From Euzebya tangerina (GTDB lineage: Bacteria > Actinomycetota > Nitriliruptoria > Euzebyales > Euzebyaceae): a stretch of 64,000 bases of DNA. The position numbers and the translations under genes were made by a program. Where the stretch lies: assembly GCF_003074135.1 (NCBI RefSeq), contig NZ_PPDK01000003.1, positions 248,001 through 312,000 on the forward strand. The letters are read 5' to 3'. This document shows, piece after piece, positions 1 through 64,000 of this stretch. Under the pieces are notes generated by a model. It did no database searches, was not told the DNA's origin, and saw nothing but the letters and a program-made list of their open reading frames with translations. Within the stretch, counting starts at the first letter, position 1. Every line of letters begins with the position of its first letter.

Positions 1-649
1 CGTTCAGGGCCTTGATGCGCTCCCGGACGTCCATGATGTCGTCGGGCGTGCGGACGAACGACAGTGCCACCCAGTCGGCGCCCAGCTGATTGGCGAACTC
101 GAGGTCCTCGATGTCCTTCTCGGTCAGGCACGGCGCGGACACCTTCACGCCCGGCAGGTTCAACCCCTTGCGCGACTTCGCCAGTCCACCAGCCACGACT
201 CGGGCGCGGACGACGCCGTCCTCGACACGGGACGCCACGAGTCGAAGTGAGCCGTCGTCGATCAACATCAACGAGCCCGGCGTGACGTCATCCGCCAAGG
301 CCTCGTAGACCACCGGCAGCGCGGGCAGTCCCTCGCTCTCGTAGGCGTCCAACTCCTCCACGCCGGGGTGGAGGTACACCTCGCCGCCCGTGACGATCTC
401 GATGCCAGGGTCCGGCAGCATGCCGAGGCGGATCTTCGGGCCCTGCAGATCCGCGAGGCAGCCGACGTTGCGACCCAGTCGCTGACCCAGCTCCCGGACC
501 GTCTCCAGACGCCGCGCGTGGGTGTCGTGGTCACCGTGGCTGAAGTTCAGCCGCACGACGTCGATGCCGGCCTCGACGGCCGCGCGCAGCTTCTCCCGGT
601 CATCGAGGGCCGGGCCCAGCGTTGCAACGATCTTTGCTCTACGAGTCAC
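1..649 (-). CDS. pyk: Pyruvate kinase (3' part outside the window)
   Basis: Glycolytic enzyme converting phosphoenolpyruvate and ADP to pyruvate and ATP. The first 216 residues are present and the gene runs off the left edge. From the start codon the protein begins VTRRAKIVATLGPA, the typical family N-terminus, followed by the VRLNFSHG motif (about residues 31-38), LADLQGPKIRLG (about 60-71) and a stretch matching the small beta-barrel B domain; near the edge KDIEDLEFANQLGADWVALSF continues the TIM barrel. I place the start at the GTG at 649 because an ATG at 651 lies in another frame and hits a stop at once. Family assignment is firm; the C-terminal regulatory domain cannot be seen. Confidence 0.93.
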   Translation of the reverse strand, partial: MTRRAKIVATLGPALDDREKLRAAVEAGIDVVRLNFSHGDHDTHARRLETVRELGQRLGRNVGCLADLQGPKIRLGMLPDPGIEIVTGGEVYLHPGVEELDAYESEGLPALPVVYEALADDVTPGSLMLIDDGSLRLVASRVEDGVVRARVVAGGLAKSRKGLNLPGVKVSAPCLTEKDIEDLEFANQLGADWVALSFVRTPDDIMDVRERIKALN

Positions 650-790
650 ATCGACTCCGGGGGTTGTTGGTGAGAGTGTCGGACTACAGTACAAATCTCT
701 GGCATCATCCAAAGCGGAATTGGATACGAATACACTCCCGTGGCAGGCCTTCTGCCTCCTCGTTCCTACACCAAAGGACTTTCAGACATC

Positions 791-1612
791 ATGCGTTCAC
801 GTTCGATAGCACTGGTGCTCGGCCTCTTGGCCGCACTGCTCATCTTCCCAACAGCTGCTTCCGCACAGAGCAGCGCCGAGATCTGCGACACCGACGCCAT
901 CGTCGAGGCGGTCCAGGGTGGCGACGAGGCGGGCACGCTGGAGGGCATGGCTGACGACCCGGTCGGCACCGCGGCCTCCAACAACCCGGTCCTCACCACG
1001 TTGACCACCGCCGTCGACGCCGCCGGCCTGGTGGACACCCTGAACTCCGCAGAGGCCCTGACGGTCTTCGCACCAACCGACTGTGCCTTCGCGGCAATGG
1101 ACGCCGCGACGCTCGACGCCGCGCTGGCCGACCCGTCGGGTCTGCTGACCACGGTGCTGGGTTACCACGTCATCGCCGGCCAGCAGCTGTCCGCCGCGGA
1201 CCTGTCCGGTGAGTACGAGACCTTCACCGGCGAGACCATCACCGTGACCCCGCCGGACGTCGACGGTCAGGCCCAGGTCCTGGTGCCGGACGTCATGACC
1301 GCAAACGCCACCGTCCACCTCATCGACTCCGTGCTGCTCCCGCCGAGCGTGACCGGTGCCGCTGCTGGCGGCGAGGACACCTCCACCGACACCGACGCCG
1401 GTGCTGAGGAAGGCGACGCCGAGGGCGGCGACGATGCCGCAGCCGACACCCCGACCGACACGGGCGGGGACGACGCTGAAGCCCCGACCGGCGGTGTTGC
1501 CACCGGTGCTGGTGGAACGGCCTCCTCGGGTCTGCCCACGCCACTGGTCGCCGTGGGTGTCCTCGGCCTCGTGGCCCTGGGTGGTGCGCTCATCGCCCGT
1601 CGCGCCGCCTAG
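791..1612 (+). CDS. Secreted fasciclin (FAS1)-domain protein with C-terminal membrane anchor
   Basis: A 273-residue exported protein, probably an adhesin or matrix-type surface protein. It has a signal peptide (MRSRS, hydrophobic core, ASAQ cleavage site at about residue 26), one FAS1 domain (about 45-190, with TVFAPTDCAFAAMD and the H2-like YHVIAGQQL region), an acidic Thr/Asp/Glu/Gly linker (about 195-240) and a C-terminal hydrophobic helix followed by ARRAA. That tail looks like a sortase sorting signal, but the motif before the helix reads GLPTPL, not LPXTG. An in-frame ATG at 740 is possible, but 791 starts directly at the signal peptide. A sortase gene follows 139 bp downstream on the same strand. 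Confidence 0.85.
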   Translation: MRSRSIALVLGLLAALLIFPTAASAQSSAEICDTDAIVEAVQGGDEAGTLEGMADDPVGTAASNNPVLTTLTTAVDAAGLVDTLNSAEALTVFAPTDCAFAAMDAATLDAALADPSGLLTTVLGYHVIAGQQLSAADLSGEYETFTGETITVTPPDVDGQAQVLVPDVMTANATVHLIDSVLLPPSVTGAAAGGEDTSTDTDAGAEEGDAEGGDDAAADTPTDTGGDDAEAPTGGVATGAGGTASSGLPTPLVAVGVLGLVALGGALIARRAA

Positions 1613-1627
1613 CGCCAGGCAGAGACT

Positions 1628-1702
1628 GAGGCTCAGCTGCCGCTGAGCCCTCGATCACACGGTGGGCTGTCGGAACTCTCCGGCGGCCCACCGTCGTTTT
1701 CG
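1628..1702 (+). terminator. Tandem hairpins, likely terminator of the fasciclin gene
   Basis: A perfect 8-bp stem (GGCTCAGC at 1630-1637, GCTGAGCC at 1642-1649, 4-nt loop) is followed by a second hairpin (GGTGGGC at 1661-1667, GCCCACC at 1686-1692) and then a short T run at 1697-1700. The second hairpin plus T run fits an intrinsic terminator. Confidence 0.6.
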
Positions 1703-1751
1703 GAACTACCATGCCGCTACAAATGAGCGACCTCCCAACGCGTGATCACCC

Positions 1752-2693
1752 ATGAGTGACGACGCCGATCAGACGCCGGACCCCAAGCCGTCCGACATCG
1801 ACGCCGAACTGGCCATCATGGCCGATGTGGTGTCTGGCGGTGCAGCCGAAGACGACCCGGAGAGCGGCTCCTCATCCGAGGACGACCCGGACACGGAAGG
1901 GCATCCCGCCGGCGCGGTCGACCGTGCGATCGAGGACACACCGGAGACAGACCAGCCACCGGAGGCAGACCGGCCACCGGACGCCGAGGAAGCCGGCAAG
2001 GTCAGCACCGTCTCGCGGGCCGTGTCCTGGCTCGCGACGGGTGCAGCGGTGACGATCTTGGTCCTGTGGGGCACCGGAACCTTCGATGTGCCGAGCATCC
2101 GCGAGATCGTGCTCCGAGAGGACTCCGCCGACCCCTCACCCAGCGTCACAGCGACGGCTCCGCTGACCGGCGCGGAGGTCACCCCGGAGCAGGCCCCGCC
2201 GCCACCGCCACCCGAGGTCCAGCGCGGCGATCCATCGTTCATCGAGATCCCAGCCATCGGCGTCCGTGCCAGCGTGATCCCCCTCAACACGATGGAGAAC
2301 GGGGAGCTGGAGGTCCCGACCGACTTCGCCCAGACGGGTTGGTGGCAGGGCGGCCCGGAACCGGGCGAGCGTGGACCCTCGGTGATCGCTGGTCATGTGG
2401 ACTCGGTGAACGGCCCCGCGGTGTTCTTCGCGCTCGAGGAGCTGGTCTTCGACGATGCGATCACCATCACACGTGGCGATGGCTCCTCCGCGGTCTTCGC
2501 GGTGCGGAGCACGCTGAACGTCACCAAGGAGGAGTTCCCCAGCGATCTGGTGTACGGCGAGACCGACGACGCCCAGCTCCGGCTCATCACCTGTGACGGG
2601 GGGTTCGATCAGGGCTCCTACACCGGCAACCTGATCATCACCGCCGAGCTGGTCGAGGAACGGCCACCCCCGGAATCCGGCGCAATCTTCTAG
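1752..2693 (+). CDS. Membrane-anchored sortase, class F/E-like
   Basis: Sortases are extracellular cysteine transpeptidases that attach surface proteins to the cell wall. This 313-residue protein has an acidic cytoplasmic N-terminus (about 1-85), one transmembrane helix (about 93-115), a Pro-rich stem, and a sortase domain (about 155-310). The catalytic His is in VIAGHVDS and the Cys in LITCDGGFD. Between that Cys and the C-terminus the only Arg is in the last dozen residues (EERPPP), so the usual catalytic Arg after the Cys is not visible. It lies just downstream of the fasciclin-domain gene, whose C-terminus resembles a sorting signal, suggesting an enzyme-substrate pair. Confidence 0.85.
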   Translation: MSDDADQTPDPKPSDIDAELAIMADVVSGGAAEDDPESGSSSEDDPDTEGHPAGAVDRAIEDTPETDQPPEADRPPDAEEAGKVSTVSRAVSWLATGAAVTILVLWGTGTFDVPSIREIVLREDSADPSPSVTATAPLTGAEVTPEQAPPPPPPEVQRGDPSFIEIPAIGVRASVIPLNTMENGELEVPTDFAQTGWWQGGPEPGERGPSVIAGHVDSVNGPAVFFALEELVFDDAITITRGDGSSAVFAVRSTLNVTKEEFPSDLVYGETDDAQLRLITCDGGFDQGSYTGNLIITAELVEERPPPESGAIF

Positions 2694-2766
2694 CCAGTCG
2701 GCTCCGAACAACGTTCAGCGGTCCGTAACCGCACCTTTACGCTGCGCGTCTTGGTGCTACGCTGGC

Positions 2767-3015
2767 ATGAGTCCCATGGACCACTCACCGCAATCGCAGA
2801 TGGACAGCGCGACCGCGTCGCTCGCCCGATCGCTGGGGATCACCAAGGACGAACTCATCGGGCAGATCGTCTCGGAGTGCCTGCGAGATCTGGAGGACAG
2901 GACCGGCTCGCGGCCGCCGTACATCCGTCTGGGTGCGGAGGCCGCCAGGCCCAGGCACCTGTCACTGGTTGACGTGGAGGGTTCGACGGCTCACTTGGAG
3001 GGTTCGAAGGGCTGA
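2767..3015 (+). CDS. Small hypothetical protein, possibly helical DNA-binding
   Basis: An 82-residue protein I do not recognise. The central part (SLARSLGITKDELIGQIVSECL) is amphipathic and resembles a short helix-turn-helix or ribbon-helix-helix segment; the C-terminus is low-complexity. The start could also be the ATG nine bases downstream (2776). The last 25 bases overlap the end of the convergent permease gene. It could be spurious. Confidence 0.4.
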   Translation: MSPMDHSPQSQMDSATASLARSLGITKDELIGQIVSECLRDLEDRTGSRPPYIRLGAEAARPRHLSLVDVEGSTAHLEGSKG

Positions 3016-4346
3016 CCGACGGCGGCCGGCGCGATGGCTCGCCCGATCACGCCGGCGAGCACGATGATCGTCACCACGTACGGCAGTGACTGGGCCAACT
3101 GGCTGGGGATCTCGAGCGTGGGGACGGGCACGCCGAGGAACCGGACATCCTCGAGCGTGACCGACAGTGACTGCAGTCTGATGCCGAAGGCGTTGGCGAA
3201 CCCGAACAGCAACGCGCCGCCGAACGCCGGCCACGGCCGCCACTTGCCGAAGATCAGCGCGGCGAGGGCGATGAACCCAGCACCGTTGGTCATGTTGTCC
3301 TCGAAGCGACCGACCGACTCGAGGGAGAACCAGGCGCCGCCGAGACCCGCGATCAAGCCACCCAGGATGACCGCGGCGTAGCGCACGCGGACCGGGTCGA
3401 TCCCGAGCGTCTCGGCCGCATGGGGGTTCTCCCCGACGGAGCGGACCCGCAGCCCGAACGGCGTGCGGAACATCAGGTAGGCCGAACCGAGCAGTAGCAG
3501 GAACATCGAGAGGTAGATCGGCTGCCCCACGAACAGATCGCCGATGATCGGAAGCCGGTGCAGTCCGGGGATCATGATGTCGTCAGGCCGGATCCCGGTG
3601 CCGACGCCGGCCGGCACGATGACCTGCTGCCGCAGGTAGGACGTCAGTCCCAGTGCGAGCAGGTTGATGACGACGCCGCTGATGATCTGGTCGGTGCGAA
3701 AGGTGACGGTCAGCACGGCGTGCAGCGCCGCCATGAGGCCGCCCACGATCACCGCCACGACCACCGAGGCGTACAGCCAGAACCCGCCTTCAGCCTGCCC
3801 CATCACGGCGTAGGTCATGAACCCCCCGCCGGCCCCGGCGAGCATCATGCCCTCGATGCCGATGTTGACGACCCCGGATCGTTCGCTCCACAGCCCCGCC
3901 AGCGCGCCCAGCGCGATGGGTGTGCTCTGGACCAGCGACTGCTGGATCAGCGGGATGAGGTTGGTCTGCTGACTGCTGGTGGAGTAGGCGAGGGAGAGGA
4001 TGAGGACCAACGGCACGAAGGCCGCGGTGGCCACGATCAGGGCGATGGAGGTGACCCGGCCGAGGCGGCGTTCGAGCACGCCGGCGATGCCGGCCAGCAG
4101 CAGCAGCGCCCCGATGCCCAGGACGGCACCTCCCGGGTCCAGCGACAGCGTCGGCGCGTCGGGCGGGATGCCGAAGGTGAATGCGACGTCGTTCTCGGGC
4201 ACCCGCCGGGCGAACTCCAGCAACCCGATCCCGAGCACCACGTAGATCCAGCCGATCCGGACCAGTCGGGTCCGCGGCAGGGTGACGGCCTCAGCGTCCT
4301 CCGCGATCGGTCGAGAGTCTGTGGTGACTGCGGACATGTCTCTCAC
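2991..4346 (-). CDS. BMP-type nucleoside/sugar ABC transporter permease (NupQ/YufQ-like)
   Basis: Inner-membrane subunit of an ABC importer of the branched-chain/ribose permease family. The 451-residue protein has many hydrophobic helices; the stretch GLWSERSGVVNIGIEGMML is typical of the permease paired with BMP-family binding proteins, and RSVGENPHAAETLGID is the coupling-helix region that contacts the ATPase. The N-terminal 130 residues hold extra helices. The start overlaps the stop of the upstream permease by 4 bp, indicating translational coupling. An internal ATG at 4337 is an alternative start. Substrate is inferred from the family and the neighbouring upp gene. Confidence 0.9.
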   Translation of the reverse strand: MRDMSAVTTDSRPIAEDAEAVTLPRTRLVRIGWIYVVLGIGLLEFARRVPENDVAFTFGIPPDAPTLSLDPGGAVLGIGALLLLAGIAGVLERRLGRVTSIALIVATAAFVPLVLILSLAYSTSSQQTNLIPLIQQSLVQSTPIALGALAGLWSERSGVVNIGIEGMMLAGAGGGFMTYAVMGQAEGGFWLYASVVVAVIVGGLMAALHAVLTVTFRTDQIISGVVINLLALGLTSYLRQQVIVPAGVGTGIRPDDIMIPGLHRLPIIGDLFVGQPIYLSMFLLLLGSAYLMFRTPFGLRVRSVGENPHAAETLGIDPVRVRYAAVILGGLIAGLGGAWFSLESVGRFEDNMTNGAGFIALAALIFGKWRPWPAFGGALLFGFANAFGIRLQSLSVTLEDVRFLGVPVPTLEIPSQLAQSLPYVVTIIVLAGVIGRAIAPAAVGQPFEPSK

Positions 4347-5620
4347 CCTCCCCAGCCGGTGGCGAGCACGGTTCGGTTCTCATCGTCGCCCTCCACCTTG
4401 AACAGGCGCCGGACGATCAGGTCGGCAGCGACGAAGAGCAGGATCAACGCCTGCACGATGCGGACGAGGTCGATCGACAGGTCGGCCTCCAACTGCATGA
4501 GCGGTGCGCCGCTGAGCAGGGCTCCCCACAGCAGGGAGGACGGGATGACCGCCCACGGATTGCCCTTGGCCAGCAGCGCGATCGCGATGGCGTCGAAGCC
4601 GATGTTGCGGAACACGCCGGGCTGGATGAAGCCGACCGAACCGGACACCTCGCCCACCCCGGCCAACCCGGCGAACGCACCGCTGACCGCCATGACCAGG
4701 ATCCAGGTGCGGGACACGCTCATCCCCGCGTAGGTGGCCGCTGACGGGTTCAGTCCAACGGTCTTGATCTCGAAGCCGGTTGTGGTCCGCTGCATCACGA
4801 ACCACATCACGCCACACAGCGCGATGCCGAGAATCAGCCCCCAGTGCAGTGCCGAGCCGCTCCCGCCCGGCAGGAACGGAAGCCGGGCTGCCTCCGCGAT
4901 CGGACGGGAGTGGGGCACCGACGAGGTCGTGTCCAACAGGATGACCGGGTCACGGCCCAGCACCACCCACTCCACCAACCGCAGGGCGATCGTGTTCAGC
5001 ATGATCGTCGTGATGACCTCGTGAGCCCCGGTCTTCGCCTTGAGGTAGCCGGGAAACCCGCCGTACAACGCTCCGCCAAGCGCTCCCATGATCAGCACGA
5101 TCGGCAGGGCCACGATGGCCGGCAGGCCCTGGAGCCACGCCCAGGTGCCGGCCCAGCCGCCGAGCAGCGCACCGATGAGCACCTGTCCCTCCGCACCGAT
5201 GTTGAACAGACCCGCCTTGAACGCGAACGCGACGGCCAGCGAGGCGGCGATGAACGGCGTGGACCGGGCCAGCGACGACGCCAGCCGCGACGGGGACCCC
5301 ACAGCTCCCCGGAGCAGCGCCCAGTACGCCTCGAACGGCTTGCCGATGACGGCCCCGTAGTCGAGCTGGCCCAGCCGGCCGAAGAACCCCAGTTCGGAGT
5401 TCTCCAAGCCCTGCAGTTGGTTGACCACCTCCGTCGCAACGATGACCACGCCGCCGAGCAGGACGGCGCACAGCAGGGCGTACGTCAGGACCTTCAGCTG
5501 TGTCAGGTTGGCCCAGCGGGCAATGAGGCTCTCCGACCCGCCGCTGGAGTCGTCGGGGGCACCGCTGTCCGGCCGCGAGGACGGCGGCTCCTCGCGCGGC
5601 CCCTTCGTCGGCGCACTCAT
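4343..5620 (-). CDS. BMP-type nucleoside/sugar ABC transporter permease (NupP/YufP-like)
   Basis: Second permease of the importer, 425 residues. A hydrophilic Pro/Ser-rich N-terminus (about 35 residues) is followed by multiple membrane helices. The family motif FKAGLFNIGAEGQVLIGAL is present at about residues 131-150 and the coupling-helix region KTVGLNPSAATYAGM at about 278-292. It overlaps the ATPase gene by 4 bp at its start and the next permease by 4 bp at its end, so ATPase and both permeases form one tightly coupled unit. Confidence 0.9.
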   Translation of the reverse strand: MSAPTKGPREEPPSSRPDSGAPDDSSGGSESLIARWANLTQLKVLTYALLCAVLLGGVVIVATEVVNQLQGLENSELGFFGRLGQLDYGAVIGKPFEAYWALLRGAVGSPSRLASSLARSTPFIAASLAVAFAFKAGLFNIGAEGQVLIGALLGGWAGTWAWLQGLPAIVALPIVLIMGALGGALYGGFPGYLKAKTGAHEVITTIMLNTIALRLVEWVVLGRDPVILLDTTSSVPHSRPIAEAARLPFLPGGSGSALHWGLILGIALCGVMWFVMQRTTTGFEIKTVGLNPSAATYAGMSVSRTWILVMAVSGAFAGLAGVGEVSGSVGFIQPGVFRNIGFDAIAIALLAKGNPWAVIPSSLLWGALLSGAPLMQLEADLSIDLVRIVQALILLFVAADLIVRRLFKVEGDDENRTVLATGWGG

Positions 5621-7188
5621 CCTGGGATCTCCTCGATGTCCTCAGTTGGGGTGGTCGGTGGGCCGGGGTCGTCACCGCCGGCCATCAGCACACCCAGACG
5701 CTCGCGGGAGGCCTCACTGCGCGGCATCTCGGCCACGATGTGCCCGCGGTACAGGACCCCGACGGTGTCGGCCAGGCTGAGGATCTCATCCAGCTCCGCG
5801 CTGACGAGGAGCACCGCGGTTCCCTGGTCACGTTTGCCCACGATCTGAGAGTGGATGAACTCGATGGAGCCGACGTCCAGGCCGCGAGTCGGCTGGGCGA
5901 CGATCAACAGGTTGAGGTCGCGAGAGACCTCACGTGCGATGACCACCTTCTGCTGGTTGCCTCCCGAGAGGGTGCTTGCCGGCACCTCCGTGCCGGGGGT
6001 CCGGACGTCGTAGCGCTCCACGAGCTCGACGGCTTGCTCCTCCATCGCATCCCGGTTCATCACCCAGCCGCTGGAGAAGGGCTTGCGGTTGTAGCTGTTC
6101 AGCACCAGGTTCTGGGTGATGGTGAAGGCACCGACGATCCCATGCTTGTTGCGGTCTTCGGGCACGTGGCCCACACCCAGCCGCTCGACCTTGCGCGGTG
6201 TGAGCCCGACGATGTCGGTCCCGCGGATCGTGACCCGGCCCTCCGAGATGTCCCTCATGCCGGCGATGGCCTCGACCAGTTCGCGTTGCCCGTTTCCCTC
6301 GACGCCGGCGATCCCGTAGATCTCCCCGGCACGGACGGCGAAGGTGCAGCCGGCCACGGTGATGACGTCACGCTCGTCGGTGACGCCGAGGCGCTCCACC
6401 TCCAAGGTGGTCTCACCGGGCGTTGCGGCGGCCTTGTCGACCTTGAATGACACCTCGCGACCCACCATGAGCTCGGCCAGGTCCTTGGTCGTCGAGGTCG
6501 TCGGGTCGGCGCTGCCCACAACTCGGCCACGCCGAAGCACGGTGACCTGGTCGGCGACCGCGAGCACCTCGCGCAGCTTGTGGGTGATGAACACGATGGA
6601 CTTGCCGGCGTCGACCAGGGTCTGCACCACGGTGAAGAACTCATCCACCTCACCAGGTGTCAGCACCGCGGTGGGCTCGTCCAGGATCAGGATCTCCGCG
6701 TCGCGGTAGAGGGCCTTGATCAGCTCGACGCGCTGTTGCGCCCCCACGCTGAGGTCTCCGACTAGGTCGTCGGGGTCGACTTCGAGCCCGTACTCGGTGC
6801 TGAGCTCGATCACCCGCGACCGGGCTGCGGCGATGTCCAGCTTCGTCGGTCGTGAGCGTTCGTCACCGAGGATGACGTTCTCGGCCACGGAGAGCACCGG
6901 AATCAACTGGAAGTGCTGGTGGACCATCCCGATGCCGGCGGCGATCGCATCACGGGAGGAGTCGAAGCTCACGCGCTCGCCGTGGACCTTGATGTAGCCG
7001 GAGGTGGGCTGGTACAGCCCGAAGACCACGTTCATCAACGTGGACTTGCCGGCGCCGTTCTCGCCCAACAGGCAGTGGATCTGGCCGCGGTGGAGCGAGA
7101 AGTTCACGTCCTCGTTGGCGATCACGCCGGGGAAGGCCTTGGTGACGTCGACGACCTCGAGCACCGGCGTGTCGGGGGACTCCGTCAC
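5617..7188 (-). CDS. BMP-type ABC transporter ATP-binding protein, duplicated (NupO/YufO-like)
   Basis: Energising subunit with two fused nucleotide-binding domains (523 residues). Domain 1 has Walker A GENGAGKS (about 43-50), signature LSVGAQQR and Walker B ILILDEPTAVL. Domain 2 has a degenerate Walker A (GVEGNGQREL), signature LSGGNQQK and a Walker B region LLIVAQPTRGLD in which the usual Asp-Glu is replaced, as is common for the second half of this sugar/nucleoside-type ATPase. The asymmetry suggests one active ATP site per protein. It is the first gene of the coupled ATPase-permease-permease unit, separated from the lipoprotein gene by hairpins. Confidence 0.92.
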   Translation of the reverse strand: MTESPDTPVLEVVDVTKAFPGVIANEDVNFSLHRGQIHCLLGENGAGKSTLMNVVFGLYQPTSGYIKVHGERVSFDSSRDAIAAGIGMVHQHFQLIPVLSVAENVILGDERSRPTKLDIAAARSRVIELSTEYGLEVDPDDLVGDLSVGAQQRVELIKALYRDAEILILDEPTAVLTPGEVDEFFTVVQTLVDAGKSIVFITHKLREVLAVADQVTVLRRGRVVGSADPTTSTTKDLAELMVGREVSFKVDKAAATPGETTLEVERLGVTDERDVITVAGCTFAVRAGEIYGIAGVEGNGQRELVEAIAGMRDISEGRVTIRGTDIVGLTPRKVERLGVGHVPEDRNKHGIVGAFTITQNLVLNSYNRKPFSSGWVMNRDAMEEQAVELVERYDVRTPGTEVPASTLSGGNQQKVVIAREVSRDLNLLIVAQPTRGLDVGSIEFIHSQIVGKRDQGTAVLLVSAELDEILSLADTVGVLYRGHIVAEMPRSEASRERLGVLMAGGDDPGPPTTPTEDIEEIPG

Positions 7189-7236
7189 TGGGAACTGCCT
7201 CTCAACCGTCTGTCACTCCTCGTGTCCACCGAACCG

Positions 7237-7290
7237 AAAACAGCCCGACTCGTCGACTCCACTGCTGTGGGGTGTTCGAGCCGGGCTGTG
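7237..7290 (-). terminator. Hairpin with T run on the minus strand, between lipoprotein and ABC ATPase genes
   Basis: Read on the minus strand, CAGCCCGG (7288-7281) pairs with CGGGCTG (7247-7241), and the stem is followed by TTTT. It lies between the lipoprotein gene and the downstream ATPase gene and probably lowers read-through. Confidence 0.5.
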
Positions 7291-7300
7291 AAGCCTAGAG

Positions 7301-7330
7301 GGTGAGGGCCTCGTTCAGGAAGCCCTCACC
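7301..7330 (-). terminator. Perfect 9-bp hairpin just after the BMP lipoprotein gene
   Basis: GGTGAGGGC (7301-7309) and GCCCTCACC (7322-7330) form a perfect stem with a 12-nt loop, 10 bp beyond the lipoprotein stop codon. No T run follows, so it may act with the next hairpin or as an mRNA-stabilising 3' end. Confidence 0.5.
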
Positions 7331-7340
7331 CCGCCGGGCG

Positions 7341-8624
7341 CTACTGCGGCAGACCGGTGACCGGGTCGATGCCGGTCTCGATGGAACCGTCGGCCAGTCC
7401 TGCGCGGACCTCCTCGATCTGCGATGCCACGTCATCCGGGACGTCGGCATCGTGGAACGGGGCGTAGCTGATGCCGCCGTTGGCGGCGTCCAGGGTGAAG
7501 ATGCCACCCGAGAAGTCGCCGGTCAGCGACTCGCCGATCTGGACGAAGGTGCCCAGGTCGACACGCTTGATCGCCGATGTGGCCAGGCGATCAGCACCGG
7601 GCGAGGAGCCGCCACCGAAGGTGGTGAAGTACTCGTCCTGGTCCACGCCGATGCCCCAGGCGCCGGCCTCGGCGGCAGCCTGGACGGCACCCGAGCCGGT
7701 CTGGCCGCCAGCGCCGAAGATGACGTCGGCACCCTCGCCGAGGAACTGCTCAGCAGCAGAGGCACCCTGCGCAGGGTCGGTGAAGGAGTCGGTGTAGACG
7801 CTCAGGACGTTGATGTCCGGGTTGACCGACTGCGCACCGGCCTCATAGCCGTTGACGAAGCGGACCACTGGCGGGACGGTCTCCAGACCGCCGACGACGC
7901 CCACGGTGCCCGACTCGCTCAGCAGAGCGGCCATGGCACCAGCGATGTACCCACCCTGGTCTTCGCGGAACAGGATCCCGACGTAGTTCTCGGGGTACTC
8001 CTCCTGGAACTGGTCGATGCCGATGAAGTTGATGTCCGGGTTGGCGTTGGCGGCCTCGAGGGTGGTGTCAGCGAGCAGGAAGCCGACGGTCACGACGACC
8101 TCGGGATCGCTCTCGAGGATGGTCTCGATGTTCGTGGAGTAGTCGGCCTCGGATGCGGTCTCGATGACGTTGGTCTCGAAGCCGAGGCAGTCTGCTGCAG
8201 CCTCCATGCCGTCGTTGGCGAACTGGTTGAAGGTGCCGTCGTCGATGCGGCCGATGTCGGTCACCAGACCGACGTTGAAGTCCTCGGGGACCTCGGTGCC
8301 CTCGTAGTCAGCGCAGACGTCCTCCAGCGTCGCGCCGCCGGAGACCTCGTCGCCCTCGTCCATGGCCTCTTCGTCCATGGCCTCTTCGGTGGGCTCCTCC
8401 TCGTCCATGGCCTCTTCGTCCATGGCGTCCTCGGTGGGCTCCTCCTCGTCCATGGGCTCTTCGTCCATGGCATCCTCGGTGGGCTCCTCCTCGTCCATGG
8501 CCTCTTCGGTGGGCTCGGTGTCCTCGTCGGCCTCGTCAGCACCGTCGTCAGCACAGGCGGCCGCGACGAGTGACAGGATCAGCAGCAGGGCCAGCATGGC
8601 CATGCGGCGGCTAAGCGTCGTCAT
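7341..8624 (-). CDS. BMP-family nucleoside-binding lipoprotein
   Basis: Extracellular substrate-binding component of the neighbouring ABC importer. The 427-residue precursor has a lipoprotein signal ending in LVAAAC (acylated Cys at about residue 23), then an unusually long acidic Met-Asp-Glu/Pro-Thr repeat linker (about 24-95), then a BMP (PF02608-type) domain beginning NVGLVTDIGRIDDGTFNQ. The family hallmark region GVVGGLETVPPVVRFVNGY is present, as is GADVIFGAGGQTGSG. Because hairpins separate it from the membrane subunits, it is probably made in excess of them, as is usual for binding proteins. Nucleoside specificity is inferred from the family and the divergent upp gene. Confidence 0.92.
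   Translation of the reverse strand: MTTLSRRMAMLALLLILSLVAAACADDGADEADEDTEPTEEAMDEEEPTEDAMDEEPMDEEEPTEDAMDEEAMDEEEPTEEAMDEEAMDEGDEVSGGATLEDVCADYEGTEVPEDFNVGLVTDIGRIDDGTFNQFANDGMEAAADCLGFETNVIETASEADYSTNIETILESDPEVVVTVGFLLADTTLEAANANPDINFIGIDQFQEEYPENYVGILFREDQGGYIAGAMAALLSESGTVGVVGGLETVPPVVRFVNGYEAGAQSVNPDINVLSVYTDSFTDPAQGASAAEQFLGEGADVIFGAGGQTGSGAVQAAAEAGAWGIGVDQDEYFTTFGGGSSPGADRLATSAIKRVDLGTFVQIGESLTGDFSGGIFTLDAANGGISYAPFHDADVPDDVASQIEEVRAGLADGSIETGIDPVTGLPQ
8358..8517 (-). repeat. In-frame tandem repeat encoding an acidic Met-Asp-Glu/Pro-Thr linker
   Basis: The DNA repeats units containing GTCCATGG, CCTCTTCG and GTGGGCTCCTCCTC. In the protein this gives variations of EEPTEDAMDEE four times, with shorter MDEE units between them. 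Repeats of this kind can change length by slippage, which would alter the spacer between lipid anchor and binding domain. Confidence 0.75.
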
Positions 8625-8796
8625 GGGGGTGTTCTCTCCTCGAGTTCGTGTTCACGCGACCCGTGCATGTCCTGATCAGCGCTGTCTGGATCAGAACTGC
8701 GTCCGCCACGGGAGGCGGGGCTGCAGGGCCGTCGAGCGATGAGTCTATCGACCTCCGACCGGTGTCGTAACCACTCAGCCATTAGCCTTCGCGGAG

Positions 8797-9420
8797 ATGC
8801 AGAACGTCACCGTCGCCGCCCACCCGCTCGCCGGCCACCTGTTGGCCGATCTCCGCCGCGTCGGCACACCGCCCGAGCGCTATCGCGGGGTCGCCACCCG
8901 TCTGGCGTCGGTGCTCGCGCTGGAGGCCACCGCGTCGCTGCCGACGGTCACGGAGGAGGTGGAGACCCCGCTGACGACCACCACCGTGCACCGTCTCGGC
9001 CGCCCGGTCGTCGCGGTGCCGATCCTGCGAGCCGGCCTCGGCATGCTGACTGCGGTGACCGACATGTTCCCGGACGTCGGCGTGGGCTACGTCGGCTTGG
9101 AGCGTGATGAGCAGACCCTGCAGCCGACCGAGTACTACTTCAAGACGCCGGAGCTCTCGGGGGCCCACGTGCTGCTGCTCGATCCCATGCTCGCGACGGG
9201 CGGCAGTGCGGCGTTCGCCGCGAACCTGCTGCGCGAGCGCGGCGCGACAGATCTGACCTTGGTCTGCGTGATCGCGGCGCCCGAGGGCATCGAGCGGCTG
9301 ACCACGGAGGACCCCGACATCAGCATCGTCACCGCTGCGATCGACGAGAAGCTGAACGACGTCGGCTACATCGTCCCGGGCTTGGGTGACTTCGGGGACC
9401 GCCTCTTCGGAACCTTCTGA
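8797..9420 (+). CDS. upp: Uracil phosphoribosyltransferase
   Basis: Cytoplasmic salvage enzyme making UMP from uracil and PRPP. The 207-residue length is standard. Visible motifs are PILRAGLGM, the PRPP-binding loop LLLDPMLATGGSA (about 127-139) and the C-terminal uracil-binding region YIVPGLGDFGDR. It is divergent from the nucleoside-type ABC importer across a 172-bp intergenic region that must hold both promoters; together they form an uptake-and-salvage unit. Confidence 0.96.
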   Translation: MQNVTVAAHPLAGHLLADLRRVGTPPERYRGVATRLASVLALEATASLPTVTEEVETPLTTTTVHRLGRPVVAVPILRAGLGMLTAVTDMFPDVGVGYVGLERDEQTLQPTEYYFKTPELSGAHVLLLDPMLATGGSAAFAANLLRERGATDLTLVCVIAAPEGIERLTTEDPDISIVTAAIDEKLNDVGYIVPGLGDFGDRLFGTF

Positions 9421-9446
9421 GGACCACGCGGATCGCGGGTGCTGTC

Positions 9447-9470
9447 AACCCGCGAGGCGACCTGCGCGTC
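9447..9470 (+). promoter_or_regulatory. ECF-type promoter of the sigma/anti-sigma operon
   Basis: AACC (9447-9450), exactly 16 bp spacer, then CGTC (9467-9470, followed by TGA) matches the SigE-type ECF promoter pattern. The predicted transcript start would fall only a few bases before the ATG at 9483, so the mRNA would be nearly leaderless. The position suggests autoregulation. Confidence 0.6.
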
Positions 9471-9482
9471 TGATGAGGTGAC

Positions 9483-10025
9483 ATGCTCACCGCACTGACC
9501 GCCACGGGGACCGGACCACTCTTGGACGCAACTGACGCCCGCGCGATGCTCGATCGCATCTACGTCGAGCACCACACCTACGCCCTGCGCCTGGCCGTCC
9601 AGCTGACCGGCGATCAGCCGACGGCGGAGGACGTGGTGGCGGACGTGTTCGTCAAGCTGTTCAAGCGTCTCCAACGTGGCCCGATCGAGTATCCCAGGGC
9701 CTACCTCCGGCGGGCCGTGATCAACCAGCGCAACTCGTGGTTCAGACGCAACGTCCTGGAACGCGCCAGAGCGGTCGTTCGGTCGGGGGACGACCGCGGC
9801 GACCTCGAGGCCACGGACGCCCTGGCTGACCGGGACCAGATGCTGTCTGCCATGCGGCACCTGACCGAGCGGCAACGGCAGGTGCTGGTGCTGCGGTACT
9901 ACGAGGACCTCTCGGTGGCGGCCACAGCTGATGTCCTCGGGATCGCTGAGGGGACGGTCAAGACCACCACGCACCGAGCCATGGGACGACTCGAGGGCCT
10001 GCTCAGCGAGGAGGTACGGACATGA
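9483..10025 (+). CDS. ECF RNA polymerase sigma factor, SigE family
   Basis: An alternative sigma factor of 180 residues. Region 2 is seen in the YALRLAVQLTGDQPTAEDVVADVFVKLF segment (about 33-60) and region 4 in the helix-turn-helix around LSVAATADVLGIAEGTVKT (about 144-162). ATG 9483 is 12 bp beyond the -10 element; ATG 9549 is an alternative start but would cut into region 2. It overlaps the next gene by 4 bp (ATGA), a typical sigma/anti-sigma arrangement. The same promoter pattern appears before the CWB2 gene at 11341 and, with CGTA, before three of the large CWB2 genes at 31-42 kb. Confidence 0.9.
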   Translation: MLTALTATGTGPLLDATDARAMLDRIYVEHHTYALRLAVQLTGDQPTAEDVVADVFVKLFKRLQRGPIEYPRAYLRRAVINQRNSWFRRNVLERARAVVRSGDDRGDLEATDALADRDQMLSAMRHLTERQRQVLVLRYYEDLSVAATADVLGIAEGTVKTTTHRAMGRLEGLLSEEVRT

Positions 10026-11215
10026 GCGAGTGGCACCACGACCCCACCGAGCCCACGCCCGAGAACGAGGCGACCATGAAGCCTGGCCAGACCAACCCGA
10101 TGTCCCACGGCCAACTCGAACAGCGCCTGCGCGCGGCCATGGCCGCCAGAGCGGACCAGGTCACCCCGTCCGCACAGCTGCGCCAGACGATCAACGACCG
10201 CCTCGACCGTCCCCACCGACGGGCTCGGATGCAGCTCGGACTCGTCACGGCCGCTGTCGCCCTCCTGGCCGTCGCGGTACTGGTCACCCAGCTGACCGAC
10301 GACCCCGACGACGCGCTGATCGAGTCCCCCGACGTCGAGTTGGTCGTCCCGCCCAGTTCAGACGAGGCGACGGACGAGCCGACGCCGGCCACCGAGGAGG
10401 CCATCGAACCGGCCAGCCCGGAGGCGACCGAGTCCGCGACCCCGCTGACGGCGGCACCGACTGCGACACCGTCGGTCTCATCGGATCCAGTAGCAACTGC
10501 TCCGGCCGCGCCGTCGACCACCGGTGAACCCGACGAGCCGGCCACCCCCACCCCGGAGCCCACGTCGCCCACGACCGCCGCGCCGCCGCAGTCGGTCAGC
10601 CTGGTCGGAGGCGCCGACACCTCCGCCGCGGGGTCCCTGGCCGAGGGCGAGTCCCAGACGTTCGTGTACGCGGTCGAGCCGGGCTTCTTCAACTTCCTCC
10701 TCAACGATCTGGAGGCCCCCGTCCGGCTGGCTGTGGGCATGAACGGTCTTGAGCCCCAGCCGGTGGAGGGCGTGACCTACAGCGTCGAGGTCGGTGTCGA
10801 CGTGGGCCAGATCACGGTCGTCGTGACCGGGACGCGGCCCGGTGAGCCGGTCGAGTGGCGTGCTCGGGTGATCCTGTCGCCCGACGCACCCGGTCAGGTG
10901 GTTGAGGGTGTCGGTGGCTCGGCGCAGATCACGCGGCAGGACGGCACCTCAGACGACGTGATCGAGTTGATCTGTGAGAACCCGGACCTCTCGGTGCGCT
11001 ATCAGATGGCCTCCGGCGCCGTCCTCCTGGCCCAAGGAGGCGACAACCCGAGCGTCGAGCTGACGACTGGCGAGGTGGAGTCCGTGCTGGCGGAGAACGT
11101 CCAGCGGACCGGAGCCGACGACGTCGTCGGCTTCCGGGCGAGCTTCAACCCCGACGTGGCCGACGGTGTGGTGCAGGCTGAGATGCAGCACAACGCCGGC
11201 ATCGGGCCTTGCTGA
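10022..11215 (+). CDS. Probable membrane-bound anti-sigma factor
   Basis: A 397-residue single-pass membrane protein. Residues 1-60 are cytoplasmic and helical (LEQRLRAAMAARADQ), a transmembrane helix spans about 66-86 (LGLVTAAVALLAVAVLVTQL), a Ser/Thr/Pro/Glu-rich stalk covers about 100-190, and a folded extracytoplasmic domain of unknown type covers about 195-397. No HxxxCxxC zinc anti-sigma motif is present. The 4-bp overlap with the sigma gene and the topology are the basis for the anti-sigma call; no known sensor domain is recognised outside the membrane. Confidence 0.65.
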   Translation: MSEWHHDPTEPTPENEATMKPGQTNPMSHGQLEQRLRAAMAARADQVTPSAQLRQTINDRLDRPHRRARMQLGLVTAAVALLAVAVLVTQLTDDPDDALIESPDVELVVPPSSDEATDEPTPATEEAIEPASPEATESATPLTAAPTATPSVSSDPVATAPAAPSTTGEPDEPATPTPEPTSPTTAAPPQSVSLVGGADTSAAGSLAEGESQTFVYAVEPGFFNFLLNDLEAPVRLAVGMNGLEPQPVEGVTYSVEVGVDVGQITVVVTGTRPGEPVEWRARVILSPDAPGQVVEGVGGSAQITRQDGTSDDVIELICENPDLSVRYQMASGAVLLAQGGDNPSVELTTGEVESVLAENVQRTGADDVVGFRASFNPDVADGVVQAEMQHNAGIGPC

Positions 11216-11283
11216 TCCCGTTCTCGCGCAGGTAGAGGGCCGCGGGCCAGTCACGTCGTTCCTCTCGCCTTCTAGCTCTTTGG

Positions 11284-11307
11284 AACCTGGGCGCCACTTC
11301 TTGCGTC
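11284..11307 (+). promoter_or_regulatory. ECF-type promoter before the small CWB2 gene
   Basis: GGAACC, 16 bp spacer, CGTC at 11304-11307. Spacing and core bases (AACC-N16-CGTC) are identical to the promoter of the ECF sigma gene 1.8 kb upstream, so this gene is a likely member of that regulon. Confidence 0.55.
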
Positions 11308-11340
11308 GGATACGAGACACCTCTCTCGAAGGACTCACCA

Positions 11341-12111
11341 ATGTCCAGGCACAATTTCCGTTGTCGGTCGCTCCTCGTCCTTCCGGTCGTGGCCGCGCTC
11401 GTAGCCGGTTCGGTGTGGTCGGCGTCAGACGCTGTTCAAGCGCAAGACGCGCCCGCCGTGATCACCTCCCGTCTAGCCGGTGAAACGAGACTTGAGACAG
11501 CCGTGGCCATCTCCTCGCGAGCCTTTCCGACCGGAGCGCCGGTTGTCTACCTCGCCCGATCTGACAACCCGGTGGACGCCGTGGTCGGCGGCACCCTTTC
11601 CGATGGCCCGATCCTCCTTGTCGCCGGTTGTGATGATCTTGCCGACACGGTTGCCGACGAGATCAACCGCCTCCGCCCGGATGAGATCATCGCCTTGGGC
11701 GGGGAAGACTCGGTCTGCGAGCAGGTTCTGCTCGAGGCTGAGGTGGCAGCCATTCGCGACATCGTCGGCGCATGCACGACCGGGGTCACGCTGGACTACG
11801 CGGAGGATCTGGTTGTGGCCAACGAGGTCGGAGTCGAACTCGATCCAGCTGCAACGCTCGCAGATCTGCAACGGCAGGTCCGGGCTTACCTCGACAGATT
11901 CGCAGACGAACTCATCGCGCGGGCAGAGGATGGTGGGGACGATGTGGAAGAGGCCCGTCGAGCGGCCGACGCGATCCGCCGGGTCGAGTTCCTGCGCGAG
12001 GAGCGCACGTCGCAGATCTGGTCCGATGGCGATCGGTCTGAAGTCCGACTGGACGAGATCGGAGGACGGCTGGTCGTGACGGACTATCAGTTCCCGAGCA
12101 CGTGCGAGTAG
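11341..12111 (+). CDS. Secreted protein with a single cell-wall-binding-2-type repeat
   Basis: A 256-residue exported protein. It has a signal peptide (cleavage near AVQAQ, residue 32) and one CWB2-like unit (about 38-125: SRLAGETRLETAVAIS, ILLVAGCDDLADTVADEI, EIIALGGEDSVCEQVL). The C-terminal half (about 135-256) is helical and charged (DELIARAEDGGDDVEEARRAADAIRR) with no family I recognise. Most CWB2 proteins carry three repeats; one is atypical. An ECF-type promoter lies 34 bp upstream of the ATG. Confidence 0.8.
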   Translation: MSRHNFRCRSLLVLPVVAALVAGSVWSASDAVQAQDAPAVITSRLAGETRLETAVAISSRAFPTGAPVVYLARSDNPVDAVVGGTLSDGPILLVAGCDDLADTVADEINRLRPDEIIALGGEDSVCEQVLLEAEVAAIRDIVGACTTGVTLDYAEDLVVANEVGVELDPAATLADLQRQVRAYLDRFADELIARAEDGGDDVEEARRAADAIRRVEFLREERTSQIWSDGDRSEVRLDEIGGRLVVTDYQFPSTCE

Positions 12112-12181
12112 CCAGCCATAGATCCTGATCGCGGGCAAGGCCCACGTCGGCTGCGCTGAACCTGGCGCCTACGCTAGGCCA

Positions 12182-12424
12182 CAATGGTGCGCTGGAGGGG
12201 TCCGGCATCTGACGCGATCCCTCTATGTCTCCAACTTTGCCTTCGCGGGCGCAGAGCGGGTCGGAGGACCAACCGACCCGTCTGAGGCCAGAGAGGTCTG
12301 CTGGTGGCCGGTCGCCCGGGTGGTCGACCTGATCCGGGATGGTCAGATCACGGATGGACTGAGTCTGACCGCGCTCAGCGTGGCGCTGACGATGGGTGCC
12401 CTCTCCGCTGGAGCGGGTGACTGA
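12182..12424 (+). pseudogene. Remnant of a Nudix hydrolase (C-terminal part only)
   Basis: An open frame with no good start encodes a peptide ending in SNFAFAGAERVGG, EVCWWPVARVVDLIRDGQ and ITDGLSLTALSVAL before the stop at 12422-12424. This pattern (WWP followed by VVxLIRDGxIxDGLSLTAL) is typical of the C-terminal tail of actinobacterial Nudix hydrolases. The catalytic Nudix box (GX5EX7REUXEEXGU) is absent, so the piece cannot be active. The recognition is from memory of the family. Confidence 0.5.
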
Positions 12425-12430
12425 GCCGAA

Positions 12431-12805
12431 TCAGAGCTCTTCGATTACCCCGCCGCCCCACCAGCGGATCCCTCCGACTCCGGCATCCCGGAGGACCGCG
12501 GCGATGTCGTGCCGGTGCTCCTTGTCGGTCTGCACGAGGACCAGTGTCTTTCCGGCCTCCAGCGCCTCCATCGCGGTGTCGTGCATCGCCCCCTCCTCCC
12601 CGAGCTTCTGGGTGAGCCTGACCAGTCGCCCCTTCACGCCGTGCTTCTGGCCGCTGGGGTCGACCATGTCCTTGGCATCCTCGCCGGAGAACAGGTGCAG
12701 TTCACCGGTGTCGACCGACGCCATCGCCGCTTCCACGGCCGTCACGTTGGCAGGATCGTCGAGGATGCCGGTGACGGCGTTGCGCGGCGTTTCGATGCTG
12801 GGCAT
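12431..12805 (-). CDS. Conserved-looking hypothetical protein
   Basis: A 124-residue soluble protein I cannot assign. It has an alpha/beta pattern: an N-terminal region with GELHLFSGEDAKDM, a central helix, the segment GKTLVLVQTDKEHRHDIAAVL and a C-terminus rich in Gly and Trp (GIRWWGGGVIEEL). The clear Shine-Dalgarno-independent start, absence of in-frame defects and good codon usage support a real gene. It may be a stress-type protein, but that is a guess. It stands alone between a Nudix remnant and a broken HNH gene. Confidence 0.65.
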   Translation of the reverse strand: MPSIETPRNAVTGILDDPANVTAVEAAMASVDTGELHLFSGEDAKDMVDPSGQKHGVKGRLVRLTQKLGEEGAMHDTAMEALEAGKTLVLVQTDKEHRHDIAAVLRDAGVGGIRWWGGGVIEEL

Positions 12806-12891
12806 GCGCGTGATCGTAGACCAGCCCGGCGACCGACGTAAGGGCCCAGGGCTGAGTTCAGACCGCCCCTCAACCCGCCTGACGGGTGGGG

Positions 12892-14376
12892 TCAGGCGGG
12901 GAGGCTGGTGTAGGAGCGGCCGTCAGGGGTGGTGAGGGTGACGGCCCTGGTATGTCGGTCCAGGTCGAGCTCGAGCCCGCGGGTGTGGACCCGGCTGTGG
13001 CAGTCGCGACAGAGGAGAGTGAGGTTGTCGACGCTGGTGGGTCCGCCCCGGGAGCGGGGGATGATGTGGTGGGCGTCGCAGTGCTGCGGCGGTGCGGTAC
13101 AGCCGGGTAGCCGGCAGCCACGGTCAACGGCGTGCAGGGTGCGGTAGTGCGCTTTGGTGATCGGCGAGGTGGCATCTCCCACGGCGATGGGCCGGCCGGT
13201 ATCGGTGACCACGGTGATCAGGTGCGGGTCACAGAGGAGCCGATCGACCGTGAGGCGGGTCAGCGGGATCGGGCCGCCATACCAGCGGGTCAATGCCCGT
13301 CCGGTCGCGGAGGGCAGCTCGCGGTGGTCGATGACGATCGAGATCGAGGACCGGGGTGGCCGAGCTACCGGGACCTCGGCGGCGGGGCCGCCCGAGCGTG
13401 TGGAGGCCGCGCCGGACAGGGCATCGGCCGGGGCGTCTGATTCGCCGGTGGTGTGCGGGCCGCTGGCAGCCAGGCTGCTGGTCGTGACCGATGTTGGAGA
13501 CGCGGCCGGTGCGGCTGTTGCCGGCGGCGGCGGGCTGCCGGCGAGGTAAGCGGCAGCCACGCGACGTAGTCCCTCGGCCAGTTGTGCCGACCGGACGGTG
13601 GATGGCAGCAGCTCGGCCGGAACCGGCGTCCCATCGGCATCAACCCCCACCGCGTCGGCCTTGATGGGTGGGTCGGCGGCAGCCTCTGCGGCCTCGGCGA
13701 TCGCGGTCACGGCGTCCAGCCGGTCATACCCGGAGTAGACAGCCCCACCGAACAGATCCGGTTGCACCCGGAAGCAGCGCCGCTCACCTGGGTCCTGCTC
13801 GTGGACCGTGGCGTCGGCCGCAGCGATCACATCAGCCCACCCATAGGCACGCTGCACGATCCGGTCCGGCTCCCCCACCCCGATCTCGGCTGCCAGCTCG
13901 GCATCGAGTTCGCCAATCTGGGCCACCCGCAATCCCTTGACCGCGCTCACGATCCCGCGGACCTGCGACTACGACAACCGACCCTGCCCAAACGCCGCGT
14001 CGACCGCCGGCAAGTGGCACAGCACCCGCTCAGCCCGACAGAGGAACCGCACCTCAGTGCCGGTCCGACCCGTCGCCAGCGACACCAGCCGCTCCAACGG
14101 CAGACCCGACCGGCGCTCAGCCTCACCCGACCGGCGAGCCTGACGGACCAGCCTGATCGCCTCAGCCATGCCAGCATCGAGTGACCCGAGCAGCCCGATC
14201 AACCGATCCGCGGCCGACTGCGGCCGAGCGGCGTTCGACGCGGGTCCGGCCGGGTGCGGCGCGCCAGGCCAGACCACATCATCAGCCCACACCACATCAT
14301 CAGCCGGCACCTCATCAACCCGCGGAATCCAGCCGGACGGCTGCTCCAGCGACGGGTCGAGGACGGTTGCGGACAT
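12892..14376 (-). pseudogene. DUF222/HNH endonuclease gene interrupted by an in-frame TAG
   Basis: Read through one stop, the frame from ATG 14376 encodes a 494-codon protein of the actinobacterial DUF222-HNH (13E12) type. Residues 1-135 end in AAFGQGRLS, a TAG follows at 13971-13969, and the frame continues SQVRGIVSAVKGL without a gap. Family members usually have Trp here, so a single TGG-to-TAG change explains the break. The C-terminal HNH domain is intact (LPGCTAPPQHCDAHHIIP, NLTLLCRDCHSRVH). A GTG shortly after the TAG could restart a truncated product lacking the N-terminal third. HNH proteins of this family are multicopy and often decayed. Confidence 0.8.
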
Positions 14377-14507
14377 GACTGTATTGAACCAGGGGGGTGT
14401 GACATGCCTGACCTCGAGAAGACCCACACGCTGAGGAACTGTGTGAAGATCTCGACGGGGCAGGTACTGCACCGTTCCGGCTAGTTGGCAGCCGCTAGAC
14501 GCCCAAC

Positions 14508-15050
14508 TCAGACACCATGAATGCACGCCGGCCTGCCGGAGCATAATTGCAGATACTTCAGCCCGGCTTTGGTCCTGGTGAACCCGCAGTGCTGGTAGTA
14601 GAAGTCGGCCACGTGGTCGTCGAAGTCGACATGCAGCCACTCACAGTTCGAACGCCTGGCCTCGTCGGCAGCCCGGTTGACCAATTGAAGTCCGATACCC
14701 GAGCGCTGTCGGTCCGGAGCGACCATGACGTCTTGGAGCCAGGCGTGGGCGAAGCGGTCGGTGATGACGTCGGCGAACCCGACCAGCACGCCGTCGATCC
14801 TGCCAGTGACCCAACCGAAGCTGTGATTGTGGACCAAAGCCACGCAGTCCCAGTCGGACTCGGTGCGCAGGCTGGCACCGAACGCTGCGGCGTGGAGTGT
14901 GGACGTCGCCGGCGGTGAACGGCGCTCGCCATTCGATGCGTCGGGCGGTCTTCGGCGACGACGGCCGGCCCAACGGTTCAGCGCCGACCAGCTTGACTGG
15001 ACCCCCGCCGGCTGCACCGAGGACCTGGCCATTGGGTCATACTGCCCCAC
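14508..15050 (-). CDS. GNAT-family acetyltransferase, probable 5' frameshift
   Basis: The C-terminal 120 residues form a GNAT N-acetyltransferase fold: LQDVMVAPDRQRSGIGLQLV is the acetyl-CoA loop and EWLHVDFDDHVADFYYQHCGF the terminal strands. The N-terminal 55 residues of the open frame (Arg/Ser-rich) do not look like this family. In the neighbouring frame, bases 14973 to about 14900 encode RIEWRAPFTAGDVHT, which is what such proteins normally have immediately before LHAAAFG. Removing one A at about 14900 would join the two. The gene may therefore be a pseudogene, or the true start may be internal. Confidence 0.65.
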   Translation of the reverse strand: MGQYDPMARSSVQPAGVQSSWSALNRWAGRRRRRPPDASNGERRSPPATSTLHAAAFGASLRTESDWDCVALVHNHSFGWVTGRIDGVLVGFADVITDRFAHAWLQDVMVAPDRQRSGIGLQLVNRAADEARRSNCEWLHVDFDDHVADFYYQHCGFTRTKAGLKYLQLCSGRPACIHGV

Positions 15051-15096
15051 TGACGGCGGCCGAGCGCCGGCCGGGATTCACGAGAGCGCCACGTTG

Positions 15097-15966
15097 CTAC
15101 AGACCAGCGAACAGGTCGTCCTCCACCCCGTCCGGCGTGCCCACCTCAGACCAGCGGCGGACGAAGGACTCGTGGCCGTAGAACCCCTCCATCATGTCGT
15201 CCGGCACGTTCATGAAGAAGCTGTCCGGAGCGATCTGACTGACGTGGGCGTGCAGCGCATCCCGCTTGACCTCGATGTGCGGCGTGACGTCGACGCGGGT
15301 GGTGATGAGGTCGTCGGGGGTTCCCATCGGGATCTCGTCGGGGTCGGTGTACTCACCGAAGGGTGAGGGCAGGCCCCGGTCGATGAACATCTGGTTGGCC
15401 TCGGCGATGCGCGACTTCGGGAAGGCGGTGAGGTAGAGCTTCGGCGTCCGCCACGGCGCACCGGCCTCCGGGTACATCACCTTCATGCCGGCCGCCTCAC
15501 AGGCCAGGACCGTGACCCGGTGTGCCTGGATGTGGTCGGGGTGCCCGTAGCCGCCGAAGGCGTCGTAGGTCACGACCACGCTCGGCCGGAACTCGCGGAT
15601 GACCCGGACGACCTTGCCGACGGCCTCGTGCATGTCGGCCTGCCAGAAGTTCGCGGGGTCGTAGTTGCCGTCGCGGCCCATCATGTCGCTGTCGGCGTAG
15701 CCGAGGAACTCGTGCTCGATGCTCCCTGGCCCCTCGAGGATAGAGAGGGCGTTGGCGATCTCCTCGGCCCGGACCTCGGCCAAGCGCGGCCGGATCTCCT
15801 CCTCATCCATCCCCTCCCCCACGATCTCGCCGCGTTTGCCGTCGGTGCAGGTGAGCACCTTCACCCGGCGGCCCTCGGCCGCCGCACGAGCGAGGACCCC
15901 GCCGGTGCCGATGACCTCGTCGTCGGGGTGGGCGTGGATGGCGAGCAGGCCGGGGGCAGCAGACAT
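15097..15966 (-). CDS. PIG-L family deacetylase, mycothiol conjugate amidase (Mca)/MshB type
   Basis: Zinc-dependent N-acyl hydrolase of the mycothiol system: Mca cleaves mycothiol S-conjugates during detoxification, MshB deacetylates a biosynthetic precursor. The 289 residues include HAHPDDE (about 11-17, metal-binding), VVVTYDAFGGYGHPDHIQAH (third metal-binding His at about 149) and a C-terminus (LITTRVDV, ALHAHVSQI, EDDLFAGL) resembling Mca more than MshB. Length fits Mca (about 290). It supports an actinobacterial, mycothiol-using host. The choice between Mca and MshB is not settled. Confidence 0.88.
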   Translation of the reverse strand: MSAAPGLLAIHAHPDDEVIGTGGVLARAAAEGRRVKVLTCTDGKRGEIVGEGMDEEEIRPRLAEVRAEEIANALSILEGPGSIEHEFLGYADSDMMGRDGNYDPANFWQADMHEAVGKVVRVIREFRPSVVVTYDAFGGYGHPDHIQAHRVTVLACEAAGMKVMYPEAGAPWRTPKLYLTAFPKSRIAEANQMFIDRGLPSPFGEYTDPDEIPMGTPDDLITTRVDVTPHIEVKRDALHAHVSQIAPDSFFMNVPDDMMEGFYGHESFVRRWSEVGTPDGVEDDLFAGL

Positions 15967-15976
15967 GCTGCGCAGT

Positions 15977-16393
15977 CTAGGCTTGCGCCGGGCGAGGAAG
16001 GCCGCTGGCGTCGGCGACGACTCTCAGTTCCACGATGGCGCCGGGTGTGACGAATCCTGAGACCTCGATGGCCGTCCAGGCCGGGTTGGGCTCGCGGACA
16101 AACTCGTCTCGAACCTCCTGAAACACATCGATGTGACCTTGTAGGTCGACGTGATAGCTGGTCATCTCGACCATGTCTTCGGACGTGAGTCCGGCTTCGA
16201 CCAAGACGGCTTCCACCTTCTCGAACGCCTCCCGGATCTGAACCTCGGGGTCATCCGCGAACGAGTTGTCCTCCGGCCGATGACCGGTCATGCCGGTGAG
16301 CCAGAGCAGGCCGCCGCTGATGATGCCTGGCGACATGTGCCACTCGTCGCGATAAACGGTCAAGCCTTGCGGGGTCACGTCTGTTCGAGCCAT
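15977..16393 (-). CDS. RidA/YjgF family protein
   Basis: A 138-residue member of the RidA superfamily of small trimeric enamine/imine deaminases. The segments LLWLTGMTG, FEKVEAVLVEAGLTSEDMVEMT and NPAWTAIEVSGFVTPGAIVELRVVA follow the family pattern. The Arg that binds the substrate carboxylate in true RidA (normally before the terminal Glu-Ile segment) is not obvious, so it may belong to a subfamily without classical deaminase activity. It lies 10 bp upstream of, and co-directional with, the Mca-like gene. Confidence 0.85.
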   Translation of the reverse strand: MARTDVTPQGLTVYRDEWHMSPGIISGGLLWLTGMTGHRPEDNSFADDPEVQIREAFEKVEAVLVEAGLTSEDMVEMTSYHVDLQGHIDVFQEVRDEFVREPNPAWTAIEVSGFVTPGAIVELRVVADASGLPRPAQA

Positions 16394-16469
16394 GACCGAT
16401 CACGCTAGTTCGATCGGTCTCGGCAGCAACCTGGCGCCGAACAACGTGCGACTGGGCAATGATCTACAT

Positions 16470-17267
16470 ATGCCGATCACGTGGTCAGAGAGCGCGCTTG
16501 ACCTGTCGTCACGGGTACGAGTCCGCTTCGTCGGTCCACTCGAGACGGGCGCTCCTGTCGTGGTCCTGCACGACGCCGGAGCCGAGTCCGTGGACGCACC
16601 CGCGTGGGACATGGTGGCCGAGCACCGCCCGATATGCCAGGTCATGCTGCCCGGCGTCGAGGGCAGCACCGACGTGCCAGATGGCGCGGACATCACCTGG
16701 ATGACCGGCCTGCTGGCCGACGTGTTGGTGACCCTGGGGGCACCACCGACGACCGTGGTCGGCACCAGTCTGGGCGGCTGGTTCGCGCTGGAGACGGCCC
16801 TCGCCCATCCGGCACTGGTCCAGCGTCTGGTCCTGCTCGACACCGCCGGCCTGCACTCACCGCCGGGCTATCTCTTCGGCCTGTTCGCCGACGGTCAGGG
16901 TCAGGGTGGCCACGACGAGCTGCTCGGCCCGACCATGCGCAACCACCGGGTGCCCGACCACCCCGCAGCGATCGCCCCGTACCTCGCCGACCTGACCGCT
17001 GCCGCGCTCCACAGCTGGAGCCCACACCTCCCCGATCCCTCCCTTCTCACCCGGGCCCGACAGCTCACCACCCCGACGACGATCCTGTGGGGTGCCGACG
17101 ATGCGCTGATCCCCGTGGCCCACGGCCGGGCGCTGGCAGAGGTGCTCCCGAACGCGACGTTGGAGGTGGTCACCGACGCCGGGCACCTGCTGGCGGTGGA
17201 TGCTCCTGCACTGGTGGCCGCACGAATCCTGGGGCGACCCGTACCATCGGGCAGGCATGCCACTTGA
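16470..17267 (+). CDS. Alpha/beta hydrolase
   Basis: A 265-residue alpha/beta-hydrolase-fold protein. The nucleophile elbow is GTSLGGW (Ser about 98 from this start), the acid is in ILWGADDALIP and the His in VTDAGHLLAVDAP. The frame is open back to an ATG at 16392, but that start overlaps the start codon of the divergent RidA gene, leaving no promoter; ATG 16470 begins just before the first strand. Substrate unknown. The end overlaps the RNase D start by 11 bp. Confidence 0.85.
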   Translation: MPITWSESALDLSSRVRVRFVGPLETGAPVVVLHDAGAESVDAPAWDMVAEHRPICQVMLPGVEGSTDVPDGADITWMTGLLADVLVTLGAPPTTVVGTSLGGWFALETALAHPALVQRLVLLDTAGLHSPPGYLFGLFADGQGQGGHDELLGPTMRNHRVPDHPAAIAPYLADLTAAALHSWSPHLPDPSLLTRARQLTTPTTILWGADDALIPVAHGRALAEVLPNATLEVVTDAGHLLAVDAPALVAARILGRPVPSGRHAT

Positions 17268-18408
17268 TTCCTACCGCCTGATCGACGACCCGTCCCAGCT
17301 TCCGGGTGCGCTCGAATGGCTGGCCGACCTCGATCCGATCGGCGTGGACGTCGAGCGCGCGGACTGGAACCGGTACTACCGATCCGCCGCACTGGTCCAG
17401 ATCGGCGGGGACGGCCGCGTGGCACTGCTGGACCCACTCGAGCTTGACGACTGGACGCCGATCGAGCGCTTCCTGGGCGAGCGAGCGATCCTGCTCCACG
17501 CGCTCGAGAACGATGTCGCCCCGCTCCAGGCCCTCGGCGTGGACCCGCCAGTGGTCCATGACACCGCCATTGCCGCCGCCGTCCTCGGACTCCCGATGGG
17601 GCTCGAGACGATGCTGGCGGACCTGCTGGACATCGAGATGACGTCGGACAAGTCCAAGATGCAGCGGGCCGACTGGGAAGCCCGGCCGCTCACGGAGGAG
17701 ATGCTCGTCTACGCCGCAGGCGACGTGGCCGACCTGCCCCGACTGTGGGCGCTGGTGGAAGAGCAGTTGCACCAGACAGGTCGGTACGAGTGGTATCAGG
17801 AGGAGTTGGCGGCGACCCGCGACCAACCGACGATCGAGGAGCGACGGGACTGGGAGCGCACCAAGGGCGTCGGCCGACTGGACCCGAAGGCTCGTGCACG
17901 AGCGAAGGCGCTGTGGACCACCCGGGAGGACCTGGCGCGCACCACCGACACGGCGCCGGGCCGAATCGTCAATGACAAGACGCTGGTCGACCTCGCGTTG
18001 AAGCCGCCCAACGCGCTTCGTGAACTGGGCCGTCGCGGGGTTCGCCGCCAGTCCGTTCGGGAGTTCGGTGAGGATCTCATCCAGGCGCTCGAGATCGGGG
18101 CCAACGCCGAGCCCGAGCCCGTCAGGCGCAACGGGCGACGTGCATCCGACGCCGACCGGGAACTGGCCGATGAGCTCCGTGCCCTCCGAGCCAGCATCGC
18201 CGAGGATCACGGCCTGGACGCCGGGATGCTCTGCCCGAGCCGCATCCTGCTGCGAGCCGTCATGAGCGATCCACAGTCGCCGGAGGAGCTCAAGTCCGCC
18301 CTCGGACTGCGCAACTGGCAGTGGGAGCTGTTGGCCGACGACTTCGTTGCCACCGTCTTCGTCGATGAGGGGACTGACGCCGCGGCGCCGGCGAAGACGC
18401 GCACCTGA
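17257..18408 (+). CDS. rnd: Ribonuclease D (3'-5' exoribonuclease with HRDC domain)
   Basis: Exonuclease that trims 3' ends of tRNA and other small RNAs. The DEDDy motifs are visible: VDVE (about 28-31), LENDVAPL (about 86-93) and YAAGD (about 152-156). The HRDC domain covers about residues 200-280 (RDWERTKGVGRLDPKARARAK) and a second HRDC-like region follows. The length of 383 residues is normal. I chose ATG 17257 because the longer frame from 17200 translates hydrolase coding sequence. Overlap with the upstream hydrolase suggests co-transcription. Confidence 0.9.
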   Translation: MPLDSYRLIDDPSQLPGALEWLADLDPIGVDVERADWNRYYRSAALVQIGGDGRVALLDPLELDDWTPIERFLGERAILLHALENDVAPLQALGVDPPVVHDTAIAAAVLGLPMGLETMLADLLDIEMTSDKSKMQRADWEARPLTEEMLVYAAGDVADLPRLWALVEEQLHQTGRYEWYQEELAATRDQPTIEERRDWERTKGVGRLDPKARARAKALWTTREDLARTTDTAPGRIVNDKTLVDLALKPPNALRELGRRGVRRQSVREFGEDLIQALEIGANAEPEPVRRNGRRASDADRELADELRALRASIAEDHGLDAGMLCPSRILLRAVMSDPQSPEELKSALGLRNWQWELLADDFVATVFVDEGTDAAAPAKTRT

Positions 18409-18414
18409 TCGGCT

Positions 18415-19104
18415 ATGGTCCCGCTCGTGAACATCACCCTCACCGACCAGGCCGGAGCCGAGTGGCGGCTGGCAGACCATCTGGACAGCGCAGCGCTCCT
18501 GATCACCTTCCGCGGCGACTGGTGACCCTACTGCAACGGCCAGCTGGTCAGCTTGGCATCGCTGCACGAGGAGTTCACCGCCGCCGGAGTGCGGCTGTTC
18601 GCCATCGTGGTGGACAGTCCGGAGCAGAACGCGGCCATGGTCGACAAGCTCGACCTGCCCTTCCCCGTCCTGTCGGACCCTGATCGCTCCAAGGCCATCA
18701 CGCCCCTCGACGTACGGAACGAGAAGGACCCACGCGGCTTGGCCCTGCCGGCCCTCATCCTGCTCGACGCAACGGGTGAGGAGGTGTGGCGCTTCGTCAG
18801 CCGCGACTACGCCGACCGGATGCCCGAGACCGAGGTGCTGGAGGTGATCCGCAGCCACGGCTGGGACGCCACCACACAGGACCCGCCGCCGGTTGGGCCA
18901 GCGGCACCCGGTGAGCGTGCGATGCCGCTGGAGAAGCTGCCGACCTATCTCAAGGGTGCTCGGTTCGCAGCGCTGGCCATGGGGCTGCGGCACGGCCACT
19001 TCGACGAGTCCATCAAGGACGACTCGAAGGCGTTCGTCGCCGAGATGGACACCTACATCGAGCAGACCACCGCCCTGCTGAAGCGGAAGGCCGCTGCTGA
19101 CTGA
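18415..19104 (+). CDS. Peroxiredoxin-like selenoprotein with in-frame UGA (Sec) in a UxxC motif
   Basis: Thioredoxin-fold redox protein of the AhpC/TSA-like type, 229 residues counting one selenocysteine. From ATG 18415 (or GTG 18427) the protein reads to TFRGDW, then TGA at 18523-18525, then PYCNGQL. Homologs have RGDWCPYC here, so the TGA replaces exactly the first, peroxidatic Cys of the CxxC. The frame continues without defect (LFAIVVDSPEQN, LPFPVLSDP, ALPALILLDATGEEVWRF) to TGA 19102-19104. A stem-loop with GGUC in its apical loop lies 13 nt after the TGA (loop at 20 nt), as expected for a bacterial SECIS. A gene finder would call only a truncated piece from 18553. A nonsense mutation is the alternative. 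selA/B/C/D are not in this window. Confidence 0.75.
18539..18557 (+). promoter_or_regulatory. Candidate bacterial SECIS element
   Basis: Stem GCCA-GCT (18539-18545) pairs with AGC-(bulged T)-TGGC (18550-18557), leaving apical loop GGTC at 18546-18549, 20 nt after the UGA. Bacterial SECIS elements carry G at the start of the apical loop 16-37 nt downstream of the UGA, and E. coli fdhF has the same GGUC. The structure is drawn by eye. Confidence 0.6.
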
Positions 19105-19150
19105 GTGTGGGCGCGGTGTCCGCTCGGTCGCAGGTGGGGAGGGTCTGTCC

Positions 19151-19402
19151 ATGGCCACAGATCACGGACCCAGCATCAAGGACGACGAGCAGTACGAGAG
19201 CCTCCGAGACGACGGCATGAGCAAGTCCAAGGCAGCGGCGATCGCCAACACCGATGACGCCGCGTCCAAGGGAGGCCAGCAACCCCCCTACGAGGAGTGG
19301 ACCAAGGAGGAGTTGTATGAACGGGCTCAGGAACTGGACGTCGACGGGCGCTCGGACATGACCAAGGACGAGCTGATCGAGGCGCTTCGTTCCGACCAGT
19401 AG
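19151..19402 (+). CDS. Small Rho-termination-factor N-terminal-domain-like protein
   Basis: An 83-residue hydrophilic protein. The N-terminal half (SIKDDEQYESLRDDGMSKSKAAAIANT) is a recurrent actinobacterial motif of unknown function. The C-terminal half (WTKEELYERAQELDVDGRSDMTKDELIEALR) is a Rho_N/SAP-like helix-extension-helix that in other proteins binds nucleic acid. It is 46 bp downstream of the selenoprotein gene and co-directional. Confidence 0.8.
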   Translation: MATDHGPSIKDDEQYESLRDDGMSKSKAAAIANTDDAASKGGQQPPYEEWTKEELYERAQELDVDGRSDMTKDELIEALRSDQ

Positions 19403-19430
19403 CGGTTGCCGAGGCTGATTCGCGACGGCG

Positions 19431-20819
19431 TCAGGCGAGGTCGACCGGCGGCTTCCAGCCGCGGCGTCGGATCACGACCGAGTAGATCCGTTCCAGGACG
19501 AGGAACGCGAGGAAGGCGACTCCCAGGGTTGGGAGCAGAACGCCGAGGAGGATCGCGACCAGCCCGATCCCGATCGGCGTGGTCCTGATGAGCCGTCCGG
19601 CCTTCGGCGCCCGGGACACCTCACCCTTCGGCCGGCGGCGCCACCACAACACGTAGCCGAAGACGATGGCGGCTACCACGCCGAGCGCCAACGCCGTCAT
19701 GCCGATCTGCCCGAGGAGACCGAACAGCTCGGCCTGGTGCCACAGGATTCCATACGTCGTCAGTTGGCTCATCAATGGCGTGTCCGCGAAGCGCGTCATC
19801 GAGGTCACCTCACCGGTTCGAGCATCCACGGCGACCTGATCCCGGTCCAGCGGAAAGACCACGTCGTTCTGTGCGACTGTCCACGCAGTGCCGTCATCGG
19901 GCGGAGCCGTCACGACCAGTTGCTGGTCGAGTCCGGCTGATCGTGCCGCCGCGACCACACCGTCGACGTTCGCCCAGGAGGCCTGGGCGGTTGTGGTCTC
20001 ACCGTTCGTGGCCGCAAGTGCCGTATCCAATTGGGGCGCCTCCCCCGCGAATGCGTCCCGGAGTACTCGGATGTTGTCCCCGGCGTACTCCGTCCAGGTG
20101 AGCCCGGTGATGACCAGCACCAGCAGGACCGGTGTCATCCACAAGCCGATGGACGTGTGCAGTTCCCTCCAGCGGCGAGTGCCCCGACCACTGATCCGCG
20201 GCAGCCAGGTGCCCCTCGTCCGACGCCACGCCGCGCGGGTTCGGGGCCACCACAGGTATAGGCCGGTGATGATGGCCACCAAGAGCCACGAGCCGGCGAG
20301 CTCCGTCAACGACTCGGCGGGTTGCCCAAGACCCCAGGAGGAGTGCCACTCCCGAATCACCTGAGCGGGCCGATCCGACTCGGTCAACGTGCCGGTTATC
20401 GCACCGGAGGCCTCGTCCACGTAGACGGTCTGGCCATCCGGAGGGCCACCGAAGCCCTCGGGTGCGATCCCTCCCGGTGATATGAGAACGCCGGTGTTGG
20501 TCTCAGCGTCCCCGGGTTCGACCGAGATGATCATGGCGTCGGGATGTTCCTGCCGGACGGCTTCGACCTGCCCGGCCAGTGATACCTGCGCAGGCCCGGA
20601 TGGGACGAGGGTGTCGCTGAGGAATGCGCGCTCCATCTGCGGGTTCCACGCAAAGAGGATGCCGGTGACGGCGAGGGACAACATGATCGGCGCAGCGAGG
20701 AATCCGCCGACGAAGTGGAGTCGCCACATGAGTGGACGGATGGCCTCCGCGCGAGACTGGCGCTCTCGTGGACGTCGAGCGGCCGTTTCTGGACGCGGAG
20801 AGTCAAGGGTCGTGGACAC
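19431..20819 (-). CDS. PepSY-associated transmembrane protein
   Basis: A 462-residue membrane protein of the PepSY-associated TM family, often linked to iron or copper uptake and to reduction at the membrane. The first helix follows IRPLMWRLHFVGGFLAAPIMLSLAVTGILF, a family signature. Further membrane segments occur near LLVAIITGLYLWWPR, TPVLLVLVITGLTW, MTALALGVVAAIVFGYVLWW and the C-terminus; PepSY domains lie between. GTG 20819 gives the expected start just before STTLDSPRPE; the longer open frame to 21266 lies inside the upstream gene. Confidence 0.85.
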   Translation of the reverse strand: MSTTLDSPRPETAARRPRERQSRAEAIRPLMWRLHFVGGFLAAPIMLSLAVTGILFAWNPQMERAFLSDTLVPSGPAQVSLAGQVEAVRQEHPDAMIISVEPGDAETNTGVLISPGGIAPEGFGGPPDGQTVYVDEASGAITGTLTESDRPAQVIREWHSSWGLGQPAESLTELAGSWLLVAIITGLYLWWPRTRAAWRRTRGTWLPRISGRGTRRWRELHTSIGLWMTPVLLVLVITGLTWTEYAGDNIRVLRDAFAGEAPQLDTALAATNGETTTAQASWANVDGVVAAARSAGLDQQLVVTAPPDDGTAWTVAQNDVVFPLDRDQVAVDARTGEVTSMTRFADTPLMSQLTTYGILWHQAELFGLLGQIGMTALALGVVAAIVFGYVLWWRRRPKGEVSRAPKAGRLIRTTPIGIGLVAILLGVLLPTLGVAFLAFLVLERIYSVVIRRRGWKPPVDLA

Positions 20820-20902
20820 CGGAGCTCCTCTGGTTGCGGCGGGCGAGGAATCGCGTATGCCCGAAGATGTCGACGGGGAAAGACCGATGGTTCCCCGCCG
20901 GT

Positions 20903-22240
20903 TCAGGATCGAACTCGGTGCAGGGCGGCTCGTGCGGCCGCCGCCCCCTTGGACCCCCGACGGGCGGCTGCAGCGTCCCAGTGCGCCCAGGACCGATCGC
21001 GACGGAGGAGGCTTCGTCGAATGACCGAGGTAATGGTCGCGGGTGGGGCGAGGGGCCGAACTCGTGCGTTGGTGCCGGAGCCGGTCTCGTAGGGGAAGCT
21101 CCCCCAGGCCTCCGCCTCGGCCGTCGTGGGCGAGGCCCAGAACTGCTCGACGTTGCGGACCAGCGCGGCGACCAGCGCCCGGTCCTGACCGATCTGCGGC
21201 ACCATGAGGGGGTCCAGTGCCGCCACGAGCGCGTGCAGCGTCTGACGGACGAGCGGCAACCCCCACTCCTGCACCGGTCGGTTGTCCGGCGACGCCAGCC
21301 GCGGTGTCGTCCGATCGCCCACCTCGTCGTAGCCGAGCAGCGTGCCGTGGTCCGCCGCACAGACGGACAGGGCGAGCACATCCAGCGCCCGATGGTGGGT
21401 GGGCCCCCAGCCGCTGTTCTCGTCGTAGAGCCAGGCCCGCTGCAGGCGCCTCACCGCCTCCGGCATCGTCGGATCACGCTGGAGACCGACCGCGAAGCCG
21501 AGCGGCGGGTCACCACCGAGGTGACCGGCCAGTACGACGGCCGCCCGGTGCTGATTGCCTCGGCCGACGATGTCCACCAGTGCGGCGCCGCCGGCGAAGA
21601 CCCCTCGCTGTTCGAGGTGGCGGCCGACGATGCCGCGGCGGGTCTGTGCCGCCTGCAGGATGGATTCGGACAGGCCGCCATCGTGGAGGAGGGTCAGCAG
21701 TCGCCGTCTGCGGCCTCGCGTCAAGCGTCGGCGCAGCGTGCCGGGGTCCAGTCCGGCCTGTCGCAGGGCGACGGCGGTCGAGCCGGTGATCGGTCGTAGG
21801 CCCAGGCGGTCCAGCATCCCCGCCAGTGACGCGTCCCTGCTGTGGCTGAGGACCCACGCAAGGGTCTGCGGTGAGGTGTCGCCCAGCGCGGCGAGGGCCC
21901 ACACCTCCCGGCTGGCGTGCAGGTACGCCAAGTCCAATTCGCGGGCCCCGCCCTCGAGACCGGTCTGCATCTGCCTGGCCAACTGGAGCAGCACCTGGCC
22001 GTCGCGAGAGAGGAAGAAGAGTCGCCTGAGGTCCTCGTCTGCTGCTTGCCGGAGGACCCAGCTGACGTAGGCGACCAACACCGGACCCAGGACGCTGGCC
22101 GTCACATCGCGCCGGGCCGCCGTGATGGCGTCGACCGTGTCGACGGTCGTCCTGGCCGCCCTCGCTGCGTCCGCAATCGCGGCTCCGGCGGGGCCAGTGT
22201 CAACCAGGCGCTGCTCCCACCGGGTGAACCCCGGCGTCAT
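20903..22240 (-). CDS. HAD-like hydrolase-related protein
   Basis: A 445-residue protein resembling predicted HAD-superfamily hydrolases of the COG5610 type found in surface-polysaccharide loci. The segment LGPVLVAYVSWVL...RRLFFLSRDGQVLLQLA (about 51-88) carries the SRDG motif and is followed by LAYLHASREVWALAAL. The C-terminal part (VDIVGRGNQHRAAVVLAGHL and beyond) is less clear. It starts 12 bp after the ispH stop on the same strand, so the two are probably co-transcribed. Function unknown; family resemblance only. Confidence 0.6.
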   Translation of the reverse strand: MTPGFTRWEQRLVDTGPAGAAIADAARAARTTVDTVDAITAARRDVTASVLGPVLVAYVSWVLRQAADEDLRRLFFLSRDGQVLLQLARQMQTGLEGGARELDLAYLHASREVWALAALGDTSPQTLAWVLSHSRDASLAGMLDRLGLRPITGSTAVALRQAGLDPGTLRRRLTRGRRRRLLTLLHDGGLSESILQAAQTRRGIVGRHLEQRGVFAGGAALVDIVGRGNQHRAAVVLAGHLGGDPPLGFAVGLQRDPTMPEAVRRLQRAWLYDENSGWGPTHHRALDVLALSVCAADHGTLLGYDEVGDRTTPRLASPDNRPVQEWGLPLVRQTLHALVAALDPLMVPQIGQDRALVAALVRNVEQFWASPTTAEAEAWGSFPYETGSGTNARVRPLAPPATITSVIRRSLLRRDRSWAHWDAAAARRGSKGAAAARAALHRVRS

Positions 22241-22251
22241 CGCACCGAAGA

Positions 22252-23223
22252 CTATCCAGTCACCGCCGCGATGGGAAGGTTGCGCAGCTTGGCCGGCAGC
22301 GCGAAGTGCATCTGCTCATCGACGACGGTCAACCGCTCCACCTCCGCGCCCCGATCGAGGGCCTGCAGGTGGTCGATGACGTCGCTGACCAGCACATCGG
22401 GGGCACTGGCGCCACTCGTCAGGCCGATGGTGTCCACCCCTTCCAGCCAGGCCGGGTCGATGTCGGCTGCATCATCGATCAGGTGGGCAGCGGGTGCGCC
22501 ATGGTTCAGCGCCACCTCCACCATCCGTTGGGAGTTCGACGAGTTCTGGCTGCCGACGACGAGTATGAGGTCGGAGCGATCGGCCAGCACCTTGGTGGCG
22601 TCCTGCCGGTTCTGCGTGGCGTAGCAGATGTCGTCACCCTTCGGACCGCGTGCGGCCGGATACTTCTCCTTGATCGCCTCGATGATCCCGGTCGTCTCAT
22701 CGACGCTCAGCGTGGTCTGGGAGATGTAGGCCACGCGGTCGGGATCGGGCAGGTCCAGGGCAGCGACGTCCTCCGGCGTCTCGACCAGGTTGATCGACTC
22801 GGGGGCCTGACCCATCGTGCCGATCACCTCCTGGTGGCCCTCGTGGCCGATGAGGATGATCGACATGCCCTTGGCCGCGTACTCCAGAGCCTCGTAGTGA
22901 ACCTTGGTCACCAGTGGGCAGGTCGCGTCGATCTGCTCCAGCCCACGGGCGGCCGAACGCTCGCGGACCTCCGGCGGAATCCCGTGGGCGCTGAACACGA
23001 TCGGCATGCCTTCGGGAACCTCGTCCTCGTCCTCGACGAAGATGGCTCCCTTGGCTTCCAGATCAGCGACGACGTGGGTGTTGTGCACGATCGCGTGGCG
23101 CACGTAGACCGGTGCACCGTAGTGCTGCAGAGCGATGTCGACGATCTCGATCGCTCGGTCGACACCGGCGCAGAATCCACGCGGGGCGGCCAGGAGTATG
23201 GTGCGGGGAACGGAGTCAGCCAT
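22252..23223 (-). CDS. ispH: 4-hydroxy-3-methylbut-2-enyl diphosphate reductase (IspH/LytB)
   Basis: Last enzyme of the non-mevalonate isoprenoid pathway, reducing HMBPP to IPP and DMAPP using a 4Fe-4S cluster. The 323-residue length is usual. The three cluster cysteines lie in [11 protein letters not shown] (about 17), [11 protein letters not shown] (about 101) and [11 protein letters not shown] (about 201); [15 protein letters not shown] and VGSQNSSNS line the substrate site. Start ATG 23223. Confidence 0.97.
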
Positions 23224-23289
23224 GAGTACTCAATCGTAGCCAGGCTGGCTGCCCACGAACCCCCGTCGACTGACCAACTGGAGCCCGAC

Positions 23290-23598
23290 ATGCCGAGTCT
23301 GACCGTTCTCTACACCAAGCCCGCCGACGACCCCGAGGGGTTCGTGGCCGAGTACAAGGCCGACCACGTCCCGATCGCCGCGCGCTTCCCGAACATGGCC
23401 AGCCACAGCGTGACGGTCTTCACCGGGACCCCACGGCGAACCGAACCGGCCTACCACCTGATGTTCCACGCCGAGTGGGATTCGGCCGAGGACATGCAGG
23501 CGGCCATGGGGGACGAGTCGATGATGGAGGCGTCGAAGCACGCCATGGGCATGACCCAGAAGTACGGCAATTCGGCGGAGATGATGATCGGGGAGTAG
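23290..23598 (+). CDS. EthD-domain protein
   Basis: A 102-residue dimeric ferredoxin-like-fold protein of the EthD family. The N-terminus SLTVLYTKPADDPEGFVAEYKADHVPIAARFP is the classical EthD beginning, with the conserved HxPI. In rhodococci EthD accompanies ether-degrading P450s; here no such partner is adjacent, so its role is unknown. Start ATG 23290 is directly before the first strand. Confidence 0.85.
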   Translation: MPSLTVLYTKPADDPEGFVAEYKADHVPIAARFPNMASHSVTVFTGTPRRTEPAYHLMFHAEWDSAEDMQAAMGDESMMEASKHAMGMTQKYGNSAEMMIGE

Positions 23599-23611
23599 CT
23601 CGATTTCCAAG

Positions 23612-23640
23612 TTGATAGAACCTCTATCAGGTTTTATACT
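23612..23640 (+). promoter_or_regulatory. Sigma-70-like promoter with embedded 17-bp palindrome before hsp20
   Basis: TTGATA (23612-23617), 17 bp, TATACT (23635-23640) is a near-consensus housekeeping promoter. Inside it, TGATAGA-ACC-TCTATCA (23613-23629) is a perfect inverted repeat covering the -35 and spacer. This is a good site for a repressor of the small heat-shock gene. It does not match the HspR (HAIR) or CIRCE consensus. Confidence 0.7.
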
Positions 23641-23714
23641 GGCGTCATTCGTGACCGCCGGGGATCCCGGCAGCGCACTCGAGCTGAACGACCAACCTGA
23701 GGAGGTCCCACCCC

Positions 23715-24131
23715 ATGACCCGCTTGCTTGACCCCTTCGAGGAGATCGACCGCTTCCTCGGCAACGCCTCTCGCAACCAGGGTGTCCGCATGCCGATGGA
23801 CGCCTACGAGAAGGACGGCACCTACACCCTGAAGTTCGACCTCGCCGGGGCCGACGCCGAGCACGTCGACCTCACGGTCGAACACGGCCTCCTGACCGTG
23901 ACCGCTGAGCGCCGCCACGAGGCGGACCCGGCTGATGTCAACTGGCTGATCCGCGAACGGCCGACCGGCACCCACAGCCGCCAGGTTCGCCTGGGTGACC
24001 GACTGGACGCCGGCAACGTCTCGGCGAACTACGACGCCGGCGTGCTGACCGTCACCATCCCGATCCGGCCCGAGTCGCAGCCACAGAAGGTCCAGATCGA
24101 CACGCGAAGCCGCGAGGCGATCGACGCCTAG
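23715..24131 (+). CDS. Small heat-shock protein Hsp20/alpha-crystallin
   Basis: ATP-independent holdase chaperone of 138 residues. The alpha-crystallin domain is visible from MDAYEKDGTYTLKFDLAGAD through HVDLTVEHGLLTVTAERR to ANYDAGVLTVTIPI (the GVLTVTIP element is the family C-terminal signature). The ATG is preceded by a GAGG ribosome-binding site. A strong promoter with an embedded palindrome and a strong terminator isolate it as a single-gene unit. Confidence 0.95.
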   Translation: MTRLLDPFEEIDRFLGNASRNQGVRMPMDAYEKDGTYTLKFDLAGADAEHVDLTVEHGLLTVTAERRHEADPADVNWLIRERPTGTHSRQVRLGDRLDAGNVSANYDAGVLTVTIPIRPESQPQKVQIDTRSREAIDA

Positions 24132-24156
24132 CACATCTGCGCCCACGCAGGTCTCC

Positions 24157-24185
24157 CGCCCCTCACCAGACGCTGGTGGGGGGCG
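24157..24185 (+). terminator. Strong GC hairpin after hsp20
   Basis: CGCCCCTCACCAG (24157-24169) pairs with CTGGTGGGGGGCG (24173-24185) through 13 pairs including one G-T, with a 3-nt loop. It lies 26 bp past the hsp20 stop; no T run follows. Confidence 0.6.
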
Positions 24186-24243
24186 CACTGCTGTGGGGGT
24201 TCTCCGCAAATCCGGCCGCCTGCGGTCCTACACTTCCGCGCTG

Positions 24244-24897
24244 ATGCACATCATCGTCGGAGGTTGCGGCCGGGTTGGCGCGGAACTCGCCGAACGCCTG
24301 AGCGATGAGGGCCACGACGTCGTCGTCATCGACAACGACCAGGGCTCCTTTGCGAAGATCGGCATCAACTTCAACGGCGAGACCGTCCTCGGTGACATCA
24401 CCGATCGGGAGGTCCTGTCCCGGGCGGGCATCGAGCGCGCCGACGCCGTCGCGGCCGTCACCCCCTCCGACAACGCCAATCTGATGGCCGTCCAGATCGC
24501 CGGCCGCCTCTTCGACGTCCCCCACACGGTCGCACGCCTGTTCAACCCCCAGCGGGAGCCGTCCTATCGGAAGATGGGGGTTCGCTACATCTCCGAGACC
24601 TCGATGATCGTCGCTGCGGTCCGCAACGACATCCAGCCGGACTCCTTCCCGGTCCACCTGGCCGAGTCAACCGATCAGGTGCAGGTCGTCGAAGTGCTGG
24701 TCACCGCAGCAGGACGGGGGGTCAGCGTGGCGGAGGTCGAGTCCGAGGGTGACACACGAGTCGCCAAGTACATCCGGGGCACGCGCAGCCGCATTCCACG
24801 TCAGGACGACCGGTTCCTGACCGACGACGTCGTCGTCTGCGCCGTGAAGCGGAGCGGGGCGGCTCGGCTCCGCACGTTGTTGGCCGGGGGCACCTAG
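24244..24897 (+). CDS. Potassium uptake regulatory protein TrkA/KtrA type (first copy)
   Basis: Cytoplasmic NAD(H)-binding RCK protein that gates the Trk/Ktr potassium channel. The 217-residue protein starts MHIIVGGCGRVGAELAERL (Rossmann GxGxxG), with acidic VVIDND after strand 2, and a TrkA-C domain from about residue 135. ATG 24244 is used rather than the upstream in-frame 24193 because it sits one residue before strand 1. Its stop is immediately followed by the ATG of the second copy. Confidence 0.9.
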   Translation: MHIIVGGCGRVGAELAERLSDEGHDVVVIDNDQGSFAKIGINFNGETVLGDITDREVLSRAGIERADAVAAVTPSDNANLMAVQIAGRLFDVPHTVARLFNPQREPSYRKMGVRYISETSMIVAAVRNDIQPDSFPVHLAESTDQVQVVEVLVTAAGRGVSVAEVESEGDTRVAKYIRGTRSRIPRQDDRFLTDDVVVCAVKRSGAARLRTLLAGGT

Positions 24898-25578
24898 ATG
24901 TACGCAGTCATTGCCGGCGGCGGCAAGGTGGGGCGTGCGATCGCCTCGGACCTGTTGGAGGACGGCCACCAGGTCACCATCATCGAGCAGATCCCGGAGC
25001 GCACCGAGGGGTTGCAGCGCCTCTACGACCTGCTCGTCATCCGCGGGGACGCCACCGACGTCAAGTACCTCCAGCAGGCCCGCCCCGAGCGCGCCGACGT
25101 CTTCGTGGCAACCACGCGCAACGACGACGTCAACTACGTCTCCTGCCAACTCGCGACCATCACCTTCGGGGTCGATCGCGTCCTGTCGCGCGTCAACTCG
25201 CCGCGAAACGAAGAGCTCTTCCAGGCGATGGGCATCGAGGCCGTCTCCACCACGACGTTGATCTCACGCCTCATCCGCGAGCAGGCGACCGTCGGCGAGC
25301 TGATCCACCTGTACACCCTGCGTGCTGGGGAGGTGAACCTGGTCGAGATCGACGTCCCACACGACTTCGCCAGCTACCGGCGGAATGTGGCCCAATTGGA
25401 GCTGCCCCAGGAATCCGTGCTCGTCTGCGTCTTCCGCGGTGAGGACACCGTCATCCCGCGCGGTGACACGTTCCTGGCCCCGGGCGATCAGGTGATCGCC
25501 TTGACGACGCCCGAGCTCGAGACCGCTCTCCGCGGGGCGATCCTCGATCCCTCCGCGCCCGATCGGCCGCACCCATGA
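24898..25578 (+). CDS. Potassium uptake regulatory protein TrkA/KtrA type (second copy)
   Basis: A second RCK protein of 226 residues, starting MYAVIAGGGKVGRAIASDLL, with VTIIEQ after strand 2 and a TrkA-C domain (about 135-215). Like CeoB/CeoC of mycobacteria, two separate TrkA-type proteins are encoded in tandem and probably form a mixed gating ring on the downstream TrkH. Its stop overlaps the ATG of the next small gene (ATGA). Confidence 0.9.
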   Translation: MYAVIAGGGKVGRAIASDLLEDGHQVTIIEQIPERTEGLQRLYDLLVIRGDATDVKYLQQARPERADVFVATTRNDDVNYVSCQLATITFGVDRVLSRVNSPRNEELFQAMGIEAVSTTTLISRLIREQATVGELIHLYTLRAGEVNLVEIDVPHDFASYRRNVAQLELPQESVLVCVFRGEDTVIPRGDTFLAPGDQVIALTTPELETALRGAILDPSAPDRPHP

Positions 25579-25736
25579 GCCAGGGCCCGAGTGGAGACCG
25601 AGGCATCCGCGACACCGTGGACGACAACCCGCTGCAAGGTGGCCTCACCGGAATCGCGCTGGTCGCGGCGGCGATGCTGCTGGTCGCCGCCCTGGCTGCC
25701 GCGATCTGCGGCGCGGCGCTGCTGCTGATCGGCTGA
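25575..25736 (+). CDS. Small single-pass membrane protein in the trk operon
   Basis: A 53-residue gene between trkA and trkH. It overlaps the upstream stop by 4 bp and ends 3 bp before the trkH ATG. The protein has a hydrophilic N-terminus (MSQGPSGDRGIRDTVDD, about 24 residues) and one transmembrane helix (LTGIALVAAAMLLVAALA and on to LLLIG). The tight spacing on both sides argues that it is translated. It may be an accessory or stabilising peptide of the Trk channel; no family is recognised. Confidence 0.65.
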   Translation: MSQGPSGDRGIRDTVDDNPLQGGLTGIALVAAAMLLVAALAAAICGAALLLIG

Positions 25737-25739
25737 CCC

Positions 25740-27245
25740 ATGCTGTTCCGCCCCGGCAGCGACGATCTGCGCCTGATCCTGCTGTACACCGGCCGCGTCA
25801 TCTTCGGGGTCGGGTTGGCCATGGCCCTGCCAGCCGTGTTGGCCGTCATCTACGGCGAGTTCGCCGACGGGTGGAGCTTCCTGCTGAGCGGATCCCTGGC
25901 GGTCATCACCGGGCGAGCAGCCGAGTTGTACCTGCAGACCGCGAAGCGTCTGGACTCCTCCCATGCACTGGCCACGGTGTCCCTGGCCTGGTTGACGGCC
26001 CCGGTGTTCTGCGCCATGCCGCTGTTCATGAGCGGCCACTACGCCAGCTTCCTCGACGCCTACTTCGAGGGCATGTCGGGCATCGCCACCATCGGGTTGA
26101 CGCTGGCCAACGACCTGGACCACATGGCGCGCAGCGTCAACTTCTGGCGCCACCTGATGCACTTCCTCGGTGGGCAGGGGATCGTGGTCATCATCCTGAC
26201 GGCCTTCTCGACCGGCGCGGCTCGGCTCGGCACGCTGTACACGGGTGAGGGCCGCGAGGACGTCATCCTTCCCAACATCGTCCGGACCGCCCGGTTCATC
26301 TGGCGTGTGGCCCTGGTCTACGCGCTGATCGGTACCAGCCTGCTGTGGGCCGCAGTCACCACGGCCGGCCTCCCGGTGCTCGACGGCCTCTACCACGCCT
26401 TCAACCTGTTCATCGCCGCCTTCGACACGGGCGGCTTCGCGACGCAGTCGAGCTCCGTGGCGTTCTACCGATCGCAGTCCGTGGAAGCGGTTCTGCTCGT
26501 GATCATGGTCGCTGGCGCCTTCAGCTTCGCGCTGCACTACCAGCTCTGGCAGGGACGGAGGAGCGAGCTGTTCAAGAACACCGAGACACGCATGCTGTTC
26601 ACCTCGGTGATGGTGCTGCTGACCGTCATGGTCATCGGGCTGGTCCGCTCGGGAACCTTCGAGACCTTCTTGCCCCTGTACCGCCATGCCCTGTTCAACA
26701 CGGTGAGCGCGCAGACCACAACAGGACTCGGCACGGTGCCAGGACGGCTCTACGTCACCGACTGGGGCGTCCTCGCGCCGGCCGTGATCGTGACCGGCAT
26801 GGCGATCGGCGGGATGGCCGGCTCTACGGCTGGCGGCCTCAAGGCCATCCGGCTGGGCCTGGTCCTCAAGGGACTGCGCCACGACATCCGGCGAGTCCTG
26901 CTGCCCGAGGACGCCGTGATCGTGGAGAGCTATCACGCCGGCGGACGCAGCATCCTCAAGGCGCCACAGGTTCGGGATGCGGCCCTGTTCGTGCTGCTGT
27001 GGCTCTCGCTGTACGCGGTCGGCGCGGTTCTGGGCCTGTTCTACGGCTATCCGCTCGAGCTGGCCCTGTTCGAGTCGGTGGCAGCCGCCAGCTCCGGTGG
27101 ACTGTCGGTCGGGCTTGCCCGACCCGACCTGGAGACGCCGCTCAAGGTCGTGTACATCCTGCAGATGGTCGTCGGCCGGCTCGAGTTCATCAGCATCTTC
27201 GCCCTCGTCGGATACGTCGTCAGCGTGATCCGGGGGAAGGCGTGA
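25740..27245 (+). CDS. trkH: Trk/Ktr-type potassium transporter membrane subunit
   Basis: Potassium-translocating membrane protein of 501 residues. Pore-loop motifs of the four repeated units are visible as EGMSGIATIGLTL, FDTGGFATQSS, SAQTTTGLGTV and AASSGGLSVGL, the last three with the filter Gly. About ten membrane helices surround them. It forms an operon with the two TrkA-type genes and the small membrane protein upstream. Confidence 0.93.
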   Translation: MLFRPGSDDLRLILLYTGRVIFGVGLAMALPAVLAVIYGEFADGWSFLLSGSLAVITGRAAELYLQTAKRLDSSHALATVSLAWLTAPVFCAMPLFMSGHYASFLDAYFEGMSGIATIGLTLANDLDHMARSVNFWRHLMHFLGGQGIVVIILTAFSTGAARLGTLYTGEGREDVILPNIVRTARFIWRVALVYALIGTSLLWAAVTTAGLPVLDGLYHAFNLFIAAFDTGGFATQSSSVAFYRSQSVEAVLLVIMVAGAFSFALHYQLWQGRRSELFKNTETRMLFTSVMVLLTVMVIGLVRSGTFETFLPLYRHALFNTVSAQTTTGLGTVPGRLYVTDWGVLAPAVIVTGMAIGGMAGSTAGGLKAIRLGLVLKGLRHDIRRVLLPEDAVIVESYHAGGRSILKAPQVRDAALFVLLWLSLYAVGAVLGLFYGYPLELALFESVAAASSGGLSVGLARPDLETPLKVVYILQMVVGRLEFISIFALVGYVVSVIRGKA

Positions 27246-27258
27246 GGTCGGTGGCGCG

Positions 27259-27966
27259 ATGAGGACCCCACCGCCGTCCCGCCGGACCGTCGGCGCCTAC
27301 ACGGTCCTGGCGCTGCTGGGCGTGGTCGCCCTGATCGGTCTGTCGTACCTGCTCCGATTCGACCAGCCCGCGACCAGTCCGCTGTCCCCGCCCGCTGACA
27401 GCGCCATCGACAGCCTGCGGGAGGAGGTGCCGTGCGAGCTGGATGAGGGCCGCGAAGGCGAGGATCGGGAGGAGGCTGCCTCAGAGCCGTCGCTATCGCT
27501 GGTGGTGACGTCCGGCGAGCTCTACGACTGCCCGCAGAGCTGGGACGACCGTCTGGTGCGCTACACCGGTGAGGCCATCGGCGCCAGGTTGTCCCAAGGC
27601 GAGGGTGTGTGGATCCAGCTCAACGACGACGCGTACGGCCAACAGGGCGCTCCGCTGCCGACCCACCGGGACTTCCGCGGCGGCAACGCAGGTATCGGTG
27701 TCCTGTTCCCACCTGACCTGGCGGCGCAGGTGCAGATGGTCGGCGGCCCTGCTGTGCACGGCGACGTGGTGGAGGTGGTCGGGCGCTTCGAACGGATCGA
27801 TGATGCCACCGGTGAGGTGGCCATCATCAGGGCGGAACAGGCGGTGGTGCTCCGGGAAGGGGAGTTCTTGGAGCGTCCGGCCGCCCCGGGCCGCGCTGCT
27901 GTCGCCGTCGTGGCCTTCGTCGGCGCCGTGGGCATCACGATCCTGGAGCGTCGACGACGGATCTGA
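27259..27966 (+). CDS. Membrane protein of unknown function with OB-like central domain
   Basis: A 235-residue protein with an N-terminal membrane helix (YTVLALLGVVALIGLSYLL), a C-terminal helix (AAVAVVAFVGAVGITIL) ending in ERRRRI, and a central domain (about 85-195) containing DRLVRYTGEAIGARLSQG, GVWIQLNDDAYG and GDVVEVVGRFERID. The strand pattern resembles an OB fold, as in membrane-bound nucleic-acid or metal-binding domains, but this is not certain. It starts 13 bp after trkH and may be co-transcribed. Confidence 0.7.
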   Translation: MRTPPPSRRTVGAYTVLALLGVVALIGLSYLLRFDQPATSPLSPPADSAIDSLREEVPCELDEGREGEDREEAASEPSLSLVVTSGELYDCPQSWDDRLVRYTGEAIGARLSQGEGVWIQLNDDAYGQQGAPLPTHRDFRGGNAGIGVLFPPDLAAQVQMVGGPAVHGDVVEVVGRFERIDDATGEVAIIRAEQAVVLREGEFLERPAAPGRAAVAVVAFVGAVGITILERRRRI

Positions 27967-27997
27967 CGGGCGTGACGGGAACTGTTCACCTGGGTCA

Positions 27998-28024
27998 TGT
28001 CACAGATCAGTCGGCTGTCTCGTC
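27998..28024 (+). promoter_or_regulatory. ECF41-type promoter
   Basis: TGTCACA (27998-28004), exactly 16 bp, CGTC (28021-28024). This is the published signature of promoters recognised by ECF41 sigma factors and lies 42 bp before the epimerase-like partner gene. Confidence 0.8.
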
Positions 28025-28066
28025 GATCTGGTGTCCCAACTCAGTCGATCCCTCGGAGGGTGGCGC

Positions 28067-29011
28067 GTGCAGGTCTTCGTGGCAGGTTCAACAGGTGTGC
28101 TCGGCCGACGGGTCGTCCCGGCGCTCATCGCCGAGGGCCACACGGTGACTGCCGTGGCGCGGGGCCCGGCGAAGGCAGCCGTCCTTCGTGAACTGGGTGC
28201 CGAGCCGGTGGCGGTCGACCTCTTCGACCGGGCTGCGGTGGTCGCAGCGACGGCCGGACACGATGTCGTCATGAATCTGGCGACGGCGATCCCGTCATCC
28301 TCCGCGATGTTGCGGCCATCTGCGTGGGAGATGACATCCCGGCTCCGGACGGAGGGGGCCAGGAACCTGGTCGAGGGGGCGCTCGCGACGGGTGCGTCCC
28401 GGTACGTGCAGGAGGCGCTGGGCTTCGTCTACCCCGACCACGGCGACCGGTGGATCGACGAGGGGACGGGACTGGAGCCGGCACCCTACGCCGAAGCGGT
28501 TCTCGCGGCTGAGGCGTCGACGCGGCACGTGACCGAGGCCGGCGGAGTGGGCGTGGCGTTGCGCTTCGGCATGTTCTACTCCGCGGATTCGGCGCAGACG
28601 GCCGACCTCATCGCCGCCGCGCGCCGGGGCTTGCTGACCCTGCCCGGGCGTGCCAGCGCACACCAACCCTGGATTCACGTCGATGACGCCGCCGCTGCGG
28701 TCGTCGCCGCACTTGACGCACCGGCCGGCGCCTACAACGTCGTGGAGGACCAACCGCTGACCCACGCCGACCACGCCGAACTGCTGAGCGAACTGCTGGA
28801 CCGTCGTGTCCGTCGGACCCCCGACCTGGTCATCAGGTCCTTCGCCCGATTAGGCCGAGGCGTGGGCGAGGTGATCGGCATGGTGTCGCGATCCCAACGA
28901 GTGTCGAACCGTCGGCTGCGCGACCAGACGTCATGGCGACCGACGTTCGGACACCGGCGGGACGGGTGGAGCGCCGTGCTCCGCGCTCTGGACACCAACA
29001 GCGGTGCGTAA
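28067..29011 (+). CDS. NAD(P)-dependent epimerase/dehydratase-like protein, ECF41 partner
   Basis: A 314-residue atypical short-chain dehydrogenase. The Rossmann motif GSTGVLGRRVVPAL follows directly on the N-terminus and WIHVDDAAAAVVAAL is typical of the extended-SDR substrate side. The start GTG 28067 has a GGAGGG site 7 bp upstream. It lies 5 bp before an ECF41 sigma factor and under an ECF41-type promoter, the usual arrangement in which a carboxymuconolactone decarboxylase, oxidoreductase or epimerase is the main target of the sigma factor. Substrate unknown. Confidence 0.85.
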   Translation: MQVFVAGSTGVLGRRVVPALIAEGHTVTAVARGPAKAAVLRELGAEPVAVDLFDRAAVVAATAGHDVVMNLATAIPSSSAMLRPSAWEMTSRLRTEGARNLVEGALATGASRYVQEALGFVYPDHGDRWIDEGTGLEPAPYAEAVLAAEASTRHVTEAGGVGVALRFGMFYSADSAQTADLIAAARRGLLTLPGRASAHQPWIHVDDAAAAVVAALDAPAGAYNVVEDQPLTHADHAELLSELLDRRVRRTPDLVIRSFARLGRGVGEVIGMVSRSQRVSNRRLRDQTSWRPTFGHRRDGWSAVLRALDTNSGA

Positions 29012-29016
29012 CCGTC

Positions 29017-29880
29017 ATGGATGACGCCAGGATCGCCCAGAACCGGCAGCGGCTCATCGCGCTGGCCTACCGGATGCTCGGTGAGCGGGGTGAGGCGGAG
29101 GACGCGGTGCAGGAGGCGTTGCTGCGGTACACCGGCCACGATGGTCCGATCGACAATGCGGAGGCTTGGCTGACGACGGTCACGACCCGCATCTGCCTGG
29201 ACCGGCTGACGTCCGCGCAACGGCGACGGGAGGCCTACATCGGCCCGTGGCTGCCCGAGCCGATCGCAACTGACACACCCGACCCTGCGGATGCGGCTGA
29301 TCTGGCCGACAGCCTGACCCTGGGCTTCCTCGTCGTCCTCGAGCGCCTCTCACCGCTGGAGCGGGCAGCGTTCCTGCTGCACGACGTCTTCGGCTACGCC
29401 CACGACGAGGTCGCCGCGATGCTCGAGCGCACACCGGCAGCCGTCCGGCAGGTGACCTCCAGAGCACGGGCCCACCTGGACGACGGTCGGCCACGGTATG
29501 ACCGCGATGGCGAGCGCCGGGAGGCCGTGGCGCGGCGGTTCGCCCAAGCGGCGGATGGCGGGGACCTCGAGGCGCTGATGGCCGTGCTCGCGCCCGATGT
29601 GACCTTCGTGGCAGACGGTGGCGGTGTGGTCCCGGCCAGCCGGCATCCGGCCCGCGGCGCGGAGCTGGTGGCGAGGCGGGTGCACCAGTTTGCAGGGCTC
29701 CGGCCGGTGGGGTGGGCGATCACCCTGCGCGAGGTCAACGGCGAACCAGCGATCGTGGTCAGCCGGGAGGACGGCGCCGTCGACACCGTCTGGGTCCTGC
29801 ACACGGAGGACGATCTGGTTCTGGCGATCCACGCGATCCGCAACCCCGCCAAGCTGACTGCGCTGCGGGCAGACCGCTAG
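29017..29880 (+). CDS. ECF41-family sigma factor with C-terminal SnoaL-like domain
   Basis: A 287-residue sigma factor similar to mycobacterial SigJ. Region 2 is near LIALAYRMLGERGEAEDAVQ, region 4 near ERAAFLLHDVFGYAHDEVAAML. The C-terminal 110 residues form a SnoaL/NTF2-like domain (ADGGDLEALMAVLAPDVTFVADGG), which in ECF41 proteins replaces a separate anti-sigma factor. Its stop shares the bases CTAG with the stop of the convergent SARP-hydrolase gene. Confidence 0.93.
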   Translation: MDDARIAQNRQRLIALAYRMLGERGEAEDAVQEALLRYTGHDGPIDNAEAWLTTVTTRICLDRLTSAQRRREAYIGPWLPEPIATDTPDPADAADLADSLTLGFLVVLERLSPLERAAFLLHDVFGYAHDEVAAMLERTPAAVRQVTSRARAHLDDGRPRYDRDGERREAVARRFAQAADGGDLEALMAVLAPDVTFVADGGGVVPASRHPARGAELVARRVHQFAGLRPVGWAITLREVNGEPAIVVSREDGAVDTVWVLHTEDDLVLAIHAIRNPAKLTALRADR

Positions 29881-31487
29881 CCCGGAGTCGAGTTCACGAA
29901 CGAGCGGAGCTCGGCGAGGAACATCGGCCAGGCCGGCTCATCGGCGGCGAGGATGTGATTGCGACTGGGTAGCATGGTCAGTCGGCTGCCCGGGATCAGG
30001 CTCGCCAACGTGGTGGAGGCTGCAGGTGGCACGCGGATCTCGTCTCGGGAGTGCATCACCAGTGTGGGGACAGTGACCTGCGTGGCCAGATCCAGCACGT
30101 CGATGTCTCCGAACACACGCATGAAGCGGGCGGCGTTCTCCGGTGAGCAGGTCCGGCGTTGGAGCTCGTTGAACGCCTCCCACTGCGCACGCGTGCCGTC
30201 CGGCATGAACTGAGCGGTGAACACCTGTCGGAACGTGGCGTTGTCGGTCCCCCACCCGGCGCGGGCCAACTCGACGTTCAGCTCGGCCTCGCGGAGCCCC
30301 TCCTCGCTGGATGCCCGGGCTGTCCGTCCCAGGCCGTAGGCACCCCACAGCACGAGGTGGCTGACCCGTTCGGGGTGCCGCACGGCGTAGGCGATCGCCA
30401 CGGCGCCACCCTGGGAGATGCCGAGCAGGGGGAACCGCTCGACGCCGGCCGCGTCAACCACCTGCTCGAGGTCGTCGACCCAGGCGTCGAACGAGAACTC
30501 GACCTCGGCTGAGGACAGGCCACTGCCCCGTTCGTCGTAGCGCAGCAGGGTGTGGTCGCGGGACAGATCGGTCCACCAGTGGCGCCAGATCGGGCTGGCC
30601 CAGTCGTAGTCCAGATGCGACATCCAGTTGGCGGCTTTGACGAGCCAAGGACCCTGGCCGGAGGTTGCGTAGGCGATCCGGACCCCGTCGGGTGTGTGGT
30701 GGAACTGGATCCGCTGCGTGACGCTCGGCAGTGGCTCGGGGGGCGCGGTGTGGGATTCGACGTCCAACTGCTGTTCGAGGACGGCCCGCTCGAGTCGCTC
30801 GATCTCCGGCGATGGGTCCACGCCCAGGTCCTCGACCAGCCGCTCCCGCAGAGCCCGGATCTCCGCCAGCGCATCGGCATGACGCCCAAGCCCATAGAGC
30901 GCTTCGACCAGGACCACGACGGGTCCCTCGTCATGCGGGTGCATGGCCACGAGGTCGTCGCACAGGGCGGCGGCTTCGACGTAGCGAGATGAGGCGACGA
31001 GCAGGGCGCCGCGTTCCTGCTGCAGGTCCGTGCGCTGCCGCCGAAGTTGCTGGCGCTGCGCCTCGACCTCGGGATGCTCGACCTCTGGAAGCGGATCCCC
31101 CCGCCACAACACGTCGATGCGTTCCAATTGGGCCAGCCGCTCGGCGTCGTCCATGTCGGGCCGGCGTCGGGCCAACAGCGCCATCTCGTGGAGGTCGAGG
31201 CTCCCCTCGGCAACGACCAGCCGGTAGCCGGTTGGGGCCGTCTCGATGGTCGCGACGGGGACCAGGCTGCGGCGGAGGCGGGACGCAACCGTCCGAACGG
31301 TTGCCCGGGGGTCGCTCGGCGTGTCGTCCAGCCATACCAGGTCGGCGATCCGCTCGGGCGAGACGCCGGCGGAGTCAGCGAACATCGCAAGGACCACGAG
31401 GACCTGGCGTTGGCGGCGGGATGGGAGCGGCTCGACGGCGCCGTCTTTCCGGCGGACACCGGCCGGCCCGAGGACCGAGATGCTCAC
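29877..31487 (-). CDS. SARP/BTAD regulator fused to an alpha/beta hydrolase
   Basis: A 536-residue fusion. Residues 1-90 form an OmpR/SARP winged helix (SISVLGPAGVRR, RRQRQVLVVLAMFADSAGVS, ERIADLVW, VRTVASRLRRSL), residues about 95-240 a bacterial transcriptional activation domain (BTAD; EALYGLGRHADALAEIRALRERL and LGVDPSPEIERLE) and residues about 255-536 an alpha/beta hydrolase (nucleophile GISQGG, acid in LVMHSRDE, His in SRNHIL). GTG 31487 begins exactly at the SARP domain; the open frame further upstream reads antisense through the next gene. It is divergent from the first of four large surface-protein genes and is a candidate regulator of them. The hydrolase could be a ligand-sensing or signalling domain. 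Confidence 0.85.
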   Translation of the reverse strand: MSISVLGPAGVRRKDGAVEPLPSRRQRQVLVVLAMFADSAGVSPERIADLVWLDDTPSDPRATVRTVASRLRRSLVPVATIETAPTGYRLVVAEGSLDLHEMALLARRRPDMDDAERLAQLERIDVLWRGDPLPEVEHPEVEAQRQQLRRQRTDLQQERGALLVASSRYVEAAALCDDLVAMHPHDEGPVVVLVEALYGLGRHADALAEIRALRERLVEDLGVDPSPEIERLERAVLEQQLDVESHTAPPEPLPSVTQRIQFHHTPDGVRIAYATSGQGPWLVKAANWMSHLDYDWASPIWRHWWTDLSRDHTLLRYDERGSGLSSAEVEFSFDAWVDDLEQVVDAAGVERFPLLGISQGGAVAIAYAVRHPERVSHLVLWGAYGLGRTARASSEEGLREAELNVELARAGWGTDNATFRQVFTAQFMPDGTRAQWEAFNELQRRTCSPENAARFMRVFGDIDVLDLATQVTVPTLVMHSRDEIRVPPAASTTLASLIPGSRLTMLPSRNHILAADEPAWPMFLAELRSFVNSTPG

Positions 31488-31524
31488 GCCCCGGACGATA
31501 GATGACCCGTGTGACCGGTTGGTG

Positions 31525-31548
31525 AACCGTTCGGCTGATCGCTCCGTA
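31525..31548 (+). promoter_or_regulatory. ECF-like promoter, surface-protein copy A
   Basis: GAACC (AACC at 31525-31528), 16 bp, CGTA (31545-31548). Copies C and D have the same GAACC-N16-CGTAC arrangement. The pattern resembles the ECF promoters at 9447 and 11284, which end in CGTC instead. Confidence 0.55.
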
Positions 31549-31568
31549 CAGGGTGGCGTCGGCAGCGG

Positions 31569-31596
31569 TGACACCCGCGTGACACGTCGCTGACAC
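31569..31596 (+). repeat. Three TGACAC direct repeats at 11-bp spacing, copy A
   Basis: TGACAC starts at 31569, 31580 and 31591, all on one helical face. The first lies 24 bp after the start of CGTA, the same distance as before copies C and D. If the promoter call is right, the array is in the early transcribed leader, where it could be an operator. Confidence 0.75.
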
Positions 31597-31685
31597 CGCC
31601 ATCCACCACCGTGACCGTCGAAGCCGTGCCTGATCACCAGCACACACGGCTCACCGCTCGCACCGTCCTGCCAGGAGCATCCACC

Positions 31686-34600
31686 ATGACCACCCGTCCA
31701 CCAGCCGGCGCGCCCTCCACGACGCCTCCACCACTGCCCAGCCGTGGCGGGGGCCGAACGCGTCGACTGCTGTCGTCGGTACTCGTGGGCGCGCTGATCG
31801 CCAGCACGCTGAGCCTCGTCATCGGGACCGGACCGGCCCAGGCCCAGGTCAGTTCCGGGTTCGGGATCCAGTCCCTGGTCCTCGAGGCCGGCGATGAGCC
31901 GACCGACATCCGTCAGCTCGCCCTCAGCCCCGACGGGACGCGGGCCGTCTTCACGGCGGACCTCGACGTACCCGGGCTGCGGGAGCTGTGGTCGATTCCC
32001 CTCAACCAGGGCACGCCAACGCCGACACGCCTCAGCCCGGCGCCTGACACGCCCGGAGGAGATGTCACCACCGCCAGGCTGACCCCGGACGGCACCCGAG
32101 TGCTGTTCACCGGCGACCTCCTGACCGACGGTGCCGACGAGCTGTACACGGTCCCGGTCGACGGCTCGGCACCCGCCGTCCGGCTGAACGTGGGCCCGGC
32201 TCAGGGTCAGCCTGTCTCGAGGGCCTTGGCGATCACCAGCGACAGCGCACGAGTGGTCTTCCGCGCGGCGACGGCCGGGCCTCAGCAGTTCGAGGTGTTC
32301 TCGGCCCCCGTGGATGGCGGCGAGCCGATACGGCTGAGCGACGACGTCCCGACGGGCGGGGGGTTCTTCAACCTCAGTCTGACCCCAGACGGGACCCGAG
32401 TGGTCTACCGGGGCGAGGGCGTTACTGATGGCCGGTCCGATCTCTACAGCGCACCAGTCGATGCCACCGGGCAGCAACTCCGGCTGGTAGCTGCGCCGAG
32501 CTCCACACGCGAGGTCCTGCTCGGGGGTCTGGTTGTCTCCTCAGACAGCAGCCGCGTTGTCGTCCGTGCCGATCTGCGCACCGACGGGGTGGCCGAGCTG
32601 TTCAGCGTCCGGCTCGACGGGACCACCGAGCCAGTTCGGCTGAGCCCCGACCTGCCAACCGGTGCCCAAGTTGGCTTCTTCGTGGACGTGACGTCGGACA
32701 GCACCCGGGTGGTCTACTCCGGCCTGCGGAGTCTCAACACCGTCGAAGAGGTCTTCAGCGTCGCCATCGACGGCGGTCCGGTCACCCGACTGAGTAGCGA
32801 CCCGGTTCCAGGAGGCTCGGTCGGGCTCGCGCGGCTTGCACCAGACGGGCAGTCCGTGGTCTTCACCGGCGATCTCCTCACTGACGGGGTCGACGAGATC
32901 TTCTCGGTTCCTGTCGACCGACCCGGCGGGCAGGTCCGATTGAACGACCCGCTGCCACCGGGGCAGCGCCCGTCCTTCTTCGAGGTATCTCCTGACGGGC
33001 AACGCGTGGTCTACGAGGGTGAGCTGACGACGCCGGGTGTGAAGGACCTGTACTCGGCCGAGATCGGGGTCGAGGGTACGCAGGTCCGGCTGAGCGATGG
33101 GACCGAGAGGCGGGACGTGGAGCTCTCCACCATCACATCGGATGGCCGGTCAGTGGTCTATCGCGAGGCCGTGGTCGTCGACGAGCTCGACCAGGACACC
33201 ACAGGTGCCCAGTTGTCCAGCGTCCCGATCGATGGCGCGGCGCCGCCGACGCGGCTCTCTGACGATCCCGTCGAGGACGATGTGATCGGCGGCTTCGCCA
33301 TCTCCTCCGAGCAGACCTTCGTGCTGTACCGCGGCGCACTCCGCGGCACCGGCGGCGATGAGCTCTATGCCTCGGCACTGGGCCTGCCCGGACCAATTGG
33401 CGATCTGACCGTGGACGCGGTCAGCGCGACGACCGCGACGGTGTCATGGACGCCGCCGACCACCGGTCAGCCCGACAGCTACCAGGTCACCATCGACCCA
33501 CCCGACATCCCCACCCAGACCGTAGACGGCGCGGCAACGGCCGCGACCCTGACCGGGCTGCAACCCGAGACGGGCTACACCGCGACGGTGGTGGCAGTCA
33601 ACGACGCTGGCAACTCCCCCGGCACCACCGTCGGCTTCACCACCGCCGCGGCCTCCGACCCCGGCGACCCGGGTGACCCGGGCGATCCAGGTGATCCGGG
33701 CGAGCCGGGCGACCCCGGCGACCCAGGCGAGCCGGGTGACCCGGGCGAGCCGGGCGATCCGGGCGCTGACACGGCGACCCAGACCGAGATCGTGCGGCTG
33801 GCCGGACCCGACCGGTTCACCACCGCCTCAGCGATCGCCCTGAACCAGTTCACCCCTGACGAAGTCGACACCGTCCTACTGGCCACCGGTGGCGACTTCC
33901 CCGACGCCCTCGCCGGCGTCCCCCTGGCCACAGCCCTGGACGCCCCCATTCTCCTCACCGCCACCGACACCCTCACCGACACCACCGCCAACGCCCTCGC
34001 AGCGTTGGACCCCGAGACGGTCATCGCCCTCGGCGGCACCGCCGCCATCCAAGACCCAACACTCGAGGCAGCCGGTCTCGCCGCCGACGGGGCCACCACC
34101 CAGCGGCTCGCTGGACCAACCCGCTTCGAGACCGCCACCGCAATCGCCGACGCCCTCCTCGACACCGGCGGCGACCCCACCGAAGTCTTCCTGGCACTCG
34201 GCACCAACTTCCCCGACGCCATCGCCGCGGGACCCCTCACCGCAGGCGCACCCATCCTGCTCACCGCCCCCGACACCCTCACCGACACCACCACCACAGC
34301 GATCACCCGCGACACCAGCACAGACACAGGCGTCGACACCACCACCGACACACCCCCGCCCAACCGCATCACCGCCGCCGGCGGCACCGCCGTCATCCCC
34401 GACACCGTGCTGGCCGCCGCCAGCCAAGCCGCCGACGGCGCCACCACCCAACGGCTCGCCGGACCCAACCGATTCTCTACCGCAACAGCGATCGCCGAAA
34501 CACTCCCCAACCCCGACACCGTCTACCTCGCCGTCGGCACCAACTTCCCCGACGCCCTCGCCGCCGGACCCGCCGCCGCAGCCGACAACGCCCCCATCCT

Positions 34601-34748
34601 CCTGGCCGTCGGCGGCGCCAACCAACTCCCCCAAGAGACCGTCCAGTACCTCCAGAGCCTCGACACCCTGAACCGGATCGTCCTCATCGGCGGCACCACC
34701 GCCATCCCCGAGACCATCGCCGACGAGATCACCCGCCTCGTCGAGTAG
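31686..34748 (+). CDS. Secreted beta-propeller/FN3/CWB2 surface protein, copy A
   Basis: A 1020-residue exported cell-surface protein. Layout: signal peptide with long n-region (cleavage near AQAQ, residue 55); a TolB/WD40-like propeller (about 58-590) built of repeats containing variations of TPDGTRVVF..D and SVPVDG; one fibronectin type III domain (about 575-655, DSYQVTIDPPD to TGYTATVVAVND); a Gly-Asp-Pro/Gly-Glu-Pro linker (about 657-695); three CWB2 repeats (about 700-1020, each with RLAGPxRFxTAxAIA and LAxGxxFPDAxAAGPL). CWB2 repeats bind anionic cell-wall polymers non-covalently, so the protein is probably displayed on the wall. An upstream in-frame ATG (31611) is less likely because it precedes a normal signal peptide. 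Confidence 0.9.
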   Translation: MTTRPPAGAPSTTPPPLPSRGGGRTRRLLSSVLVGALIASTLSLVIGTGPAQAQVSSGFGIQSLVLEAGDEPTDIRQLALSPDGTRAVFTADLDVPGLRELWSIPLNQGTPTPTRLSPAPDTPGGDVTTARLTPDGTRVLFTGDLLTDGADELYTVPVDGSAPAVRLNVGPAQGQPVSRALAITSDSARVVFRAATAGPQQFEVFSAPVDGGEPIRLSDDVPTGGGFFNLSLTPDGTRVVYRGEGVTDGRSDLYSAPVDATGQQLRLVAAPSSTREVLLGGLVVSSDSSRVVVRADLRTDGVAELFSVRLDGTTEPVRLSPDLPTGAQVGFFVDVTSDSTRVVYSGLRSLNTVEEVFSVAIDGGPVTRLSSDPVPGGSVGLARLAPDGQSVVFTGDLLTDGVDEIFSVPVDRPGGQVRLNDPLPPGQRPSFFEVSPDGQRVVYEGELTTPGVKDLYSAEIGVEGTQVRLSDGTERRDVELSTITSDGRSVVYREAVVVDELDQDTTGAQLSSVPIDGAAPPTRLSDDPVEDDVIGGFAISSEQTFVLYRGALRGTGGDELYASALGLPGPIGDLTVDAVSATTATVSWTPPTTGQPDSYQVTIDPPDIPTQTVDGAATAATLTGLQPETGYTATVVAVNDAGNSPGTTVGFTTAAASDPGDPGDPGDPGDPGEPGDPGDPGEPGDPGEPGDPGADTATQTEIVRLAGPDRFTTASAIALNQFTPDEVDTVLLATGGDFPDALAGVPLATALDAPILLTATDTLTDTTANALAALDPETVIALGGTAAIQDPTLEAAGLAADGATTQRLAGPTRFETATAIADALLDTGGDPTEVFLALGTNFPDAIAAGPLTAGAPILLTAPDTLTDTTTTAITRDTSTDTGVDTTTDTPPPNRITAAGGTAVIPDTVLAAASQAADGATTQRLAGPNRFSTATAIAETLPNPDTVYLAVGTNFPDALAAGPAAAADNAPILLAVGGANQLPQETVQYLQSLDTLNRIVLIGGTTAIPETIADEITRLVE

Positions 34749-34762
34749 TGGCGCAAGAGATG

Positions 34763-34799
34763 GGTGCTGGGCGTGTCTGTGAGGGGCGCGCCCGGCACC
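34763..34799 (+). terminator. GC-rich hairpin after copy A
   Basis: GGTGCTGGGCG (34763-34773) pairs with CGCCCGGCACC (34789-34799) through 11 pairs including one G-T, 15 bp past the stop of copy A. No T run. It lies between copies A and B and may limit read-through. Confidence 0.5.
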
Positions 34800-34877
34800 A
34801 CCTCTGATCCCGGCCTGCAGTCACACCACCTGTCCAACTCACACTCCAACCCGTCACACGTCCACCAGGAGACCCGC

Positions 34878-37862
34878 ATGGCTTCCCGCGCCGCCGCACG
34901 CCCATCAACAACAACCACTCCAACTCGCGCACTGCCCGTCCCGCGGCTGCTGGCCGCCATGCTGGCGGTTGCAGTGCTGGCCAGCACGCTGGCTGCAACC
35001 ACAGCGCTGCCTGCCCACGCGCAGGGCAACCCCGGATTCGGGCTGGAAACGGTCGTCGTCGAGAGCCCCGATCGGCCAACGAGCGTCCGACAGGTCCGGA
35101 TCACCCCGGATGGCGCCACCGCGGTCTTCACGGCTGATCTCGAGGTCGAGGGTCGCCCTGACCTCTGGTCGATTCCGTTGGATGGCGGCGCGAGGACCCC
35201 GACCCGGCTGAGCCCGGAGCCGGTCGCCGGTGGATTCGTCGGGGGGTTCACGATCAGCCCGAACTCCACCCACGTCGTCTTCAACGGCGACGTGCTGAGC
35301 GACGGCAGACGGGACCTGTTCGTCGTCCCGGTCGACGGATCCAAGCCGGCCACCCGCCTCAACATCGGCCCTGCCGAGGGCTTCGGCGTCAGCCAGTCCG
35401 TTGCGTTCACGCCCGACAGCCAGCGGGTGATCTTCCGGTCGGCCACGAGTGACGATCCGATTCTGGAGCTGTTCTCGGCTCCCGCGACCGGCGGGCAGCC
35501 GGTCCGCTTGAATGACGATGTCCCCGAGGGTGGAGGGGTCTCGACCTTCGTGGTGACACCCGACGGCAGCCGGGTGGTCTACCGTGCGGTCGGCACGACC
35601 ACCGGCGTGTTCGAGGCGTACAGCGCACCAGTTGACGCCGCCGGCGGACAGGTCCGTCTCAATGCGCCCCCTCCCCCTGACGGCGATGTCGAGGGCCGGT
35701 TGGTCGTCACACCGGACAGCACACACGTCGTCTTCAGCGGCGATCTGCGAGTTTCGGGCGTGTCGGAGCTGTTCAGGGCCCCGGTCGACGGCTCGGCGGA
35801 CCCGGTCGTGCTCACCCCACAGCCGGTGGTTGGCGGCGACGTCACCAGGAGCCAGTTCGACATCACCGCCGACGGCTCCCGGGTGGTGTACCTGGCCGAC
35901 CAGCGCGTCGATGAGGTACAGGAGATCTTCAGCGTGCCGCTGGAGGGTGGCCCGTCAGTCCGCCTCAGCAGTGATCCGGCAGGCGAGGGCGACATCCTCC
36001 GCTTCGAGCTGACACCTGACGGTGAGTCCGTCGTCTACCTCGGTGATCTGCTGACCGACGAGGTGCGCGAGATCTTCTCGGCACCGGTGGACGCCGGTGG
36101 CGCTCAGGTCCGCCTGAACGGTCCGCTGCCTCCGGGCGAGAGCCTGACCCGCTTCGACCTCTCGTCGGATTCCGAGCGTGTGGTCTTCCCCGGCAAGCTG
36201 ACGACCCCGGATGTGGTCGATGTGTACGCCGCGCAGGTCGGCGTCAGTGGAACTCAGGTGCAGCTCAGTGATGTGGACGTACCGGCGACCGCAGATGACG
36301 AGCTGATCACACCGGATGGCCGATTCGTGATCTACACCGAAGCGGTGCCCGACCAGCAGGGCTCCTCGACCGGTGCGTTCGCGCAGGCCGTGGTGGTTCC
36401 GATCGATGGGTCCGCGCCCGCACGACCGCTCACCGACGTCCCGGTCCAGTCGGACTCGATCCGGAGCATCCAGCCAGCCCCGGACTCATCCTTTGTGGTG
36501 TTCCTCGGGGACCTGCGGACGGCGGACGTGGAAGAGATCTACGCCTCCGGTCTGTCCCCAGCGCCGGTCACCGACCTGGCTGCCAGCGCAGTCGGCGCGA
36601 CGACGGCGGAGCTGTCCTGGACCGCCCCGACGACCGGTCAACCCGACACCTACCGGATGACGCTGGACCCGCCCGACATCGCCGACCGGACCATCGATGG
36701 CGCGCTGGAGTCCGCGACCTTGACCGGGCTGCAACCCGAGACCGAGTACACCGCGACCGTGGTGGCCACCAACGACGTGGGCAACTCCCGCGAAACCACA
36801 AATGCGTTCATCACCGCTGCAACCCCCAACCCCGGAGACCCTGCCGATCCGGGCGACCCAGGCGACCCGGGCGACCCGGGCGATCCAGGCGACCCGGGGG
36901 ATGACGACGGTGGTGAGACCGAGACCGTCCGGTTGGCCGGCGCCGACCGGTTCACCACCGCCACCACCATCGCGCTGGACCGCTTCGAGCCCGGAGACGT
37001 CGACACCGTCCTGCTCGCCACCGGCGGCGACTTCCCCGACGCCCTCGCCGGCGTGCCGCTGGCCACCGCGCTGGACGCACCGATCCTGCTCACCGCCACC
37101 GACACCCTCACCGACACGACCGCCAACGCCCTCACGGCGTTGGACCCCGACACCGTCATCGCCCTCGGCGGCACCGCCGCCATCCAACAGGCCATCCTGG
37201 ACGCCGCCGGTCTCGCTGCCGACGGGGCCACCACATCTCGTCTGGCCGGACCCTCCCGGTTCGAAACCGCCACCGCCATCGCCGACGCCCTCCTGGACGC
37301 CGGTGGTGACCCCACGAGCGTGTTCCTGGCCCTGGGCACCAACTTCCCTGACGCCATCGCCGCCGGACCCATGAACGCGGGCGCACCCATCCTGCTCACC
37401 GCCCCGGACACCCTCACCGACACGACCACCGCAGCGATCACCCGCGAGACCGGGGATGACATCCCACCGCCGCCCCAGCGCACCACGGCCGTCGGCGGCA
37501 CCGCGGTCATCCCCGACAGCCTCCTGAACGCAGCAGAACAAGCCGCCGCAGGCGCCGCCACCAACCGGCTGGCCGGACCCAACCGATTCGCCACCGCCAC
37601 AGCAGTCGCCGAAACCCTCCCCAACCCACAGACGGTCTACCTGGCCGTAGGCACCAACTTCCCCGACGCCCTCGCCGCCGGACCCGCCGCCGCAACCGAG
37701 GACGCACCCATCCTCCTGACCGTCGGCGGCGCCGACACCCTCCCCACTGAGACCGTCCAGTACCTCCAGACCCTGGACACCCTCGACCAGATCGTCCTCA
37801 TCGGCAGCACCACCGCCATCCCCGACACCATTGTTGATGAGCTAACCCGACTGCTCGGCTAG
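34878..37862 (+). CDS. Secreted beta-propeller/FN3/CWB2 surface protein, copy B
   Basis: A 994-residue paralog of copy A with the same layout: signal peptide (cleavage near AHAQ, residue 50), beta-propeller (about 52-560), FN3 (about 564-650, DTYRMTLDPPD), Gly-Asp-Pro linker (about 651-680, seven consecutive GDP-type units), three CWB2 repeats (about 685-994). Its upstream region lacks the GAACC-N16-CGTA promoter and the TGACAC array found before the other three, so it may be read from copy A or regulated separately. ATG 34878 has a GGAGA site 8 bp upstream. Confidence 0.9.
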   Translation: MASRAAARPSTTTTPTRALPVPRLLAAMLAVAVLASTLAATTALPAHAQGNPGFGLETVVVESPDRPTSVRQVRITPDGATAVFTADLEVEGRPDLWSIPLDGGARTPTRLSPEPVAGGFVGGFTISPNSTHVVFNGDVLSDGRRDLFVVPVDGSKPATRLNIGPAEGFGVSQSVAFTPDSQRVIFRSATSDDPILELFSAPATGGQPVRLNDDVPEGGGVSTFVVTPDGSRVVYRAVGTTTGVFEAYSAPVDAAGGQVRLNAPPPPDGDVEGRLVVTPDSTHVVFSGDLRVSGVSELFRAPVDGSADPVVLTPQPVVGGDVTRSQFDITADGSRVVYLADQRVDEVQEIFSVPLEGGPSVRLSSDPAGEGDILRFELTPDGESVVYLGDLLTDEVREIFSAPVDAGGAQVRLNGPLPPGESLTRFDLSSDSERVVFPGKLTTPDVVDVYAAQVGVSGTQVQLSDVDVPATADDELITPDGRFVIYTEAVPDQQGSSTGAFAQAVVVPIDGSAPARPLTDVPVQSDSIRSIQPAPDSSFVVFLGDLRTADVEEIYASGLSPAPVTDLAASAVGATTAELSWTAPTTGQPDTYRMTLDPPDIADRTIDGALESATLTGLQPETEYTATVVATNDVGNSRETTNAFITAATPNPGDPADPGDPGDPGDPGDPGDPGDDDGGETETVRLAGADRFTTATTIALDRFEPGDVDTVLLATGGDFPDALAGVPLATALDAPILLTATDTLTDTTANALTALDPDTVIALGGTAAIQQAILDAAGLAADGATTSRLAGPSRFETATAIADALLDAGGDPTSVFLALGTNFPDAIAAGPMNAGAPILLTAPDTLTDTTTAAITRETGDDIPPPPQRTTAVGGTAVIPDSLLNAAEQAAAGAATNRLAGPNRFATATAVAETLPNPQTVYLAVGTNFPDALAAGPAAATEDAPILLTVGGADTLPTETVQYLQTLDTLDQIVLIGSTTAIPDTIVDELTRLLG

Positions 37863-37871
37863 CGACCAACA

Positions 37872-37887
37872 CGCCCGCTGACGGGCG
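37872..37887 (+). terminator. Short perfect hairpin after copy B
   Basis: CGCCCG (37872-37877), loop CTGA, CGGGCG (37882-37887). Further GC-rich inverted repeats (CAGGGC with GCCCTG) follow within 30 bp. It lies 10 bp after the stop of copy B. Confidence 0.4.
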
Positions 37888-37980
37888 CGCTTGCCAGGGC
37901 ACGCCCGGCCCTGCCGTGCCTCGGGGACGTGCTGAGCGCGAGAGATCGCGCCGCCACGGCATCCACATGCGGGCTGTGCG

Positions 37981-38004
37981 AACCGACCGGCCGGCAGCTC
38001 CGTA
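37981..38004 (+). promoter_or_regulatory. ECF-like promoter, surface-protein copy C
   Basis: AACC (37981-37984, preceded by G), 16 bp, CGTA (38001-38004). The surrounding sequence differs from copies A and D while these elements and their spacing are kept, which argues for selection. Confidence 0.55.
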
Positions 38005-38024
38005 CTGCGGCATGTCCGCACACG

Positions 38025-38052
38025 TGACAGCCCGGTGACACGCCCCTGACAC
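38025..38052 (+). repeat. Three TGACAC-type direct repeats at 11-bp spacing, copy C
   Basis: TGACAG at 38025, TGACAC at 38036 and 38047. The first is 24 bp after the start of CGTA, as in copies A and D, although most flanking bases differ. Confidence 0.75.
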
Positions 38053-38125
38053 CCCGCTGCTCCACCGTCATCACTGCTCGCCCGACCATCACGCCTCGGT
38101 GAGCCCCACCCAGCCAGGAGACACC

Positions 38126-41100
38126 ATGACCCCCCGCCGCACCATGACCCGCCCGACCACACCCGTGACCTCGCCAGCCACGATCGCCCTCCCGGCGCAA
38201 CGCGACGTACCCGGCCATCTGCAGCGATGGATCGCCGCTGTGCTCCTCCTCGCAGTGCTGGCCAGCACGCTGGTTGCCGGAACTGCCGTGCCGGCAGGGG
38301 CCGCCGGCAACCCAGGCTTCGGCATCCAAGACCTGGTCCTCGAATCTGGGGACCAGCCCAACGAGCTGTCGCGGCCAGTGATCACCCCGGACGGCACGAG
38401 GGCGGTCTTCCGCGCCGACCTGGAGGTGCCTGGCCGGTTCGAGCTGTGGTCCCTCCCCCTCGACGGGAGCACGGCGACGCCGACACGGCTCAGCCCGGAC
38501 CCACTCATCCCAGGCGGTTTCATCGTCGACTTCGCGATCAGCCCTGACTCCACACGAGTGCTGTTCGTCGGCGATGTGCTGACCGACGGCACCAATGAGC
38601 TCTTCAGTATCCCCGTCGACGGCTCGGCGCCGGCCGTCCGCCTGAACGTGGGGCCAGCAGGCGGTCAGAACGTCGAGACGGACTTCGAGATCACCCCCGA
38701 CGGCGCGCGAGTCGTCTTCCGCGCAGAGACCGCCGGCCCCGACCAGTTCGAGGTGTTCTCGGCCCCCGTCGGCGGCGGCGACCCGATCAGGTTGAGCGAC
38801 GACGTCCCAGCCGGCGGCGGATTCTCCTCCGTCATCTTGACGCCCGACAGCAGTCGAGTCGTGTATGAGGGTGAGGGCAGGCGTGCAGGGTTCAATGAGC
38901 TGTACGCGGCCCCCGTGGATGCCAGTGGGCAACAGGTCCGGCTGGTCACCGCGTCCAGCGCCGACCGTGCCGTCCTGCGTGGCCGGCTGCAGGAGATCAC
39001 CCCGGACAGCACACGCGTGGTCTTCCACGCGGACCTCAACGCCGACTTGGTCAACGAGCTGTTCAGCGTGCCGATCGACGGCTCCGCCGACCCGGTTCGA
39101 CTGAACCCGGACCTGCCGTTCGGCGGCGACGTGGCCATCTTCGACGCCGCAATCACACCGGACAGCTCCCGCGTGGTCTACCTGGCCGACCAACGCGTCA
39201 ACAACGTCCAGGAGCTCTTCAGCGTCCCGGTGGAGGGAGGCCAGTCGATCCGGCTCAACAGCGATCCGGTGGGTGGCGGGGCGGTCCTCTCCCCGAAGCT
39301 CACGCCCGACGGCGCCGCGGTGGTCTATCTGGGCGATCTGGTGACGGACAACGAGCGCGAGATCTTCTCGGCGCCCGTCGACGCTCCCGGCGGTCAGGTC
39401 CGCCTGAACGACCCCCTGCCGGAGGGACTCAGCCTGTTCACCTTCCAGATGTCGCCCGACGCCGAACACGTCGTCATCCAGGGCCAGCTGACCACGCCGG
39501 GTGTGAACGACGTGTACTCCCTCCGGATCGGCGTCGAAGGCGACCAGGTACTTCTCAGCGACGGGCAGGGGCCCCAGGAGGCGAGGCTGCCCCTCTTCAC
39601 GCCTGACGGCCTGTCGGTTGTGTACAGCGAGGACGTCCTCATCGGACGGATCAAGCCGACCATCCAGAACTCCCGTCTCTTCACCGTCCCGATCGACGGC
39701 TCAGCCCCGCGGACGCCGGTGTCCGATCGGCCGGTGGAGGCTGACAGGATCGACGACCGCGTCATCTCGCCTGATGGAACCTTCGTGTTGTTCACCGGCG
39801 ACCTGCGAGGCGCCGGCGAGACGGAGATCTACGCCTCGGGTTTAAGGCCGTCTCCCGTCACCGACCTGACTGCCAGCGAGGTGGATACGACCTCAGCCCA
39901 GCTGACCTGGACGGTGCCAGCCTCCGGGCAGCCGGACAGTTACCAGATCACGGTCGACCCGCCGGATGCTGCTGCCCAGGTCATCGACGGCGCACTGACG
40001 GGTGCGTCCTTGAGCGGGCTGCGACCCGACACGGCCTACACCGCAACGGTGGTGGCCACCAACGAACTCGGCAACTCCGCCGACGCCGCCGTGGCGTTCA
40101 CCACCACGGCAGTCCCGGCTCCTGAGCCTGCCGATCCCGCGCCCGGAGATCCAGGCGATCCGGGTGATCCCGGTGATCCCGGTGACCCAGCCGAGCCGGG
40201 CGACCCAGGCGATCCAGGTGATCCGGGCGACCCTGGTGACCCGGAACAGCCGGGTGAGGACACCGGTACCGGTACCGAGATCGTCAGGCTGGCCGGCCCT
40301 GACCGGTTCACCACCGCCACCACCATCGCCCTGGACCGCTTCACCCCCGGAGACGTCGACACCGTGCTGCTGGCCACCGGCGGCGACTTCCCCGACGCCC
40401 TCGCCGGCGTCCCACTGGCCACCGCACTTGACGCCCCGATCCTGCTCACCGCAACTGACACCCTCACCGACACCACCGCAGACGCCCTGGCCCAACTGGA
40501 CCCCGACACGGTCATCGCACTGGGTGGCGCTGCCGCCATCGCCGAGCCGACCCTAGACGCTGCCGGTCTGGCCGCCGGCGGGGCGGCGACGCAACGTCTC
40601 GCCGGACCCTCCCGATTCGAGACCGCAGCAGCGATCGCGGGCGCGCTCCTCGACGCTGGGGGTGACTCGACCGAGGTGTTCCTGGCCCTGGGCACCAACT
40701 TCCCCGACGCCATCGCCGCCGGCCCCATCACCAACGGCGCACCCATCCTGTTGACCGCACCCGACACCCTCACCGACACCACCACGGCCGCCATCGCCCG
40801 CGACACCAGCAGTGACACCAGCACAGACACAGGTGCCGACACCACCACCGCCACACCCGCGCCACCCGACCAGATCACCGCCGCGGGCGGCACGGCGGTC
40901 ATCGCCGACGACGTCCTCGTCGCGGCCAGCCTGGCCGCCGACGGGGCCACCACCAACCGACTCGCCGGACTCAACCGATTCGCCACTGCGGTCGCGATCG
41001 CCGGGACCCTCCCCACCCCCGACACCGTCTACCTGGCAGTGGGAACCAACTTCCCCGACGCACTCGCCGCAGGACCCGCCGCAGCAGCCGACAACGCACC

Positions 41101-41254
41101 CATCCTCCTCGCCAACGGCGGCGCAGACCAACTCCCCCAAGAGACCGTCGAGTACCTCCAAAGCCTCGATGACCTCAACCAGATCGTCCTCATCGGCGGC
41201 ACCACCGCCATCCCCGAGCAGATCGAGACGCAACTCGATGCCGTCCTGGGCTGA
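38126..41254 (+). CDS. Secreted beta-propeller/FN3/CWB2 surface protein, copy C
   Basis: A 1042-residue paralog with long-n-region signal peptide (cleavage near AGAA, about residue 61), propeller (about 66-575), FN3 (about 578-662, DSYQITVDPPD), the longest Gly-Asp-Pro linker (about 665-710, with GDPAEP and GDPEQP variants) and three CWB2 repeats (about 715-1042). ATG 38126 follows an AGGAG site; the in-frame 38099 start is further from it. The array-type promoter lies about 75-145 bp upstream. Confidence 0.9.
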   Translation: MTPRRTMTRPTTPVTSPATIALPAQRDVPGHLQRWIAAVLLLAVLASTLVAGTAVPAGAAGNPGFGIQDLVLESGDQPNELSRPVITPDGTRAVFRADLEVPGRFELWSLPLDGSTATPTRLSPDPLIPGGFIVDFAISPDSTRVLFVGDVLTDGTNELFSIPVDGSAPAVRLNVGPAGGQNVETDFEITPDGARVVFRAETAGPDQFEVFSAPVGGGDPIRLSDDVPAGGGFSSVILTPDSSRVVYEGEGRRAGFNELYAAPVDASGQQVRLVTASSADRAVLRGRLQEITPDSTRVVFHADLNADLVNELFSVPIDGSADPVRLNPDLPFGGDVAIFDAAITPDSSRVVYLADQRVNNVQELFSVPVEGGQSIRLNSDPVGGGAVLSPKLTPDGAAVVYLGDLVTDNEREIFSAPVDAPGGQVRLNDPLPEGLSLFTFQMSPDAEHVVIQGQLTTPGVNDVYSLRIGVEGDQVLLSDGQGPQEARLPLFTPDGLSVVYSEDVLIGRIKPTIQNSRLFTVPIDGSAPRTPVSDRPVEADRIDDRVISPDGTFVLFTGDLRGAGETEIYASGLRPSPVTDLTASEVDTTSAQLTWTVPASGQPDSYQITVDPPDAAAQVIDGALTGASLSGLRPDTAYTATVVATNELGNSADAAVAFTTTAVPAPEPADPAPGDPGDPGDPGDPGDPAEPGDPGDPGDPGDPGDPEQPGEDTGTGTEIVRLAGPDRFTTATTIALDRFTPGDVDTVLLATGGDFPDALAGVPLATALDAPILLTATDTLTDTTADALAQLDPDTVIALGGAAAIAEPTLDAAGLAAGGAATQRLAGPSRFETAAAIAGALLDAGGDSTEVFLALGTNFPDAIAAGPITNGAPILLTAPDTLTDTTTAAIARDTSSDTSTDTGADTTTATPAPPDQITAAGGTAVIADDVLVAASLAADGATTNRLAGLNRFATAVAIAGTLPTPDTVYLAVGTNFPDALAAGPAAAADNAPILLANGGADQLPQETVEYLQSLDDLNQIVLIGGTTAIPEQIETQLDAVLG

Positions 41255-41281
41255 TCTAGGCGGTCATCGAACACGATCGCG

Positions 41282-41305
41282 AACCACCCGGCCCGGCGCT
41301 CCGTA
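41282..41305 (+). promoter_or_regulatory. ECF-like promoter, surface-protein copy D
   Basis: AACC at 41282-41285 (GAACC from 41281), 16 bp, CGTA at 41302-41305. The following sequence is nearly identical to that of copy A for about 80 bp. Confidence 0.55.
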
Positions 41306-41325
41306 CAGGGGAGCGTCGGCAGCGG

Positions 41326-41353
41326 TGACACCCGCGTGACACGCCGCTGACAC
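41326..41353 (+). repeat. Three TGACAC direct repeats at 11-bp spacing, copy D
   Basis: TGACAC starts at 41326, 41337 and 41348. The first is 24 bp after the start of CGTA. Same geometry as copies A and C. Confidence 0.75.
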
Positions 41354-41428
41354 CGACACCCGCCACCGTGATCGTCAGTGCCAACGCCGGTCACGACGCC
41401 GTTCCTTCACCCCCGCCCGGAGAAAGCC

Positions 41429-44400
41429 ATGGACCCCCGCCCAACCGCCGTCAGGATCGCCTCGATGCAACGTGTCACCGTCACGTTGCTCGTGTCCGCC
41501 CTCCTCGCCAGCACCCTCGTCACCATCACGGCCGATCCGGCTGCCGCAGCCGGCAACCCTGGGTACGGGATCCAATCTCTCGTGGTGGACGCAGGGGGAG
41601 ACCCTGCCGTCATCCGCGCGCTGGAACTCACGCCGGACGGCACCCACGCCATCCTTCTTGCCGACCTGGAGGGTGCCGGTCGGTTCGATCTGTGGTCGGT
41701 TCCCATGGACGGGAGCACGGCTGCGCCGACCCGCCTCAACCCTGAGCCAGTCCCCGCCGATGGGGACGTAAACGTCTTCCAGCTCAGCCCGGACTCCTCT
41801 CGAGTGGCCTTCGTCGGCGACCTGTTGGCGGAGGGCGCCTCCGATCTGTTCGTGGCACCTGTGGACGGTTCGAGCCCCGCGGTGCAACTCAACGTCGCAC
41901 CCGGTGATCGCCGCGTCCCCAGTTCGTTCACGTTCACGCCTGACAGCGCCCGTGTGGTCTTCCGGACCAGCAGCGCAGGCCGGTCGGAGCTCTTCTCCGT
42001 CCTGCTCGACGGCAGCCAGCCACTCCGGCTCAACGACGATGTCGTTGCCGGCGGAACCGTTCGACGCTTCGAGGTCACACCTGATGGGTCGCGGGTGGTC
42101 TACGACGGCGACCTCACCCGGAACAACGTCATCGAGCTGTACTCCGCCCCCGTCGATGCCAGGGGTCAGCAGGTGACCTTGAACACCGCACCCCCGTCTG
42201 GCGGCGAGGTGTTCGGGGGCGCGACGATCAGCCCGGACGGCTCGCAGGTGGTCTTCCGCGGCGATATCCGTGTGAACGACGTCTTCGAACTGTTCAGCGT
42301 TCCGACGGACGGCTCCGACGACCCGGTGCGGCTGACCACCGAGCTGACATCCGGTGGCGACGTGGAGCAGGGCAGTCCGCTCATCACACCGGATGGATCC
42401 CGGGTGATCTACCGCGCCGACCAGGTGACCGACGAGGTCGACGAGCTCTTCAGCATCCCCATCGAAGGGGGCCCATCGGTTCGTCTGAACAGTGATCCGG
42501 TCGCCGGGGGCGACGTCTCCCTCGTGCGGCTCGCACCCGATGGAGAGTCGGTTGTCTACCGAGGTGATCTTCTGACGAACGGTGTCACCGAGATCTTCTC
42601 AGCGCCCGTCAGTGCCACCGATGGCCAGGTCCGCCTGAACGACCCCTTGCCGCCAGACGTGAGCCTGTCCACCTTCTTCGTGTCCCCGGACTCTACGCAT
42701 GTGGTCTTCGATGGCGAGCTCACAACACCAGGGGTGGAGGACCTGTACTCGGCCCCGATCGGCGTGGGTGGCGGGCAGGTCCAGTTGTCCGACGCGGCGG
42801 ATCCGCAGGACGCACAATTCGCATCGATAACCCCCGATGGCAGGAGCCTGATCTACGTCGAGGACGTCAGATCCGGGCAGATCGAGGTGGTCGGTCGCTC
42901 GGCGCAGCTGCTCAGCGTCCCGATCGACGGCTCTGGTCCGCGGCGGCCCTTGAGTGACACGCCGGTTGAGTCTGACTCCGTCATCCGGGTGGACGTGTCG
43001 CCTGACTCCTCCTTCGTGGCCTTTGCTGGCGACCTTCGAACGTCGGGATCCACGGAGGTGTACGCCGCCGGTCTGGTGCCCACCGCCGTAACTGACCTGA
43101 CCACCGCTGAGGTGGATCAGACCTCGGCTGAGCTGACGTGGACGGCCCCGACAACCGGTCAGCCCGACAGCTACCAGATCACCCTGGACCCACCCGACAT
43201 CCCCACCCAGACCACCAACGGCGCGGCAACGGCCGCGACCCTGACCGGGCTGCAACCCGAGACGGGCTACACCGCGACGGTGGTGGCGGTCACGGCCGCT
43301 GGCAACTCCCAAGGCGCCACCGTGACCTTCACCACCCAAGCGGCGGTCGACCAGCCTGGGCCGGACCCGACCGACCAGCCGGACCCCGACCCGGACCAGG
43401 GTCAGGATCGCGATCCCGATCCCAGCGACACCGGTACCGGTACCGAGATCGTCAGGCTGGCTGGCCCGGACCGGTTCAGTACCGCCGCCACCATCGCCCT
43501 GGACCGCTTCGACCCGGACGACGTCGACACCGTCCTCCTGGCGACCGGAGGCGACTTCCCCGACGCCCTCGCCGGCGTCCCACTCGCCACCGCACTTGAC
43601 GCCCCCATTCTCCTCACCGCCACCGACACCCTCACCGACACCACCGCCACCGCCCTGGCCCAACTGGACCCCGACACCGTCATCGCCCTCGGCGGCACCG
43701 CCGCCATCAGCGACCAGACCCTCACCGCAGCCGGCTCTGCCGGAGACAGAGCCAGCACCCGACGACTGGCCGGCCCCACCCGGTTCGAAACCGCCACCGC
43801 CATCGCCGACGCCCTCCTCAACGCCGGCGGCGACCCACCGAGGTGTTCCTGGCCCTGGGCACCAACTTCCCCGACGCCATCGCCGCCGGACCCATCACCG
43901 CAGGCGCACCCATCCTGCTCACCGCACCCGACACCCTCACCGACACCACCACCGCCGCGATCACCCGCGACACCGGCAGCGACACCACCACCGACACCGG
44001 GCCAGACACCGGCGTCGACAGCACCACCGACACCCCGGCACCACCAACCAGCATCACCGCCGTCGGCGGCACCGCCGTCATCCCCGACGACGTTTTGGCC
44101 GCCGCATCACAGGCCGCCGGAGGCGCCACCACCCGGCGACTCGCCGGACCCAACCGGTTCGCCACCGCGGCAGCCATCGCTGCCACCCTCCCCAACCCCG
44201 ACACCGTCTACCTCGCGGTGGGCACCAACTTCCCCGACGCCCTCGCCGCCGGACCCGCCGCCGCAGCCGACGGCGCCCCCATCCTGCTCGCCGTCGGCGG
44301 CGCGGACCAACTCCCCCAGGAGACCGTCGAGTACCTCCAGACCCTCAACAGCCTCGACCAGATCGTCCTCATCGGCGGCACCGCCGCCCTCCCGGACCAC

Positions 44401-44433
44401 ATCGAAGACCAACTGGCAGCACTCCTCCCCTGA
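41429..44433 (+). pseudogene. Beta-propeller/FN3/CWB2 surface protein, copy D, with a 1-bp frameshift
   Basis: Fourth paralog. ATG 41429 starts a signal peptide (cleavage near AAAA, about residue 38), then propeller (about 42-550) and FN3 (about 554-639). The linker is Asp-Pro/Gln-rich (about 640-675) instead of Gly-Asp-Pro. CWB2 repeats follow until residue about 802, where the frame breaks at 43834-43836. Copy A has GACCCCACCGAAGTC here, copy D has GACCCACCGAGGTG: one C is missing from a C run. The correct frame resumes (VFLALGTNFPDAIAAGP) and runs to 44433 with no further defect. The shifted frame gives a Pro/Ser/Arg-rich tail to 44458. A real mutation, a phase-variable run or a base-calling error are all possible. 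Confidence 0.85.
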
Positions 44434-44439
44434 CGGGCT

Positions 44440-44475
44440 CGGGCTGGGCGCGGCGTGAGGGGCGTGCCCAGCCCG
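44440..44475 (+). terminator. Perfect 10-bp hairpin after copy D
   Basis: CGGGCTGGGC (44440-44449) pairs with GCCCAGCCCG (44466-44475) with a 16-nt loop, starting 6 bp after the stop at 44433. Likely transcription end of the surface-protein cluster; no T run. Confidence 0.6.
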
Positions 44476-44555
44476 GCCAACCTCTCACGTTGGCGACCGA
44501 CCAGCACTCGTGGTGCGTTTCCCGCGCATAGCCCGTGCACGTCTCCCGGTAGGAG

Positions 44556-45305
44556 TCAGGCCGGGTCGCCCAAGCTCTTTGCCTGCTTCGCCTTGTCCCG
44601 ACGGCCGGCGATCAACGACGACGGGCACCACTCCTCCACCACACAGCCGCCGCAGGCCGGTCGGAGCGCATCGCACACCCGACGGCCGTGCAGGATGATC
44701 ACCAGACTCGCCGAGCCGTAGTGCTCCCGCGGGAACAGCCGCATCAGGTCCTTCTCGATCTTGACGGCATCGCTGTGCTTGGTGAACCCGAACCGCTTCG
44801 ACAACCGGGTGACGTGGGTGTCCACGGCGATGCCCGCGTCCGGGTCCTCGAGCAGCGCCTCGGGGGCCGATCCCGCCAGCACCACGTTCGCGGTCTTCCT
44901 CGCCACACCGGGCAGGGTGACCAGGTCGGCCATCCGCAGCGGCACCTCACCGTCGAAGTCGGCCAGCAGGGCCTGGCATAGACCTCGAATGGACTTGGTC
45001 TTCTGGCGGAAGAAGCCGCTGGACCGGATGTCGTCCTGCAACTCCTCCTCCGGCACCGCCAGGTAGTCCTCCGGACCGGGGTACTTCGTGAAGAGGGTCT
45101 TGGTGATCTCGTTGATCTTGACATCGGTGGACTGGGCCGAGAGCACCGTCGCGATGAGCAGCTCGAAGGGCGAGGAGTGGTCCAACTCGATGACCCCGCC
45201 GTCGTACTCATCCAGCAGGGCGGCCAGGATGTGGGGGGCGCGCAAGGTCTTGCCGCTGTCACGATCCAAAGGTCGGTTGGTGGGAGAGTCAGGCATATCC
45301 GGCAT
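44556..45305 (-). CDS. nth: Endonuclease III
   Basis: Base-excision-repair DNA glycosylase/AP lyase for oxidised pyrimidines. The helix-hairpin-helix with catalytic Lys is LPGVARKTANVVL, the catalytic Asp is in VDTHVTRLSKR, and the 4Fe-4S cluster has C-X6-C-X2-C-X5-C near the C-terminus (VCDALRPACGGCVVEEWC). At 249 residues it is slightly longer than the E. coli enzyme. ATG 45305 is chosen; GTG 45326 and ATG 45296 are alternatives. Confidence 0.95.
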   Translation of the reverse strand: MPDMPDSPTNRPLDRDSGKTLRAPHILAALLDEYDGGVIELDHSSPFELLIATVLSAQSTDVKINEITKTLFTKYPGPEDYLAVPEEELQDDIRSSGFFRQKTKSIRGLCQALLADFDGEVPLRMADLVTLPGVARKTANVVLAGSAPEALLEDPDAGIAVDTHVTRLSKRFGFTKHSDAVKIEKDLMRLFPREHYGSASLVIILHGRRVCDALRPACGGCVVEEWCPSSLIAGRRDKAKQAKSLGDPA

Positions 45306-45344
45306 CCTAGGACCCACCGCTGACACGCGACCGATCCGCTGCGG

Positions 45345-46565
45345 TCAGTCGCTGGCCTGACCATCCACCGGCAGGGTGAGCGTGAACTCCGATCCTTCGC
45401 CGAGGACGCTCTGGACGGTGATCTCACCGCCATGCCGCTCCACCGCGTGGCGGATCAGCGACAGACCAAGGCCGGTACCGCCCGCCGCCCGACTGCGCGC
45501 CTTGTCGACCCGGTAGAAGCGCTCGAAGATCCGTTCCTGATCGGCCTCGGGGATGCCGATGCCGGTGTCCCGAACGGTGATGGTTGCCGCCGGACCGTCG
45601 CGGGCGACGCTGATGACCACCGTCCCCTGCGACTCGTTGTACTGGATGGCGTTCTGCAGGAGGTTGCCGACGATCACCGTCAGGTCATCGCGGATGCCGA
45701 TCACCGACGCGTCGCCATCTGCCTCGAGCGACAGGTGCACGTCCCGACCCTCGGCGATGGAGCTCAGCCGGTCGATCTGACGCCGGCACAGATCGACCAG
45801 GTCGATGCGTTCGCGGCCGCGGCCATCCGCGCTCTCCTCCAGCCGCGCCAGATCCAGCAGGTCACGAACCAGTTGGGACAACCGCATCGCCTCCAGTTGG
45901 ATCCGGGACACCATCGCCCGTGCGCGCTCCGGGTCCTGATCGAGCGCCAACTCGAGGCTGTCCGCCAACGCCCAGATCCCGGTCACGGGGGTCTTCAACT
46001 CGTGGGAGGCATTGGCGACGAAGTCCCGGCGCATCTCCTCCACCCGCCTGAGGTGAGTGAGGTCGGTGACGATGAGTGCCGTGTCGTCGCCGCCGGTCGT
46101 GGCGGCCCTGGCCAACAGCTCGCGCCCGTCACGGGTGGCGGTCACGGTCACGTCGTCTCCGGTGGCCTTGGTCTCGGCGACCGCCTCGGCCAGGGATGTG
46201 ACGCCCAGGGCCCGCAGCGGACTCAGCCCCAGGGGATCTGGCATCTGGAACTGCTCCGTGGCAGCCGGGTTGGCGTAGGCGACCCCATCGGCGTCGAACA
46301 GCAGGACCGAAGTCGGCAGGGCGTCGAGCAGTCGCTCGACCTGGAGACGGTCCTGGCGGACGCTGTCCAGTCGCTCCCCCAACACCCGGCGCTCGCGAGC
46401 CAGCTCCTCATCGCTGGCCCGAGTAGCTGCCTGCCACCACAGCAATCCCGCGATCGCCAGGATCGCGAGGCCCACCACCGCGGCCGGCCCGCGAAGAACG
46501 AGGCCGCCGATGAAGGACAGCACCACCAGCCCGAGCAGGGTGAAGCGGCGACCAGCTGAGTCCAC
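45345..46565 (-). CDS. Phosphate-type sensor histidine kinase (SenX3/PhoR-like)
   Basis: A 406-residue kinase with two close membrane helices at the N-terminus (FTLLGLVVLSFIGGLVL and VVGLAILAIAGLLWW), a PAS-like domain (about 85-165, ALPTSVLLFDADGVAYANPA), HisKA with the phospho-His in FVANASHELKTPV, and HATPase_c (QNAIQYN, DTGIGIP, GTGLGLSL). A membrane hairpin with almost no external loop is typical of PhoR/SenX3, which sense phosphate through PhoU and the Pst transporter. GTG 46565 is the start because the longer frame overlaps the regulator gene. It is 28 bp after the regulator gene. Confidence 0.9.
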   Translation of the reverse strand: MDSAGRRFTLLGLVVLSFIGGLVLRGPAAVVGLAILAIAGLLWWQAATRASDEELARERRVLGERLDSVRQDRLQVERLLDALPTSVLLFDADGVAYANPAATEQFQMPDPLGLSPLRALGVTSLAEAVAETKATGDDVTVTATRDGRELLARAATTGGDDTALIVTDLTHLRRVEEMRRDFVANASHELKTPVTGIWALADSLELALDQDPERARAMVSRIQLEAMRLSQLVRDLLDLARLEESADGRGRERIDLVDLCRRQIDRLSSIAEGRDVHLSLEADGDASVIGIRDDLTVIVGNLLQNAIQYNESQGTVVISVARDGPAATITVRDTGIGIPEADQERIFERFYRVDKARSRAAGGTGLGLSLIRHAVERHGGEITVQSVLGEGSEFTLTLPVDGQASD

Positions 46566-46593
46566 GTCACCAGTGTGCGCGCTCGGCGCCCGC

Positions 46594-47277
46594 TCAGTCG
46601 GTGAACTTGTACCCCACGCCGCGAACCGTGACGACCAAGGTCGGCTCCTTCGGATCCTCCTCGATCCGACCTCGGATGCGCTTGATGTGCACGTCCAGGG
46701 TCTTGGTGTCGCCGACGTAGTCGGCACCCCAGATCCGATCGATGATCAGATCACGCGTCATCACCCTGCCCGCGTTGCGGATCAGCAGCTCGAGCAGCGC
46801 GAACTCCTTGGGTGGCAGCTCGACCAGTTCGCCACGGACGGTGACCTCATGCCGCTCCGGGTCGATCCGGATGCCCTGGACCTCGAGCGGAGAGGTCAGG
46901 TCGGGCACATCCCAGTCCGCGCCACGTCGGAGCACGGCCCGGATCCGGGCAGCCAGCTCCCGCATGGAGAACGGCTTGGTGACGTAGTCGTCGGCCCCGA
47001 GCTCGAGCCCGACAACCCGGTCGATCTCGGAGTCCTTGGCCGTCACCATGATGATCGGGACGGCGGCGTCACTGCGCAGCCGCTTGCAGACCTCCGTGCC
47101 CGACATGCCGGGCAGCATCAGGTCGAGCAACACCAGATCGGGACGCTCACGCCTGAACAAGTCGATGCTCTCGTTGCCGTCGGTGGCAGCGACGACCTCG
47201 AACCCCTCCGAACCAAGCCCGAAGTGCAGGGCCTCGACGATGGCTGGTTCGTCTTCCACGACCATGATCTTGGGCAT
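46594..47277 (-). CDS. Response regulator, RegX3/PhoB-like
   Basis: A 227-residue OmpR-family regulator. The receiver has acidic residues in VVEDEP, the phosphorylation site in LVLLDLMLPG, and the conserved Lys in DYVTKPFSMRELA; the winged helix ends ...RIWGADYVGDTKTLDVHIKRIR and VRGVGYKF. It lies upstream of the SenX3-like kinase and is divergent from phoU. PHO-box-like repeats lie in the 138-bp intergenic region. Confidence 0.92.
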   Translation of the reverse strand: MPKIMVVEDEPAIVEALHFGLGSEGFEVVAATDGNESIDLFRRERPDLVLLDLMLPGMSGTEVCKRLRSDAAVPIIMVTAKDSEIDRVVGLELGADDYVTKPFSMRELAARIRAVLRRGADWDVPDLTSPLEVQGIRIDPERHEVTVRGELVELPPKEFALLELLIRNAGRVMTRDLIIDRIWGADYVGDTKTLDVHIKRIRGRIEEDPKEPTLVVTVRGVGYKFTD

Positions 47278-47340
47278 CGGTTCGTCAGCGTAGGTGCCGG
47301 GCCGGCGCGTGAGACGGCTGGCAGGGCGTCGGGTGCGGGA

Positions 47341-47380
47341 GTTCACGGACGATTCACCATCGGTTGTAGCGTGGTTCAGA
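47341..47380 (+). promoter_or_regulatory. PHO-box-like direct repeats between regulator and phoU
   Basis: Four heptamers at exactly 11-bp intervals: GTTCACG (47341), ATTCACC (47352), GTTGTAG (47363), GTTCAGA (47374). The GTTCACC-N4 repeat is the binding site of actinobacterial PhoP/RegX3. The third unit is weak. This probably controls both phoU and the regulator operon. Confidence 0.75.
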
Positions 47381-47415
47381 GCAGAAGCTCCGTCCATGAC
47401 CTTACGACAGGCACC

Positions 47416-48132
47416 ATGGACGACCGTACACCCCCTGTAGCAACCAGATCGGTACGCGGCATGCCCGTCAAGGGATTGCGAGTTGGCTTCCGCTCGGCGA
47501 TGACCGAGGTGGAGGACAGCATCCTGCTGCTCGGACGGCAGGTCCAGTCCATGGTCGGCGGCGCCGCCGCGAGCATACGCCGGCCGGATCCTGCCGTGGC
47601 GGGACGAATTCGGCGGGCAGACGACGAGGTGGACGAGCGGGTTGCCGAGCTCGACTCCCGGCTGTACGAGCTCCTGACCCTCCAGGGGCCGGTGGCGGCC
47701 GACCTGCGGTTGCTGCTCAGCCTCCAGCGGGTGTTGGCCAGCATCGAGCGGATCGGCGACGGCGCCCTCAACATCGCGCGGCTCACCGGATCCTACGCCG
47801 AGCACGCCATGGCCCCGCAGCTGGTCCAGCAGCTCCACGAGTTGGGGCTGCGGTCCGAGCGGGCCGTCCGGACCGGCCTGGACCTGTTCGGCCACCGCCA
47901 GGTGACGACCGAGCCACTTGACGTCGTCGAGCGCCAGATCAACCAGTTGCACCACGGACTGACGGCGCGCCTGATCGATCACGCGGTCGGCAGCCGCGCG
48001 GCAACCGAGTGGTCCATCAACATGGTGCTGGTCAGCCGGCACCTCGAGCGCATCGGCGACCACGCCATGAAGATCGCCCGTGAGGGTGGGTTCGTCGCCA
48101 CAGGCGAACGGCTCCCTCGCCACACGACCTGA
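47416..48132 (+). CDS. phoU: Phosphate-signalling protein PhoU
   Basis: A 238-residue helical protein with two PhoU three-helix bundles, linking phosphate uptake to the sensor kinase. The two family motif regions are visible as RRADDEVDERVAELDSRLYELL...ASIERIGDGALNIA and, in the second half, ERQINQLHHGL...HLERIGDHAMKIA. An extra 15-residue N-terminus precedes MPVKGLRVGF; the ATG at 47461 is an alternative start. Convergent with ppk. Confidence 0.92.
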   Translation: MDDRTPPVATRSVRGMPVKGLRVGFRSAMTEVEDSILLLGRQVQSMVGGAAASIRRPDPAVAGRIRRADDEVDERVAELDSRLYELLTLQGPVAADLRLLLSLQRVLASIERIGDGALNIARLTGSYAEHAMAPQLVQQLHELGLRSERAVRTGLDLFGHRQVTTEPLDVVERQINQLHHGLTARLIDHAVGSRAATEWSINMVLVSRHLERIGDHAMKIAREGGFVATGERLPRHTT

Positions 48133-48137
48133 TCGGC

Positions 48138-50231
48138 CTAGACCGGGTCGGGTACGGCCTCCCGTTCCTTCGCTCGCTGTTGGAGCACGGTGTGGGTGCC
48201 GGTCTCGGGGTTGGTGCCCGAGCGGTGCCAGGAGCCGTCGGGGCGCAGGTCCCAGGCCGACCAGGTGTCGGCAGCCATGATGGCGAAGACGTCGTCCAGC
48301 TGGGCCCGATTGGCCTGATCGAGGACAGGGATGATGGCCTCGACGCGGCTGTCGAGGTTGCGCGCCATCATGTCGGCAGAGCCGATGAGGTGGACGACGT
48401 CGTCGCTGCGCGGCGGTCCGAACCGGAAGATCCGTGAGTGCTCCAGGAAGCGGCCGACCACCGACCGGACGGTGATGTTCTCACTCAGGCCCTCGACGCC
48501 GGGCACGACGGCACACATCGAGCGGACGTACAACTCGACCCGGGTGCCGGCGTCTGACGCGTCGTACAGGGCGTCGACGACCTGGCGGTCGACCAGGTTG
48601 TTGCACTTGATGGTGATGTGCCCGGCGGCACCACGCTCGGTCTCGCGACCGATCAGCCGCATCAGCTCGCCGCGCATGGCGTCCGGGGCTACCAGCAGAC
48701 GGCTGTAGGGCTGGGCGTCGGAGTAGCCCGTCAGCATGTTGAACAGGTGGGAGAGGTCCTCGCCGACGCGCTGGTCCGCCGTGAAGAGCCCGAGGTCCTC
48801 GTAGATCCCGGCGGTGGAGGGGTTGTAGTTGCCGGTCCCGACGTGGGCGTACCGCCGGAGCTCGCCGTCCTCCTCCCGGATGACGAGGCAGGTCTTGGTG
48901 TGGGTCTTCAGGCCGATGAGGCCGTACACCACATGGACCCCAGCAGCCTCCAACGCCTTGGCACGCCGGATGTTGGCCTCCTCGTCGAAGCGGGCCTTCA
49001 ACTCGACCAGCGCCACGGTCTGCTTCCCCGCCTCGGCAGCGCGGATCAGCGACTCGACGATCGGGGAGTTCCGGCCGGTGGTGCGGTAGATGGTCAGCTT
49101 GATCGCCATGACCTTGGGGTCGGAGGCGGCCCGTTGGATGAATGCCTGCGTCGAGCGCTCGAAGTCGTCGTAGGGATGATGAACCATGACGTCGCCGGCA
49201 CGGATGGCTGCCCAGATGTCCTCGGTCTGACCGAGGGCCGCCGGGACCCGTGGGGACCACTGCGGGTAGTGCAGCCCTGGCCGGTCCTGGCCGGCGATCT
49301 GCCATGCACCCTCCAGGTCGAGCGGCCCGGGCACCGTGATGATGGCGCCCTCCTCGACGTCGAACTCCTCGACGAAGCGTCCGAGCAGGCCGTCCGGCAT
49401 GCCCTCCTGGGCCTCGACCCGCACCACCCTGTCGAAGCGGCGCTCGAGCAGCCCGGTCTCGATCGCGTCCAGGAGGTCCTCGGCCTGCTCCTCCTCGAAG
49501 AACTGGTGCGCGAAGCGGGTCACGCGGAAGACCCCGTGCTCGATCACGGTGATCGCGGGGAACATGACGTGCAGGTGGGCGGCCACTACCTGCTCGGTCG
49601 GCACCAGGGTCACCGTGTCGTCGGGGCCCGACAGCTCCACGAAGCGGCCGAGGGTCCGGGGGACCTTGATGCGCGCGAAGGACTCCTCGTCGCGGGCCGT
49701 CCGGACCCTGACGGCGAGGTTCAGCGACAACGAGGAGATGTGCGGGAACGGCCGACCTGGATCAATCGCGAGCGGCGTGAGGATCGGGAACATGCGCCGC
49801 TCGAACGCCCTCGAGCACTGGGCCCGCTGGTCATCATCCAACGCATCGTGGTCGACCACGTGGATGCCCTCGTCGGCAAGGGCCGGGACCAGCTGCTCGC
49901 GCCAGATCCGCGACTGCGCCTTCGCCGTGTCCGCCAGTATCCCGTGAACGGTGGCCAGCAGGTTGGTGCCCGCCAGCCAGCTGCTGGCGTCGTTGCCGCG
50001 GCTGGCGTCGTCGCGCACCAACTGCAGGCGCTTCTGGACCCACTCGTCGGTGTTGCCGGAGAAGATGGCACAGAACGCGACGCGCTCCAGCAGCGGCACC
50101 TCCGGGTCGGCCGCGAGGGCCAGCACCCGGGTGTTGAACGACAGCTGCGACAGCTCCCGGTCGCCGTATCGCGTACCGGGCGGCATCGTCGGCAGGTGGC
50201 GCAGGGGGTCCAGGTCGTGAGCGTCATCCAT
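48138..50231 (-). CDS. ppk1: Polyphosphate kinase 1
   Basis: Synthesises polyphosphate from ATP. The 697-residue length is typical. The N-terminus DRELSQLSFNTRVLALAADP is the PPK1 signature; the catalytic domains hold HPYDDFERSTQAFIQRAASDP, KLTIYRTTGRNSPIVESLI and, near the C-terminus, SADMMARNLDSRVEA (HKD-like second half), with the phosphorylated His in YAHVGTGNYNP. It ends 6 bp from convergent phoU. A GTTCACC half-site pair lies upstream, placing it in the phosphate regulon. Confidence 0.96.
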   Translation of the reverse strand: MDDAHDLDPLRHLPTMPPGTRYGDRELSQLSFNTRVLALAADPEVPLLERVAFCAIFSGNTDEWVQKRLQLVRDDASRGNDASSWLAGTNLLATVHGILADTAKAQSRIWREQLVPALADEGIHVVDHDALDDDQRAQCSRAFERRMFPILTPLAIDPGRPFPHISSLSLNLAVRVRTARDEESFARIKVPRTLGRFVELSGPDDTVTLVPTEQVVAAHLHVMFPAITVIEHGVFRVTRFAHQFFEEEQAEDLLDAIETGLLERRFDRVVRVEAQEGMPDGLLGRFVEEFDVEEGAIITVPGPLDLEGAWQIAGQDRPGLHYPQWSPRVPAALGQTEDIWAAIRAGDVMVHHPYDDFERSTQAFIQRAASDPKVMAIKLTIYRTTGRNSPIVESLIRAAEAGKQTVALVELKARFDEEANIRRAKALEAAGVHVVYGLIGLKTHTKTCLVIREEDGELRRYAHVGTGNYNPSTAGIYEDLGLFTADQRVGEDLSHLFNMLTGYSDAQPYSRLLVAPDAMRGELMRLIGRETERGAAGHITIKCNNLVDRQVVDALYDASDAGTRVELYVRSMCAVVPGVEGLSENITVRSVVGRFLEHSRIFRFGPPRSDDVVHLIGSADMMARNLDSRVEAIIPVLDQANRAQLDDVFAIMAADTWSAWDLRPDGSWHRSGTNPETGTHTVLQQRAKEREAVPDPV

Positions 50232-50278
50232 CGCACTGGGTTGTACCCCGTCCTGCAGCGGTCGAGCAGCCCGGAGGT

Positions 50279-50296
50279 GGTGAACGTGCGGTGACG
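50279..50296 (-). promoter_or_regulatory. PHO-box-like pair upstream of ppk1
   Basis: On the minus strand, CGTCACC (50296-50290) is followed 11 bp later by a perfect GTTCACC (50285-50279), about 50 bp before the ppk1 start. The same repeat period as at 47341 supports control by the RegX3-like regulator. Confidence 0.5.
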
Positions 50297-50311
50297 GGGC
50301 ACAGTTGTCCG

Positions 50312-50971
50312 GTGAGCATCACCTGGTTGGAGCCAATCGACCCTCAGGACGTCGATGCGGAGGTGACGCTGGCCGGACGGCGTCACCCCATGCGGATGGT
50401 GACGATGGCGGCTGCGGCGGAGGTTGGAGCCTGGTCCGGGGACACCCCCCGGCAGGTGGAAGCCACCTTCGACGCCCTGGCAGGCGAGTGGCACACACGC
50501 CACTCCCCCGGTCGAACGGCTGCGCTGGGCGACGCGCTGGATCGCGGCGTCCTCACCGAGGATTGGACCGCGAGCGGCGATGTATGGCTGGAGCTCGGCG
50601 CCGGGGACGGTGCCGCCTCGGCGACCATTGCGGCACGCGCGCCGCGGCTGGTCGCGATCGAGCTGTCCGCGAGGATGCTGGCCGAGTCCCCCGATGACGG
50701 GGTCATGCGGGTCCGGGCCGACGCGGCCGCGTTGCCCCTGGACGACCACGCCGCCTCCTGCGTGGTCCTCATGAACATGCTGCTGTTCCCGACCGAACTC
50801 GATCGGGTCCTCGCCCCCGACGGCCGACTCCTCTGGCTGTCCTCCCGCGGGCCCGCCACACCCATCTACCTGTCGGCCGAGCAGGTGGCTGCGGCGCTGC
50901 CCGGGCGCTGGGGCGGTGTTGCCGGCCAGCACGGCACGGCCCACTGGGCCGTGCTGTCCAGGCTCGGTTGA
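50312..50971 (+). CDS. SAM-dependent methyltransferase-like protein
   Basis: A 219-residue class I methyltransferase-like protein. The SAM-binding loop is VWLELGAGDGAASATIA, the acidic end of strand 2 is AIELS, and DAAALPLDDHAASCVVLMNMLLFP covers the motif near strand 4. The N-terminal 60 residues (ITWLEPIDPQDVDAEV) are specific to an uncharacterised subfamily. GTG 50312 is preferred to GTG 50291, which would overlap the ppk1 regulatory site. Target unknown. Confidence 0.8.
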   Translation: MSITWLEPIDPQDVDAEVTLAGRRHPMRMVTMAAAAEVGAWSGDTPRQVEATFDALAGEWHTRHSPGRTAALGDALDRGVLTEDWTASGDVWLELGAGDGAASATIAARAPRLVAIELSARMLAESPDDGVMRVRADAAALPLDDHAASCVVLMNMLLFPTELDRVLAPDGRLLWLSSRGPATPIYLSAEQVAAALPGRWGGVAGQHGTAHWAVLSRLG

Positions 50972-50994
50972 GGCGCTGCGCTATCGTGCCCGCC

Positions 50995-52059
50995 ATGAGC
51001 ACCCCGACCGTCGATCAGTCCGACTCCACCTCGTACGGGAGCGTGGACCAGCTGTTGGACGATGTCGAGGAGGCGTTGCTGGTCCGCGAGGAGCGGATCA
51101 CCGACGAGCAGGCGTATGCCCTTGCCGATCTCGCCGACCAGGCGATGGATCCAGACGATACGGCCCTGGCGCGGATGCTCGACCTGGCCCATCGGGTGCG
51201 GCTGGCCTGGTGCGGTGAGCAGGTGAGCCTCGAGTCGATCCTGTCGACCAAGACCGGTGGCTGTCCTGAGGACTGCGCGTTCTGCTCCCAGTCCTCGACC
51301 TTCGACACCGACGTGAAGCCGCAAGCCTTCCTGAGTGCCGAGCAGGTCACGCAGGCTGCCATCGACGCGCAGGCCAGCGGCGCCACGGAGTTCTGCATGG
51401 TCCTGGCGATCAAGGGCCCCGACGACAAGGCGATGGCCCACATCCTCGAGTCGGTCGAGGTCATCCACGAGCACACCGACCTCGAGGTCGCCGTCAGCGC
51501 CGGGCTTCTGGACGCCGAGCAGGCCCGCACGCTGGCCGCGGCGGGAGTCGTCCGCTACAACCACAACCTGGAGTCGGCCGAGTCGTTCTTCCCCCGCATC
51601 TGCAGCACCCACTCCTGGCAGGAGCGGTTGGACACCTGCCGCCACGTCCGCGACGCCGGCATGGAGCTGTGTTCCGGTGGCATCCTCGGGATGGGCGAGA
51701 GCCCGCGGCAGCGCGCGGAACTCGCCCTCGCCCTTGCGTCGCTCGAGCCGACCGAGGTCCCCGTCAACTTCCTCAATCCTCGCCCGGGCACCCCGCTGGA
51801 CCAGCAACTCGTGCTCGACCCACGCGTCGCCCTCCACGGCGTGGCCCTGTTCCGACTGATCATCCCGTGGGCGATGCTGCGCTACGCCGGTGGCCGCGAG
51901 GTCGTGCTCGGGGACCTGCAGGGCACCGGGCTGCTGGGCGGGGCGAACGGCATGATCATCGGCAACTACCTCACGACCTTGGGTCGCACGCCGCAGCAGG
52001 ACATCGAGATGCTGAGTGAGCTGCAGATCCCGGTCAAGGCCCTGACCGGTCTGCTATAG
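50995..52059 (+). CDS. bioB: Biotin synthase
   Basis: Radical-SAM enzyme inserting sulfur into dethiobiotin. The 354-residue protein has the radical-SAM motif C-X3-C-X2-C in GGCPEDCAFCSQSS, the 2Fe-2S ligands in EFCMVL, AGVVRYNHNLES and MELCSGGILGMGE, and the C-terminal YLTTLGRTPQQDIEML. No other bio gene is adjacent. A BsaP-like small zinc-ribbon protein, which in actinobacteria supports BioB, is 4.4 kb downstream. Confidence 0.97.
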   Translation: MSTPTVDQSDSTSYGSVDQLLDDVEEALLVREERITDEQAYALADLADQAMDPDDTALARMLDLAHRVRLAWCGEQVSLESILSTKTGGCPEDCAFCSQSSTFDTDVKPQAFLSAEQVTQAAIDAQASGATEFCMVLAIKGPDDKAMAHILESVEVIHEHTDLEVAVSAGLLDAEQARTLAAAGVVRYNHNLESAESFFPRICSTHSWQERLDTCRHVRDAGMELCSGGILGMGESPRQRAELALALASLEPTEVPVNFLNPRPGTPLDQQLVLDPRVALHGVALFRLIIPWAMLRYAGGREVVLGDLQGTGLLGGANGMIIGNYLTTLGRTPQQDIEMLSELQIPVKALTGLL

Positions 52060-52062
52060 GGC

Positions 52063-53058
52063 GTGGGCCCGAACCGGGCACGACAGGCGGTGCGATGGGG
52101 GCTGTACGCCCTGGTCCTGGCCGTCCTGGTTCGCGTCTTCCTCCAGCGCGTCGACGCTGTCGAGGCAGCCGACCTCGTCCTGCCTGCCTGGTGGGCCATC
52201 GTTGCCGCCGTGGCCTGCTTCGTCCTGGCCAACGAGATCCTGGTGCGCGCGTGGATGGGCCTGGTCCGTCTTGGTGGGGGTGAACTCCGGACGTCCCTCG
52301 CGCGTTGGGTGTGGTCATCCACCCAGCTGACCCGCTACACGATCGGCATGGCCCAGGTCGCCAGCCGCGCCGTCGTGGCTCGCCGGCACGGGATGAGCCG
52401 GACATCCGGGGCGATGACCACCCTGCTCGAGGTCATCTGGTACTCCTGCGTCAACGCTCTTGTGGCGGTCGCGACGGTGCCGTGGTGGCTGGCGGGAACC
52501 GGGCTCACCTGGGCGGCCTGGTTGGCCGTCGTCCCCGGGCTGGTGCTGGCACTGGCCCTGGTCGCGCCCGGTGCCTTCGTCGGGCTGGCGTCCTGGGCCG
52601 GTCGACTGCCACTGCTGCGGCGGATCGGGGGCCTTGCCTCGGCGTCCGACCTCGAGGTCACCCGACGCGACACCGCTGTGCTGACCACCGCCTACCTGGG
52701 CAACTTCACGGTCCGACTGCTCGGGTTCGTGGCGCTCTACGTCGGCATCGGCGGCCCGACGGATGCGTGGGGACGGGTCCTCGGGGCCTTCGCCCTGGGG
52801 CACCTCATCGGGGCGCTGGCCGTGTTCGCCCCGGGCGGCCTGGGGCCCCGGGAGGGTGTGACCGCCGTGGTGTTGGCTCCACTGCTGCCGGGGGGCACGA
52901 TCCTGGCGCTGGTCGCCCTCACCCGACTGCTGGAGTTGGTCGCCGAACTGCTGTATGCGGGCATGGCCCGCCTGGGCCACCGCTCAGATGCTGCTCCGAC
53001 CCGGATGTCGCTCGGGTCGTCCGATGGGCCGTCGGCGCCACCACGACCCGATATCTAG
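52063..53058 (+). CDS. Flippase-like integral membrane protein (LPG synthase/AglD-type)
   Basis: A 331-residue membrane protein with about eight helices. The C-terminal region FALGHLIGALAVFAPGGLGPREGVTAVVL carries the PGGLGPREG motif of the lysylphosphatidylglycerol-synthase TM/UPF0104 family, whose members are thought to move or modify lipids. GTG 52063 starts 3 bp after the bioB stop, so it is probably co-transcribed with bioB; a functional link to biotin is not evident. Confidence 0.85.
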   Translation: MGPNRARQAVRWGLYALVLAVLVRVFLQRVDAVEAADLVLPAWWAIVAAVACFVLANEILVRAWMGLVRLGGGELRTSLARWVWSSTQLTRYTIGMAQVASRAVVARRHGMSRTSGAMTTLLEVIWYSCVNALVAVATVPWWLAGTGLTWAAWLAVVPGLVLALALVAPGAFVGLASWAGRLPLLRRIGGLASASDLEVTRRDTAVLTTAYLGNFTVRLLGFVALYVGIGGPTDAWGRVLGAFALGHLIGALAVFAPGGLGPREGVTAVVLAPLLPGGTILALVALTRLLELVAELLYAGMARLGHRSDAAPTRMSLGSSDGPSAPPRPDI

Positions 53059-53072
53059 ACTCTGGCGGTGCC

Positions 53073-53513
53073 ATGAGCGATCCAGAGCAGACCACGCCCG
53101 ACACCAGCGTCCTCGACGACGCCGATTACATCTCGCTCTCGACCGTTCGGGCGGACGGCAGTGCGGTGGCCACGCCGGTCTGGCTGCGCGGCTCCGACGG
53201 CGTCTACGACGTCATGACCGCGGCCGACAGCCACAAGGTCAGGCGTCTTCAGGCCAACCCGACCGTGGAGGTGGCGCCGTGCGACGTGCGCGGCAACGTG
53301 GCCCCCGGCGCTGCCCGCTTCCGGGGCACCGCCGAGCTGATCACCGATCCGCCCATCGTGGAGCGCACGGTGGCGGCGATCCGCGGCCAGTATCCGATCA
53401 TGGGCCGCATGATCCCCCTCCTCAGCAAGGTCCGCTCCCTCCTCCCCGGCGGCACGACGCCCGACTACCTGATCGTCAAGATCACCGTGACCGAGGCTCT
53501 GGACCGGTCCTGA
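53073..53513 (+). CDS. PPOX-class flavin/F420-dependent enzyme
   Basis: A 146-residue split-barrel protein of the pyridoxamine-5'-phosphate-oxidase-like class. DADYISLSTVRADGSAVATPVWL is the standard beginning, followed by VYDVMTAADSHKVRRLQANPTVEVAPCD and a C-terminus DYLIVKITV. Members of this actinobacterial subgroup bind F420 or flavin; the cofactor cannot be told from the sequence. The ATG is 15 bp after the flippase-like gene. Confidence 0.85.
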   Translation: MSDPEQTTPDTSVLDDADYISLSTVRADGSAVATPVWLRGSDGVYDVMTAADSHKVRRLQANPTVEVAPCDVRGNVAPGAARFRGTAELITDPPIVERTVAAIRGQYPIMGRMIPLLSKVRSLLPGGTTPDYLIVKITVTEALDRS

Positions 53514-53565
53514 GGACCCGGTCTCGGATCCCGTCGAGAAGCTGAACCAGCACGAAGGACCGCAT

Positions 53566-54369
53566 ATGAGCGCCTCCGCAGACCTCCACGTCGAGAAGGT
53601 TCGCGAGAACTACGACACCCGAGTCGACCAGTGGCAGACCATCTACGACGGTGAGTCGTTCCACGACCACGTGATCCAGCGGCGGATGGACCGCTGTCTC
53701 GAGGCCGTCGACACGCTGGGACCCGTCAGCGGCAAGCCGCTCTCGGAGGAGTCGAGGCGGGCGCTCGACGTCGGCTGCGGTGCCGGGCAGATGGCCCTGG
53801 CCTTGGCGCAGCGCGGCTACGAGGTGAGCGCCGTCGACGTGTCCGAGGGCATGATCGAGGCGACGACCGCGACCTTCGAGGCTGCCGGTGCCACCGCGGA
53901 CATCCAACTGGCGGACATGCGGCACCTGCCGTACGAGGACGACACGTTCGACTGGGTCTCCGGCCTGGGAGCCATCGAGTACCTGACCGATCCGGGCGAG
54001 GCCGTGGAGGAGTTCGCCCGGGTGCTGGTGCCGGGTGGCCACATGGTCGTGACCAGCCCCAACCCCTACCGCCTGGCCTTTGCGCTGGATCCGATCGGCG
54101 TGGCCATCGGGCTCTTGGGTCCACCCCCGACCGGCTACCCGCGGCAGTACCTCTCGGCGTCCACGCTGCGTGGCCTGGCCGAGCGGGCCGGGGTCGAGGT
54201 CGTCGGGTTGCTGGGGCACGGGATCGGACCGCTGCAGGTGGCGAAGAAGCCGCTGCTGCCTGCCCGGACGTCGATCAAGCTCAGCCACTCCGCGGAGCGG
54301 TCACTGCCGCTCTCCTGGTTGGAGAAGCTCGGCGCCAACATGATCATGGTGGCTCGCAAGCCGGGATAG
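53566..54369 (+). CDS. Class I SAM-dependent methyltransferase
   Basis: A 267-residue methyltransferase. The SAM-binding motif I is ALDVGCGAGQMALALA (about 64-79), motif II VSAVDVSEGM, and post-motif II LPYEDDTFDWVSGLGAIEYL. The last 70 residues (LSWLEKLGANMIMVARKPG) form the cap. The N-terminal IYDGESFHDHVIQRRMDRCLE and the overall pattern resemble UbiE/small-molecule methyltransferases. Substrate unknown. It starts 53 bp after the PPOX gene. Confidence 0.9.
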   Translation: MSASADLHVEKVRENYDTRVDQWQTIYDGESFHDHVIQRRMDRCLEAVDTLGPVSGKPLSEESRRALDVGCGAGQMALALAQRGYEVSAVDVSEGMIEATTATFEAAGATADIQLADMRHLPYEDDTFDWVSGLGAIEYLTDPGEAVEEFARVLVPGGHMVVTSPNPYRLAFALDPIGVAIGLLGPPPTGYPRQYLSASTLRGLAERAGVEVVGLLGHGIGPLQVAKKPLLPARTSIKLSHSAERSLPLSWLEKLGANMIMVARKPG

Positions 54370-54375
54370 GCACCA

Positions 54376-55746
54376 CTAGGTCGAGCGGGCGTGCGACGGC
54401 TCGCCCAGTGGAACAGGTGGAATGCGGTCCGCCGACGTCAGGGCACCGGACGCCTCGACCGCCCCGTGCGGACCGTCGAGCGGGATCGCGACGTAGAACC
54501 GGCAGCCGCCATCGACGTTGCCGACGGTGATCGAGCCGTCGTGCGCCTCCACGAAGCCGCGAGCGATCGCGAGGCCGAGGCCCGCCCCGCCGTCGTTGCG
54601 TGGCGTCCGGGCTGACTCGGCCCGGTAGGAGGCGTCGAACACCCGGGCCATGACCTCGGGAGGGATGCCGCCACAGGTGTCCTCCACCGCCAGGTAGGCG
54701 TGCGGGCCGCCGCGGGCCTCCGCGATCCCTGCCTCAACGGTCACGTTGCCGCCCTCCTCGGATTCCCGAACCGCGTTGGCGACCAGATTCCGCAGGACCC
54801 GGGTCAACTCCCGGAGTCCGCCCTCGACCGACGCATTCTTGTCCTCGACCGTTCCCGTCACCGTTATCCCCCGCTTCTCCGCCACCGGGATGGCTGCGGC
54901 CAGGGTGTCGGCGACCAGATCGGCCAGGTTGATCTCGGTGCGCTCGATCGTGAGCGCACCGGCCTCGATCTTGGAGACCTCGAACAGGTCGTTGACCAGG
55001 TCGGCCAGCTTGTCGGACTCCCGACGCATGGTGGCGTAGTAGCCCTGCAGCTCCTCGGGATCCTCGGCCATCCCATCCTCGAGCAACTCGGTGATGGCGC
55101 GGATGCCGGCCAGCGGTGTGCGGAGGTCGTGGGAGACCCAACTGACGAGCTCCCGCCGTGCCCGGTCGGTCGCGCGCTCGCGCGCCCGGGACTCCTCGAG
55201 CTCCTGACGGGTGGTCTCCAACTGCTCTCCGACCCGCTTGAACTCCGCGATCAGGTTCTCGGGCATGGCGACGTCAGCCGTCGGCTGGCGGTCGCCGTCC
55301 AGGTCCCCCAGGCGCCGGGCCACTTCGCCCAGCGACCGGCTGGCGGCGCCGACGCGCTCACCCAGCAGCAGGGCGGCGATGATCGAGACGACCGCGCCGA
55401 CGGCAACCACGACGGCCAGGACCTGCAGGTCGTGTGTGGTGAAGAACATGGCGCTGGAACCGGCCAGCGCGCCGGCGGTGACCGCCGACGTGGAGGTCAG
55501 CGCGACCACGACGACCTGGGCGGTGAACGACCGCCCACGCAGCAGACGCAGTGCCGCAGCCCCGAGGAGCCCCGTCACCAGCGCGGCGGAGCCGGCGATG
55601 GTGATGAGGGTGATCAGGTCCTCGCGGGGCAATCCGAGGAAGACCGCGAGGACCACGACTCCAACCAGCCCGACGACGCCGGCAAGGGCGGCCCTGCGCT
55701 TGGTCCCGGGGGACGGTGGCGTGTCGCGGGGCGCCTGCTCGTTCAC
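54376..55746 (-). CDS. Sensor histidine kinase with four membrane helices
   Basis: A 456-residue kinase. Four N-terminal helices (ending about residue 130) without a large external domain suggest membrane-linked sensing. A HAMP-like linker is followed by HisKA (LVSWVSHDLRTPLAGI) and HATPase_c (RNLVANAV, EDTCGGIP, GAGLGLAIARG). GTG 55746 overlaps the stop of the regulator gene by 4 bp. Stimulus unknown. Confidence 0.88.
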   Translation of the reverse strand: MNEQAPRDTPPSPGTKRRAALAGVVGLVGVVVLAVFLGLPREDLITLITIAGSAALVTGLLGAAALRLLRGRSFTAQVVVVALTSTSAVTAGALAGSSAMFFTTHDLQVLAVVVAVGAVVSIIAALLLGERVGAASRSLGEVARRLGDLDGDRQPTADVAMPENLIAEFKRVGEQLETTRQELEESRARERATDRARRELVSWVSHDLRTPLAGIRAITELLEDGMAEDPEELQGYYATMRRESDKLADLVNDLFEVSKIEAGALTIERTEINLADLVADTLAAAIPVAEKRGITVTGTVEDKNASVEGGLRELTRVLRNLVANAVRESEEGGNVTVEAGIAEARGGPHAYLAVEDTCGGIPPEVMARVFDASYRAESARTPRNDGGAGLGLAIARGFVEAHDGSITVGNVDGGCRFYVAIPLDGPHGAVEASGALTSADRIPPVPLGEPSHARST

Positions 55747-56444
55747 ACCCCGAATTTGTACCCGACTCCCCACACCGTCTGCACGAAGGTGGGGTTGGAG
55801 GGGTCGGGTTCGATCTTCTCCCGCAACCGGCGCACGTGGACCGTGACGGTTGAGGTGTCACCGAACGTGTAGCCCCAGACGTGCTCCAGCAGCACCTCAC
55901 GCCGGAACACCTCCTTGGGGTGCTCCATCAGGAAGCCAAGCAGGTCGAACTCCCGCTGCGTCAGGTCCACCGACTGACCGTGGATGGTCACCGCACGGGA
56001 TTTGCGGTTGAGCGAGATGCCATCGACCTCGAGCACCTCACTGGTCGCCTCCGCCTGCCCGCCGCTGGAGCGCTTAAGGATGTTCTTCACCCGGGCGACC
56101 AACTCCCGCGGGCTGAACGGCTTGGCCAGGTAGTCGTCGGCGCCGAGTTCGAGCCCGGCGATCCGGTCGCCGGTCTCGCCCAGAGCGGTCAGCATGATCA
56201 CGGGGATGTCGCTGACGGCACGGACCCGACGGCACACCTCACGCCCGTCGACACCGGGGAGCATCAGGTCCAACACCATCAGGTCGGGCATGAGGTCCTG
56301 GACGCGGGCCAAGGCCACCGCGCCGTCGCCGACGTGCTCGACCTCGAACCCCTCCCGGGTCAGGTACCGGGTCACGACCTCAGCGACGGTCTTGTCGTCC
56401 TCGACGACCAGGATCCTCGCGGAGGCGGCTTGCGTGTCACTCAT
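55743..56444 (-). CDS. OmpR-family response regulator
   Basis: A 233-residue regulator: receiver with VVEDDKT, phospho-Asp in LMVLDLMLPG, Lys in DYLAKPFSPREL; winged helix with RREVLLEHVWGYTFGDTSTVTVHVRRLREKI and the C-terminal VWGVGYKF. Partner of the downstream kinase by 4-bp overlap. The ATG follows after RNM in the longer open frame; 56444 is the expected start of the receiver. Confidence 0.92.
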   Translation of the reverse strand: MSDTQAASARILVVEDDKTVAEVVTRYLTREGFEVEHVGDGAVALARVQDLMPDLMVLDLMLPGVDGREVCRRVRAVSDIPVIMLTALGETGDRIAGLELGADDYLAKPFSPRELVARVKNILKRSSGGQAEATSEVLEVDGISLNRKSRAVTIHGQSVDLTQREFDLLGFLMEHPKEVFRREVLLEHVWGYTFGDTSTVTVHVRRLREKIEPDPSNPTFVQTVWGVGYKFGV

Positions 56445-56486
56445 GTTCCGTAGCCTAGAGGTTGGCGGAGACCAGCTGGGAGTACC

Positions 56487-56708
56487 GTGGCCGAGATGGA
56501 GCGGACCACCCCGTCGTTCTGCGGTCGCTGCGGCGCCCCGGCTGGGACCTGCGAGGCGCGCTGCGAGCAGCGCCACGCCTTCGACCCCGACCGGTTCTGC
56601 ACGCTCTGCGGTCACCGCCTCGATGTGCAGGTCTACCCGGACCGCACCGAGTCGTCGTGCAAGGTCTGCCGGGTCCGGGAGCGGCTCAGGCGCTCCGCGA
56701 GTCGCTGA
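56487..56708 (+). CDS. Small zinc-ribbon protein resembling biotin synthase auxiliary protein BsaP
   Basis: A 73-residue Cys-rich protein. The segment HAFDPDRFCTLCGHRLDVQV (about 36-55) followed by SSCKVC fits the pattern DPxRFCxxCGxRxxVQV...C of mycobacterial BsaP (Rv1590), a small protein needed for biotin synthase activity. An additional N-terminal group FCGRCGAPAGTCEARC supplies more metal or cluster ligands. GTG 56487 or ATG 56496 may start it. The 3' end overlaps the convergent XRE gene by 23 bp. The identification rests on motif resemblance. Confidence 0.6.
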   Translation: MAEMERTTPSFCGRCGAPAGTCEARCEQRHAFDPDRFCTLCGHRLDVQVYPDRTESSCKVCRVRERLRRSASR

Positions 56709-56922
56709 TCCGCGGGAACGGCTCGATGGAAAAGACGAGCTCCACCGGCACCTCGAAGAACTCTGCAATGCGCAGAGCCAAGTGGAGGCTCGGGCTGTAC
56801 TCCCCCCGCTCGAGGTATCCGACGGTCTGGTAGTGCACCTCGAGGGCCTCGGCCAGGTCGCGGCGCGACACGCCGTGCTCAGCGCGGAGCAGGGCGATGC
56901 GGTTGTGGACGGTGTCGCTCAC
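56686..56922 (-). CDS. XRE-family transcriptional regulator
   Basis: A 78-residue helix-turn-helix protein: NRIALLRAEHGVSRRDLAEALEVHYQTVGYLERGEYSPSLHLALRIAEFFEV, the complete XRE/HTH_3 fold. GTG 56922 starts 19 bp after the stop of the ABC permease, making it the last gene of that operon. It is a good candidate for binding the palindrome at 58737 before the operon. Confidence 0.88.
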   Translation of the reverse strand: MSDTVHNRIALLRAEHGVSRRDLAEALEVHYQTVGYLERGEYSPSLHLALRIAEFFEVPVELVFSIEPFPRISDSRSA

Positions 56923-56941
56923 GGACGCACGATCCTCGCCG

Positions 56942-57796
56942 TCAGCGAACGAACTGCATGGCCGACTGCTCGCGCGCCTCTGCGACCGCGGCCCCGGACT
57001 GGCGCCGCGCCATCCGCCGGACCAACAGCCCCGCGAGCCCGGTGCCGATGACCGCCCAGGCGAGCAGCACCGCGATGCCGAGAGCGATCCGCCACTCGCC
57101 GCCGAGCTCGCCACCCACGGCGGGGTCGCCCAGCAGCACCGCGCGCATGAGGTGGCCGAGCCAGTACAGCGGGAACATCTGGGCGAGCCCCTGGACCCAC
57201 CCCCAGAGATCGTCCATCGACCCGAAGATCCCCGAGATCCAGGCGAGGCCGACGATTGGGAGCATCCCCCAGGTGGTGACCTGCTGCAGGCGGCGGACGA
57301 CCGAGCCGATGACGAAGCCCAGCGGCAGCGAAGCCAGGATCCCCAGCAGCGCTGTGAGGATCAGGACGAGCCACCGGCCCGCGCCGCCTGGGATCGTCCC
57401 CGGCAGCAATAGAGCGGTGCCGCCGAGGACGACGACGAGGAGCGGTGCCAGCGAGACGACAGTCAGCGTCGCGACCCCGGTGAGGTAGCCCACGAGGCCG
57501 TGGGGGGCCATGCGGCTGCGCAGGAGGGTGCCGTCCTCACGCTCTAGGGCGAGGGCGTACGCGGGCCCGATGACGATCGTGAAGACGAGGATCCCGGCCA
57601 GCAGCCCTGGCAGCGCGACCTGGGGAGCGGTGAGGGCCGTGCCCTCGAGCGGCCCGTCGGCGAACCAGAGGAGCGCGACCGCGCCCGCCCCCATGCCGAT
57701 GTAGAAGCCCTGGTCAGAAGGGCTGCGAAGCCCGATGACGAACTCGTGCCAGCCGCGGCGCATTCCGATGCCCGCTGCGCGGATCGACGGGCGCAT
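56942..57796 (-). CDS. ABC-2-type exporter permease
   Basis: A 284-residue membrane protein with six helices. After the cytoplasmic N-terminus (RRGWHEFVIGLRSPSDQGFYIG) it shows the ABC-2 pattern with EREDGTLLRSRMAPHG between helices 2 and 3 and a later YWLGHLMRAVLLGD segment. It begins within the stop of the ATPase gene (TGATG). Substrate unknown; drug or lipid efflux is usual for the family. Confidence 0.85.
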   Translation of the reverse strand: MRPSIRAAGIGMRRGWHEFVIGLRSPSDQGFYIGMGAGAVALLWFADGPLEGTALTAPQVALPGLLAGILVFTIVIGPAYALALEREDGTLLRSRMAPHGLVGYLTGVATLTVVSLAPLLVVVLGGTALLLPGTIPGGAGRWLVLILTALLGILASLPLGFVIGSVVRRLQQVTTWGMLPIVGLAWISGIFGSMDDLWGWVQGLAQMFPLYWLGHLMRAVLLGDPAVGGELGGEWRIALGIAVLLAWAVIGTGLAGLLVRRMARRQSGAAVAEAREQSAMQFVR

Positions 57797-58728
57797 CACA
57801 CCACCTCCTGGGCTCGGGCACCGGCCGTGGCAACCGAGGCGAGTGGAGGCGGCCGATCGTGCTCGGCGACGAGGGCGAGGTAGGTCTGCTCGAGGTTGGC
57901 GCGCCGGACCTCGAGGTCGTCGATGCCGGTTGGGTGCTCGGCCAAGAGGGTGCGGACGAACGCGGTCGCGTCGCTCGTGGCGTGGACCATCCGCTGGCCG
58001 TCCTGGAGCCACACGACCTCCGCGCGGCTGCGGACCAGCCGGCTGAGGGCGTCGGCGGACCCGTCGGCGACGATCCGCCCGCCGGCGAGCACCAGGATTC
58101 GGTCGGCGAGCACCTCGGCCTCGGCCAGATCGTGGGTGGTCAGCAAGACCGTGGTGCCCTCGACGTCGACGAGGCGGTGGACCAGGTTGTGGAAGTGCCG
58201 CCGCGCCTCGGGATCGAAGCCGGCCGTGGGCTCGTCGAGGAAGAGCAACTCAGGCCGTCCCAGGACACCGACGGCGACGTCGAGACGGCGCCGCTGGCCG
58301 CCGGAGAGGGTGGCGATGCGGCGGTCGGCGCTCTCGGTGAGGCCGACCAGCTCGAGGAGTTCGTCGGTGGGTACGGGCCGAGCGCGGTCGGGGGTGGCGT
58401 AGGGCGCGTAGTAGGCGCCGAGGTGGTCGAGGAGGTCGCGCGGCGTCCAGCGGGCGTGGTCGCGCCAGGACTGGAGGACGATCCCGACGCGGGAGCGCCA
58501 GTGCTCGTCGGCGTGGAGGGGGTCCGCGCCCAGCACCGCGACGTGCCCTGCGGAGGGGCGCCGGAAGCCCTCGAGGATCTCGATGGTCGTCGTCTTGCCG
58601 GCGCCGTTGGGACCGAGGAGTGCGACGACCTCGCCCCTGCGGATCTCGAGGTCGACGCCTCGGAGGACATCATGGGTGCCGTAGCGCATCCGGAGGTCGC
58701 GGACTTCCACAACCGTCACGTCGTTCAT
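57796..58728 (-). CDS. ABC exporter ATP-binding protein
   Basis: A 310-residue ATPase. Walker A GPNGAGKTTT (about 36-45), Q-loop VLQSWRDH, signature LSGGQRRRLDVA, Walker B ELLFLDEPTAGFD and H-loop LLTTHDLAEAE are all intact. The C-terminal 90 residues are a DrrA-type extension. It is followed without gap by the permease and then the XRE gene. ATG 58728 is the start; TTG 58737 would lie in the palindrome. Confidence 0.92.
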   Translation of the reverse strand: MNDVTVVEVRDLRMRYGTHDVLRGVDLEIRRGEVVALLGPNGAGKTTTIEILEGFRRPSAGHVAVLGADPLHADEHWRSRVGIVLQSWRDHARWTPRDLLDHLGAYYAPYATPDRARPVPTDELLELVGLTESADRRIATLSGGQRRRLDVAVGVLGRPELLFLDEPTAGFDPEARRHFHNLVHRLVDVEGTTVLLTTHDLAEAEVLADRILVLAGGRIVADGSADALSRLVRSRAEVVWLQDGQRMVHATSDATAFVRTLLAEHPTGIDDLEVRRANLEQTYLALVAEHDRPPPLASVATAGARAQEVV

Positions 58729-58736
58729 GTCGGGCA

Positions 58737-58756
58737 ATGTAGCACACCTGCTACAT
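58737..58756. promoter_or_regulatory. 20-bp palindromic operator before the ABC exporter operon
   Basis: ATGTAGCA-CACC-TGCTACAT, eight perfect base pairs in each arm, 8 bp from the ATPase start. A second, shorter inverted repeat with the same GTAG/CTAC theme (AGTAG-TC-CTACT, 58761-58772) follows. The arrangement fits a repressor binding site for the operon. Confidence 0.65.
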
Positions 58757-58858
58757 CAGGAGTAGTCCTACTATCGAACGGACGGGCGACGACCCACCCG
58801 TGGCGCTCGCGACCACGCCGGTTGTACTGCGTCCGACAGCCACGCCTACGCTACGGCC

Positions 58859-60973
58859 ATGACCGAACGCAGCGATTGGGACGCCAAGGCGACGAAGGAG
58901 TTCGGCGGCACCGCGCCCTCCGAGCGCACGTGGGAGACCCCCGAGGGCATCGCCGTCAAGCCCCTGTACACCGCCGCGGACACCGCGGACTTGCCGTACC
59001 AGGACACCTTCCCTGGCTTCGAGCCCTTCGTCCGCGGCCCCTACGGCACGATGTACACCAACCGACCCTGGACCATCCGCCAGTACGCCGGGTTCTCCAC
59101 GGCCGAGGAGTCGAACGCCTTCTACCGCCGCGCGCTGGCGGCCGGGCAGAAGGGCCTGTCGGTCGCCTTCGACCTGGCCACGCACCGCGGCTACGACTCC
59201 GACCATCCGCGCGTCGAGGGGGATGTCGGCAAGGCCGGTGTCGCCATCGACTCCGTCGAAGACGCCAAGATCCTGTTCGACGGGATCCCGCTGGACCAGA
59301 TGAGCGTCTCGATGACGATGAACGGCGCGGTCCTACCGATCATGGCCTGCTACATCGTGGCCGCTGAGGAGCAGGGGGTCGACCACGCCCAGCTCGCCGG
59401 GACCATCCAGAACGACATCCTCAAGGAGTTCATGGTCCGCAACACCTACATCTACCCGCCGGGCCCCTCGATGCGGATCGTGTCCGACATCATCGGCTAC
59501 ACCGCCACCGAGATGCCCCGCTTCAACTCCATCTCAATCTCGGGCTACCACATGCAGGAGGCCGGAGCGACGGCTGATCTGGAGTTGGCCTTCACGCTGG
59601 CTGACGGTGTGGAGTACGTGCGGGCAGCCATCGCAACCGGACTGGACGTGGACGCCTTCGCTCCTCGCCTCTCGTTCTTCTTCGCCATCGGCATGAACGT
59701 CTTCATGGAGGTGGCCAAGCTCCGCGCCGCCCGCCTGCTCTGGGCCGAGCTGATGGACCAGTTCGACCCGCAGAACCCCAAGTCGAAGATGCTGCGGACC
59801 CACTGCCAGACCTCCGGTGTCTCCCTCACCGAGCAGGATCCGTACAACAACGTCGTCCGCACCACGGTCGAGGCCATGGCCGCGGTGCTCGGTGGGACGC
59901 AGAGCCTGCACACCAACGCCTTCGACGAGGCGCTGGGCCTGCCCACCGACTTCTCGGCCCGGATCGCCCGGAACACCCAGCTCATCCTGGCCGAGGAGAG
60001 CGGCATCCCCAGCGTCATCGACCCGCTCGGGGGCAGCTACTACGTCGAGTCACTCACCCATGCCCTGGCCGACAAGGCCCGCGAGATCCTCGCCGAGGTG
60101 GAGGAACTGGGCGGCATGACGAAGGCCGTCGAGTCGGGCATGCCCAAGCTGCGGATCGAGGAGGCCGCCGCCCGCCGGCAGGCCCGGGTGGATCGCGGCG
60201 AGGACGTCGTGGTCGGCGTCAACGCCTACGTCCCCGATGACGTGGAGGCCGTCGAGGTCCTCGACATCGACAACGCCGAGGTCCGGCGGGCTCAGATCGC
60301 GCGGCTGGAGCGCACCAGGGCGGAACGGGACGAGGCCGCGACCAGCGCAGCACTGGCGGCCCTGAGCGAGGGGGCTCGGGGCGACGCCAACCTCCTCGAG
60401 CTGTGCGTGGCCGCGGCACGAGCCCGTGCGACGGTCGGGGAGATGAGTGATGCGATGGAGGAGGTGTTCGGGCGCCACCAGGCCACGATCCGCTCGATCG
60501 CCGGGGTCTACGGGCAGGCTTACGAGGGCGACGAGGAGTTCGCGGCCGTCGTGGCCGACGTGGAGGCCTTCGCCGACGCGCACGGTCGTCGGCCCCGCAT
60601 GCTGGTGGTCAAGATGGGCCAGGACGGGCACGATCGCGGCGCGAAGGTCATCGCCACGGCCTTCGCCGACCTGGGCTTCGACGTCGATGTGGGTCCGCTG
60701 TTCCAGACGCCGGCGGAGGCGGCCCGCGATGCCATCGACAACGACGTACATGTCGTCGGCGTGTCCAGTCAGGCGGCCGGACACAGAACCCTGGTGCCAC
60801 AGCTGATCCAGGAACTCCGCGACAAGGGGGCAGCAGACATCAAGGTGGTGGTCGGTGGGGTGATCCCGCCCCAGGACTACGCCATGCTCACCGAGATCGG
60901 GGTGGCAGCCATCTTCGGTCCCGGCACGAACATCCCAGCCGCGGCACGTGAAGTCGTGTCGCTGCTGGGCTGA
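58859..60973 (+). CDS. mutB: Methylmalonyl-CoA mutase large subunit
   Basis: Adenosylcobalamin-dependent isomerase interconverting methylmalonyl-CoA and succinyl-CoA. The 704-residue protein has the substrate barrel ([53 protein letters not shown]) and the C-terminal B12 domain with DGHDRG (DxHxxG motif; His about 589). No small-subunit gene is adjacent, so it may work as a homodimer or with a distant partner. The MeaB gene follows 41 bp downstream. Confidence 0.96.
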
Positions 60974-61014
60974 GCGCTGCGCGGCCGCCGAGTGCTGAGA
61001 CGACCCCCGTCGGA

Positions 61015-62034
61015 ATGACTGCCACCCCGACGAGCGAGCAGATCTCCGAGCTTGCTGACCGGCTGGTGCAGCGCGACCGGCGTGCCCTGGCTCAGGCGAT
61101 CACGCTGGTCGAGTCGACGCGCGAGGATCATCGGGACCAGGCCGCGGAGTTGCTGGACCTCCTGCTCCCCCACACGGGTACGGCGGTCAGGCTGGGCATT
61201 AGTGGTCCGCCGGGAGCTGGCAAGTCGACGTTCATCCAGGCACTCGGTCTGCACCTCATCAGCTCCGAGGGGGCCCGTGTCGCGGTGCTGGCCATCGACC
61301 CCAGCTCCACCCAATCGGGGGGGTCGATCCTGGGCGACAAGACCCGGATGCCGCAGCTCGCCGCCCACGAGCGCGCCTTCATCCGTCCCTCTCCCGCGGG
61401 GGAGTCGTTGGGTGGCATCGCACGACGGACCCGGGAGGTCCTGCTGCTCTGCGAGGCCGCTGGCTTCGATCACGTCCTGGTCGAGACCGTCGGCGTCGGC
61501 CAGTCCGAGACAGCGGTCGCCGGCATCGTCGACACCATGGCGCTGCTGCTGCCGCCGGCGGCCGGTGATGACCTCCAGGGGATCAAGCGTGGCGTGATGG
61601 AGTTGGCGGATGTCGTGGTGGCCACCAAGGCGGATGGCGCGCTGCTGCCGGCGGCACGGGCTGCGGCCGCCGATGCCCGTCAGGGACTGGCGCTGCTGCG
61701 TCGCCGTCACCCCGGCTGGGACCCTGCGGTGGTCCTGACCTCCGCCCACGAGGGCACCGGGATCGATGCGGTGGTCGAGGCCGTGAGCGCGCACCGCGAC
61801 CATCTCCGCGTCACCCGTCAACTCGCCTCACTGCGCCGGCAGCAGAACATCGGATGGTTGCTGGCCGAGGTCAACGACGGACTCCTGCGGGCGTTCAGAG
61901 CCGACGCGGGTGCCCGGGCGGCGATGGACGCGGCGGAGGAGGCGGTCCGCGCTGGCAGGACCACCCCCACGGCAGCGGCGCGCTCGCTGCTGGCTCGGCA
62001 TCCGGTCGTCGGCGAGGGGCGGCGGCCACGCTAA
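61015..62034 (+). CDS. meaB: MeaB/ArgK-type GTPase, methylmalonyl-CoA mutase chaperone
   Basis: G3E-family GTPase that protects methylmalonyl-CoA mutase and gates cofactor loading. The 339-residue protein has the P-loop GPPGAGKST (about 64-72), AIDPSSTQSGGSILGDKTRM, LVETVGVGQSE and the base motif TKAD. Its place directly after the mutase gene is the standard arrangement. Confidence 0.95.
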   Translation: MTATPTSEQISELADRLVQRDRRALAQAITLVESTREDHRDQAAELLDLLLPHTGTAVRLGISGPPGAGKSTFIQALGLHLISSEGARVAVLAIDPSSTQSGGSILGDKTRMPQLAAHERAFIRPSPAGESLGGIARRTREVLLLCEAAGFDHVLVETVGVGQSETAVAGIVDTMALLLPPAAGDDLQGIKRGVMELADVVVATKADGALLPAARAAAADARQGLALLRRRHPGWDPAVVLTSAHEGTGIDAVVEAVSAHRDHLRVTRQLASLRRQQNIGWLLAEVNDGLLRAFRADAGARAAMDAAEEAVRAGRTTPTAAARSLLARHPVVGEGRRPR

Positions 62035-62065
62035 AGAACGAGGCCATCTGACCGATGAAACAGGT

Positions 62066-63490
62066 GTGTTCTTCCTCGGCTTGGTCCTTGGTGCGCTGAC
62101 GGTCGTCGGCGTGGTCGTCGTGCGCGCACGGCGGCGATCAGACTCGCCGGCCAGGGTTCCGACCGCGGGCCTGGGGGACCTCCCGGTGGGCGTCATGGTC
62201 TGTGACCCGGCAGGGGTGGTGGTGGAGACCAACGCCTCCCTCGGCTCGATCCTCGGTCTGGACGACCAGTTCACGCTGATGTCGGCCGAGGACCTGGCCG
62301 GGCTCGACCTGAGCGACATCGACGGCTCCCCCGTTCCCTACGCCGAGCAGCCTGTCGCACGGGCACTCCGCGGCGAGGCGGCACCTGACAGCGTCCTCGG
62401 TCGCCAGATGCCCGACGGCAGCCGTCGGTGGTTCCTGATCAACACGAGTCAGACGGCGGAGGCGACGCTGGTGACCTTCGCCGACATCTCCGGCCGCATC
62501 GAGCACCTGAGCCAGACCATCGTCGAGGCCAGCATGCTCCGCCATCAAGCGCTCTACGACGGCCTGACGGGCCTGCCCAATCGCACCCTGCTGATGGACC
62601 GTCTGACCCGGGCCAACGATCGAGCATCGCGGCGCGGCAGTGCGACGGCGCTGCTGGTGATCGACATGGACGGCTTCAAGGCCGTCAACGACACGCTCGG
62701 GCACGCGGCCGGCGACGAGGTCCTGGTCCAGGTCGCCTTCCGCCTCCGCAGCGCCCTGCGGAACGAGGACACCGCGGTTCGGCTGGGCGGCGACGAGTTC
62801 GTGGTGCTGTGCGAAGACCTCGACCCGGAGACGGCGGAGACGGCCGCCACGGCGATCGCCGAACGAATGCGCGACCTGCTGAACGAGCCGTACATGACGA
62901 CGGCGGGTCCCGCCGCCACGTGGGCCAGCCTGGGCATGTCCATCGCCCCGCCGGGAACCTCCGTGGACCTCAGCCTGCTCCACCTGGCTGACGAGATCAT
63001 GCTGGGCGACAAGCGCGACCGGAAGGTCAGTCGCGGTGAGCAGCGTGCCGAGCCCAACCAGTCTGCTGCCCGTGCGCCGCGTAGCAGCACGCCGGCCGAC
63101 CAGGTCAGCCGCGTGTTCATCGTCGATGACGACGCGGCCATGCGCCTGCTGGCCTCACGGATCATCGACGTCGCGCCTGCCATGACCGTCGTCGGCGAGT
63201 CAGCCGACGGACTGTCGGCGATCAGGGAGATCATCGAGGTGGAGCCCGACATCGTCCTGTGCGACGTCATGATGCCCGGCGTGTCCGGCCCGGAGGTCGT
63301 CCGCGCCGTTCGCGCGGAGCGGCCAGGTCAACGGTTCGCGTTCTGGTCCGCGACGACGGTCGACCAACTCGAGCGGCACCACCGCAGCCTCGGCGTGCCG
63401 TACGTGCAGAAGGATCACATCGAAGAGCTCCCCACACGGCTGGCCGATGTGCTCTCAGGACTAGGCCAGAGCCTGGACAAGACAGCCTAA
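62066..63490 (+). CDS. PAS-GGDEF-REC protein, probable diguanylate cyclase
   Basis: A 474-residue signalling protein. N-terminal membrane helix (FLGLVLGALTVVGVVVV), PAS domain (about 30-150), diguanylate cyclase domain (about 170-325) with intact GGDEF in VRLGGDEFVVL and an RxxD inhibitory site (RNED) five residues before it, then a C-terminal receiver (about 350-465: VDDDAAMR, phospho-Asp in IVLCDVMMPGVSG, Lys in YVQKDHI). A receiver after rather than before GGDEF is uncommon. GTG 62066 starts at the membrane helix; earlier frame reads through meaB. Confidence 0.85.
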   Translation: MFFLGLVLGALTVVGVVVVRARRRSDSPARVPTAGLGDLPVGVMVCDPAGVVVETNASLGSILGLDDQFTLMSAEDLAGLDLSDIDGSPVPYAEQPVARALRGEAAPDSVLGRQMPDGSRRWFLINTSQTAEATLVTFADISGRIEHLSQTIVEASMLRHQALYDGLTGLPNRTLLMDRLTRANDRASRRGSATALLVIDMDGFKAVNDTLGHAAGDEVLVQVAFRLRSALRNEDTAVRLGGDEFVVLCEDLDPETAETAATAIAERMRDLLNEPYMTTAGPAATWASLGMSIAPPGTSVDLSLLHLADEIMLGDKRDRKVSRGEQRAEPNQSAARAPRSSTPADQVSRVFIVDDDAAMRLLASRIIDVAPAMTVVGESADGLSAIREIIEVEPDIVLCDVMMPGVSGPEVVRAVRAERPGQRFAFWSATTVDQLERHHRSLGVPYVQKDHIEELPTRLADVLSGLGQSLDKTA

Positions 63491-63564
63491 AGCAAGCCCG
63501 CCGAATAGCCGATAGCTAGAGCGACCAGCCCCTTCCCGCATCCGCCCCTGATCGGACCCCTCAG

Positions 63565-64000
63565 ATGTTACGCAACGCCAGTGTCCGCACCAGACTGATC
63601 GTCGGTGCCGCGATTCCAACACTCCTGTTGTTGCTCGCCGCCGGTTGGCAGGCCTTCGGAGCCTTCCAGGACTTCCGCGCCACCAACAACGTCGAGATCG
63701 TGGCCGACATCGCTGTTGACGGGCGTGGCCTGCTGAGCGCCCTGCAGGTCGAGCGAACCCAGTCGATCCAGTACGTCCTCGGCTCACGTGGCGACGACGC
63801 CGAGCGGACCGCCCGGCTCGAGGAGCAGCTGGCTGCCGCCCACGCCACCACCGACGTCGCTGCGGCCCAGGTCCTGTCTCTGGGCGATCAGCCGGACATC
63901 GAACTCCTCAGCGACCAGACCCGTGAGTCCTTGCGGGCCGCCGAAGCCGCCGTCGTCACCATCGCCGAGCTGCGCGAGCAGATCCTGTCCGGACAGGGCG
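63565..64000 (+). CDS. Membrane receptor with nitrate/nitrite-sensing (NIT)-like domain (partial)
   Basis: The first 145 residues of a protein leaving the window. After MLRNASVRTRLIVG comes a membrane helix (AAIPTLLLLLAAGWQAFGAF) and a helical periplasmic domain; LQVERTQSIQYVLGS is typical of NIT domains and related four-helix sensors. Such domains head histidine kinases, chemoreceptors or cyclases; the output domain is beyond the edge. It follows the GGDEF-REC gene by 74 bp. Confidence 0.65.
   Translation, partial: MLRNASVRTRLIVGAAIPTLLLLLAAGWQAFGAFQDFRATNNVEIVADIAVDGRGLLSALQVERTQSIQYVLGSRGDDAERTARLEEQLAAAHATTDVAAAQVLSLGDQPDIELLSDQTRESLRAAEAAVVTIAELREQILSGQG

Follow-up and report, generated by a model that had tools for sequence, protein, structure and literature searches.

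A very probable UxxC selenoprotein of peroxiredoxin fold in Euzebya tangerina

Selenoproteins described as ‘Prx-like thiol:disulfide oxidoreductases’, a kind predicted since 2005, are characterized by an AhpC-TSA domain (PF00578) and by a UxxC or UxxU active-site motif (PMC1088965; PMC1794560; PMC9312934; PMC13188914). Within the phylum considered here, a survey published in 2006 credited five selenoproteins to Rubrobacter xylanophilus, and part of the phylum's set may therefore already be covered; a literature search conducted under a presumed class name found no paper naming selenoproteins of the lineage to which Euzebya tangerina belongs.

The gene described below lies in a stretch of 64,000 nucleotides from that species (hereafter ‘the window’). 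Its interpretation as a selenoprotein gene, in which SelB and a GGUC hairpin would aid the insertion of selenocysteine (Sec) at residue 37 of a UxxC enzyme of peroxiredoxin fold, is considered very highly probable, because the UGA is conserved, the machinery for Sec is encoded in the same genome, a SECIS-like hairpin is conserved as well, and both the predicted fold and the alignment of the UxxC motif agree with such a reading.

Reading frame, UGA codon and relatives

The initial annotation had described a frame beginning at 18415 that is broken solely by a TGA at 18523-18525, and this description was borne out: the frame runs from an ATG at 18415 to a stop codon at 19102-19104, and its single internal stop falls within the sequence RGDW*PYC. 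The locus is composed of the following features:

17200 to 18408, plus strand: upstream gene for an RNase D-like 3'-5' exonuclease with an HRDC domain, ending 6 nt before ATG 18415
18415 to 19104, plus strand: Prx-like gene, very probably for a selenoprotein of 229 residues including Sec37, plus the stop codon
18523 to 18525, plus strand: UGA codon, very probably read as selenocysteine (Sec37), the first residue of UxxC; shared at this site by 25 relatives, with TGC in five others
18532 to 18534, plus strand: codon of Cys40, the putative resolving partner of Sec37; invariant in the alignment, and aligned with the peroxidatic Cys of canonical peroxiredoxins
18539 to 18557, plus strand: SECIS-like hairpin GCCA GCU [GGUC] AGC U UGGC, with its loop at 18546-18549, 20 nt after the UGA

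The G+C content at the three codon positions is nearly the same before the TGA (0.694, 0.444 and 0.889) and after it (0.698, 0.443 and 0.891), and therefore one coding frame runs through the TGA, in agreement with the earlier impression that the rest of the frame is intact and does not resemble that of a decaying gene. A reading by eye identified no clear Shine-Dalgarno sequence before ATG 18415. The exonuclease gene and the Prx-like gene are possibly co-transcribed, and a functional link between them is not obvious. An antisense ORF (17170-19158, minus strand, 662 amino acids) spans both genes, matched no Pfam family and is probably a by-product of high G+C. Elsewhere in the window, four consecutive ORFs (31611-44458, plus strand, each of about 1030-1050 amino acids and each with PD40 beta-propeller repeats, fn3 and cell-wall-binding CWB2 domains) form a tandem family of surface proteins.

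A mechanical list of ORFs, compiled without Sec rules, gives TTG 18553-19104 as the sole ORF for the gene, exactly where an automated caller had been expected to begin. Such a listing favors an explanation in which translation genuinely ends at the UGA and a shorter but functional protein is made from the TTG downstream. The resulting product would, however, lack the first two strands of the fold and the whole of the UxxC motif, which is invariant in the relatives, and residues 1-36 are conserved and bear a normal coding signature; this explanation is regarded as very improbable.

Relatives of the gene were searched in 396 genomes of the phylum, and many close ones were flagged with exactly one internal TGA. 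The TGA occupies the identical codon in 25 relatives, which come from separate genomes (24 that were read together and one, L077, that was added later), within the motif RGD(W/F)*(P/T)(Y/F)C; every relative with a TGA whose motif was read has it at this same codon. The TGA-containing relatives reach down to about 32% identity and are distributed across several families of the phylum, and TGC is found at the Sec codon in five further relatives. Among more distant Prx matches that had been flagged ‘1 TGA’, four were checked (L079, L080, L083 and L096), and in each the TGA is the natural terminal stop.

These observations bear directly on the possibility that a peroxiredoxin-like gene of the Cys type acquired its TGA by nonsense mutation or through a sequencing error, which would reduce the locus to a pseudogene or an artefact. 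Although TGA is one base removed from both TGC and TGT, and TGC is indeed the codon in five relatives, the recurrence of the same TGA in 25 relatives excludes the sequencing error at 18523 that had initially been contemplated. The frame and its coding bias are likewise intact on either side of the TGA, the machinery for Sec is present in the genome, and the full-length orthologs found in the class (in seven of 66 genomes) have TGA in all seven cases and Cys in none, leaving this explanation hardly credible. The gene is absent from three genomes of the same genus, all of which have SelA, SelB and SelD; its patchy distribution does not argue against Sec.

The tree of the relatives, which was rooted at its midpoint and has several weakly supported forks, consists of two clades. 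The clade to which the window's gene belongs is entirely Sec (nine rows from eight families, as labelled), and the second, drawn from one family, contains 15 Sec rows, among which five Cys rows are nested; this nesting suggests that Sec was replaced by Cys within the second clade. The initial statement that homologs have Cys at this site thus holds for the five TGC relatives, but all of these fall in the second clade, and TGA is the rule among the closest relatives. No conserved gene neighborhood linking the two clades was found across 15 loci, and no relative was found in viral contigs. A plasmid collection contained only distant relatives (about 30% identity, annotated ‘peroxiredoxin-like family protein’), and a search of a contig collection returned one relative, truncated and without the U region.

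Two further observations were made on individual genomes. One ortholog (L057, in G309:C139) has a frameshift about 36 nt after the TGA, shortly past the SECIS, which reflects either an assembly error or decay. Three genomes of one family (G281, G372 and G079, family f15) each harbor the Sec form together with a second relative that has no internal stop.

Selenocysteine machinery and the hairpin

The initial annotation had reasoned that the host must have SelA, SelB, SelC and SelD. All four components are present in the window's own genome, which is 98% complete:

C1, 1437790 to 1437881: tRNA-Sec, 65.9 bits, ARAGORN anticodon TCA
C1, 1331415 to 1332716: selA, 426 bits
C1, 1328534 to 1329580: selB, over the cut-off, followed closely, in the same frame, by its C-terminal portion
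C1, 2347573 to 2348499: selD, 380 bits

As read, the SelD protein is of the Cys form (GAGCGCK), and a reading of the ORFs in the neighborhood of the tRNA-Sec found no sel genes there. A tRNA-Sec scores over the cut-off in 23 of the 27 other genomes whose relative has TGA, and the remaining four are fragmented assemblies (220-710 contigs). As a means to discriminate Sec from Cys forms, the presence of tRNA-Sec proved uninformative, as most genomes with Cys forms also have it.

The same genome encodes a formate dehydrogenase alpha subunit (C2:218837-220723) whose frame contains a TGA at the site classical for Sec, NRT*HAPSVVGL. Here, too, a hairpin presents GGUC in its loop, at a distance of 18 nt from the UGA. 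The match to the profile begins at its position 48, and positions 1-58 are matched separately ~2.6 kb downstream. With a Sec-type formate dehydrogenase in the genome, the Sec system is therefore probably used beyond the Prx-like gene. The GGUC loop common to the two genes offers a handle on SECIS recognition by actinobacterial SelB.

Published rules for bacterial SECIS elements specify a loop of 3-9 nt with a G in its first two positions, a stem of 4-16 bp, a distance of 16-37 nt from the UGA and a minimum free energy at or below -7.5 (PMC13188914). The hairpin at 18539-18557 lies within all of these limits, with its GGUC loop, a stem of 7 bp with one bulge, a distance of 20 nt and an energy of -8.7 kcal/mol for 28 nt. 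Thus the SECIS-like hairpin with a GGTC loop that was noted at the outset is present and accords with the rules, but its folding energy is no better than that of shuffled sequences (z about -0.95, with 38 of 200 shuffles as good), and energy alone is not significant as evidence for a SECIS.

Conservation beyond that demanded by protein coding does support the predicted hairpin, in two respects. Synonymous conservation in codons +4 to +11, counted from the UGA, is 0.776 versus 0.559 expected (p = 8.5e-4), the baseline being other conserved codons with equal degeneracy; the permutation covers seven codons and assumes that they are independent of one another. In addition, the two outer bases of the loop (columns 24 and 27, which are the wobble sites of neighboring Leu and Val codons) covary, with G-C in 17 cases, A-U in three and C-G in one, to an extent that exceeds all 500 shuffles; the A-U type is that of L052/L053 and of L055, which sit on separate branches, so that the two bases have changed together at least twice in the tree. 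Within the window's clade the lower stem displays no double changes, and in the second clade its pairing register is different; in two relatives (L045 and L048) the stretch after the UGA folds differently. An RNAalifold consensus of 24 sequences gave another, weak structure with no double changes, and an Rfam scan of the window gave no match.

Fold, active site and proposed mechanism

When the TGA is read as a residue, the protein matches the Pfam families AhpC-TSA (PF00578; E = 2.7e-23, 82.7 bits against a cut-off of 26) and Redoxin (2e-15). In a structure model built with 28 rows (pLDDT 96.3), residues 1-151 adopt a peroxiredoxin fold that is best matched by 3hjp (Z 21.8, rmsd 2.0 over 150 residues), and many further Prx structures match at Z about 20. 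The model continues into a C-terminal extension of two helices (172-193 and 198-228), which was hardly tested by the fold search. The features of the clade are this two-helix extension, of about 60 residues, and an invariant RGD(W/F)-U-xxC block; in alignment A1, the invariant positions are Arg33, Gly34, Asp35, position 37 and Cys40.

Sec37 aligns with the first Cys of the ResA CxxC motif and with the Thr of the peroxiredoxin TxxC motif, and Cys40 aligns with the peroxidatic Cys. The original placement of the UGA at the catalytic Cys of a peroxiredoxin-like gene was therefore right as to the UxxC motif, in which Sec takes the position of the N-terminal Cys of a thioredoxin/ResA-type CxxC, but not as to the peroxidatic Cys, with which Cys40 aligns. 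The canonical signature PxxxTxxC/U is replaced by R33xxxU37xxC40, and because the Pro and Thr are absent, the protein is not a canonical peroxiredoxin.

In UxxC families, Sec is normally found in the attacking position. In the mechanism that is proposed here, the GGUC hairpin downstream would recruit SelB, GTP and Sec-tRNA-Sec to a ribosome that has reached UGA 18523, and selenocysteine would be inserted at residue 37. The full-length enzyme would carry the active site Sec37-Pro-Tyr-Cys40 on its peroxiredoxin fold, and its putative activity is most likely that of a thioredoxin-like thiol:disulfide oxidoreductase or of a thiol-dependent peroxidase. Sec37 would attack the substrate, whether peroxide or disulfide, Cys40 would resolve the intermediate as a selenenylsulfide (a cycle that appears likely), and a cellular reductant, such as thioredoxin, would regenerate the enzyme. 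We infer the actual insertion of Sec, as well as the catalytic chemistry, the substrate and the reductant.

A real selenoprotein could also operate as a peroxidase of the canonical type, in which Cys40 attacks and Sec37 acts as a resolver within the motif. The alignment of Cys40 with the peroxidatic Cys of peroxiredoxins and a fold that is nearest to theirs (Z 20-22) point in that direction, and are countered by the substitution of Arg33 and Sec37 for the Pro and Thr of PxxxTxxC, by a sequence match to ResA as well, whose first Cys aligns with Sec37, and by the usual attacking role of Sec in UxxC families. This division of labor is possible but unlikely, and attack by Sec37 is the preferred reading.

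Comparison with known families

Ordinary gene callers truncate genes of this type, and the active site is lost in the process; the 26 sequences that appear to carry a recoded UGA are spread over two clades and several families of the phylum. As both forms, Sec and Cys, occur together in a single family, the costs and advantages of Sec are open to direct testing. There is a modest chance that these proteins merit the status of a separate subfamily. The fuller proposal of a distinct, uncatalogued actinobacterial UxxC subfamily, acting as a Sec-dependent peroxidase or disulfide reductase whose helical C-terminal extension would provide its own binding of a partner or reductant, is regarded as doubtful.

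No NCBIfam model matched above its cut-off. The best match, to the SelL-related redox protein (NF040769), covers the same region of the fold (residues 6-92) and reaches 39.9 bits against a cut-off of 120, so that the protein is not a member. Peroxiredoxin selenoproteins of the TxxU type are alike in fold, but have Sec at the peroxidatic position, whereas here Sec is at the position of the Thr and Cys is at the peroxidatic one. The peroxiredoxin-like group cd02970 / PF13911 (AhpC-TSA_2) is matched weakly (23.6 bits, below the Pfam cut-off of 27), and the selenoprotein that it includes has the motif UxxS rather than UxxC. The thiol-disulfide oxidoreductase ResA has a CxxC that aligns with the UxxC described here; in contrast to ResA, no signal or membrane anchor segment was seen by eye, the structure is nearer to Prx, and a C-terminal extension is present.

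The closest correspondence is with the Prx-like thiol:disulfide oxidoreductase selenoproteins (PMC1088965; PMC1794560; PMC9312934; PMC13188914), with whose representative, WP_010940744.1, the comparison was made by domain and motif description rather than by sequence. The gene shares with them the PF00578 domain, UxxC in place of the TxxC/TxxU of canonical peroxiredoxins, and a predicted internal bacterial SECIS just past the UGA. It is thus very likely best classified among the UxxC selenoproteins of the ‘Prx-like thiol:disulfide oxidoreductase’ type, a known kind of which it would be an ordinary member.
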